DNA of 37,186 bases from Acidobacteriaceae bacterium (GTDB taxonomy: Bacteria > Acidobacteriota > Terriglobia > Terriglobales > Acidobacteriaceae), in assembly GCA_003152695.1 (NCBI GenBank), contig PMAT01000111.1:1141-38326 (forward strand), in the 5' to 3' direction. Positions 1 through 37,186 of the stretch are shown in pieces. The first letter of the stretch is position 1. Every line of letters begins with the position of its first letter. A program made the position numbers and the translations under genes. The notes under the pieces were generated by a model. That model saw nothing but the letters and a program-made list of their open reading frames with translations, was not told where the DNA came from and did not search any database.

Positions 1-2
1 GC

Positions 3-332
3 GGCCAGCGCCAGCGCGTCGGGCTGGCCCGTTCCCTGGCCGCCGACCCTCCTATCCTTCTGATGGACGAACCCTTCGGGGCGCTCGATCCCATTACCCG
101 TGCGGAGCTGCAGGTGGAGTTCAGGAAACTGCAGCAGAAACTGGGAAAGACCATTGTGTTTGTGACCCATGACGTGGGCGAGGCCTTGCTGCTGGGTGAT
201 CGCATCGGGTTGATGGAAAGCGGCAATCTGCGCGGAATCTACACTCCGGATGAGTTCCTGCGCGCCCCCGACGCCGTCGCCAAAGCTTACGTGGATGTGT
301 TCCGGGCCGGGCAGCAGATGTTCCGCAGTTGA
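3..332 (+). CDS. ABC transporter ATP-binding protein, osmoprotectant/glycine-betaine type (5'-truncated)
   Basis: C-terminal part of an ABC ATPase; the reading frame is open to the left edge, so the start lies outside the window. The visible part opens inside the signature motif (GQRQRVGLARSLA), followed by Walker B and D-loop (LLMDEPFGALDP) and the H-loop (VFVTHDVGEALLLGDRI). The text after the H-loop (GDRI, then a TPDEFLRAP stretch) resembles OpuCA/ProV-type ATPases that energise uptake of glycine betaine or related quaternary amines. That substrate is inferred from family resemblance only, because the permease and binding protein are not visible. The protein ends about 45 residues after the H-loop, so a CBS-domain tail as in OpuCA is absent. 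A strong terminator follows 25 bases after the stop. Confidence 0.85.
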   Translation, partial: GQRQRVGLARSLAADPPILLMDEPFGALDPITRAELQVEFRKLQQKLGKTIVFVTHDVGEALLLGDRIGLMESGNLRGIYTPDEFLRAPDAVAKAYVDVFRAGQQMFRS

Positions 333-356
333 GAGAGCCGAGGCCGGGCGGTGTAG

Positions 357-388
357 AAAAAGGGAGCAGCGTTCGCTGCTCCCTTTTT
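357..388. terminator. Bidirectional Rho-independent terminator
   Basis: A perfect inverted repeat: A-run plus GGGAGCAGC on the left (357-370), a 4-base loop GTTC, and the exact complement GCTGCTCCC plus T-run on the right (375-388). It lies between convergent genes (ABC ATPase ending at 332 and the TPR gene ending at 411). The flanking A and T runs let it work in both directions. Confidence 0.9.
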
Positions 389-410
389 CGCGCAATCAGT
401 CTCTGACCTA

Positions 411-1739
411 CTACGGTTTCTTGTGGGTTGCCGGATGGTGCACGGGTGCCGCGGTGGTGAGGGGGTTACCGCTCTTGTCCAGCAGCACGCCATCGGTCAT
501 GGTTATCAGGAACGGATTCGGCGTATAGCTGGAGACCGTACCCTGGAACGCCATCATGGCGCCGGCTTGCGGTATTAGGCGCGCCGGGATGGCCTTGTCC
601 ATGTTCAAAGTGATGTCGGGCTTCTTGGCTTGGATGTCGTCGTCGCTGCCGGCCAGCTGGACCGTGTTGGCGGTGGCGCTGATGACGGCGGCCTGCAACT
701 TCACGGCTTTGCCCTTGATCGTGTTCCACACCGTGTCAGCAGCTTGCTGGTTACCGGAAGAAAGCACCAGCTCCCATTCGGCAAAGCTCATCTGCTTGGG
801 GTCCTTGCTCTTCACCAGGTCGGCAGCCTGCTCGGCGGGAGACGGTGGCGGCGGCGCTGCCACCACGGCGAAGCCGGCCGGGGGCAGGATGCTCTGCGAC
901 GATTGCGCTTGCGCTACCAGGGCACTCCAGCCATCTTCGGAGCCGTGGTAGCGGATGTACTTTTTCCGGCCGTAGTCCAGGATCTGTGCCTGGCCGGTTC
1001 CCTGGGCCAATTGCGAAGCCTTGACGATGAACCAGAAGCCTTCCGGGTTCATCGGATTGGACTCCAGGTCGGCCGTGGCCAAGGGGTAGATGTCCATAAT
1101 GTTGGGTTGCGACTCTTCGCCTACGGCGTCACGCAGGTCCTTCTGCGCGGTGGCGAAATCCTTCAGCTGCAACGCCGCGAATCCCACCGCCCCTTCGAAG
1201 ATGGCGCCCGTCTCGTTGTGGAGCTTGGTGAAATCAGCATCGCTCATGCCGTCGGGTTTGGGCATATTGGTCAGTGCCTGCAACCCCTTCTGGCCGTATT
1301 GCTGCGCCTGCTGCAGGTTCTGCTGCATCTGCGGGCCGCCTTGCGAGCCCGCGGCGCGATAGTTGTAAGCCAGCAGCGCCAACGCCCGAATGTTATTGGG
1401 GTTGGCTTGCAGCACCCGGTTGGCGGCGTCAATGGTCTTCTTGGCGTCATTGGCCTGCTGGTAGGCCACCATCAACTGTTCCAAAGCATCTTCCTTCATC
1501 ACGCTGTTGGGATACGTTTGCAGAAACGCTTCCAGTCCTTGCGCTTTAAACTGCGGGTTGGACTGCTGAATCGCGTTCACGTAGGAGTTATACTCAGCCG
1601 GATCTTTGATCTCCTTCTTCTGCGTCGATTGGGCCGGCTGACCGGCTTGCGCGGGCTGTGCCGCCCCCTGAGCTGCCGATTGCTGGACCAGCGCCGCCGT
1701 GGCGAGCACCAGCAACATGGTGACTAGCGACTTCTTCAT
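411..1739 (-). CDS. Secreted/periplasmic TPR-repeat protein
   Basis: A 442-residue protein of unknown specific function. It begins with a clear Sec signal peptide (MKKSLVTMLLVLATAALVQQ, Ala-rich cleavage region near residue 24) followed by a Gln/Pro/Ala-rich linker. Residues about 45-250 carry helix pairs of tetratricopeptide type (for example a YPNSVMKEDALEQLMVAYQQ stretch and ANPNNIRALALLAYNYRAAG), suggesting a protein-protein scaffold outside the cytoplasm. The C-terminal part, about residues 300-430, is predicted mostly beta and ends in a His/Lys-rich tail. The start is supported by AAGGAG 8 bases upstream and by a TTGCCT/TATAAT promoter around 1893-1922. It stands alone as a transcription unit. 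Confidence 0.8.
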   Translation of the reverse strand: MKKSLVTMLLVLATAALVQQSAAQGAAQPAQAGQPAQSTQKKEIKDPAEYNSYVNAIQQSNPQFKAQGLEAFLQTYPNSVMKEDALEQLMVAYQQANDAKKTIDAANRVLQANPNNIRALALLAYNYRAAGSQGGPQMQQNLQQAQQYGQKGLQALTNMPKPDGMSDADFTKLHNETGAIFEGAVGFAALQLKDFATAQKDLRDAVGEESQPNIMDIYPLATADLESNPMNPEGFWFIVKASQLAQGTGQAQILDYGRKKYIRYHGSEDGWSALVAQAQSSQSILPPAGFAVVAAPPPPSPAEQAADLVKSKDPKQMSFAEWELVLSSGNQQAADTVWNTIKGKAVKLQAAVISATANTVQLAGSDDDIQAKKPDITLNMDKAIPARLIPQAGAMMAFQGTVSSYTPNPFLITMTDGVLLDKSGNPLTTAAPVHHPATHKKP

Positions 1740-2219
1740 TCGTTTGGCTCCTTGACGATGTTCATGCAGACACGTTCACTTATGCGCAGGGATTTCAGCC
1801 CGAGGTATCCCACTCGGACTGCATAATAGCCGTCCCTCCCCGCATTACCGCCCCGGAACGTCGAATCGAAATGCAAATCATGCGGAGACGGGATTATAAG
1901 TACCGGCATCGAGGTAAGGCAAGTAACCTATCACTTTACACAATTTCTTGTGTTTCTGGGATGCCGGACGCTTAATCTTCCGATGTGCGCATTATTACAT
2001 GCGCCCAGGCCACGCCGCCTGCCTAATGCGGCCGGGATGCGGAAGCGCCAGCCGGGCACGTCTGGGGCAGTGTAGTATTGCCGGGCAACCAGGGACTGGC
2101 TCGGCGGCTTCGATCAGCTTGGGAGCGGGGCAAATGGCCGCCGGTTCCGCGGCGGGGCGACGCTGGAGCAAAATCGCATCCAGTGCTGGGGACGGAAAAA
2201 CCTTTGGGAGACGATATCT
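1740..2219. other. 480-base divergent intergenic region
   Basis: No convincing gene lies here. It holds the minus-strand promoter noted above and a short perfect inverted repeat ACACAA-TTTC-TTGTGT at 1938-1953, just upstream of that promoter's -35, which could be an operator. A GC-rich stretch at 2020-2200 precedes the SDR gene. No good plus-strand promoter was recognised. Confidence 0.5.
1893..1922 (-). promoter_or_regulatory. Probable sigma-70 promoter of the TPR gene
   Basis: Read on the minus strand, TTGCCT (1917-1922) is followed after 18 bases by a perfect TATAAT (1893-1898). Transcription would begin near 1886, giving a leader of about 150 bases before the TPR gene start at 1739. Inference from consensus match only. 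Confidence 0.5.
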
Positions 2220-2951
2220 ATGCAGCCTACTGAGTTGGTTTCGCTATCGGGGTCGGTCGCCGTGGTGACCGGGGGTGGGCGCGGCATCGGGCAGGCCATT
2301 GCGACCAGGCTGGCCGCGATGGATGCCACAGTTGTTCTCACCGGCCGGGATGAAGCTCGGGTCCAGCAGGGGGCACGCGATCTGGAGGGGCGCGGGCACC
2401 GGGCCGAGGGCGTCGCCTGCGACCTCACCGATCTGGCCAGCGTGGAAGCGCTGGGTGAGCATATGCGCAAAACCTACGGACGCGTCGACATCCTGGTGAA
2501 CAACGCCGGCATTGGTGGCCCTTCGGCCCTGCTGCATGAGCTTGTCCCGGACGACTGGGACGCCATTTTCCATACCAACCTGCGCGGCGTGTATTACATG
2601 ATACGCAGCGTCGTGCCGCTGATGATCGCCACCGGGGCCGGCCACATTATCAACATCTCGTCGCTGGCGGGGAAAAACGCGCTGCCTCGCGGCGCCGCCT
2701 ATTCCGCTTCCAAATGGGGACTGAACGGGCTCAGCTACGGAGTCGCAGAAGAGTTGCGCGGGCAGAATATCCGGGTCAGCGTCATCTGTCCGGGCTCGGT
2801 GGACACCGACTTCAGCCCGCGCCGCGGCGGCAAAGACACGCGCAAGATGCTCAAGCCTGACGATGTGGCGAGCGCCGTCGCCATGCTGGTGAGCCAGGAA
2901 CCGCAATCGTTCATCAGCGAGATCCTGCTGCGTCCCACGCAGAAGCCCTAG
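2220..2951 (+). CDS. Short-chain dehydrogenase/reductase (SDR), classical type
   Basis: A 243-residue NAD(P)-dependent oxidoreductase, the usual length for classical SDRs. The cofactor-binding glycine motif TGGGRGIG is near residue 17, the structural NNAG motif near residue 92, and the catalytic Ser-Tyr-Lys set is present (NISSLAG, then YSASK near residue 160), followed by PGSVDTDF. An Arg directly after the beta-2 strand (TGRDEAR) suggests NADP preference. The substrate cannot be told; 3-oxoacyl-ACP reductase-like and sugar/alcohol reductase roles are both possible. The ATG is preceded by GGGAG 9 bases upstream. It seems to be a single-gene unit. Confidence 0.88.
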   Translation: MQPTELVSLSGSVAVVTGGGRGIGQAIATRLAAMDATVVLTGRDEARVQQGARDLEGRGHRAEGVACDLTDLASVEALGEHMRKTYGRVDILVNNAGIGGPSALLHELVPDDWDAIFHTNLRGVYYMIRSVVPLMIATGAGHIINISSLAGKNALPRGAAYSASKWGLNGLSYGVAEELRGQNIRVSVICPGSVDTDFSPRRGGKDTRKMLKPDDVASAVAMLVSQEPQSFISEILLRPTQKP

Positions 2952-3034
2952 CGGGCGAATGGTGGATTAGTGTCACGCGGGTGTGGACCGCATGTGGTAA
3001 TTGCAAATGGAATTGGCTTCCGAAACTCCAGCCC

Positions 3035-3084
3035 TTGAGTCCTTTTATTCTAACCTATAATATTATCTTTGGAGGTTAGGAGGA
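3035..3084 (+). promoter_or_regulatory. Promoter and strong ribosome-binding site of the DinB-like gene
   Basis: TTGAGT (3035-3040) lies 15 bases before a perfect TATAAT (3056-3061); the overlapping TAATAT (3058-3063) would give 17-base spacing. A strong purine-rich AGGAGG follows, about 6 bases before the ATG at 3089. The expression signals look intact although the gene is frameshifted. Confidence 0.55.
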
Positions 3085-3088
3085 AAAC

Positions 3089-3555
3089 ATGAGCGAGACG
3101 CAACGCATACTCAATCAATATGACATCGTGATGCACGGCTCAGCCTGGCACGGCGATGCCATCTGGCAGATTCTTGGCGGCATCTCGGCGGAAACGGCCG
3201 CGCTGCGTCCCATCGCCAATGCGCACAGCATCTGGGAAATCGTCGGCCACATGGCGTTCTGGGAGGGTGCAACTGCCAAGCGGCTTGCCGGTTTACGCGC
3301 CGGACGCGAGGAGGAACGCAACTTTCCTGCCACGCCCGACATTACGGATGCCAATTGGCAGAGACCCTCGACCATTTCCGCTCCTCCAACCAGGCATTCC
3401 GGGAGGCGCTGCAAAAACTCAGTCCTGCCCGACTGGACGAGCTGTCGGCCGCCGGCAAGCGGTCGTTTTACGCTGAGGCGCACGGGTTGATCGAACACCA
3501 TGTGTACCACGCCGGGCAAATCGCCCTGCTGGCCAAGGCGATGAATCAAAGCTGA
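3089..3555 (+). pseudogene. DinB/YfiT-family four-helix protein, broken by a -1 frameshift
   Basis: Two overlapping frames together encode one DinB-superfamily protein of about 155 residues, the normal family length. The first frame (3089 to about 3355) has helices 1-2 with HSIWEIVGHMAFWEG. The second (about 3355-3555) has the C-terminal helix with HGLIEHHVYHAGQIALL. The conserved histidines of these two motifs form the divalent-metal site typical of the family, which includes thiol-dependent S-transferase-like proteins such as bacillithiol transferases. The frames join if one base is restored near 3352-3358, for example a third G in the TTGG run. Without it the first frame runs into unrelated sequence ending at 3490. 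Whether this is decay or a sequencing error cannot be decided here. Confidence 0.75.
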
Positions 3556-3594
3556 CGTTTTCGCCCCGGAGAAGCTGGCATGCCTTCCTGGGCA

Positions 3595-3626
3595 GGTTTG
3601 TAATTCTGCAAACCGGGTGCTACCAT
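3595..3626 (+). promoter_or_regulatory. Promoter with overlapping operator-like palindrome, upstream of the YtxH gene
   Basis: TTGTAA (3598-3603) is separated by exactly 17 bases from TACCAT (3621-3626), giving a start near 3633 and a leader of about 26 bases. A perfect 6-base inverted repeat GGTTTG...CAAACC (3595-3600 and 3609-3614) overlaps the -35 box, where a repressor would block the promoter. Inference from sequence alone. Confidence 0.45.
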
Positions 3627-3658
3627 CCGGCTCGTGAAGGTTTTTTGAGGAGGCAATC

Positions 3659-3976
3659 ATGTCGGAACGTGACGGAAGTGGTTTCCTGTGGTTCCTGGCC
3701 GGCCTGGGCATCGGCGCGGCAGTGGGGATTCTGTATGCTCCAAAGTCGGGTGATGAGACGCGCCAGCGTCTTCGTGAGGTCGCGGAAGAGGGGCGCGAGT
3801 CCGTCAAAGAGCGCGCGCGTCAGGCGCGTGAACAGGCGGGAACCTGGGCCGACAAAGGGCGCGACTATCTGAGCCAGCAAAAAGAGCAGATCCGCTCCGC
3901 CTACGAGGCGGGCCGCCAGGCTTACCGTGAAGCGACCAGCGAAGAGGCCGAGGGCGCCAAGCCTAACGTTCCCTAG
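3659..3976 (+). CDS. YtxH-domain protein (membrane-anchored, stress/envelope associated)
   Basis: A 105-residue protein with the hallmark YtxH start: a single N-terminal Gly/Ala-rich membrane helix (FLWFLAGLGIGAAVGILYAP, residues 9-28) followed by the family motif APKSGDETR. A long charged amphipathic helix rich in Arg, Glu and Gln fills the rest. The family is widespread, often stress-induced, and has no defined biochemical activity. AGGAGG lies 6 bases before the ATG. The next gene, a DUF948-like membrane protein, starts 46 bases downstream on the same strand, and such pairs are common, so both probably act at the inner membrane. Confidence 0.82.
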   Translation: MSERDGSGFLWFLAGLGIGAAVGILYAPKSGDETRQRLREVAEEGRESVKERARQAREQAGTWADKGRDYLSQQKEQIRSAYEAGRQAYREATSEEAEGAKPNVP

Positions 3977-4022
3977 GGCGGCGGTTGTGTCACCCAGCTA
4001 GCGCTGCGGGCAGGAAAGGAAT

Positions 4023-4544
4023 ATGTCTGACAATCTGACACTTTTTGTCGCTGTTACCGCAGCCGCTGTGGTGCTGCAGATGCTGATTCTCCTGGTCATG
4101 TGCGTGGTGATCTTTAACCTCAGCAAGAAGCTGCGATCGGTTACCGACGAGACCCAGTCGCGGCTGATTCCCCTGCTGGAAAACGCCAAGGTGATGCAGC
4201 AGGAAGTGAAGTCCTTCCTGGAGGTTTCGCGTCCCAAAATCGACGTCATCCTGGATAATCTTGCCCATGTGACCACCACGACGCGCACCGAGGTCGAGCG
4301 GGTTGATGCCACCGTGCATGATCTGCTGGATCGCCTTCGCCTCCAGGTGATCCGCGTCGATGAGATGGTGACCCACACCTTGGACCGAGTGGAAGAAACC
4401 TCGGAGAAGGTGCAGAACTCCGTGATGTCGCCGGTCCGCCAGGTTTCGGGGATTGTGCAGGCCATCAGCGTCGGAGTGGGCGCGTTCTTCAACAGTCAGA
4501 GGCGCGGCCGCAACGGCGGCCCCTCCGACGAGATGTTCATTTAG
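4023..4544 (+). CDS. DUF948-like membrane protein with long coiled coil
   Basis: A 173-residue protein with one N-terminal transmembrane helix (about residues 8-31, AVVLQMLILLVMCVVIFNLS), then a long helical, heptad-rich stretch from about 35 to 145 (KKLRSVTDETQ, then repeated V-D-x-x-V patterns), and a short Gly/Arg-rich tail. This matches the DUF948/YtxG type of bacterial membrane protein, usually next to YtxH as here. The function is unknown; a structural role at the membrane is plausible. AAAGGA lies 5 bases before the ATG. It is probably cotranscribed with the upstream YtxH gene. Confidence 0.75.
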   Translation: MSDNLTLFVAVTAAAVVLQMLILLVMCVVIFNLSKKLRSVTDETQSRLIPLLENAKVMQQEVKSFLEVSRPKIDVILDNLAHVTTTTRTEVERVDATVHDLLDRLRLQVIRVDEMVTHTLDRVEETSEKVQNSVMSPVRQVSGIVQAISVGVGAFFNSQRRGRNGGPSDEMFI

Positions 4545-4596
4545 TTCGTTTGAAGGGGCGCACCTTAAGGCGCGCCGCCACACGCCTTTCTCTATT

Positions 4597-4640
4597 TGTC
4601 ATCCCGAACCGACTTCAGTCCGGTGAGGGACCTGCTTTTT
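4597..4640. repeat. Dispersed intergenic repeat (GTCATCC...GGGACC family)
   Basis: GTCATCCCGAACC...GTGAGGGACCTGCTTTTT is a diverged copy of the element seen at 13078, 17257, 22445, 25650 and 33276. It contains the imperfect hairpin ACCGACT/AGTCCGGT and a T-run, and lies between convergent genes, so it may also end transcription from the left. Confidence 0.55.
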
Positions 4641-4699
4641 CGCGCGTTCGGCAAACCATTTCTCCGCTGCCCCTATGCGCGCTCCAAAGCACTTGCCGT

Positions 4700-5734
4700 T
4701 TACTTCAGCAGCGCCGCTTCCTTTTCTTCCGCCTCGGCCACCGCGCGAATGGAAACATGTTCGCGGCGGGCCAGCAGCAACCCCATAGGGATGACCGACA
4801 TAAAGGTAATGGCCCAGAGCAGCACGCCGCAACTTACCGCCAGTTCCTTCTCAATGCCGAATCCCGAGCTGAGCATGCTGATGGCCGCCAGTTGCGAGCC
4901 GCCGCCGACGGCCGGCAATTGCAGCATAGAACCGACCATGGTGGAACCCATCAGCACTACCTGATGCGGCAGGGTAAGACTGCGAAGTTCGCCGGGATAG
5001 GCGTGCGTGACCGCGTAATACGCGAAGGCGATCAGCACCCACATCAAGAGCGAGACGCCGGTCAGCTGCAGAGCGGATGCAAGGTCGTGGATGGTCGCCA
5101 AACCTTCGCTGAAGGAGCGCACCTTCTCCCGCAAGTGGTGCGCGAACTTGGGCGCGAAGCCGGCGAACAGATCGTGCAGAAACTGGCCCACGCGATCACC
5201 CCAGCGCCGCACCACAAACGCTCCCACACACAACCCGCCCACCAGCACAATCAGCGCGAACGCGGCTTCGCGCAAGCCGTGATAGAAGGGAAGCGCCCGC
5301 AAATCGGGCGACAAGAAGCTCAGGGCCAAGAGTACGGCAAAGGACCCCATGTCGAAGATGCGCTCCACTCCCCAGACCGCCACCTGTGAGGTGAAGGTGA
5401 GACGCTCCTTCTTGGCGATGATGTAGGGCCGGATCATTTCGCCAGCGCGGCCCAGCAGCGCCAGGGCGGCGAAGCCGACGAATTGCGGCGCCAGCAAGCG
5501 GGCCGTGGTCGTCTGGCGGACCGGCTTCAGGAAGATGCGCCAGCGCACGGCACGCAGTACATAGGCGAAGTAGGTCAGCGCCAGTCCGTAGAAAGCATAG
5601 AGCCAGTCAATGTGTTCGGTGCGGCTCCAGAACATGTGCCAGTCGAACGTCTTCCAGGCGCGGACCTGCAGGTAAATCAGCAGGCATAACGCGATCAGGA
5701 CTGCGCCGAAGATGAGCGTGCGTTTCTTGTTCAT
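4700..5734 (-). CDS. Flippase-like integral membrane protein (LPG synthase TM / UPF0104 family)
   Basis: A 344-residue polytopic protein with about eight transmembrane helices; the first is residues 7-24 (LIFGAVLIALCLLIYLQV). It carries the family signature around residues 60-115: YVLRAVRWRIFLKP, then FVGFAALALLGRAGEMIRP and VERIFDM. This family is homologous to the membrane part of lysylphosphatidylglycerol synthase (MprF) and to AglD-type proteins that move or modify lipid-linked molecules. There is no soluble aminoacyl-transferase domain, so a flippase or lipid-handling role is more likely than lysyl transfer. The substrate is unknown. No strong ribosome-binding site is seen. It is followed by the dispersed repeat at 4597-4640. 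Confidence 0.83.
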   Translation of the reverse strand: MNKKRTLIFGAVLIALCLLIYLQVRAWKTFDWHMFWSRTEHIDWLYAFYGLALTYFAYVLRAVRWRIFLKPVRQTTTARLLAPQFVGFAALALLGRAGEMIRPYIIAKKERLTFTSQVAVWGVERIFDMGSFAVLLALSFLSPDLRALPFYHGLREAAFALIVLVGGLCVGAFVVRRWGDRVGQFLHDLFAGFAPKFAHHLREKVRSFSEGLATIHDLASALQLTGVSLLMWVLIAFAYYAVTHAYPGELRSLTLPHQVVLMGSTMVGSMLQLPAVGGGSQLAAISMLSSGFGIEKELAVSCGVLLWAITFMSVIPMGLLLARREHVSIRAVAEAEEKEAALLK

Positions 5735-5850
5735 GGAAGAAAATCAGGGCCCATCGGCATGGGTTGCCTTTTCGTGGGTTGTGACGGAGGCCTGCGGCTG
5801 AGGCCCAGTCGTCAAGGTATATGACGGCATGAGTGGGGTCAAACGGGCGG

Positions 5851-6585
5851 CTATTCGCTGCCCGCGGCAGGAGCGGCCGTGCTTTGCGCAATCTCTGGCT
5901 TGACCGCTGTCGCGCCTCGCACCGGGGGTTTCTGCTGATGCTTGCGTTGGGCCAGCTTCTTGCGGTTGTAATCGTTGATGACACGCGCCACGTAAGCATG
6001 GGTCTCGTGGTAGGGCGGCACGCCCTGGTACTGCTGGACGCGCTGCGGACCAGCATTGTACGCGGCCAGCGCTTTGATCATGTCGTTGTTGTAAAGCAGC
6101 AGAAGTTCGCGCAGGTAGCGCACTCCACCATCGACATTCTCCGCCGGATCGAAGCTGTTCTTCACCCCCAGCTTGCCGGCCGTGCCAGGCATAAGTTGCA
6201 TCAGTCCCTGCGCGCCTGTGCGCGAAACGGCGCGCGGATTGTTGCCGCTCTCGGCACGGATGACGCTGGCAATGAAGTCGGCATCCACCTCGCTGCGCGT
6301 GCTGGCTTCGCTGATGATGGCGCTTAAGTCCAGCGGCGTCTGCCCCCGCGATGTGGCCGCTTGCGGCTCGGGCGGCGCCGGCTCAAAGCTCTCGATCTGG
6401 GCGCTGGGCACGTCGATGTATCCACTGCCCGGTTCCGCGCTCATGTACAGGCGCGTAGTATCGCCGACCACGTCATGCCGCGCGTGGGGAATGCTGAAAC
6501 CGTTGCGCAAGTTGGCAATTTCGGCAGCGTGAAGCTGCGCCGTCATCAGCAAGCCCAGCAAGCCGAGTTGTAAGAGTTTACGCAT
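5851..6585 (-). CDS. Secreted lytic transglycosylase (SLT domain)
   Basis: A 244-residue periplasmic protein with a signal peptide (MRKLLQLGLLGLLMTAQLHA, cleaved before AEIA). The SLT/lysozyme-like domain spans about residues 95-215. The catalytic Glu sits in VIRAESGNNP, followed by SRTGAQGLMQLMPGTA and the AYNAGP motif, all diagnostic for family-1 (Slt70/MltC-like) transglycosylases that cleave peptidoglycan to 1,6-anhydro-muropeptides. The short pre-domain may bind the wall or a partner. Its start overlaps the end of the upstream HAD phosphatase gene by 8 bases (GTGAATGCGTAA contains both signals), so translation is probably coupled. The C-terminal tail is Ala/Pro-rich. Confidence 0.9.
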   Translation of the reverse strand: MRKLLQLGLLGLLMTAQLHAAEIANLRNGFSIPHARHDVVGDTTRLYMSAEPGSGYIDVPSAQIESFEPAPPEPQAATSRGQTPLDLSAIISEASTRSEVDADFIASVIRAESGNNPRAVSRTGAQGLMQLMPGTAGKLGVKNSFDPAENVDGGVRYLRELLLLYNNDMIKALAAYNAGPQRVQQYQGVPPYHETHAYVARVINDYNRKKLAQRKHQQKPPVRGATAVKPEIAQSTAAPAAGSE

Positions 6586-7438
6586 TCACGCTCGCAGTAT
6601 TAGCGTCGAGTACCTGTTCGATGGCCGCCGCCACTCCGCTTTGGTCGTTATGCAGGGTGATGGTCCAGCCATTCTGCTTCAGGTCGTCGGATGCATTTCC
6701 CATGATGACTGGATGGCCGGAGAAGGTCAACATCTCGATGTCATTGTAATTATCGCCGATGGCCATCACCTCGGAGCGATCGATGCCGCGATAGTTGGCC
6801 CAGCGCTCCAGCGCGTGCCCCTTCGAACAGCCCGCGTTGAGAATGTCAACGATGCACAAATTGCGCACATCATATTGCGTGCGCAGCATGGTGAACTCGC
6901 CGGCGAAATCGCAGGACAGGAGAGCTTGCTGTGCCTGCCGCATCAGTTCGACCGGGCCGCAGAACATGGCCTGGATGGGGTCTTCCGTCAGCGCCTTTGC
7001 AATGGGGCTGACATATTCGGTATAGGGCGCATTCTTCTCCATCCAGCGCTGGATGACCTCGTACAGACGCTCGCGATTTTCGCACACGATTGCCCCCATC
7101 CCTTCGCGGTCGAAGGTGAGCACCATGTGGTTGCGATACTCCGCCATGTGCCGGCAGAGCTTGATGGCCGTTTCCTTGGGCAGCAGGTCCTGGTGGAACA
7201 GTTCTCCGCGCGTGGAACGGGTCACCGCCCCATTCGAACTCATCAGCCACAGGTCAAAGCCCAGCGACTCCGCCATGGGCAAGGCGAAGCGGTGCCTGCG
7301 TCCCGTTACCAGCACGATTTCAATGCCGGCTTCATGGGCCCGGCGCAACGCCTTCAAATTGGCTTCAGGGACCTGGACACTGGAGTCCAGCAGGGTGCCA
7401 TCCAGATCGATGGCGATGAGGCGTATGGAGCGTGGCAC
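6578..7438 (-). CDS. HAD-superfamily hydrolase, Cof subfamily (IIB) phosphatase
   Basis: A 286-residue cytoplasmic phosphatase of the Cof/YidA type. Motif I is DLDGTLLDSS (nucleophile Asp near residue 11), motif II is in VLVTGRR, and motif IV is GDNYNDIEML followed by SGHPVIMGNAS. The type-IIB cap lies between motifs II and III. Members dephosphorylate sugar phosphates and flavin or other nucleotide phosphates with broad specificity, so no substrate can be assigned. Translation starts with GTG (7436-7438). It forms a two-gene unit with the transglycosylase. The heptamer array at 7451-7576 lies immediately upstream of its start. Confidence 0.88.
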   Translation of the reverse strand: MPRSIRLIAIDLDGTLLDSSVQVPEANLKALRRAHEAGIEIVLVTGRRHRFALPMAESLGFDLWLMSSNGAVTRSTRGELFHQDLLPKETAIKLCRHMAEYRNHMVLTFDREGMGAIVCENRERLYEVIQRWMEKNAPYTEYVSPIAKALTEDPIQAMFCGPVELMRQAQQALLSCDFAGEFTMLRTQYDVRNLCIVDILNAGCSKGHALERWANYRGIDRSEVMAIGDNYNDIEMLTFSGHPVIMGNASDDLKQNGWTITLHNDQSGVAAAIEQVLDANTASVNA

Positions 7439-7450
7439 GCGATAATTCTA

Positions 7451-7576
7451 ACAGCAGCCAGCAATGAGCACTTGGCAGTTAGCACTTAGCACTTGGTAAG
7501 GGCAGCCAAGTGCCAAGTGCTAAGTGCCAAATGCGGACTGGCTGGCTACTGATCGCTGGTTGCTGATTGCTTGCTT
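7451..7576. repeat. Heptamer tandem array arranged as a large inverted repeat
   Basis: Period-7 units such as AGCACTT and GGCAGTT on the left are answered by CAAGTGC, TAAGTGC and CAAATGC on the right, then drift into CTGGTTG and CTGATTG. The arms 7473-7496 and 7506-7529 are complementary over 24 bases with two mismatches around a 9-base loop. It lies in the divergent spacer between the HAD phosphatase and galT-like genes, so it could act on both transcripts. Confidence 0.8.
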
Positions 7577-7604
7577 CCCACCCCGAGACGTAAAGTAAAG
7601 AACG

Positions 7605-8594
7605 ATGGAATTACGCAAGGACCCCATTACGCGCTCCTGGGTCATTTGTGGCGACGAGCCCGAAGCGGCCGCCTCGCCTGACTCCTTCTGCCCCTTCTGC
7701 CCCGAATCTGGCCTGCCGCTGCAGGTGGTCGCCACCGCGCCGACCGTGAATGGCATTCCCTGGTCGGCGCGCGCCGTGGTCCATCCTCATCCCCTGTACG
7801 GAATCGATGGCGAGCCGTCACGCACGGGCAACGGTTTGTATGACAAGATGCGCCCGGTTGGCGCCCACGAAGTGATCGTCGAAAATGCCCGCCACGACCG
7901 CCATTTGTGGAACGCCGACGACCGCGAAATCGAGGAGTACCTGGCGCTCTGCGCCCAACGTATCCAGGACTTGAAGGGCGACGTCCGTTTCAAATACGTC
8001 AGCGTCTTCAAGAATTTCGGTCCGCAGTCGGGGCAGGAGTTTGACCATCCTACCTCGGAGGTCGTGGCTACCACGTTTGTTCCGCGGCGGGTCCTGTACG
8101 AGTTGCGGGCGGCGCGGCAACACTACCAGGTGAAGGAGCGCTGCGTCTTTTGCGACATTCTGCACCAGGAGCAGGAACAGAAGCTGCGCGTCATCGAGCT
8201 CCGCGGCGACTACATCGCCTGCTGTCCTTACGCTCCGCGGGTGCCCTACGAAACCTGGATTGCGCCCCACACCCACGAAGCCTACTTCGAGCGCATGGCG
8301 CTGAAGTCAGGAGCCATCCGCGACCTGGCGGCCCTGCTGCGGCGCACCCTGTACCGCATTCGCACCATCGCCGATGGCTTCCACATGGTGCTGCATACTT
8401 CGCCCAACACCATGCACCGCTCGGAGACGCTCGGGTTTTGGAAGACCATACAGGACGACTATCACTGGCACATCGAGATCTTGCCCATCCTCGGCGCCAA
8501 GGCAAAGTCCTACACCTTCAAGGAGGTGTACTACTCGCCCGTCAGCTCGGAGACGTCGGCGGCCATCCTGCGCGAGCGGCCGACCGAGCGGTAG
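7605..8594 (+). CDS. galT: GalT-like galactose-1-phosphate uridylyltransferase family protein with altered HPH motif
   Basis: A 329-residue member of the GalT branch of the HIT superfamily, whose known members transfer nucleotidyl groups between sugar phosphates. Seen: N-terminal RKDPITRSWVI, zinc-type CPFC (residues about 28-31), a second CVFC, LHTSP and the C-terminal-half YHWHIEILP. The nucleophile motif normally reads His-Pro-His-Ser/Gly-Gln, but here the DNA at about 8045-8060 reads Asp-His-Pro-Thr-Ser-Glu, so the second His and the Gln are gone. The length and all other motifs are intact, so the protein is folded and kept. Its activity may be altered, or it may use the C-terminal-half histidines. 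The function is therefore GalT-like rather than proven GalT. A small gene follows 41 bases downstream. Confidence 0.8.
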   Translation: MELRKDPITRSWVICGDEPEAAASPDSFCPFCPESGLPLQVVATAPTVNGIPWSARAVVHPHPLYGIDGEPSRTGNGLYDKMRPVGAHEVIVENARHDRHLWNADDREIEEYLALCAQRIQDLKGDVRFKYVSVFKNFGPQSGQEFDHPTSEVVATTFVPRRVLYELRAARQHYQVKERCVFCDILHQEQEQKLRVIELRGDYIACCPYAPRVPYETWIAPHTHEAYFERMALKSGAIRDLAALLRRTLYRIRTIADGFHMVLHTSPNTMHRSETLGFWKTIQDDYHWHIEILPILGAKAKSYTFKEVYYSPVSSETSAAILRERPTER

Positions 8595-8635
8595 CCGCGG
8601 ACGGACTAGAATATGCCTTCGCTGGCAAACCACGT

Positions 8636-8998
8636 ATGACCATCCGCCGCGTCAAAACCTATACCGGACAGACCGGCTACGTTTACCAGTACTACTTCGT
8701 CGGCAAGCGGCCCGCCATCGACAGCGATCCCGAAGCCCCCTCCACTGAATTCATCTTCGACGTGACTTCGGACCGCAAGACAATTTTCGCGGTCAGCATC
8801 TTTCTGCACCCGGAGGCGCTCTCCGCCTGGGCGGCGGGCCGGGGCCGCACCCTCAGCGAGTCGGAACAGTATGCGGCGGTGAAGCTGCGCCTGATGCAAG
8901 CCTTCGACGAGATTCTCGACATGCTTAACCATGGCCGCCGCTTGCGCCTTGAGGTGGACGAACTGCCGGTGTTGCTGGACTCGATCGGAGTGGAATAG
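8636..8998 (+). CDS. Small conserved-looking cytoplasmic protein, function unknown
   Basis: 120 residues starting MTIRRVKTYTGQTGYVYQYY. There is no signal peptide or membrane segment. The first half looks beta-rich (FIFDVTSDRKTIFAVSIFLH), and the second half is an amphipathic helix pair (SESEQYAAVKLRLMQAFDEI) ending LPVLLDSIGVE. I do not recognise a named family. The frame is open upstream through the end of galT, but the ATG at 8636 is the first start outside that gene and falls where protein-like composition begins. It lies 41 bases after galT on the same strand, so it is probably cotranscribed; a TAGAAT box just upstream could give an extra promoter. Confidence 0.7.
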   Translation: MTIRRVKTYTGQTGYVYQYYFVGKRPAIDSDPEAPSTEFIFDVTSDRKTIFAVSIFLHPEALSAWAAGRGRTLSESEQYAAVKLRLMQAFDEILDMLNHGRRLRLEVDELPVLLDSIGVE

Positions 8999-9114
8999 CG
9001 CTACAATCGTTGCAGCTAACGCCTTCTGATGGCTTGCGTCCAATCGAAGCAGAAGTGGGGCGGACGAAGCCTTAGCGCAGAGAGGCGCTGGTTTCCGAGG
9101 GTGGGGAATTCCTG

Positions 9115-9771
9115 ATGTTCACGCAGACTCAGTGGCCCGGTCGCCAGCGATGGAATCGTGCTCTGCTCGCTTCCTTCGCAGTCCACTGCCTGCTTCTGTT
9201 TCTGCTCGTCCATCGCGGCGCTGCGATTTTTGTTACTCCTTCTGACGTTGACCTGGGAATTAAGGGATCTTCCGGATCGACATCCATCGTTTACCTTGCG
9301 CCTGTGGGACCCGAGAAGACGCAGGCACCGCGGGACGAGCAACGGCCAGAACTGCGCGCTGCGCTGGCGCCCAAGCCGAACCCGCACAAGTCTGACACGA
9401 AGAGCCGGCAAACGGTTCAACCCACGCGGGACGATGCGCCCGAGCAGACCGCGCGCGGCGGTTCTCCTTACGGGCGCGTGCCCGGCTCGCCGCTTACCGG
9501 AGATGAAGTGGTGCCCGCGCTGCCGGAAGTTTTTCCCGATCCTCCGGTCTCGCGCTCCGACATCCCTGCGGGCGTGCAAGGCGATGTGATCGTCGAGGTC
9601 ACGATTGACGCGCAAGGAAACGTGGTCCAAACCAAACTGCTGCAAGGCATCGGATACGGCATTGAGCAAAAAGTGCTTTCCGTGTTGCCGCGCTGGCACT
9701 TTCGCCCGGCCTCGAAGGATGGGGTCACCATCGCCTCGCAGCACATCGTGTACTTCCACTACCCCAGCTAG
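9115..9771 (+). CDS. TonB-like energy transducer
   Basis: 218 residues with classic TonB layout. A short cytoplasmic N-terminus and one membrane anchor (residues about 16-40, LLASFAVHCLLLFLLVHRGA) come first. A Pro/Lys/Arg-rich periplasmic linker follows (about 60-140). The C-terminal TonB domain (about 145-218) carries GDVIVEVTIDAQGNVVQTKL and RWHFRPASKDG, as in TonB family C-terminal folds. Such proteins carry proton-motive force from ExbB/ExbD to outer-membrane receptors, but no exbBD or receptor gene is nearby, so the partner is unknown. The anchor histidine that contacts ExbB in true TonB is matched by the His in SFAVHCLLL. Confidence 0.85.
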   Translation: MFTQTQWPGRQRWNRALLASFAVHCLLLFLLVHRGAAIFVTPSDVDLGIKGSSGSTSIVYLAPVGPEKTQAPRDEQRPELRAALAPKPNPHKSDTKSRQTVQPTRDDAPEQTARGGSPYGRVPGSPLTGDEVVPALPEVFPDPPVSRSDIPAGVQGDVIVEVTIDAQGNVVQTKLLQGIGYGIEQKVLSVLPRWHFRPASKDGVTIASQHIVYFHYPS

Positions 9772-9816
9772 AGGAGCCGCTTCTGCCTTTCTGCTTCCCG
9801 CAGTGGCCAACGCCTT

Positions 9817-9880
9817 TGTGACACAGGTCACACCCGGACGTGATAACTATACTGCTCCCTCTACGCCATCCCGTTATACT
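9817..9880 (+). promoter_or_regulatory. Perfect CRP/FNR-type operator and promoter upstream of the heme operon
   Basis: TGTGA-CACAGG-TCACA at 9817-9832 matches both half-sites of the CRP (CAP) consensus exactly. A TATACT box at 9875-9880 would place transcription near 9887, putting the operator centre at about -62, the class I activator position; no good -35 is present, as expected for an activator-dependent promoter. A second TATACT lies at 9848-9853. The nearest gene is hemX. Recognition by a CRP/FNR-family regulator is inference. Confidence 0.55.
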
Positions 9881-9919
9881 TATCTGTAGCAGAAAGAATC
9901 GAGCCTAAGCATTACAATC

Positions 9920-10741
9920 GTGGGGTTTATGCCGTTAATCTGGCTCCGAGTCGCGGTCGTTTGTTATGGCGTGGGGCTGCTCTATTCGCTGCTCCTGCTC
10001 AGCAAGCGAGGCAACGTTCTGGCCAAGGTGGTAGAGCCGGCCGTGGGGCTGGGGCTTATCTTCCACTTCGTTTCTCTGGTCGAGTCCACCGTCCTGATCG
10101 GTCATCTTTCGCTGGCTTCGATCCACTACTCGGAATCCATCCTGGCGTTCCTGGCCATGGTGGTGTTCTTCGTCTTCTTCGTGGGCTATCGCACCGTCTC
10201 GCCGGGCGTCGTAATCTTCCCCATCGTTTTCATTTTGACCTTCGCCTCGGCCATCGGACAGAAGCCGGTCACGTTGAGCTCGCCGCTGCTGCGCAGTGGT
10301 TGGATCTTCGTGCATGTGGTGCTCATCTTCACCGGCTACGCCGGGCTGTTCCTCAGCTTTGGCGCCAGTTTGCTCTACCTGGTGCAGGAGCGGGCGTTAA
10401 AGTCCAAGCGTCCGGCGCCGCTGCTTACCTGGCTGCCTCCGTTGCAGACCATTGACGAAATCTGCTATCGCTCGTTGCTCTTCGGTTTCCCGTTTATGAC
10501 GCTGGGGCTAATCGCGGGTTCCGTGCTGGCCATCGACAAGTATGGCCCGCTGTTCTTTTACGATCCGAAGATCTTGTTGTCGTTCACCATGTGGGCGGTG
10601 TACATGCTGCTGCTGTACACCCGCTGGAGTTCCGGATGGCGCGGCCGCCGCGCGGCGTTTCTGGCGACCTTTGCCTTCATTATCGCCTTAGGCGCATGGG
10701 CGGCGAATAGTTTCAGCCGTACGCACAGGTTTCTTTCATGA
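9920..10741 (+). CDS. hemX: HemX/CcsA-family membrane protein (cytochrome assembly type)
   Basis: 273 residues with about eight transmembrane helices, matching the cytochrome c assembly (CcsA/CcmC/HemX) family. Conserved features include a His in SIHYSESILAFLAM and another in SGWIFVHVVLIFTGYAGLFLSF. A diverged version of the tryptophan-rich loop (DKYGPLFFYDPKILLSFTMW) keeps the Asp-Pro-Lys but lacks the WGxxW core of true heme-delivery proteins. That, and its place directly before hemA, fit HemX, which in Bacillus affects GluTR level, rather than CcsA. The start is GTG at 9920; an in-frame ATG at 9929 is the alternative. It overlaps hemA by 4 bases (ATGA), so translation is coupled. Confidence 0.82.
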   Translation: MGFMPLIWLRVAVVCYGVGLLYSLLLLSKRGNVLAKVVEPAVGLGLIFHFVSLVESTVLIGHLSLASIHYSESILAFLAMVVFFVFFVGYRTVSPGVVIFPIVFILTFASAIGQKPVTLSSPLLRSGWIFVHVVLIFTGYAGLFLSFGASLLYLVQERALKSKRPAPLLTWLPPLQTIDEICYRSLLFGFPFMTLGLIAGSVLAIDKYGPLFFYDPKILLSFTMWAVYMLLLYTRWSSGWRGRRAAFLATFAFIIALGAWAANSFSRTHRFLS

Positions 10742-12060
10742 ACTTCGTCGTCATCGGCGTGAACCACCAGACCGCACCGGTCGAAGTGCGCGAGCAGTTT
10801 GCCATTCCCGAGGCGCGGCTGGCGGAAGCGGTCAAGTCGCTGGCAGCCTATCCCGGCATCGAGGAGGGCATGATCGTCTCCACCTGCAACCGGGTGGAGA
10901 TGTTGGCCCGCACCACCAACGGTTCCGCCGATCTGCAGGGTTTCTTGCGCCAGCTTTACGGCTTCGATCCCGAGCCCTATCGCAAGTATTTGTACGAACA
11001 TCACTCGCGCGATGCGGTGCGCCATATTTTTCGCGTGGCCTCGAGCCTGGATTCCATGATTGTGGGCGAGCCCCAAATCCTGGGACAGGTCAAGGAGGCT
11101 TACGCCACAGCGCGCGCGGTGGGCGCGGTCAACTCGCAACTCGATGCGTTGCTGACTCGTTCCTTCGCCGTCGCCAAACGCGTGCGGAACGAGACCGCGG
11201 TTGCCACCTCAGCAGTATCCATCGCGTCGGTGGCCGTGGACTTGGCCAAGAAGATCTTTGGCAACTTGCAGGGCACGAGCGTTTACCTGGTAGGCGCCGG
11301 CAAGATGTGCGAACTGGCTGCCCGCCATTTGCTGGCGCATGGCGCCACGCAGATCTACGTTGCCAACCGCACCTTCGAGCGGGCTGCGGCGCTGGCGAAA
11401 AAGTTCAACGGCACGGCGATCCCATTCGAAAGGCTTTACGAGACCGTGCCCAATGCCGACATCGTCATCAGTTCCACGGGCGCGCCCCACGCCATCTTCC
11501 GCAAGGAGCACGGCGAAAGATTCCTGAGCCAGCGCCGCAACCGTCCCATGTTCTTCATCGACATCGCGGTGCCGCGCGATATTGATCCGGAGCTGAACAA
11601 GCTGGACGGCATCTTCGTTTACGACATCGATGACCTGCAGCAGGTGGTTTCATCGCACATTGCCGATCGCAGGACCGAAGCTGACCGCGCCGAAGCCATC
11701 GTGCAGCTGGAAGTGGACAAGTTCGAATCGCGGCTGCAAACACTCGATGTCGTGCCTACCATCGTTTCGCTGCAGGAGCACCTGGAAACGGTTCGCCAGG
11801 CTGAGATAGACCGGGTACGCGGCCGGCTGGGAGCGCTCTCGCCCGAACAGGAACTGGCGGTGGAAGCGCTGTCACGCGGCATCATCAATAAAATTATGCA
11901 CACGCCCATTACTACCCTCAAGAGTGCGGCCCGCGAATCGTCGGAAGCCACCACCGTGGTCGATCTAGTGCGCAAGCTCTTCGGCCTGCGCGATCCCAGA
12001 AAACCCGCCGACGAAGATGCCACCACAGTGAGCGCTGGAAAACCGGGAGCGCGAAACTGA
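10738..12060 (+). CDS. hemA: Glutamyl-tRNA reductase
   Basis: 440 residues, the normal length. The enzyme reduces glutamyl-tRNA to glutamate-1-semialdehyde, the first committed step of C5 heme synthesis. The catalytic Cys is residue 50 in STCNRVE, and the family signature [20 protein letters not shown] is near 100-120. An NADPH-binding Rossmann domain ([16 protein letters not shown]) follows around 183-198, with a C-terminal helical dimerisation domain. It begins inside the hemX stop (ATGA) and its TGA shares its last base with the hemC ATG, so it is the middle of a tightly coupled operon. Confidence 0.98.
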
Positions 12061-12995
12061 TGGCGCTCATCCGGATTGGTTCCCGCGGATCACAACTGGC
12101 GCTCTGGCAGGCCAATCACATCTCGGCGCTGCTGCGCGAGCGCGGCCACCAGGTCGAGCTCGAGATCATCAAGACTACGGGCGACAAAATCACCGACGTT
12201 GCCCTCGCCCAGGTCGGCACCAAGGGCATGTTCACCAAGGAGATCGAAGAGGCGCTGGCCGAAGGCCGGGTTGATGTCGCGGTGCATAGCCTTAAGGACC
12301 TGCCTACCCGGCTGCCCGCGGGATTCGAGCTGGTCGCCATCACCAAGCGGGTCAATCCGCGCGACGTGTTTCTGTCGGTCAAGTACGACAGCGTCAAAGC
12401 GCTGCCCCATGGGGCGCGCGTGGGTACCAGTAGCCTGCGCCGCCAGGCGCAGTTGAAGGCCTCGCGGCCCGACCTGGTGATTCATCCGCTGCGGGGCAAT
12501 GTTGACACGCGCATGCGCAAGCTGGAGGAAGGCGAGTACGATGCCATCATTCTGGCTGCCGCCGGACTGACACGGCTCGGCAAAACCGAACTGGTGAAGG
12601 AAGTCCTCTCGGAAGAATTCATGTGTCCTGCGGCGGGACAGGGCGCACTCGGCATCGAAATCCGCGAAGGCGATGTGGAGATGCGCGAACATCTCGTATT
12701 TCTCGACGACTCGGCGGCCCACGCTGCGACGACCTGCGAGCGCTCGTTGTTGAACAAGTTGGGCGGCGGATGCCAGGTACCGATTGGCGCGTTCGCTGAG
12801 ATGAAGGATGGCAAGTTGCAGCTAACTGCGATTGTTGCGCGTCCGGACGGCACGGAGGTTCTGCGCGAGCGGCAGAGCGGTAGTGACCCGGTTACGCTGG
12901 GCGAAAACGTAGGCGACACGTTGCTGCGCCGGGGCGCCACCAGGATTCTCGAAGATGTGTATGGTGCGGCCGCAGCCGTGGTACAGCAGCCGTAA
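12060..12995 (+). CDS. hemC: Porphobilinogen deaminase (hydroxymethylbilane synthase)
   Basis: 311 residues, typical length. It polymerises four porphobilinogens into hydroxymethylbilane on a dipyrromethane cofactor. Seen: [13 protein letters not shown] at the N-terminus, catalytic Asp near residue 80 in HSLKDLPT, the arginine-rich substrate site [11 protein letters not shown] (about 121-131), and the cofactor-attachment Cys238 in [10 protein letters not shown]. The ATG overlaps the last base of the hemA stop. The hemD gene follows after 179 bases of repeats, a break in an otherwise gapless operon. hemB and hemE are not in the window. Confidence 0.98.
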
Positions 12996-13000
12996 GAAGC

Positions 13001-13060
13001 AGTTGCCAGTTGCCAGTTGCCAGTCGTCAGTAGTCAGTTGTTGGTAGTCAGCAGCCAGGT
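13001..13060. repeat. Heptamer tandem array between hemC and hemD
   Basis: About eight consecutive 7-base units: CAGTTGC three times, then CAGTCGT, CAGTAGT, CAGTTGT, TGGTAGT, CAGCAGC. The array begins 6 bases after the hemC stop codon. Confidence 0.9.
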
Positions 13061-13077
13061 TGCGAAGTGGTCATGGT

Positions 13078-13133
13078 GTCATCCTGAGCGGAGGCGGCGC
13101 TGGTTTTGCGACTCCGGAGTCGAAGGACCCCTA
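13078..13133. repeat. Dispersed palindromic repeat (GTCATCCTGAGCG...GTCGAAGGACC)
   Basis: The copy reads GTCATCCTGAGCGGAGGCGG, then after a few bases GACTCCGGAGTCGAAGGACC. It contains the perfect palindrome GACTCCGGAGTC. It sits inside the heme operon just after the heptamer array and just before hemD, so a folded RNA here could affect hemD expression. Confidence 0.75.
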
Positions 13134-13174
13134 CTTTGGCAAACAATCCTCGTACAAACATTTCTCGGAGCGTC

Positions 13175-13993
13175 TTGCCCCTGGCTGGATGCCGCATTCT
13201 GGTCTCGCGCGCGAGGAAGCAGGCGGGCGCTCTTTCGTCGGCGCTGCGCGAACTGGGCTGCCGGGTGATTGAGATTCCGTTTATCGAGATTCGCAAGCCC
13301 GTCTCCTATCAGCCGCTGGATTCCGCCTTGCGAAGTCTTGCCACTTACGATTGGTTAATTCTCACCAGCGTGAATGGCGTTGAGGCGCTGTTCGCACGCC
13401 TGGCAAAGAAGCAGGTCGATGTCTCAGCGCTGGCGCACTTGAAGATCGCCGCCATCGGCCCTGCAACCAGCAAAGCGATCGAACAACATGGCCTGCGCGT
13501 GGCGGTCACGCCGAAGGAATACGTAGCCGAGTCCGTCGTCGCTGCGCTGCGGCGCAGGGTGAAAGGGAAGCGGGTGCTGCTGGTGCGAGCCAAGATTGCG
13601 CGTGATGTTATCCCGCGCGAATTGCGCAAAGCCGGCGCCGAGGTCGATGTAGTCGAAGCTTACGAGACGGTCGCGCCCAAGTCGTCCGAGAAGCGGCTGC
13701 GTGCCCTATTGGCCAACCGGACACTGAGGCCGCACGCTATCACCTTCACCAGTTCCTCGACCGTGAAGAACTTCGTAGCGTTGCTGGGATTGCGCAGCGC
13801 GCGTGCCGCCTTGAAGAAGCCGGCGCGCTACCATGGCGGGCATACGGCATCCATCGGGCCCGTAACCTCCGCCACGCTGCGCGAGTTCGGATTGCCCGTG
13901 GACATCGAAGCCAAGGAATACACAATTCCAGGCCTGGTCGCGGCGATCATCAAAGAGAGAAATCGGATTCTGGGCGCGCAGCAAAAGAGCTGA
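13175..13993 (+). CDS. hemD: Uroporphyrinogen-III synthase
   Basis: About 272 residues, fitting the family. It cyclises hydroxymethylbilane with inversion of ring D. The family is poorly conserved, but the pattern is clear: RILVSRARKQAGALSSALRE at the start, YDWLILTSVNGVEALFARL (about 45-65), IAAIGPATSKAIEQHG, VLLVRAKIARDVIPRELRKAG, TFTSSSTVKNF and a final IGPVTSATLREFGLPVDIEA. The frame is open further left to an ATG at 13106, but that part is the dispersed repeat and not protein-like. A TTG at 13175 with GGAG just upstream, giving LPLAGCRILVSR, is the better start, though not certain. It is the last gene of the heme operon and converges on the S9 peptidase. Confidence 0.9.
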   Translation: MPLAGCRILVSRARKQAGALSSALRELGCRVIEIPFIEIRKPVSYQPLDSALRSLATYDWLILTSVNGVEALFARLAKKQVDVSALAHLKIAAIGPATSKAIEQHGLRVAVTPKEYVAESVVAALRRRVKGKRVLLVRAKIARDVIPRELRKAGAEVDVVEAYETVAPKSSEKRLRALLANRTLRPHAITFTSSSTVKNFVALLGLRSARAALKKPARYHGGHTASIGPVTSATLREFGLPVDIEAKEYTIPGLVAAIIKERNRILGAQQKS

Positions 13994-14003
13994 TAGCTGA
14001 CGG

Positions 14004-16001
14004 CTATTCATAAATCGAGCACCCGCATCCCGGCGACGGCACATGTACCTTGAGGAAATCCGAAACTCGCTGGTACGCATCAATCTGGTTCTCCACCCGC
14101 GCGAAGCCGTGACCTTCGTTTTCGTAAATCTTTAGCTGCACCGACCCGCCCCGTTTCTTGACAGCATCAGCCACCTGTTGCGCCTCTTCGTGCGGACAGC
14201 GTGGATCGTTGCCGCCCGCCAGCAGCAGCAGCGGGGCCTTGATGCGGTCCACGAAGTTGATCGGCGAGCGATCGTCGTACAGCGCTTTGTTCTTCACCGG
14301 ATCGCCCATGGTCGCCAGGTCGTACTCGCGCAGCAGGGGGTCTTCGTTGGCGATCTCCGTGGCCCAGTTCACAAACGGCACAATGGGCACGCCCGCGGCC
14401 CACATGTCGGGGGCCTTGGTCACCGCCATCATGCTCAAATAGCCGCCGTAGCTGCCGCCCATGACAATCAGTTTCTTGGGATCGACGAAGCCGCTCTTCT
14501 CGATCCACTGGGCCGCGTCGAGCACGTCGTGCAACTCGCCGCCGCCGGCGTCGCCGCGGTTGGCGTCGGTGAACTCCTTGCCGTATCCGGTTGAGCCGCG
14601 ATAGTTCGGCGCGATCACGAGATATCCCTGGTTCACGATGTACTGGACGAAGCGGTTGAACGAGTTGACCGTCTGCGCGGCCGGCCCGCCGTGGATGTAA
14701 ACGATCGCCGGAAACTTGCCGTTGCGCTGAATGTTGTTTGGCACATAGGCAAGCGCCGAGAGCGTCCACTTACCGTCGCGGCTGGGATAGTGCACTAAGT
14801 AAGGCTCAACCATGTCGGCGCTGTTTAAGCCTGCCACCAGCGAGTGCGTCACCTGCTGCGACTGCTTCGACGCGATGTCATAGACCCAAACATCGCTAGG
14901 GGCGTCGGCGCCGTTGTGGTAGTACGAAAGCTTCGACCCATCGCGGCTGTAGGGCAGGGGATTGCCGCCGAGCGAATTCACGCCCGGCTTCAGCGGCAAC
15001 GCGTCCGCGCGCCGGTTCGCCACGTCGTACAGATAAATGCCGGTGTCGCCGTCAACATTGGCCGTCCACGTCAGCGATTTGCCATCGGGCGAAAACGTTC
15101 CTGCACGGAGCCGCCATTTCTCGGCGGTCAACCAATCAATCTTCTTGTTTGCGATGTCGAGCAGGCCGACATTGTCGTAGCCGTTATGTGCGTCCGCAGT
15201 CATGAGGACCGTCTTGCCATCCGGCGAGATGGCATCCGCTTCGTAGGTATGTTCGCCCTCATGCTGCGTCAGATTTGTGCTCTCGCCGCTGGCCAGGTCG
15301 AGTACAAAGATGTTGGAGTCCTTACCGCTGGCGTGCGACTGCGTGAAAACCAGGAACTTGCCATCGCGCGAAAAAATAGGCTTCCAGTTGCTCAGTTCCT
15401 TGGGCGTGTTCTTGGTTAGATGGCAAACGTGGCGCGTGGCAACATCCATCAGCTCGATCTCAAAGGTCGAGCCGGTCTTGGACTTGGTGATGTAAGCAAG
15501 CTGCCGGCCGTCGGGCGACCACGTCGGATCTTCCTCCGCGCTCTCCGGAGAAGTCGTCAGGTTGACCACGTCGCCGCTCTTGGGCGACACCAGGAAGATG
15601 TCCCACTGCTCGTCGCCATCGTGATCTGAGATGAACGCGATCCAGGTCCCGTCGGGCGACCACACCGGCTGCGTCTGCCGCTGATCGCTGATGGTCAACT
15701 GCGTCGGCCATCCGCCGGTAGCCGGAACCAGCCAGAGATTGTTGCGTCCGCTGATGTTGGAGATGAACGCGATCTGCTTGCCGTCGGGCGACCACGTCGA
15801 GTCGCCGATCATCCGCGTCATGTAGAGCTTCTCGATGGAGAACGTCTGCATGTCGGCAACGGTCTTGCTCTGGAGCTTGGTGGGGTCGGTAATGGCTTGC
15901 GGCGCGGTGAGCGGTTGCTGGGCAAATGCGGTCAGAGTCATGGCGAGAACGATTGCGAACAGGGAAGTAATGAGTGTCAAGTTTCGGGTTTCCAGTTTCA
16001 T
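14004..16001 (-). CDS. Secreted S9 family peptidase (prolyl oligopeptidase / acylaminoacyl peptidase type)
   Basis: 665 residues with a signal peptide (residues about 8-27, LTLITSLFAIVLAMTLTAFA). Residues about 50-400 form a TolB/WD-like beta-propeller with repeated WSPDGKQIAF-type blades (SPDG occurs many times). The C-terminal alpha/beta hydrolase has the nucleophile Ser in GGSYGGY (about 517), Asp in AGGNDPRCP (about 598) and His in NEGHGFAR (about 632). Members clip short peptides from N-termini outside the cytoplasm. It is a single gene, convergent with hemD and divergent from a zincin gene only 35 bases away. The protein ends CGCSIYE, slightly beyond the usual end of the domain. Confidence 0.93.
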   Translation of the reverse strand: MKLETRNLTLITSLFAIVLAMTLTAFAQQPLTAPQAITDPTKLQSKTVADMQTFSIEKLYMTRMIGDSTWSPDGKQIAFISNISGRNNLWLVPATGGWPTQLTISDQRQTQPVWSPDGTWIAFISDHDGDEQWDIFLVSPKSGDVVNLTTSPESAEEDPTWSPDGRQLAYITKSKTGSTFEIELMDVATRHVCHLTKNTPKELSNWKPIFSRDGKFLVFTQSHASGKDSNIFVLDLASGESTNLTQHEGEHTYEADAISPDGKTVLMTADAHNGYDNVGLLDIANKKIDWLTAEKWRLRAGTFSPDGKSLTWTANVDGDTGIYLYDVANRRADALPLKPGVNSLGGNPLPYSRDGSKLSYYHNGADAPSDVWVYDIASKQSQQVTHSLVAGLNSADMVEPYLVHYPSRDGKWTLSALAYVPNNIQRNGKFPAIVYIHGGPAAQTVNSFNRFVQYIVNQGYLVIAPNYRGSTGYGKEFTDANRGDAGGGELHDVLDAAQWIEKSGFVDPKKLIVMGGSYGGYLSMMAVTKAPDMWAAGVPIVPFVNWATEIANEDPLLREYDLATMGDPVKNKALYDDRSPINFVDRIKAPLLLLAGGNDPRCPHEEAQQVADAVKKRGGSVQLKIYENEGHGFARVENQIDAYQRVSDFLKVHVPSPGCGCSIYE

Positions 16002-16036
16002 TGCTGGATTCTATTGTAGATTGTGTCGTGGGGCCC

Positions 16037-16393
16037 ATGAAGCGCGAAGAGTTTACCAAGCTGGTCGAAGAGGTGCTGGATTCTCTGCCGAAGGAGTTTC
16101 GCAGCCGGATCCGCAACGTCGCCGTTCTGGTCGAGGACCTGCCTCCAGACCAGAAACCACCCGAACCGGGCAAACCGACGCAGTTACGTCTGGGTCTCTT
16201 TCACGGCGTGCCCATGACCCACAAGAGCGTTTTCAACCTGGGGACAGGCCCTGACTACGTCGTGCTCTACCAGAAGAACATCGAGGCAATTTGTCCCAAC
16301 GACGCCGCAGTGCGCGAACAAGTTCGGCGCACGGTGATCCACGAATTCGGACACTACTTCGGAATGACGGAAGAGCAGTTGAGGGATGTGTAA
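16037..16393 (+). CDS. Small zincin-like metallopeptidase (DUF1025 / PF06262 type)
   Basis: 118 residues with a minimal metalloprotease fold. The zinc motif HEFGHYFG (HExxHxxG) is near residue 104-111, preceded by VRRTVI as in this family. The N-terminus MKREEFTKLVEEVLDSLPKE is typical of acidobacterial and actinobacterial members. No signal peptide or membrane segment is present, so it is cytoplasmic; natural substrates are not known. The ATG at 16037 is chosen because upstream in-frame sequence overlaps the divergent S9 promoter region and adds an uncharacteristic hydrophobic start. The Met-Thr-Glu-Glu-Gln tail after the zinc motif matches family ends. Confidence 0.88.
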   Translation: MKREEFTKLVEEVLDSLPKEFRSRIRNVAVLVEDLPPDQKPPEPGKPTQLRLGLFHGVPMTHKSVFNLGTGPDYVVLYQKNIEAICPNDAAVREQVRRTVIHEFGHYFGMTEEQLRDV

Positions 16394-16494
16394 GGAAGGG
16401 TACCTGGGTGGGCCTTGACGATCAGTTATTCCGCCCCGCGATCCTACTCATTCGAAAACCGCGAATGAGTTGGGTGCCCGACGATTTCTCGCCA

Positions 16495-16887
16495 CTATCT
16501 CGGCGATGATTTCGGTTCAGCGGTCGCATGCTTGGAGTTGAATCCCCACATATACCATCCGAAGAAGGCGCCGGTTGCTGACCACCACGCTAGGTGAAAC
16601 ACAATTGACGCAGCCGACGCGTGAAGCCCCCAATGACCCGAAAACCCCCATTCGAGGTATTCATCCACCAGAGAAGAGATAGACACCCCGACGCCAACTG
16701 ACACTACGCCAACCAGCCAGATGTATTGACCAAAACTCAATTGCCGGATTGCAGCGTTTCGTTTTCGGAGGTTTATCGGTAATCGCACGCCGAATAGGCG
16801 GGAAACAATTGGGACGAAGACTCCAATCCACAAGAGACCTGCAGTGACCGATACTACAAAAGGTAAGTAATGCGTCATGGCGTACAT
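16495..16887 (-). CDS. Small integral membrane protein, unknown function
   Basis: 131 residues with three or four hydrophobic helices (PFVVSVTAGLLWIGVFVPIV; YIWLVGVVSVGVGVSIS; ASIVFHLAWWSATGAFFGWY) and a Ser/Lys-rich tail. No family was recognised. The frame stays open upstream to 17055, but that part overlaps another likely gene in a different frame and is acidic and low in complexity, so the Met at 16887 (or 16878) is preferred. It lies 53 bases downstream of the small secreted-protein gene on the same strand. Confidence 0.6.
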   Translation of the reverse strand: MYAMTHYLPFVVSVTAGLLWIGVFVPIVSRLFGVRLPINLRKRNAAIRQLSFGQYIWLVGVVSVGVGVSISSLVDEYLEWGFSGHWGLHASAASIVFHLAWWSATGAFFGWYMWGFNSKHATAEPKSSPR

Positions 16888-16940
16888 TCTCACGCCAACT
16901 CCGTCCGCTCTCTGCGCAGCGCCCGCTTCCGTACGACACT

Positions 16941-17177
16941 TTAGGTTGTCGTGGTCCTCGTCGGGTGGTCCCTGTTCCACTTCTTCGTCGCCTTCTTCTG
17001 GGCTTTTAGTTGTTTCTTCTGCGCTTTGGCTTGTCGCTTGCCGGCTTTCTTCCAATATTTCTGGGTCTTCTTCTGTGCCTCGCTTTGCGCGGAAACCGTC
17101 CGGGCATGAGCAACCGTCGGCCCGGCGAGCGCCAGACCGAGAAGGACAAACAGGACACCAGCTGCGACTTTTTTCAC
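16941..17177 (-). CDS. Small secreted Lys/Gln-rich basic protein
   Basis: 78 residues: a signal peptide (KKVAAGVLFVLLGLALAGPT, cleavage near AHA-RT) followed by an extremely basic helical segment with repeated KxQKK/KAQKK units (about residues 32-66) and a Thr-rich end. It starts with GTG at 17175-17177 after AAGGGTGAT. I recognise no named family. A mature product this basic could bind nucleic acid, peptidoglycan or anionic lipids, but that is speculation. It is probably cotranscribed with the membrane protein gene that follows. Confidence 0.65.
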   Translation of the reverse strand: MKKVAAGVLFVLLGLALAGPTVAHARTVSAQSEAQKKTQKYWKKAGKRQAKAQKKQLKAQKKATKKWNRDHPTRTTTT

Positions 17178-17256
17178 AAGATCACCCTTAAAATTGGATT
17201 CTACACTGCGCGCGCTACCTCAGAAAAGGCAAAATGTAGCTCTGAACGTTTAGGTG

Positions 17257-17385
17257 GGAAAAAGCAGGTACCTGGACTCGTTGCCTTGCGACGTCGCTCG
17301 AGACGACGGTTCTAAAGATTATGTCAGCTATAGAGGTCCTTCGACTCCGGCGGCCAAAAAGCGGCCGCCTCCGCTCAGGACGACA
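17257..17385. repeat. Two dispersed palindromic repeats in opposite orientation
   Basis: The first copy (17257-17307) reads AAAAAGCAGG...CGCTCGAGACGAC. The second (17335-17385) reads GGTCCTTCGACTCCGGCGGC...GCCGCCTCCGCTCAGGACGAC and forms a hairpin through GGCGGCC/GCGGCCGCC. Both belong to the same intergenic family as 13078 and 25650. They fill the space between the small secreted-protein gene's start and the end of nth. Confidence 0.7.
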
Positions 17386-17394
17386 ATTCTTAAA

Positions 17395-17422
17395 CTATCC
17401 ACCATCCACTATCCACTCACCC
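17395..17422. repeat. Short heptamer array
   Basis: Four 7-base units, CTATCCA, CCATCCA, CTATCCA, CTCACCC; on the other strand they read as TGGATAG, the TAGTGGA class seen at 25473. The array lies 16 bases from the stop of the nth gene and directly follows a dispersed repeat. Confidence 0.65.
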
Positions 17423-17437
17423 GCACTGATTGTTCTT

Positions 17438-18313
17438 CTACTTTGCTCCCCTGTGAATCTCCACCGTGCTCCAGGTCTTGTCGGCAGCGTGGCAGAGGTC
17501 CTCCAGCGGACAATCGGCGCACTTGGGTTTGCGCGCGCTGCACAATGCGCGACCGTGCAGGATGATCTGGTGCGCGAAAATAATCCACTTGTCGCGCGGG
17601 ACCACCTTCATCAGGTCCTGCTCGATCTTCTGTGGATCTTCGTTCTTGGTCAGCTCCAGGCGGCGCGAGATGCGTTGCACATGCGTGTCCACCACCACAC
17701 CGTCGGCGATCTTGTACCACGTGCCCAGCACGACATTGGCGGTCTTGCGCGCCACGCCGGGCAGTTGCAGAAGCTCGTCCATGGTGCGCGGCACCTGGCC
17801 GCCGAATTCGCTGATCAGCTTGCGGGCGGCGCCGACCACCGACTTCGATTTGTTACGGAAAAATCCGGTGGAGCGAATGTCACCTTCCAGCTCTTCTGGC
17901 TGGAGCGCGGCAAACGCCTCGGGCGTCGGGTATTTCTCGAAAAGGACCGGCGTGACCATGTTGACGCGCACGTCGGTGCATTGCGCCGAAAGAATGGTCG
18001 CCACCAGCAACTCCCAGGCGCTGTTGTGATGCAGAGCGCAGGTCGCGTTGGGATAGCGCTGGTCGAGCCGCCTCAGGATCTCGGTGACGCGCTCCGGCGC
18101 CAGCGGATTGTAGCCCTTAACTGTGGTGGCCTTAGTCTTAGCGGCGGGCTGCTTCGGCGCAGCTATTCTTGCGGGAACCGGCGCGACCTTAGCCACTCTT
18201 TTCCGGACGGTCGCGACTCTGTTGGTCTTGACCTTGGCCCGCAGTGGTTTGCCCGAAACTTTGTCCTGACGTCCTAAACGTGAAGGCTGGCGAGGGGTGA
18301 CGCCGCGTGGCAT
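17438..18313 (-). CDS. nth: Endonuclease III (DNA glycosylase/AP lyase) with basic N-terminal extension
   Basis: 291 residues; the catalytic part (about 72-291) is a standard endonuclease III that removes oxidised pyrimidines and nicks the AP site. Seen: the helix-hairpin-helix LPGVARKTANVV with the catalytic Lys (about 188), catalytic Asp in VVVDTHVQR (about 206) and the 4Fe-4S ligands in CSARKPKCADCPLEDLC (about 255-272). The first 70 residues are an extra Lys/Arg/Pro/Ala-rich, histone-like tail absent from E. coli Nth. The start has AGGAG 8 bases upstream, so the tail is likely translated. A single gene, divergent from hemQ. Confidence 0.95.
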   Translation of the reverse strand: MPRGVTPRQPSRLGRQDKVSGKPLRAKVKTNRVATVRKRVAKVAPVPARIAAPKQPAAKTKATTVKGYNPLAPERVTEILRRLDQRYPNATCALHHNSAWELLVATILSAQCTDVRVNMVTPVLFEKYPTPEAFAALQPEELEGDIRSTGFFRNKSKSVVGAARKLISEFGGQVPRTMDELLQLPGVARKTANVVLGTWYKIADGVVVDTHVQRISRRLELTKNEDPQKIEQDLMKVVPRDKWIIFAHQIILHGRALCSARKPKCADCPLEDLCHAADKTWSTVEIHRGAK

Positions 18314-18381
18314 GAGTTATTCTCCTGTCGGCAGATTACAATGAGACAAGCATCAGCATCAATTCAGCGCGGAGTTTCGCA

Positions 18382-19236
18382 ATGTCTTCCAGCAATGCCG
18401 TCGTGCAGACTGTGTCCACCGAACTGCCCGCGATGCCGCTTACCCTTGAGGGACTGAGCGTGCTGCATCAGATGTTCCGCTTCCGCTGGCCGGAGTGGTG
18501 CAAGCTGGACTCGTCGCGCCAAGCGGACATTGCGCGTGAGGCCGCCGTGGTGTTTGCCGCCAGCGAAGAACTTGGGCAGACCGCCGTCTATTCCATGCTG
18601 GGGCACAAAGGCGATCTGATGATCGTCCACTTCCGCGACTCCTTCGACGAGCTTAACGCCGCTGAGTTGCAACTGAACCGGGCAGCTTTGCAGGATTTTC
18701 TCGAGCCCATGCACTCGTATTTGTCGGTGATCGAGCTGGGCTTGTACGACTCCAGCGTGAAGCTGTTTCGGCAGCTCGCCGATCGCGGGGTGAAGCCGCT
18801 GTCCAAGGAGTGGAACGAAGCCGTGGAAGAGACACTGGAACGCCAGCGTGAAGCCATGCGTCCACGGCTCTATCCCAGGATTCCCGACAGCCGCTATCTA
18901 TGTTTCTATCCCATGGATCGCAAGCGCGGCGAGGTAAAGAATTGGTACCTACTGCCCATTGAGGAGCGCCAGCGGCAAATGGAAGAGCATGGCATGGTTG
19001 GCCGCCGTTACGCTGGCAAGGTGCAGCAGATTATTACCGGCTCCATCGGCTTTGACGATTGGGAGTGGGGCGTGGACTTGTTTGCTCCCGATCCGCTGGT
19101 ATTCAAGAAACTGATTTACGAAATGCGCTTCGACGAAGTCAGCGCGGTGTATGCGATTTTCGGCCAGTTCTTCCTCGGAGTGCGGCTTCCGGTGCAAAAG
19201 CTGGATGAATGGCTGAGCGGAAGGTTGCCGAAATAG
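18382..19236 (+). CDS. hemQ: Coproheme decarboxylase (HemQ, chlorite-dismutase family)
   Basis: 284 residues. HemQ converts iron-coproporphyrin III to heme b in the coproporphyrin-dependent route. The family stretch is very well kept: catalytic Tyr in FYPMDRKRGE (about 175), proximal heme His in QMEEHGMVGRRYAG (about 203), then IITGSIGFDDWEWGVDLFA and KKLIYEMRFDEVSA. There is no chlorite-dismutase distal Arg signature, favouring HemQ. GGAG lies 7 bases before the ATG. It is separate from the hem operon about 4.4 kb upstream but completes the same pathway, implying that this organism uses the coproheme branch. A heptamer array begins immediately after the stop. Confidence 0.92.
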   Translation: MSSSNAVVQTVSTELPAMPLTLEGLSVLHQMFRFRWPEWCKLDSSRQADIAREAAVVFAASEELGQTAVYSMLGHKGDLMIVHFRDSFDELNAAELQLNRAALQDFLEPMHSYLSVIELGLYDSSVKLFRQLADRGVKPLSKEWNEAVEETLERQREAMRPRLYPRIPDSRYLCFYPMDRKRGEVKNWYLLPIEERQRQMEEHGMVGRRYAGKVQQIITGSIGFDDWEWGVDLFAPDPLVFKKLIYEMRFDEVSAVYAIFGQFFLGVRLPVQKLDEWLSGRLPK

Positions 19237-19258
19237 CAATCAGCAGTCAGCATTCAGC
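19237..19258. repeat. Short heptamer array after hemQ
   Basis: Three units, CAATCAG, CAGTCAG, CATTCAG, start at the base after the hemQ stop codon. Same unit type as the array at 19994. Confidence 0.6.
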
Positions 19259-19337
19259 CATCTCGCCTTTGATGTGAAGTATGGTACCGTCGAAATAATT
19301 TCACAACTAACTCAGGGGAAGGTCTGTACTAAACCAC

Positions 19338-19988
19338 ATGGTTGCTCACATTCTTGAAATAGTCGGGGCGTGGATCGTCAGCGTCATTTCGGCGGGCGGC
19401 TACGGCGGCGTGATGCTGCTGATGGCCATCGAGTCGGCCTGCATTCCGCTGCCCTCGGAAATCATCATGCCGTTCTCGGGATACCTGGTGTACACCGGCC
19501 GCTTTTCGCTGCTGGCGGTGGCCACCTGGGGCGCGATTGGCTGCAACCTGGGGTCCGTGCTGGCCTACGAGATTGGCTACTTTGGCGGCCGCCCGCTGGT
19601 GGAGCGCTATGGCCGCTACATTTTTCTCAGCCATCGCGAGCTCAGCATCGCCGACCGGTTCTTCGAGCGGAGCGGCTCCATTGCCGTGCTGATCGCTCGC
19701 CTGCTGCCCGTGATCCGCACTTTTATCGCGCTTCCTGCTGGTGTCGCGCGCATGCCGCGCCTCAGGTTCCATATCTACACGTTTGTCGGATCGTGGCCCT
19801 GGTGCTTCATGCTGGCCTACATCGGCATGCGGTTGGGCGAACAATGGGACAAAGACGCGCGCTTGAAGATGTGGTTTCACCGCCTTGACGCCGTGATCCT
19901 GGCGGTGGTCATCCTCGCGGTGGTGTACTTCGTGTGGTCGCACCTGCAGCATCGGGTGGGCAGGGAAGCGGGCGAAGCGGCGGAATGA
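19338..19988 (+). CDS. DedA-family membrane protein
   Basis: 216 residues, DedA/SNARE-associated (VTT-like) fold. Seen: IESACIPLPSEIIMPFSGYL (about 31-50) with the conserved Glu and Pro-Ser-Glu, the G-x-x-x-G of SVLAYEIGYFGGRP, and the key RLLPVIRTFIALPAGVARMP (about 117-136). Members include flippases for undecaprenyl phosphate or phosphatidylethanolamine; which applies here is not visible. An AGGGGAAGG ribosome-binding-like stretch lies about 17 bases upstream, farther than usual. The heptamer array at 19994 follows 5 bases after the stop. Confidence 0.92.
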   Translation: MVAHILEIVGAWIVSVISAGGYGGVMLLMAIESACIPLPSEIIMPFSGYLVYTGRFSLLAVATWGAIGCNLGSVLAYEIGYFGGRPLVERYGRYIFLSHRELSIADRFFERSGSIAVLIARLLPVIRTFIALPAGVARMPRLRFHIYTFVGSWPWCFMLAYIGMRLGEQWDKDARLKMWFHRLDAVILAVVILAVVYFVWSHLQHRVGREAGEAAE

Positions 19989-19993
19989 AGAAG

Positions 19994-20078
19994 CAGTCAG
20001 CATTCAGCACTCAGCATTCAGCACTCAGCATTCAGCACTCTCGCTGGCTGAATACCGAATGCCAAGTGCCAAGTGCTT
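19994..20078. repeat. Heptamer tandem array between dedA and an SDR gene
   Basis: Units CAGTCAG, CATTCAG, CACTCAG, CATTCAG, CACTCAG, CATTCAG, CACTCTC run without a break (19994-20042). After a 20-base gap come two CAAGTGC units (20063-20076), the type seen in the right arm at 7506. The array fills nearly the whole space between the two convergent genes. Confidence 0.92.
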
Positions 20079-20080
20079 CT

Positions 20081-20932
20081 TCAGTCGATCTTCACCGCTT
20101 TGGCGATCATGCGTTCATATTTTCGCCAGGGCACGATCCTCTTCAGCCAGACCTGCACCTTGGCGTCAGTGCCGATCAAGTATCGGAGCTTGGGATTAGG
20201 ATCGCGCGCGATGCGAACGATCAACTTCGCCACCTCGCGAGCGTCGCGCCGGTGTTTGGCGCTGTTCTTGACGAATTCGGCGAAGCGTTGGCTGCGCTCC
20301 TTGTTCGGCGATGCCGGATCGAGCGCGCCCTTCGCGATCATTACGTTGCGCGTCCAGATATCGGTGTCGTAAGAGCCAGGTTCGACCAGCACCACCCGAA
20401 TGCCGAGCGAGTGGGTTTCGATGCGCAGCGACTCGCTCCATCCCTCAAGAGCATATTTCGATGCGCAGTAGGCACTCAGCATCGGCTGGCCCAAACGTCC
20501 GGCGACGGATGTAACGGTGATGATGTGGCCCGACTTCTGCCTGCGCATAACGGGCAGAACGGCCTTGGTCATCGCCACATTGCCGAAGAAGTTAGTTTCC
20601 AGTTGGTGGCGGAGCTCGTCGAGAGCCATGTCCTCGGCAAATCCAGCCACGCTGAAACCGGCGTTGTTTACCAGCACGTCAATGCGAGCGTGATCGCGGA
20701 CGATGGCCTCCACCGCACCCGGCAGCGAGTCGAATTCGGTGATGTCGAGCCGGCGTAGGTCGAGCCGGTCGCGTACCCCGGCCTTCTGCGCGGCCTCCTC
20801 CAGACGGCCTCGGCTTTCGAGATTGCGCATGGTCGCCACCACGCGATGGCCGTTGAGCGCCAACTCGACGGCGGCTAGCAGTCCAATGCCGCTTGAGCTT
20901 CCGGTTACGAGTGCAATTTTTTCTTCAGCCAT
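20081..20932 (-). CDS. Short-chain dehydrogenase/reductase (SDR)
   Basis: 283 residues. Cofactor motif TGSSSGIG at 10-17, then NNAG near 85, catalytic Ser in TVTSVAGR and YCASK further on, and PGSYDTDIW, as in the 17-beta-hydroxysteroid-dehydrogenase-like SDR group. An Arg after beta-2 (ATMRNLESRG) suggests NADPH. The long C-terminal tail, rich in Lys and Arg, may touch the membrane. The frame is open far upstream to 21802, but that is antisense to the inositol-phosphate synthase; the ATG at 20932 with GGTGGAAA just upstream is clearly the start. Divergent from the synthase gene, with 135 bases between. Substrate unknown. Confidence 0.9.
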   Translation of the reverse strand: MAEEKIALVTGSSSGIGLLAAVELALNGHRVVATMRNLESRGRLEEAAQKAGVRDRLDLRRLDITEFDSLPGAVEAIVRDHARIDVLVNNAGFSVAGFAEDMALDELRHQLETNFFGNVAMTKAVLPVMRRQKSGHIITVTSVAGRLGQPMLSAYCASKYALEGWSESLRIETHSLGIRVVLVEPGSYDTDIWTRNVMIAKGALDPASPNKERSQRFAEFVKNSAKHRRDAREVAKLIVRIARDPNPKLRYLIGTDAKVQVWLKRIVPWRKYERMIAKAVKID

Positions 20933-21067
20933 GGCTTTCCACCAAATCCTGCAAATTGCCGCACGATGCGCAAACCCGCCCGTTCCGCTGTGTTCATTTG
21001 CGCCGACGAGTACGATTACGAGAAGATAACAGGTTTGTACATTCTTTCGTGAAACGGACTGATAGCC

Positions 21068-22420
21068 ATGCCTACAAGTAAGAAGCAGGGAAACACGAAT
21101 ACCGCCAAGGGCGAGATCGCCCCCGCCCGAGGAAAGCTGGGGATCATGATCCCTGGCATGGGCGCCGTCGCCACCACGTTTGTCGCGGGCGTCGAAGCAG
21201 TGCGCAAAGGAATTGCCAGCCCCATCGGCTCGCTCACGCAGATGGGCACCATCCGGCTGGGCAAACGTACCGAAGGCCGCTTTCCCAAGATCAACGAATT
21301 CGTGCCACTGGCCGGGCTGAACGACCTGGTCTTCACCGGCTGGGACATCTTCGAAGACAACATGTACTCCGCCGCGCGCAACGCGGGCGTGCTGGAGCTT
21401 TCGCTGCTGGACCAGGTCAAACCTTTTCTCTCCAAGATCAAGCCGCGCAAAGCCGTGTTCGACAAGAACTACGTGAAGAGGCTCGACGGGCCCAACGTAA
21501 AGAAGGGCAAGAACAAGATGGAACTGGCCGAGCAACTGCGCGACGACATCCGCGACTTCCGGAAGTCCAGCGGCGCCGAGCGCCTGATCATGATCTGGTG
21601 CGCCTCGACCGAGACCTTCATTGAGGCGGGCCCGGTGCATCAATCGGTGGCGGCGTTCGAGAAGGGCCTGCGCGCAAGCGACGAGAACATTGCGCCGTCG
21701 ATGATTTACGCTTACGCCGCGCTGAAGGAAGGCGTGCCCTTCGCTAATGGGGCCCCCAACCTTACGGTCGACATTCCCGTGATGCACCACCTGTCGAAGC
21801 AAATGGAAGCGCCCATCTGCGGCAAGGACTACAAGACTGGTCAGACGCTGATCAAGACCATCCTCGCGCCGGGATTCAAAGCGCGCATGATCGGCCTGAA
21901 TGGATGGTTCTCCACCAACATCCTGGGCAACCGCGATGGCGAAGTGCTAGACGATCCCGGCTCCTTCAAGACCAAGGAGGAGTCGAAGCTATCGGTGCTG
22001 GAGCACATTCTGCAGCCCGAACTTTATCCCGAGCTTTACGGCAACATCTGCCACAAGGTCCGCATTAACTATTATCCGCCACGCGGTGATAACAAAGAGG
22101 GTTGGGACAACATCGACATCTTCGGTTGGCTCGGCTATCCGATGCAAATCAAGGTCGATTTCCTGTGCCGCGACTCCATCCTGGCTGCCCCTATCGTGCT
22201 CGATCTGGTGCTCTTCCTCGACCTGGCGAAGCGGTCGTCTGAGCTGCGCGGCATCGGCATCCAGGAGTGGCTAAGCTTCTACTTCAAGTCGCCGATGACG
22301 GCGCCCGGGCTGTATCCCGAGCATGACTTGTTCATCCAGTCTATGAAGCTGAAAAACACGCTGCGCCACCTCAAGGGCGAAGAGATGATCACGCACCTAG
22401 GGCTGGAGTATTACGACTGA
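21068..22420 (+). CDS. ino1: myo-Inositol-1-phosphate synthase
   Basis: 450 residues, cytosolic, converting glucose-6-phosphate to L-myo-inositol-1-phosphate with NAD as internal redox cofactor. The NAD-binding glycine motif is GIMIPGMGAVATTFVAG (about 25-41). The family core appears as APNLTVDIPVMHH, CGKDYKTGQTLIKTILAP (the highly conserved GxDxKTGQT), LNGWFSTNILGNRDG, and the late DSILAAPIVLDLVLF. The first 20 residues are a polar extension. In bacteria the product feeds inositol lipids, thiols or compatible solutes; which one is not shown here. Transcribed alone, with only a weak ribosome-binding site. Confidence 0.95.
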   Translation: MPTSKKQGNTNTAKGEIAPARGKLGIMIPGMGAVATTFVAGVEAVRKGIASPIGSLTQMGTIRLGKRTEGRFPKINEFVPLAGLNDLVFTGWDIFEDNMYSAARNAGVLELSLLDQVKPFLSKIKPRKAVFDKNYVKRLDGPNVKKGKNKMELAEQLRDDIRDFRKSSGAERLIMIWCASTETFIEAGPVHQSVAAFEKGLRASDENIAPSMIYAYAALKEGVPFANGAPNLTVDIPVMHHLSKQMEAPICGKDYKTGQTLIKTILAPGFKARMIGLNGWFSTNILGNRDGEVLDDPGSFKTKEESKLSVLEHILQPELYPELYGNICHKVRINYYPPRGDNKEGWDNIDIFGWLGYPMQIKVDFLCRDSILAAPIVLDLVLFLDLAKRSSELRGIGIQEWLSFYFKSPMTAPGLYPEHDLFIQSMKLKNTLRHLKGEEMITHLGLEYYD

Positions 22421-22444
22421 GATGAGCGACGGCACGGAATAACC

Positions 22445-22527
22445 GCAGATCCTCTCGGCTGCGCTCGGGGCAGGCACTTCGACTCCGCCGGCGCAAACCC
22501 GGCGCCGCCCCCGCTCAGGATGACAAT
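22445..22527. repeat. Dispersed palindromic repeat, composite copy
   Basis: Two adjoining pieces: GATCCTCTCGGCTGCGCTCG (22448 on) and CACTTCGACTCCGCCGGCGC...GCGCCGCCCCCGCTCAGGATGAC, the second folding through GCCGGCGC/GGCGCCGCC. It lies between the convergent ends of ino1 and the cyclophilin gene, so it may serve as a terminator for both. Confidence 0.7.
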
Positions 22528-22533
22528 TCAATG

Positions 22534-23223
22534 CTACTGGCTGGGCGGAGCTTTCGGCTTCGCTGCAGCATGACGCGGATCGATGATCTTGATGCGGATG
22601 ATCTTCGGCGGGTCGTAGGGGCGATCGGTGCGAGGATCGGCCGCCACGCGCGCGATCTTCTTCACCACGTCGAGATCCTGGCATTGTCCGAAGATGGTGT
22701 GTTTGCCGTTGAGGTGAGGCGTGGGGACTTCAGTGATAAAAAATTGCGATCCATTGGTATTGGGCCCGCTATTCGCCATCGCCAGGCGTCCCGGCTGATT
22801 GAAGGTGAGCGAGGAGCTGGTCTCATCTTTGAAGGTATATCCGGGATCACCTGTCCCATTACCGATGGGGTCGCCGCCCTGAATCATGAAGTTCGGGATG
22901 ACCCGGTGGAAGATGGTGCCGCTGTACAACGGGACGCCCTTCACCATCTTGCCGGTCTTGGGATCTTTCCAGTCTTTGGTTCCAGTCGCCAGCCCGATGA
23001 AGTTGGCCACCGTCAGCGGCGCTTGACCAGGAAAGAGCGTGCAGGTGATGTTGCCCGCCGTAGTTTCGAAGATAGCGGTCGGCTCCTTCGGCTGGGTCAC
23101 GGTTCCCTGGGCACTCTTCTCGGTATTCGCGTGTTGCGCCGATGTGGAACTGTCATTCGGAGCCTGGGCTGCCGCCAGGCCGGTGAGGCTGAGGCATAGA
23201 AGTGCTGCTAACAGGTTGCGCAT
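22534..23223 (-). CDS. Secreted cyclophilin-type peptidyl-prolyl isomerase
   Basis: 229 residues with a Sec signal peptide (RNLLAALLCLSLTGLAAA) and a Ser/Thr-rich linker, then a cyclophilin domain (about 45-215). Seen: the active-site Arg in TIFHRVIPNFMIQGGDP, ANSGPNTNGSQFFITEV, and LNGKHTIFGQ. It speeds proline isomerisation in protein folding, here in the periplasm or outside. The mature C-terminus is Lys/Pro-rich. Shares strand and spacing (24 bases) with the M19 dipeptidase upstream, so probably one transcript. Confidence 0.93.
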   Translation of the reverse strand: MRNLLAALLCLSLTGLAAAQAPNDSSTSAQHANTEKSAQGTVTQPKEPTAIFETTAGNITCTLFPGQAPLTVANFIGLATGTKDWKDPKTGKMVKGVPLYSGTIFHRVIPNFMIQGGDPIGNGTGDPGYTFKDETSSSLTFNQPGRLAMANSGPNTNGSQFFITEVPTPHLNGKHTIFGQCQDLDVVKKIARVAADPRTDRPYDPPKIIRIKIIDPRHAAAKPKAPPSQ

Positions 23224-23247
23224 AAATCCTCCCCAACGAAAAGTCTT

Positions 23248-24591
<1,344 letters not shown>

Positions 24592-24695
24592 AAGCGCGAG
24601 GAAGGCCTCCAGAAAGCAACGATGGTTCGCTTGGATTGTAAACGAAAGCCGGGGCAAGAGGGAGCGGGCGCGAGTTTCGATGGCTTACGACGCCG

Positions 24696-24724
24696 TTGAA
24701 CTTTCCCGATAGACGGCATACATT
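24696..24724 (+). promoter_or_regulatory. Probable sigma-70 promoter of the F420 reductase gene
   Basis: TTGAAC (24696-24701) and TACATT (24719-24724) are separated by exactly 17 bases, predicting a start near 24731 and a leader of about 73 bases. Inference from consensus match. Confidence 0.5.
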
Positions 24725-24803
24725 CAGGAGAATCGGGTGCGAGCTGGCGAATCTGATAGAGCTGTAAGGCATCGGATTGAGAAGCGGATAAGGATAGCCA
24801 GGA

Positions 24804-25469
24804 ATGATTGCGATTGTCGGCGGCACGGGACCGGAAGGGTCGGGGCTGGCGCTGCGCTGGGCGCGCGCCGGCGAGTCGGTCATCATCGGCTCGCGCGATG
24901 CGGAACGCGCCAAGGCGGCTGCGGCGCGGATCGCGGAGAAGGTCGGACCTTTGGGCAGCGTGGAAGGTGCGGACAACGCCACCGCCGTCAAGATGTCTGA
25001 CATTGTGGTACTCACGGTGCCCTTCGCCGGACAGGCCGAATTGCTGAAGCAACTGAAGCCGTTGTTCCGGCCGGGTACCGTGCTGATTGACGCGACCGTT
25101 CCATTGGCCGCTGCGGTGGGCGGACGGCCTACGCGCGTGCTGGGGGTGTGGCAAGGTTCGGCGGCCGAACAGGCAGCCGAGATCGTTGGCAAGAGCATTG
25201 CCGTCGCTGGGGCGTTTCACAGCCTCTCCGCAACGGTGCTGCAAGGCGACCAGCCGGTGGATTGCGACGTCATCGTGTGCAGCGACGATGACCGCGCGCG
25301 GCAAGTTGCGTCGGAGCTGGCGACCAAGATTCCCGGCGTGCGCGCCATCGATGGCGGCAAGCTGGAGAACGCGCGCATCGTGGAAGCCATGACCGCGCTG
25401 CTGATCACGCTCAACATCCGCCACAGAGTGCACGGCGCGGGATGGAGAGTGACCGGGCTGGGAATTTGA
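24804..25469 (+). CDS. npdG: NADPH-dependent F420 reductase
   Basis: 221 residues, close to the family's usual 210-230. It transfers hydride between NADPH and the deazaflavin cofactor F420. Seen: N-terminal NADP-binding IVGGTGPEGSGLALRWARAG with ESVIIGSRDAERA (Ser-Arg binding the 2'-phosphate), SDIVVLTVPFAGQ, LIDATVPL (about 93-100), AFHSLSATVLQG and a final IPGVRAIDGGKLENARIVE segment as in Fno/NpdG proteins. No F420 biosynthesis or other F420-using gene is in the window. AAGGATAGCCAGGA precedes the ATG. It is followed by a heptamer array 4 bases after the stop. Confidence 0.88.
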   Translation: MIAIVGGTGPEGSGLALRWARAGESVIIGSRDAERAKAAAARIAEKVGPLGSVEGADNATAVKMSDIVVLTVPFAGQAELLKQLKPLFRPGTVLIDATVPLAAAVGGRPTRVLGVWQGSAAEQAAEIVGKSIAVAGAFHSLSATVLQGDQPVDCDVIVCSDDDRARQVASELATKIPGVRAIDGGKLENARIVEAMTALLITLNIRHRVHGAGWRVTGLGI

Positions 25470-25472
25470 AGG

Positions 25473-25507
25473 CAGTGGATAGTGGTTAGTGGATAGTGGC
25501 TAGTGGA
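25473..25507. repeat. Heptamer tandem array after the F420 reductase gene
   Basis: Five units: CAGTGGA, TAGTGGT, TAGTGGA, TAGTGGC, TAGTGGA. It starts 4 bases after the stop codon and is the clearest array of the TAGTGGN subclass. Confidence 0.9.
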
Positions 25508-25816
25508 GAAGCGGATACCGCTGTCCCTTAGGTCCCAGCGCAGGAAAAGACCCACCCAAGCACAAGAAGCTGGGGGGGGCACCCCGCTTGGCGGGCACCC
25601 GGCGGTGAGGAATTAAAACCCGATACCTTCTGACCTATCCAAGAATAGAGGTCCTTCGACTCCTCGCTACGCTCGTCGCTCAGGATGACAGCCGGGAAGA
25701 GTTTTTCATCCCTATAGGTGGGCCGCAGGCCCATGTGCCACTCAGGACGACAGGTGCGGAGGTTCGTGTTCGAAACTTGAAACTAGCCCTAGCCCCTAAG
25801 CCCCAGCCCCCGCTCC
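25508..25816. other. Non-coding stretch with palindromic repeats and a G8 run
   Basis: No gene is supported. It holds a GC-rich segment with eight consecutive G at 25572-25579, a dispersed repeat GTCCTTCGACTCC...CGCTCAGGATGAC (25650-25690), and an adjoining element with TTTTTCATCC, GGCCGCAGGCC and CTCAGGACGACAGG (25697-25753). The last is also recognisable next to the repeat at 33276. The region separates convergent genes. Confidence 0.65.
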
Positions 25817-26983
25817 CTACGCTTCGCGCAGCGCTCGCGTGATCGGCATTCTGGCGGCGCGAAAGGCCGGCAGCAATCCGCCGACGAATCCCATCAGCAC
25901 GGCGAAGCTGAGCCCGATGATCAGCAGCCCTGGCGTGACCTTGAAGGCGAATGCCAGTTCGCTGAAGGCGTTGGTTCCGGTGGCGGCGGTGTAGCCGTTC
26001 ATCGGCAAGGCGATCAGGCAGCCCAGCACTCCTCCGATGATGGCGAGCAGCACCGATTCCATCACGAAGGAAAACAGGATGCTGAAGCGCGAGAAGCCGA
26101 GCGCGCGCAGGGTGCCGATCTCGCGGGTGCGCTGCGACACAATGGCGTACATGGTGTTCATGGCGCCAAACACCGCGCCGATGCCCATCACGATGGCGAC
26201 GAACGAGGCCAGCATGATCAGCGCCGTGGCCACGCTTCCAGCCAGGTTCTCGTAGTATTTCTTCTCCGAGTCGGCCTGCACCTGCACCTGCGGATTGCCC
26301 CGGATGTCTTTATCGAACGACGCAAGTACGGTTGGGTTCGTGAGGCGCACGGTCAGCGACTCGCAGCCGCCATTGCGGCCAATGGCCGGCGCCATGGCGT
26401 CATAGTCGCCCCAGATCTCGCTCTCGAACGAGCTGTCCTCGGCGGCGAACAGCCCCACCACTTTCCAATTCTTGCGCTGGATGTTAATGGTCGAGCCGAT
26501 GTCCACCCCGCTGACGCGGTCGGCGATCCTCTTGCCGACAATCACCTCGAACAGTCCAGGCGTGAACGTCCTGCCCTCGACAACCTTGATGTTGTTGCGC
26601 ACGTTGAAGGCGGTGGGCGTCACCCCGCGGAAGGTGATGTTGGTGGGGATGTTGGTCCCTTTCCTGGGGCGGGTGGTGATGACGACGACTTCGCACGAAG
26701 CCAGGGGCTTGCCGTCAGCGCCGCGTGCAACCCGCGGATCGACCGCGATCAGGTTGGCATTGCCAATGTCGATCCACGAGGTCAGCTCCGACATCGAGCC
26801 GCGCTGGGTCACAATCGCATTGTTGTCGGAACCAGTGGAACTCAAAGCGATGTTGAAGCCGCGGGCCATCGACAGAATCGTCACAAACGCCGCCACCACC
26901 AGGGCAATGCCGAAGATGGCCAGCAGGGTGACTTTCCAGCGGGCGCGCAGGTTGCGAACGTTATAGCTGAGAGGAAGTGCCAT
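25817..26983 (-). CDS. ABC transporter permease, MacB/FtsX type (second permease)
   Basis: 388 residues: N-terminal membrane helix (about 18-40), a large periplasmic MacB-like core domain (about 45-255), and three C-terminal FtsX helices (about 270-380, e.g. ALIMLASFVAIVMGIGAVFG). The conserved cytoplasmic loop TREIGTLRALGFSR contacts the ATPase. Such permeases do not carry substrate through a channel but transmit force across the membrane (MacB/LolCDE mechanism). Last gene of a four-gene operon; its ATG overlaps the preceding stop by one base. Ends AFRAARMPITRALREA, as in the family. Confidence 0.92.
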   Translation of the reverse strand: MALPLSYNVRNLRARWKVTLLAIFGIALVVAAFVTILSMARGFNIALSSTGSDNNAIVTQRGSMSELTSWIDIGNANLIAVDPRVARGADGKPLASCEVVVITTRPRKGTNIPTNITFRGVTPTAFNVRNNIKVVEGRTFTPGLFEVIVGKRIADRVSGVDIGSTINIQRKNWKVVGLFAAEDSSFESEIWGDYDAMAPAIGRNGGCESLTVRLTNPTVLASFDKDIRGNPQVQVQADSEKKYYENLAGSVATALIMLASFVAIVMGIGAVFGAMNTMYAIVSQRTREIGTLRALGFSRFSILFSFVMESVLLAIIGGVLGCLIALPMNGYTAATGTNAFSELAFAFKVTPGLLIIGLSFAVLMGFVGGLLPAFRAARMPITRALREA

Positions 26984-28161
26984 CAGACTTGCCTCAACAC
27001 TTCGGTTATGCGGGCGCGATACGCCAGCAGCGCCGGGACTAGCCCAGCCAGCAGCCCCAGCAGCAAAGCAGCGCCCAGTCCATAGAAAACAATTTTGGGC
27101 GACAATCCCAGTCCGGGGAACTGACTCACGACATCGCCGATGAAGGGAACGTTGGGCAATGCATGGATCGCCCCTCCGGCAAGGATCAGGCCGAGCGCGC
27201 CGCCCATCAATCCCAGCAGCAGCGCTTCGATCAAGACGAGCGCCATGACCAGACCGCTCGGGAACCCCAGCGTCTTGAGCACACCAATTTCCTGCTGCCG
27301 TTCACGGACGGCGATGCTCATCGTATTGGCTGTTACCAACAAAATAGTGAACGCCACGGCCAGGCCGATGCCGTTCAGCAGCAGCGCAAGGTTTCCCGCC
27401 ATGGCGATAAAGCTGGCGCGGAAGGCCTGCTCGGTCTCGGTCTTGGTTTGGACATCGCTGTTTTCAAATTCGGCGTCGATGGCCTTGCTGATGCGGCCCG
27501 CGTTCTTGGGATCGTCAATCAATTCCGTTATAGTGCCGACGCCGGCCCTCTGCCCCGTGGCTTCGTAGAGGTACTTGTAGTTGAAGTACATCGCGGTCAG
27601 GTCCCATCCGGGATACTTCACCGGGTCGGTGTCGAAAATTCCATCCACGATAAAGTCGAAGGGCTTGCCCACGCGATATGGGGGGATGAAGCTTTCCAAC
27701 TGGAAATGGTCGCCGACCTTCCAGCCCCATTTTTCGGCGAGCTTCCGCCCGATGATGCAACCGCGCCCGTCGTGCAGCCACGCCTGCTTCTGGTCTTCGG
27801 GAAGCATGGCCTCGGGATAAATTTGCAGGAAGGGTTCCGGCTCGACCGCCATGTTGGGGAAGAAGTACTTCATGTCGCCGCGGTATATGCCGCCAAACCA
27901 GTTATTGATGGTGGTGTTCTGCACGCCGGGAATGGCAGCGATCTTGTTTTTGTAGGAGTTGGGCAGATTGAAGACCAGGCTCACATAATGGCGGGTCACC
28001 AGGCGCGACGCGTTGCCCAGATGCAAACCGTAGTTCACCGCGTCCACCACCGTCTGCAGGGTGCAGATGAGGAAGATGCAAACTGCCATCGCCAGCACGG
28101 TGCTGAGCGTGCGGAGCCAATTCTTGCGCAGATGTTTGAGAATCAGGGGCGCGAATTTCAT
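26983..28161 (-). CDS. ABC transporter permease, MacB/FtsX type (first permease)
   Basis: 392 residues with the same layout as its downstream partner: helix at 15-35 (LRTLSTVLAMAVCIFLICTL), periplasmic core, and three C-terminal helices with REQQEIGVLKTLGF-type loop (here RERQQEIGVLKTLGFP). The two permeases differ in sequence, so the membrane part is probably a heterodimer, like LolC/LolE and unlike homodimeric MacB. The periplasmic part is Tyr/Trp-rich (RGDMKYFFPNMAVEPEPFLQ). The gene begins one base after the ATPase stop, so translation is coupled. Confidence 0.92.
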   Translation of the reverse strand: MKFAPLILKHLRKNWLRTLSTVLAMAVCIFLICTLQTVVDAVNYGLHLGNASRLVTRHYVSLVFNLPNSYKNKIAAIPGVQNTTINNWFGGIYRGDMKYFFPNMAVEPEPFLQIYPEAMLPEDQKQAWLHDGRGCIIGRKLAEKWGWKVGDHFQLESFIPPYRVGKPFDFIVDGIFDTDPVKYPGWDLTAMYFNYKYLYEATGQRAGVGTITELIDDPKNAGRISKAIDAEFENSDVQTKTETEQAFRASFIAMAGNLALLLNGIGLAVAFTILLVTANTMSIAVRERQQEIGVLKTLGFPSGLVMALVLIEALLLGLMGGALGLILAGGAIHALPNVPFIGDVVSQFPGLGLSPKIVFYGLGAALLLGLLAGLVPALLAYRARITEVLRQV

Positions 28162-28162
28162 A

Positions 28163-28861
28163 TCAGTTGGTCAGCACTCCCTTGTCCAGATGGCGCTGGA
28201 CGTGCGCCCGCGCAGCCGCTCGGGGATCGTGGGTCACCATCACGATGGTCTTGCCGAACTCCTGGTTGAAGGTCTGCATCAGGTCGAGGATTTCCTCCGC
28301 GCTCTGATGGTCGAGGTCACCGGTAGGCTCATCGGCCACCAGCACCGTGGGATCGGTGACTACGGCGCGCGCGATGGCGACGCGCTGCTCCTGTCCGCCG
28401 GAGAGTTGGCCCGGGTAATGCTTGGAGCGGTCGGCCAGTCCGACAATACGCAGCGCGGTCATGGCGCGCTCGCGGCGCTCGCGCTTGGAAAGCGGGCTGA
28501 GCAGCAGCGGCAGCTCGACATTCTCGAGCGCGTTCAGCACGGGAATGAGGTTGTAGAACTGGAAGATGAAGCCGACGTTACGGCTGCGCCATTTGGCGAG
28601 TTGGCCCTCGGACAGCGAACCAAGCTCGGTTCCGGCGACCACCACGCGGCCTGAAGTGGCGCGGTCAATTCCCGCGATCAGGTTCAACAACGTGGTCTTG
28701 CCCGAGCCCGACGGCCCCATCAGAGCCAGAAATTCACCCTGCGGCACCTCGAGGTTCAGGCCGTCCAGCACCTTGATCTGCATACTGTCGCGCTGGTAAA
28801 ACTTGCGAACATTCTGCACGCTGACCGCGGTAGTCTTGTTGGCCACTTCGGTTGCACTCAT
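28163..28861 (-). CDS. ABC transporter ATP-binding protein, MacB/LolD type
   Basis: 232 residues, LolD-like. Walker [13 protein letters not shown] (about 50-61), Q-loop in [21 protein letters not shown], signature [14 protein letters not shown], Walker [13 protein letters not shown], and H-loop [11 protein letters not shown] are all present and intact, so it is an active ATPase. It drives the two FtsX-type permeases encoded just downstream; the adaptor gene is 18 bases upstream. The order adaptor-ATPase-permease-permease matches three-part export systems. Confidence 0.95.
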
Positions 28862-28879
28862 GATCTCTCCAAAATTTGC

Positions 28880-30082
28880 TTAACTCTTTACCTTCACCGA
28901 ATCGCCGTCCTTCAGTTTCTCCGGCGGATTACTCACCAGCGTCTCCGATCCCACCAGCCCGCTGGTGACGATCACCCCTCCGCGCAGATCGGCTCCGGTC
29001 ACCACGGGCAGCTGATGGACTTTCCTGTCCTCCACCTGGAACACCACCGACTTACCGTCACGCGTAACGATTGCGTCTTTCGGAATGGTCACAATGCGCC
29101 TGGGCTCGGCCGTCGTTTTTTCCGCTCGCTTCGGCGGCTGCAAGAACGTGACGTTGCAGCTCATCTCCGGCTTCAGATACTTGTCCTTGTCGAGGATCGC
29201 AGTCTTCACCGTGACCGTCGCCTTGGTGCGATCGGCGGTGGGGATGATCTGGCGCAACACCCCCTTGTAAGTATGGTTGGGAATGGCCTGCACCGTGATC
29301 TCCGCCGGCTGGCCCGACTGAAGCTGCGCGACGTTGGCCTCGTTCACGTCCACCTCGGCTTCCAGCGAATTCATGTCGGCAATGGCCACGATGGCGCCTG
29401 ACGACGTCGAGATATTCACCCCCGGAGGAATAGGCGCTACGCTCTCGCCCGCCTCCGTCATCTTTTTCACTACGATGCCGGCGAACGGCGCGCGAATGGT
29501 GGTGAAGTCGAAGTTGGCCTGCTGCATCTGCAAGGCTGCCTTGTCCTGCTCGATGGTGGCGGCGGCGAGGGCGACCTTGGCTTTGGCGGCGTCGAGCGCG
29601 TCCTGCGATACCACCTTGTCGCGAAACAGGCCCTCCTGCAAACGCTCTTGCCGCTGCGCCTCCGCCAGGTCGGCCTTGGCGTACTCGATATCGGCCTTGG
29701 CCTTGGCGATGCCGGCCACGTAGTCCTCGTTTTCCAGCGTCGCCAACACGTCGCCTGTCTTTACAATGCTGCCCTCTTCCACGAGCAACTTGCCGATGCG
29801 TCCCTGGATCTTCGACGACACCACCGACTGCCGCCGCGCCACCAGATAGCCGGAGGCTGTAAGAATTGGCGTGCCTGCCATGGGCCCGCTGCCGCTTTGC
29901 ACGCTGGGCTGCACGGTTTGGACCTCGACGGCGCCGAAGACAGGCCGGGCGCGCGAGAAGTACAGTCCACCGGCGGCGACGATGGCAAGCAGCAGCAAGA
30001 CAACCAGCCAGCGCCATCGTCCCCGGCGCGGCGCGTCCCGCTCGATCCGCAACGATGCGAGTTCGTCTTTCAGGTCCCGCAT
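28880..30082 (-). CDS. HlyD/MacA-family periplasmic adaptor protein
   Basis: About 400 residues. A short basic cytoplasmic start, one anchor helix (about 26-44, WLVVLLLLAIVAAGGLYFS), then lipoyl-like and beta-barrel parts: SGYLVARRQSVVSSKIQGRI and GKLLVEEGSIVKTGDVLATLE. A long coiled-coil hairpin (about 130-190, AQRQERLQEGLFRDKVVSQ) and VKKMTEAGESVAPI and PAEITVQAIPNHTYKGVL follow. The hairpin would contact an outer-membrane TolC-like channel, which is not encoded here. The Met at 30082 gives a normal anchor; the frame is open to 30136 without protein-like sequence. First gene of the operon. The exported substrate is unknown. Confidence 0.9.
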   Translation of the reverse strand: MRDLKDELASLRIERDAPRRGRWRWLVVLLLLAIVAAGGLYFSRARPVFGAVEVQTVQPSVQSGSGPMAGTPILTASGYLVARRQSVVSSKIQGRIGKLLVEEGSIVKTGDVLATLENEDYVAGIAKAKADIEYAKADLAEAQRQERLQEGLFRDKVVSQDALDAAKAKVALAAATIEQDKAALQMQQANFDFTTIRAPFAGIVVKKMTEAGESVAPIPPGVNISTSSGAIVAIADMNSLEAEVDVNEANVAQLQSGQPAEITVQAIPNHTYKGVLRQIIPTADRTKATVTVKTAILDKDKYLKPEMSCNVTFLQPPKRAEKTTAEPRRIVTIPKDAIVTRDGKSVVFQVEDRKVHQLPVVTGADLRGGVIVTSGLVGSETLVSNPPEKLKDGDSVKVKS

Positions 30083-30382
30083 AGATGGTGTCCAACACTC
30101 CTTGGCGGCGCTACTAGCATCGCATTGTTGCCCCAAGTTTGGAAGAGCGCGACCGTCGATTACTGCGTGCCGGCGCCGGTCTAGGCTTAGCTATTTTCTA
30201 CCGCTTCAACTGACAGGGATGATTGTCGCCGAGTCGCACGCGCGGCGCTAGTGTGGATTGTCAACGTTGCAGGATGACAAATGTCATGCAGCGAGGCGGC
30301 CGGATGGCCGAGGGCGCGCAGCGCCCCCGGCACTCGGTCAGCGGAGACCAGACGCGGAGGTCCGGTGCGGTATGATGTGTGC
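30083..30382. other. 300-base divergent spacer between the export operon and the lipoprotein gene
   Basis: No gene is supported. It must hold promoters for both directions, though no convincing -35/-10 pair was found. It carries the perfect inverted repeat described at 30274-30287 and a GC-rich palindromic stretch near 30307-30333 (GGGCGC...GCGCCC). Confidence 0.5.
30274..30287. promoter_or_regulatory. Operator-like palindrome ATGACA-AA-TGTCAT
   Basis: A perfect 6-base inverted repeat with a 2-base centre, located about 190 bases upstream of the adaptor gene and 96 bases upstream of the lipoprotein gene. The size suits a dimeric repressor or response regulator. No regulator gene is nearby and the binding family is not assigned. 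Confidence 0.4.
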
Positions 30383-30841
30383 ATGGCGTCGCGACTCAGG
30401 TTCGTCTCTGCCGTCCTGGCAATCCTCGCGTTTGCTGGCCTCAGCGGCTGCAAGCCCAAGACTAAGAAGACCACCGTGGTGCGGGTGGCGCGCAACCTCA
30501 GCTCCCCTTACGGCAGCGAAATGGATCGCCGCATCGTGGAGTTTCAACTCAGCAATCCGCGCTTGCCATCGGGCAACCCGATTGTGATACAGACGGTAGA
30601 GAGTGACTATCACGATCTGCTGCAGAATCATCTCAGCAATGCCGACCTGGTCATTCTGGATGCGCCGGCCGATGCCGACCTGAATCCCGCCTTGCAGGCC
30701 AATATGGCGCGTGCGGTGAACATCTGCGCGGCGGTGAAGGCTTGTCCGGCCGAGGTCCCGGCGCTGATTCCGTCTTCCGGCTCGCCCGATCGCAAGGAAG
30801 CAGCACAGAAGTTTCTCGACGCGCTGCAGAAACAACCGTAG
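30383..30841 (+). CDS. Small lipoprotein resembling part of a solute-binding protein
   Basis: 152 residues. The N-terminus MASRLRFVSAVLAILAFAGL ends in the lipobox LSGC (Cys near residue 23), so it is a lipid-anchored periplasmic protein. The mature part has VVRVARNLSSPYGSEMDRRI and VIQTVESDYHDLLQ, followed by NADLVILDAP, reminiscent of one lobe of periplasmic binding proteins, but at about 130 residues it is only half-size. Whether it is a short natural family or a truncated gene is unknown. Its Met is the first giving a proper lipoprotein signal; the frame is open further left. Confidence 0.65.
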   Translation: MASRLRFVSAVLAILAFAGLSGCKPKTKKTTVVRVARNLSSPYGSEMDRRIVEFQLSNPRLPSGNPIVIQTVESDYHDLLQNHLSNADLVILDAPADADLNPALQANMARAVNICAAVKACPAEVPALIPSSGSPDRKEAAQKFLDALQKQP

Positions 30842-31003
30842 CGGCGCGCCATTTTTCGTGGCCCGGAGGCGATACAGCAGGACAGCTCAACGAGGGTGTG
30901 TGAGAACTCGTTTTGAGTTGGCTCATCCTGAAACCAGGAAGTATGGAAGTGATGACGAGCCGCCAGCCGTTGAGCGGAATGAACACGGGCAAGACCAGCA
31001 TCG

Positions 31004-31495
31004 TCAGTGTTTGTCTCCTACCCCAGGTCGGCGTCTAATCGCTAAGAGACCGATAGCGATCGTCACGACAACTAAGAAGAGAAGCAAGTCCAGAACGAAG
31101 TGCATCGCGTCGGGCGCGGGGTGTCCGATGGAAGATGGAAATAACTTGTACGTTTTTTGGAGGGCCTTCTGATTGCTCAGGGCGCGCTCGTCGGCGCCGA
31201 AAATCCACGGTATCCACCAACTCTGAATCTGCATAACAGCCCAAAAGCCATTGCCAATCAGCCCCACCCAAATCAGCCAAACCCAGCGTTTCCAAATGGA
31301 CAAGGAGAAAAGCAGAACTGGGAGCAGCATCGCGAGCGCAGAACCCATCACGCCCAATGCCTGACCTTCGTTAAGAAGTGTGATCAGCCGCTTTCCAGGC
31401 TGGTCGTTCCAGGAGCCGAGCGGAAACCAGAGAATCGCCTGAAAGTACGCCGCTAAGAGAATTTGAACCAGCAACGACGCTTTGAGCCACTTCAT
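31004..31495 (-). CDS. Small membrane protein, unknown function
   Basis: About 163 residues with four hydrophobic helices (LLVQILLAAYFQAILWF; GVMGSALAMLLPVLLFSLSI; VWLIWVGLIGNGFWAVMQIQSWW; LLLFLVVVTIAIGLLAI). The third is Trp-rich. No family was recognised. The Met at 31495 is a conservative choice; a GTG at about 31510 with GGGAGC upstream or the ATG at 31540 are alternatives. It lies directly downstream of the frameshifted CPBP protease gene and may share its transcript. Confidence 0.6.
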   Translation of the reverse strand: MKWLKASLLVQILLAAYFQAILWFPLGSWNDQPGKRLITLLNEGQALGVMGSALAMLLPVLLFSLSIWKRWVWLIWVGLIGNGFWAVMQIQSWWIPWIFGADERALSNQKALQKTYKLFPSSIGHPAPDAMHFVLDLLLFLVVVTIAIGLLAIRRRPGVGDKH

Positions 31496-31550
31496 TGAGG
31501 ATACTGGCACACCCTTGCTCCCTTCTGGTTCCCCTCTCATAATGGCGATA

Positions 31551-32326
31551 TCAAGTAAACAGGCTTGCAACAGGTATCACGAGGTTGCTCAGATTGTGGC
31601 CAAACACACATGGCCAGACGCTATTCGTGCGCTCGCGTACCCATCCTGAAACCAAGCTCAACATAATCGGGGCAATAGCCGCGTGGGGAACGATGTGGGC
31701 ATGAAGTCGCGGGTCCACAACGACAAGGCCGTTGGACCCGGCGAAAAGTATGGCAGTGATGATGAGCCCCCAGCCGAACTCCGCGTTGGCCAGTCGCCAC
31801 GGTTTCCCGAAAACACGGTTCAACAGGGACTGATACACACCCCGGAATACCAGTTCCTCGGCGAGCCCGGGCATGATCAGGAGGAAGGCCCAGCCCTCGG
31901 CGTCCAGTGTCTTGCGGCCCCGAGAATGAAGAAGACTGCGGGCACCGCCAGAGCCAGGAGCAAAGCGACGAGCGACGGCTTCAACCAACCTGGCCGGAAG
32001 CGCGACGTGACGCCAACTGAGGCCAGCGAAATTCCGGGGACGAGAGCTACCAGCAAGAACGGCCATGCCGTCGAGAGGAGGCACTCCTGCCAACTCCAGT
32101 GCAGGTGCTGGAAACCATCGACCCGAGGTATTTCTACGAGCGCAAACTCCAGCACGACTAAGGATGCTACGAATAGCAATAGGCCCCAACGCCGCGTGCG
32201 GGAGCGCCAGACGGCAATCAACACAAAGGGCAGGACGCAGGCCAGGGTGAGCCCCGCTTCCAGGACCACACGACAGAGATAACTGCGCAGCGGCACGCCG
32301 CATTCTAACTCTTTGTCCCCGCACAA
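31551..32326 (-). pseudogene. CPBP (CAAX-like) intramembrane protease, broken by a -1 frameshift
   Basis: Two minus-strand frames together give one membrane protease of about 258 residues. The upstream part (32326 to about 31921) encodes several helices (EAGLTLACVLPFVLIAVW and others). The downstream part (about 31921-31551) encodes the catalytic half: EELVFRGVY (motif 1, EExxxR) and FGHNLSNLVIPV (motif 3, HxxxN). They join if one base is added back in the C4 run at 31918-31921. Motif 2 should contain FxxxH but reads FAGSN, so a catalytic His is also missing. The start is uncertain: TTG at 32326 or GTG at 32296. The family cleaves prenylated or bacteriocin-type peptides in membranes. Confidence 0.7.
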
Positions 32327-32371
32327 AGCTGTTCGAACAACAAAGCCGGCTTTCTCGAAAAGCCGACCAGT

Positions 32372-33187
32372 CTACCTCGAGTTTTCCCGCAACCTGCTGG
32401 AAGATTTCTTGCGGCCTTGGGCGGCGGGCTTTCTGGATTGGCGCGGCGAAGTTTTCTTGGCAACCGAACCTTTCTTGGCGCTGGGTACGGCTGTCTTCTT
32501 TGCCGCATCGCTCGCCAGCGGAAGGTCCTTCATCTCGGCGGCGCGCCACAAGTACCAGCAAGCGACGCTGCGATAGGGACGCCAGCGCTCGCCGTAGGCC
32601 AGCAACTCTTTGGGCTTGGGCAGTTCGGCGAGTTTGTGCACTTTGGCGAAGCCCTTGCGGATGCCGTAATCGTCAACCGCCAGCACGTCAGGGCGCGCCA
32701 GGCGAAAGATCAGCAGCATTTCCACCGTCCAGCGGCCGATGCCGCGCACGGTGTCGAGGCGTTCGATCAGCTCCTCATCGCTCATGCGATGGGCTTGCTT
32801 GACCGTCGGCACCGTGCCGTCAATCGTCTTGGCCGCGAGATCGCGAATGGCCAGCATCTTGGCGCGCGAGAGCCCCGCCGAACGCAGCAATTCTTCCGGC
32901 GCCGCCAGGATCTGTTGCGGGCTGGGAAAACCAGCGACCAGTCCCCGGCGGGTACGCAGCCGCTTAACATTCTCGGGGAACAGCGCCTTCACGCGCGCGG
33001 TAATGGTGGCGGCAACCTTCCCGTTGAGCTGCTGGTAGATGATGGACTCCAGCAGCGCCTCGAAGATGCTCTGCGTGGTTTCCTGTTGCAGGCAGCATTC
33101 GCCCGCGCGAACAATGATCCGCGCCAGGCGACGGTCGGCCCGCGCAAGATGTTCCAGAGCGGCGGTGTGGTCGAGTTTCTTGGGCAT
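32372..33187 (-). CDS. AlkA-like DNA-3-methyladenine glycosylase with basic C-terminal tail
   Basis: About 271 residues. HhH-GPD fold with IIYQQLNGKVAATITARV, the helix-hairpin-helix LDTVRGIGRWTVEMLLIF (about 155-172) and the catalytic Asp in DVLAVDDYGIRKGF (about 185). It flips out and removes alkylated purines. There is no iron-sulphur cluster. The last 50 residues are a Lys/Ser/Arg-rich tail (KKTAVPSAKKGSVAKKTSP) that may bind DNA non-specifically. The Met at 33187 gives the family-like start MPKKLDH; upstream sequence is a heptamer array. Probably transcribed alone. Confidence 0.9.
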   Translation of the reverse strand: MPKKLDHTAALEHLARADRRLARIIVRAGECCLQQETTQSIFEALLESIIYQQLNGKVAATITARVKALFPENVKRLRTRRGLVAGFPSPQQILAAPEELLRSAGLSRAKMLAIRDLAAKTIDGTVPTVKQAHRMSDEELIERLDTVRGIGRWTVEMLLIFRLARPDVLAVDDYGIRKGFAKVHKLAELPKPKELLAYGERWRPYRSVACWYLWRAAEMKDLPLASDAAKKTAVPSAKKGSVAKKTSPRQSRKPAAQGRKKSSSRLRENSR

Positions 33188-33191
33188 GATC

Positions 33192-33219
33192 CAGTTAGCA
33201 GTAGTCAGTTGCCAGCTCG
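33192..33219. repeat. Short heptamer array upstream of the AlkA-like gene
   Basis: Four units, CAGTTAG, CAGTAGT, CAGTTGC, CAGCTCG, beginning 4 bases from the start codon of the AlkA-like gene, so the array lies where its ribosome-binding site would be. Confidence 0.75.
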
Positions 33220-33275
33220 TCGTAAAACGTGTCAGGCGGGCGTGAGTGGGCAGTATAACGCGGCAGCAGGATAGG

Positions 33276-33396
33276 GGGCCTTCGACTCCTCGTCCGGTCG
33301 CCACGACGGCCCGACTCGTCGCTCAGGATGACAGACTATTAAAGATTTTTCGTCCACCCATGAGTGCGGCAGGCCCATGCGACGCTCCGGATGGCA
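33276..33396. repeat. Dispersed palindromic repeat plus its companion element
   Basis: GGCCTTCGACTCCTCG...CGCTCAGGATGAC (33276-33333) is followed by TTTTTCGTCC...GCGGCAGGCCCATG...CTCCGGATGGCAG (33351-33396). The same two-part order is seen at 25650-25753, so the companion is probably part of one larger element. Confidence 0.65.
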
Positions 33397-33403
33397 GCAG
33401 AGA

Positions 33404-33445
33404 CCTGACCACTGGCAACTGACTACTGGCTACTGGCCACTCACT
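33404..33445. repeat. Heptamer array overlapping the 3' end of recX
   Basis: Units ACTGGCA, ACTGACT, ACTGGCT, ACTGGCC, ACTCACT. The complementary strand reads AGCCAGT, the CAGTAGC class. The stop and last codons of recX (Val-Ser-Gly-Gln-stop) lie inside the array. Confidence 0.85.
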
Positions 33446-33966
33446 TCCTCTTCCAACGCTGACAGCGTCTCGTCATCCACGTCCCACTTCTTCAGGATGC
33501 GAAAGATAATCCCGCTGCTGAATCCGGCGCGCATCAGGGTGCGAAACACGCGCGCCGCCTGCTTCTGGCTGACGGGTTTCACCATGCGCTTGCGCTGCAA
33601 AAACTCGCGCGCCAGTCGCTCCTCGTTGACATCGCCGTAGGCCGCACTGACCACGCTGTCGATGATGTCGCCGTGCACGCCTTTGATCTTCAGGTCCTGG
33701 ATGACGCGCAGCCGCCCGAACTTTTCGTTCTCCTTGCGGAAGCGCGAATAGTTTTCGGCGTAGCTGGTGTCGTTGAGATATTTCTGTTCCTTCAGGCGGG
33801 CCACCACCATCTCGACCAGCAGTTCACCGTGCTCCTGGTCGCGCACCCGGTTGCGCATCAGGCGCTTGATTTCCGCCACCGTGCGCATCTGCCGCGCCAG
33901 CGCTCCCACGGCGTATTCGTAGAGCGATTCTCCGTCGTAGGTTTTGCGCGCGCGCTTGAACGGCAT
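33430..33966 (-). CDS. recX: RecX family regulatory protein
   Basis: 178 residues, helical, with the three-repeat RecX layout. Seen: YDGESLYEYAVGALARQMRT near the start, LVEMVVARLKEQKYLNDTSYAENYSR (about 50-75), and VFRTLMRAGFSSGIIFRIL near the end. RecX binds RecA and limits its filament growth. recA is not adjacent here, unlike in many bacteria. The C-terminal residues after EEE are encoded by a heptamer repeat, so the original stop may have been displaced. Heptamer arrays flank the gene on both sides. Confidence 0.9.
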   Translation of the reverse strand: MPFKRARKTYDGESLYEYAVGALARQMRTVAEIKRLMRNRVRDQEHGELLVEMVVARLKEQKYLNDTSYAENYSRFRKENEKFGRLRVIQDLKIKGVHGDIIDSVVSAAYGDVNEERLAREFLQRKRMVKPVSQKQAARVFRTLMRAGFSSGIIFRILKKWDVDDETLSALEEEVSGQ

Positions 33967-33991
33967 GACGAAGATTATAGGCGGCAGGAAG

Positions 33992-34026
33992 CAGTAGCCA
34001 GTAGTCAGTAGTCAGTTGCCAGAGGC
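33992..34026. repeat. Heptamer tandem array upstream of recX
   Basis: Five units: CAGTAGC, CAGTAGT, CAGTAGT, CAGTTGC, CAGAGGC, starting 26 bases upstream of the recX start codon. Confidence 0.88.
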
Positions 34027-34029
34027 TAA

Positions 34030-34191
34030 AGTCATATTTCTGAGGAGGAAGCCCAGATTGCAGTTCAGCTTGGCCACAATTTGATCCTGGGCCTCCTCGA
34101 GATCGAAAACGCGTACTTCAAACTTGGCTTAGAAAAAAAGATTGAGGAGCGCACGAAGAAAGCCGAACAGATATGGGAACGGGGCATCTAG
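34030..34191 (+). pseudogene. Possible gene remnant or very small gene, unrecognised
   Basis: After an in-frame stop at 34027-34029, 53 codons stay open to a TAG at 34189 and read like real protein (GHNLILGLLEIENAYFKLGL, then charged Lys/Glu helix ending AEQIWERGI). No ATG, GTG or TTG begins it. A strong GAGGAGG at 34041-34047 sits 8-9 bases before an ATT codon, so either it starts on ATT (about 44 residues) or it is the C-terminal remnant of a gene cut off by the heptamer array. The space from here to 34354 holds only the terminator below. Confidence 0.35.
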
Positions 34192-34289
34192 CCAGAGTCA
34201 GCCTCGCGGCGGATCTGCGGGATTTCGATGACGGACCTACATCGTCGCACCAGAGTTTAAGCACCGATGCGCGATGTCAGCCTGCAAGA

Positions 34290-34329
34290 CGACAAAATCA
34301 AAGGCCGGCAGCCAATCCGGATGCCGGCC
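34290..34329 (-). terminator. Terminator of the GloVer-repeat gene
   Basis: Perfect 8-base stem GGCCGGCA (34303-34310) and TGCCGGCC (34322-34329) with an 11-base loop. On the minus strand it is followed by TTTGATTTTG. It begins 26 bases after the stop of the gene ending at 34355. Confidence 0.7.
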
Positions 34330-34354
34330 GCAAAGCCGTCCGAAGTATATTTCG

Positions 34355-36283
34355 CTAATACACCTTCCAGATGGTACCAAGGCCGTACTCCCCACAGCCT
34401 TTTGTTGTGCCATAGACGTTGCCGTTTGCGTCGACCGCCAAAGGACCAACTGACGAAAATGCCACATCGTTGCCGCTATACCAAAGTTCCTGGAAGCCGT
34501 TACCACCGGGCGGCCGCATCATCACTGCGCCCCAGACGTAATCATCAGGTGCAGGCGCACTGCAGGACCCACGTGGGCAAGGAGTAGCGTGATTTATGCT
34601 GAAATAGACGTCCCCCGTGGCGTCGATTGCCAGGGGTTCGATCCAGGTCTCGTCGTAACCTTCGTAAGGGTCCTGGAAGCTGTAAAGCACGCTATATGCC
34701 CAGTCCCCATTGGTGGGTGAGAGCATGAAAACCAGGTGGGAATACCAACCCTGGTCAAAGCCGTAGGCGACTCCGTAGAGGTTACCAGAGGCGTCTTGCA
34801 CAAGGCTTTGGGGGCCCTCGGTGAACTGTTGGCTTTGCCAATTTCCGGGGAAGCTGTAGATGTCCTGTTCTGTCCATCCATTCTCGGTCGGTACGAGCTG
34901 AAAAACGGCACCAAAGCCGTAGGCGCCGCCTCCGACACCGCCATACAAGTTACCGTCACTGCCGAACACCAGTGAGTAAGGACCAGAGTCGTTTCCAGTG
35001 AAGCTGTAGAGAACCTGCTCGGTCCAGCCGCCACCGGACGGCGTCAGTTTAAAGACCGCACCTGCAGTGGTTCCGTACAGATTGCCCGCCTCATCGGAGA
35101 CGAGCCTGTCGTTAGGATCCGATGTATCGTTGCCTCCGGCAAACTGGTAAAGCACATCTTCTATCCAGCTGCCCCCCATTGCCGTGCGGACGGCGTCCGC
35201 CGTGGGCCTCAACCTGTAAACCAAGCCGCAGTAGGAGCTTCCGTTGCTCCCGCAGTTCTGGATGCCTCCATTCGGCGTGTCACCGTAAAGCGCGCCCCCC
35301 GGGCCAACGATGACGGTCCCCGGCCCGGCTCCCTTTGAGCCTCCCGTGAAACTGTACAAGGGAGTGAACACCCAGTCTTGCCCTTTCGGCGAAAGCCTGT
35401 ACGCCATGCCCAAGCCATTGTTGCCGCCATTATTGCCTGTTCCGTAGAGGTTCCCAACTTTGTCAATGGTCACGCCATTCGGTAGCCATCCTACGAGATC
35501 CTGGGCCGTGAAGTCGTGGATGATCTGGAGACCTCCTCCCGATCCAAAGCAAGCCGGCGGCGGCGGGACGCTTGAGAGCGTGAACGATTCCCCGCCCAAT
35601 CCGCAATTCCCAAAGTTGGTGCCACTTTGCCGGAAGTTGCAAGTCGCGGGACCGCCGAGACCGCCATCCGGGATGTCCCACGCCGTGGATCCCGAGCTAG
35701 CGTTGTCGTTGGTATTACTAATGGAGACCCAGTACACTTGGCCTGCTGTCATGGCTCCAGAGTTGACGGGGACGGTAACGTCCCAAACGTCGTAACCGAA
35801 GGAGTTGTAGCCGAGTTTCACACACGTGGCACCAGGACACGATAGCGCATTGGTTCCGCTGCCGAGATGGGTGCCGAACTTCGAGTTGCCGAGTTTCACA
35901 CACGTAGCACTGGGGCACGATAGCGCATTGGTTCCGCTGCCGAGGTCGGTGCCGAACGCCGAGGTGCCCAGCTCATAGCTCATAGTCGTCGGCGTGTCCC
36001 CGGTGAATACCCACATAGCGAATTCTAAGGTGCCGGGGGTGCCGGAATTCGCCGCAATAAACCCGTTCGAAATGTCTTGGACAGACCCTAAGAAATTTGG
36101 GTTGTTGGGGCCGGTGGTATAGAACGCATTGTCGTTGCCATCAATCGGACCCTCGCTATAGATAACTTGTCCGAAGGCCGGAGCGCTCAACGCGAGACAC
36201 AGTAATGTCCCAACCACCAGAGTTACGCTTGTCACGCGCCCCAGCGCGCAAGGTATTCTGAAGAATCGCTGCTTCCTGTACAT
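34355..36283 (-). CDS. Secreted GloVer tandem-repeat protein
   Basis: About 642 residues. Signal peptide (VTLVVGTLLCLALSAPAFG, cleaved near QVIYS) preceded by a basic N-terminus. Residues about 25-230 form a beta-rich domain with Asn/Gly/Thr-rich text. From about 250 on there are many copies of the repeat YGTT-xx-GG-x-G-x-VF-x-L-x-P with WTE-x-VLYSFTG between, the GloVer pattern that forms a propeller-like surface. No C-terminal anchor was recognised. An internal 26-residue stretch (about 106-157) is duplicated in tandem. AAGGAGG lies 9 bases before the ATG at 36283. Members of this type are frequent in Acidobacteria; no function is established. Confidence 0.85.
   Translation of the reverse strand: MYRKQRFFRIPCALGRVTSVTLVVGTLLCLALSAPAFGQVIYSEGPIDGNDNAFYTTGPNNPNFLGSVQDISNGFIAANSGTPGTLEFAMWVFTGDTPTTMSYELGTSAFGTDLGSGTNALSCPSATCVKLGNSKFGTHLGSGTNALSCPGATCVKLGYNSFGYDVWDVTVPVNSGAMTAGQVYWVSISNTNDNASSGSTAWDIPDGGLGGPATCNFRQSGTNFGNCGLGGESFTLSSVPPPPACFGSGGGLQIIHDFTAQDLVGWLPNGVTIDKVGNLYGTGNNGGNNGLGMAYRLSPKGQDWVFTPLYSFTGGSKGAGPGTVIVGPGGALYGDTPNGGIQNCGSNGSSYCGLVYRLRPTADAVRTAMGGSWIEDVLYQFAGGNDTSDPNDRLVSDEAGNLYGTTAGAVFKLTPSGGGWTEQVLYSFTGNDSGPYSLVFGSDGNLYGGVGGGAYGFGAVFQLVPTENGWTEQDIYSFPGNWQSQQFTEGPQSLVQDASGNLYGVAYGFDQGWYSHLVFMLSPTNGDWAYSVLYSFQDPYEGYDETWIEPLAIDATGDVYFSINHATPCPRGSCSAPAPDDYVWGAVMMRPPGGNGFQELWYSGNDVAFSSVGPLAVDANGNVYGTTKGCGEYGLGTIWKVY
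35811..35966. repeat. 78-base tandem duplication inside the GloVer gene
   Basis: Two consecutive 78-base copies (35811-35888 and 35889-35966) with few differences encode the 26-residue unit ending SGTNALSCPxATCVKLG. Each copy has two Cys, so a disulphide per copy is possible. The frame is kept, and the high identity suggests recent duplication. Confidence 0.85.
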
Positions 36284-36368
36284 GGGCCTGGCCTCCTTGC
36301 CAGGTGGCTTGAAATGAACCGGAATTTCCGTTTTAGCTCCCAACGGCCAACCTAATTGCTAGTTGCTG

Positions 36369-37186
36369 TTAGGCGGTCACGTGTCTCCGGCGGGATGGCT
36401 GCGCGGGGCCCGTGACGCAAACGGTCTGCACGCGATAAGTAGAAACTCGGTCGCCCGCCGTCGCGAACAGTAGTTTCGTACCCTCGTCGGAGGGCAGGAC
36501 CCCAATCGCTCGATTTTTTCCAAACGTCTTCGCTTCATAAAGCCCCTGGTCAGCCAACCCCAGGACCGCCTCCAAGGGTACGGCCTTAGCTTCTCGTGGG
36601 TCCCAGGGGAAAACCGCCCAGCCAATCGAGCAGGTCTGGCGCAAGTCGATGCCGGTGTTGGCCATGCCGGCTTCTCCATCCGCAACTGCCGTCAATATCC
36701 GCCAGGCAAAGGCCGGCGCTTCGGCCCGATTGGAATAGCGGGACACGATCAGGAATTCGTCGCCGCCCCAACGCACCAGGACGTCGGAGCTGCGGATGAC
36801 GGAATTGATTCGCCGGGTCACCTCCAGCAACACTTTATCTCCCACCCCGTGTCCGCAGCGATCGTTGACCTCCTTGAAATCGTCCAGATCAACCATATAG
36901 AAGATCAAGTCACTCACGCGGAGTTCCTGGACCTCGTACGATCGCAGAGCCTGATTGGCGTCGCCAGCGATGGTAGTGTCAAAGAATCTTCGATTTCGAG
37001 CGCCGGTAAGCGGGTCCGTGGCCGAGGCTTCCTGGAGTACCTGGTTGGTCTCGGCCAATTCCATCCTCATCCGATGCAGCTTGGCAAACACGAGAAAGGT
37101 CATTACCAGCATAATGCCCCGCGTAACCAGTTCTCGGAACTCGGTAACCGGCGAAGGCGAATTCCGATTGAGGACTGCCCATGCGC
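36369..37186 (-). CDS. Membrane-anchored diguanylate cyclase (GGDEF), N-terminus outside the window
   Basis: The frame is open past the right edge. Visible first is the end of a membrane helix (GIMLVMTFLVFAKLH), a short coiled linker (MELAETNQVLQEAS), then the GGDEF domain: DPLTGARNRRFFD, DLDDFKEVND, the inhibitory I-site RSSD exactly five residues before the active site GGDEF in RWGGDEF, and DQGLYEAKTFGKNRA. All catalytic residues are intact, so it should make cyclic di-GMP with product inhibition. The tail of about 45 residues after the domain is unassigned. The sensor part is not in the window. It lies 85 bases from the GloVer-repeat gene on the same strand. Confidence 0.92.
   Translation of the reverse strand, partial: AWAVLNRNSPSPVTEFRELVTRGIMLVMTFLVFAKLHRMRMELAETNQVLQEASATDPLTGARNRRFFDTTIAGDANQALRSYEVQELRVSDLIFYMVDLDDFKEVNDRCGHGVGDKVLLEVTRRINSVIRSSDVLVRWGGDEFLIVSRYSNRAEAPAFAWRILTAVADGEAGMANTGIDLRQTCSIGWAVFPWDPREAKAVPLEAVLGLADQGLYEAKTFGKNRAIGVLPSDEGTKLLFATAGDRVSTYRVQTVCVTGPAQPSRRRHVTA

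Follow-up and report, generated by a model that had tools for sequence, protein, structure and literature searches.

The hairpin-like repeat at positions 7473-7529 of the window (the whole stretch of Acidobacteriaceae DNA that was analysed, 37,186 nucleotides) is real and is not a one-off. In gene gaps holding heptamer arrays of both orientations the arrays stand in one and the same order, with forward units near the left gene and reverse units near the right gene, regardless of the strands of these genes. We tentatively propose, with somewhat less than even confidence, that the two arms of such a pair were born together locally as a matched inverted pair which afterwards underwent 7-nt slippage, and that they have no role as RNA.

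The inverted repeat between the HAD and GalT-like genes

The repeat is located in the 166-nt spacer between two genes, and the features of this region are the following.

6578-7438, minus strand: Cof-type HAD-IIB hydrolase gene, divergent from the GalT-like gene
7445-7454, minus strand: ATTCTARCAG block, adjoining the HAD gene start and outside the main arm; conserved in 6/6 congener spacers (own included; G002 row of the alignment disregarded)
7468-7496, plus strand: left arm, AGCACTT/GGCAGTT-type heptamers in forward orientation, pointing into the gap
7497-7505, no strand: loop of 9 nt, TAAGGGCAG, common to the own genome and G002
7506-7534, minus strand: right arm, unit type as in the left arm, reverse orientation
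7587-7597, plus strand: GACGTARAGTA block, preceding the galT-like start codon and outside the arms; in 6/6 of the same spacers
7605-8594, plus strand: GalT-like (hexose-1-phosphate uridylyltransferase-like) gene; GalT models match below curated cut-offs

A preliminary description of this DNA had reported a 24-base inverted repeat with two mismatches and a 9-base loop between divergent genes. The repeat proved exact to the base (24-nt arms 7473-7496 and 7506-7529; TGGCAGTTAGCACTTAGCACTTGG vs the reverse complement of the right arm), and the genes are indeed divergent, the HAD gene being on the minus strand and the GalT-like gene on the plus strand. The extended arms 7468-7496 and 7506-7534 have three mismatches over 29 nt, with a weaker extension to 36 nt; degenerate forward units extend back from the left arm to ~7452 and degenerate reverse units run on from the right arm to ~7575. 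An inverted repeat this good (24-nt arms, at most two mismatches, loop of at most 60) was obtained in 0/2000 dinucleotide shuffles of the spacer, and repeats of equal quality are present at three loci in 814 kb of the genome to which the window belongs (the own genome), all of them intergenic heptamer arrays. The view that the repeat is a chance coincidence or an assembly artefact has nothing in its favour beyond the low complexity of the units, and we regard its probability as practically negligible. The shuffles argue against chance, as do the 36 two-arm gaps returned by the search for other opposed arrays that had been proposed as a check on coincidence. An assembly artefact is unlikely because the spacer comparison in relatives revealed same-type arms at this position in three separate assemblies (G002, G003 and G008).

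The repeat might, as expected earlier, fold in both transcripts. Both strands of the spacer fold well (z = -5.0 for the plus strand and -7.0 for the minus strand; 0/200 shuffles each), but either transcript may begin beyond the hairpin, because a sigma-70 scan of the spacer gave no promoter match, no intrinsic terminator (a G+C-rich stem followed by a T run) was found in 7380-7660, and the conserved blocks are located by the start codons outside the arms. These blocks might, at a guess, be promoters. The strong fold on both strands is a point in favour of an element selected at the RNA or DNA level (as a terminator, an insulator, a stabiliser of mRNA or a signal for translation) that acts from the hairpin or from single arms, a reading that we consider quite unlikely. 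The lack of a terminator-like site at this spacer argues against it, as does a search of Rfam 15, in which the 11 matches at E up to 1 were all to microRNA models and under the gathering score.

Ten named loci were found via the GalT-like protein, 8 in Acidobacteria assemblies and 2 in Omnitrophota (37% identity); several of the 8 Acidobacteria assemblies have 'palsa' or 'bog' in the isolate name.

Order of heptamer arrays in gene gaps

The own sample comprises 814,274 of the 4,504,025 bases of a genome in 141 contigs, window included, and the congener sample 363,276 bases of five congeners. Own contigs were chosen for matches in a heptamer search, which biases array density upwards; orientation was not a selection criterion. 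The stretches of G293, G148, G105, G014 and G281, and part of those of G181, were likewise chosen by heptamer pattern matches. Genes were called with a home-made codon-score finder, the start edges being less certain than the stop edges. Orientation was assigned by a 4-mer classifier trained on the edge arrays (those within a 25-nt limit of a gap edge) of the first 430 kb, which it fits by construction (36/36). This classifier replaced a simple AG rule, which had misread TTCGCTT units.

Oriented 7-nt arrays were detected in 107 of the 1031 gene gaps, the latter being all neighbouring gene pairs of the own genome (814 kb) and the congeners (363 kb). The order of forward (F) and reverse (R) arrays was FR in 33 gaps, FRR in 2, FFR in 1 and FF in 1, with F alone in 35, R alone in 35 and RF in 0. 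All gaps with both orientations (36/36) have the order -> <-, F before R; 14 of them lie in classifier-training DNA and 22 outside it, and the F arm of one (G006_C91:29865) is dubious. The other 71 of the 107 do not have both arms at the threshold used, faint partners seen by eye being left uncounted. The proposal that the units are inserted in either direction is not supported: relative to the gap their orientation is constant, with R preceding F in 0/37 gaps with several arrays and all 25 held-out edge arrays of the own genome pointing inward (25/25). Among the congeners 26/28 held-out edge arrays obey this inward rule, and the two exceptions are one that is reverse by eye (marginal score) and a 14-mer of a different kind. 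When the 25-nt limit was lifted, the nearest-edge rule was obeyed by 34/40 own, 34/37 congener and 40/44 training arrays.

Arrays called inside genes numbered 1/45, 3/43 and 0/37 in three sets. The median distance of arrays was 3 nt to the nearest stop codon (n = 63) and 15 nt to the nearest start codon (n = 58). They were found in every gene arrangement (++ 21/128, -- 21/174, +- 13/83, -+ 8/106), divergent gaps being somewhat depleted (8/106 vs 55/385, p = 0.07). Starts with an array within 12 nt have a Shine-Dalgarno-like match in 1/26 cases vs 259/799 for other ATG starts (own and congeners). GAAGCA is present near 13/54 stop codons with arrays vs 18/991 others, partly overlapping the first unit. 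For a selected element, the closeness to genes, the depletion between divergent genes and the paucity of Shine-Dalgarno-like matches at array starts are favourable observations; the presence of arrays in every gene arrangement is not, and the need for a hairpin does not account for FR without any RF.

The DNA outside the pair has a median length of 24.5 nt in two-arm gaps, and gaps without arrays have a median of 102 nt; for the four convergent two-arm gaps the median of the outside DNA was larger (165.5 vs 82). A polarity derived from the AG-rich or keto-rich strand was considered and rejected, since the bases of the F strand are close to balanced (keto 0.534) and G181 and G293 carry AGC-type units the other way round.

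The window contains the following further arrays.

13000-13051, plus strand: single forward array (CAGTTGC), 4 nt past the hemC stop codon
19992-20076, no strand: second opposed pair, AGCAYTC forward and GCCAAGTGCCAAGTGC reverse, between convergent genes
25474-25507, plus strand: single forward array (AGTGGAT), at the left gap edge
33405-33441, minus strand: reverse array (CAGT type), at the right gap edge, overlying the recX stop codon
33984-34022, plus strand: forward array (CAGTAGC), at the left gap edge, before the recX start

When lags 5-12 and 14 were compared, the window gave arrays only at lag 7 and its multiple 14, and in 430 kb of the own genome lag 7 gave 42 segments at the lowest threshold, vs 0-3 for lags 5, 6, 8, 9 and 10. 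The window also harbors a dispersed palindromic repeat, TCATCCTGAG...CGAAGGACC on either strand (13079-13129, 17335-17383, 25650-25688 and 33277-33331); gaps with this repeat also hold heptamer arrays. At 35810-35968 a 78-nt unit is present in two tandem copies (88% matches) within the open frame 34355-36343.

Likeness of the two arms

The argument that plain tandem slippage is insufficient for opposed arms stands, and both arms of one gap are alike. Their mean share of common 6-mers was 0.409, vs 0.151 (sd 0.034) for random pairing (0/20000 permutations, n = 36); the arms have no common 6-mer in 8/36 two-arm gaps. A vocabulary-free test of adjacent arrays gave 19 inverted, 2 direct and 4 unrelated pairs in the own genome (n = 25), 7, 1 and 2, respectively, in the congeners (n = 10), and 14, 1 and 6, respectively, in five more distant genomes (n = 21), where three of the 14 inverted calls rest on one common 6-mer. 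In G148, 5/8 array pairs have 7-13 common 6-mers in inverted and 0-1 in direct orientation, with several different units. Heptamer arrays of several units are present in 20/52 gaps of at least 20 nt in the stretches of G148 around pattern matches (L206-L210), mostly matched across the gap.

Likeness does not amount to identity. The own arms at 19989-20080 are alike but are no copies of each other (6-mer sharing 0.06), and in 43 comparisons at 21 loci, which are not independent of each other, the within-gap match beats the cross-species match 22 times, loses 18 times and ties three times. On this comparison the arms show no clear concerted evolution: continued copying between them should make the within-gap match the better one, and since it is not clearly so, the match between arms seems to date from birth. 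Ongoing conversion from arm to arm, which had been considered, is unsupported by the same counts. The hairpin copy step suggested earlier consequently survives in one respect: at birth it fits the matched arms, but continuing copying lacks support, so that hairpin copying would be at best an event at birth. The arms display no compensatory pattern, a further argument against a selected element.

Turnover of pairs among close relatives

The HAD/GalT-like spacer differs considerably between relatives. G002 has the own arms and loop, up to the point where its contig ends; in G003 and G008 the arms surround a ~60-nt centre instead of the 9-nt loop; in G006 a long reverse array predominates; and the spacers of G005 and G007 are short and free of arrays. 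G001, with ~1.8 kb between the HAD and GalT-like genes, was left out of this comparison. Since those of G003 and G008 flank a 60-nt centre, opposed arms probably existed before the loop became short, and the 9-nt loop is probably derived. Arms and centre thus turn over between species while the flanking blocks stay, which again is not what a selected element would lead one to expect.

The opposed pair at 19989-20080 is present in the own genome and in G002, whose right arm is much longer. At this place G006, G008 and, with a rearranged left flank, G003 show only the bare junction of the convergent genes, and in G005 that edge carries a forward array built of other units. Another own pair, C8:22712, whose 86-nt centre is unique, is missing from G006 and G008 and, judging from match coordinates, also from G005; G003 has different arms there. 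At the place of this pair G002 contains a 150-codon open frame (L166). At 19237 the own genome and G002 are one exact 7-nt unit apart.

Of 403 genome pairs, which are not independent of each other, 9 differed in both F and R, 26 only in F, 18 only in R and 350 in neither. Pair presence therefore changes quickly between close relatives, with gain and loss not safely separable; repeated gain or loss is possible because G005 has other units at 19989-20080 and G003 other arms at C8:22712. Slippage of single arms is indicated by the one-unit difference at 19237 and by the longer right arm of G002 at 19989-20080.

Spread and polarity in the phylum

A pattern of AGCAMTT repeats with at most two mismatches matched 9 of the 297 genomes sampled from the phylum, five of them in the same family (own genome included) and four in other families; the own genome has 74 matches. 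A control string (ACGATTM-like repeats) matches G222 (39 and 20), G198 and other genomes of family f23, which suggests that the f23 genomes have another heptamer vocabulary.

AGC-type edge arrays point inward in G281 (4/4) and G148 (3/3) and outward, opposite to the family of the window, in G181 (5/5; L173-L182) and G293 (4/4; L193-L205). On these counts, polarity is fixed within the sampled genomes but is not set by the unit itself.

Fixed polarity is what one would expect of a process resembling the healing of telomeres, in which both 3' ends at an intergenic break or gap receive repeats and the ends are then joined as -> <-. This process, which we deem very unlikely, predicts inward polarity on both sides regardless of gene strand, as observed, and also the joint presence or absence of both arms, which was partly observed. 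Against it, no enzyme was identified, a large set of templates would be required for the many unit types of one genome, and the AGC-type polarity is reversed in two lineages. Reverse transcriptase was found in 7/10 array genomes vs 2/10 genomes that were negative for one array pattern only; it was not found in G293, G327 and G254, all three of which bear arrays, and was rejected as array maker for this reason. In a similar vein, opposed arms could mark gaps rebuilt from both sides, with arrays laid 5' to 3' from the surviving gene edges and then joined. This too we hold to be highly improbable; if true, gap healing would generally leave the -> <- order behind as its scar, in several bacterial phyla and whatever the unit.

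Local birth or a dispersed element

According to the reading that we tentatively favour, the pairs would form a class of intergenic elements made up of two inverted heptamer arrays, one per gap edge, around a variable centre. Both arms would arise in one event as matched inverted counterparts, most likely when a slipped heptamer tract folds back and serves as its own template (a template switch within a hairpin while the gap is replicated or repaired), and each arm may then lengthen or shorten independently by slippage of 7-nt units. At the HAD/GalT-like locus the centre would have been lost, leaving the 9-nt loop behind. The pairs would be tolerated by-products of gap turnover, not working RNA elements. 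If random tracts were copied by folding back, RF should be as frequent as FR, yet only FR was observed, and the fixed polarity is left unaccounted for.

A serious rival, though in our judgement still an unlikely one, is a dispersed palindromic (MITE- or REP-like) element with heptamer arms that spreads and diverges by slippage, its polarity being that of the founder. REP/BIME and MITE elements are multi-copy intergenic inverted repeats whose members are copies of one sequence; by contrast, the loci described here differ in sequence and most of their centres are unique in the sampled DNA. The best other genomic match to the spacer is itself an opposed pair, at C122:65440-65520 (77% over query 22-96), which aligns over both arms and the loop and which was missed in the count of two-arm gaps, its right arm being under the threshold. 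This alignment is the best evidence for copying between loci. Together with the other units of G005 and the other arms of G003 mentioned above, it weakens local birth and strengthens the dispersed element. A polarity fixed per genome, outward in G181 and G293 and inward in G281 and G148, likewise fits a founder better than the chemistry of the unit, and the enrichment of GAAGCA at array stop codons is in line with such an element. Against it, the whole genome contains no near-identical second copy of the spacer, and 21 of the 27 centres of at least 20 nt are without a match elsewhere in the sampled DNA; the six with matches correspond to three orthologous places, two other dispersed repeats and one set of heptamer units. 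In addition, the own genome has 0 matches to Y1 (RAYT-type) transposases, which are present in 17/20 genomes searched, and at 19989-20080, where the flanks differ on both sides, no target-site duplication was seen by eye, which may also speak against such an element.

Relation to known repeats

STRR heptamers of cyanobacteria have a period of 7 nt and a patchy distribution, and slippage has been proposed for them. To our knowledge, opposed pairing is not a described feature either of these heptamers or of the long simple sequence repeats of Mrazek. The latter also have a 7-nt period and a patchy distribution attributed to slippage, as summarised in PMC4679880.

Arrays much like ours in placement are the mostly intergenic GGGAATC / GGGGA(C/T)T heptamer arrays that Rehm et al. 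(2015, PMC4692102) described in Xanthomonas and Nostoc. In the xanthomonads the closer of the two ORFs is the one 5' of the array (28 vs 160 nt on average, any strand), and the arrays mostly stand within 50 bp of it, either after a stop (coding strand) or before a start (non-coding strand); convergent pairs number 70 in Xcc and 75 in Xac, with only a few in Nostoc; arrays are fewer between divergent genes, and their length varies between species (PMC4692102). The units are G-rich and form quadruplexes in vitro, and effects of quadruplexes are discussed there, no function having been found (PMC4692102). The likeness extends to the 7-nt period, the intergenic position near the 5'-side gene on either strand and the convergent pairs. 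Unlike the Rehm units, most of those here (AGCACTT, CAGTTGC, AGTTTCG, TTCGCTT) have no G-tract, and there are many unit types in one genome here. A G-tract of at least three is not a property of every unit, being present only in CAGGGGT among the 45 commonest unit kinds. The present analysis also examines the matching of arms, their presence among congeners and the lineage-specific polarity.

TAACTGA direct repeats are known from marine Beggiatoaceae, Cyanobacteria and Bacteroidetes (MacGregor 2015, PMC4679880). These arrays are described there as located mostly shortly before start codons in one orientation, with a proposed translational role, and as mixed in orientation in a sample of Microcystis sets (PMC4679880). 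The reverse complement of TAACTGA has the same CAGT polarity as the arrays at left edges here, and the system has one fixed unit, unlike the many unit kinds reported above; CAGTTAT, the F form of TAACTGA, is absent from the 45 commonest of our 154 unit kinds.

According to a survey of sequence patterns (PMC4060949), which cites template switching as a source, inverted repeats are over-represented in most phyla. The quasi-palindromes considered there resemble the pairs here in that an imperfect inverted repeat becomes a better one, but they concern short inverted repeats of 6-9 bp and no heptamer arrays (PMC4060949). No opposed heptamer pairs in Acidobacteriota were found in the open-access literature searched, most subscription papers being outside its coverage.

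The placement grammar is therefore already known from Xanthomonas, and the units described here are of other kinds. A rule reported for quadruplex-forming repeats holds for units free of G-tracts, with several units per genome, which argues against quadruplex formation as the common cause. The thing to explain is then how such arrays arise or are passed on. Any mechanism is constrained by arms that match but show no clear concerted evolution and by a polarity that is reversed in two lineages, and the accumulation of heptamers in bacteria, an old question, becomes testable by comparing closely related genomes.
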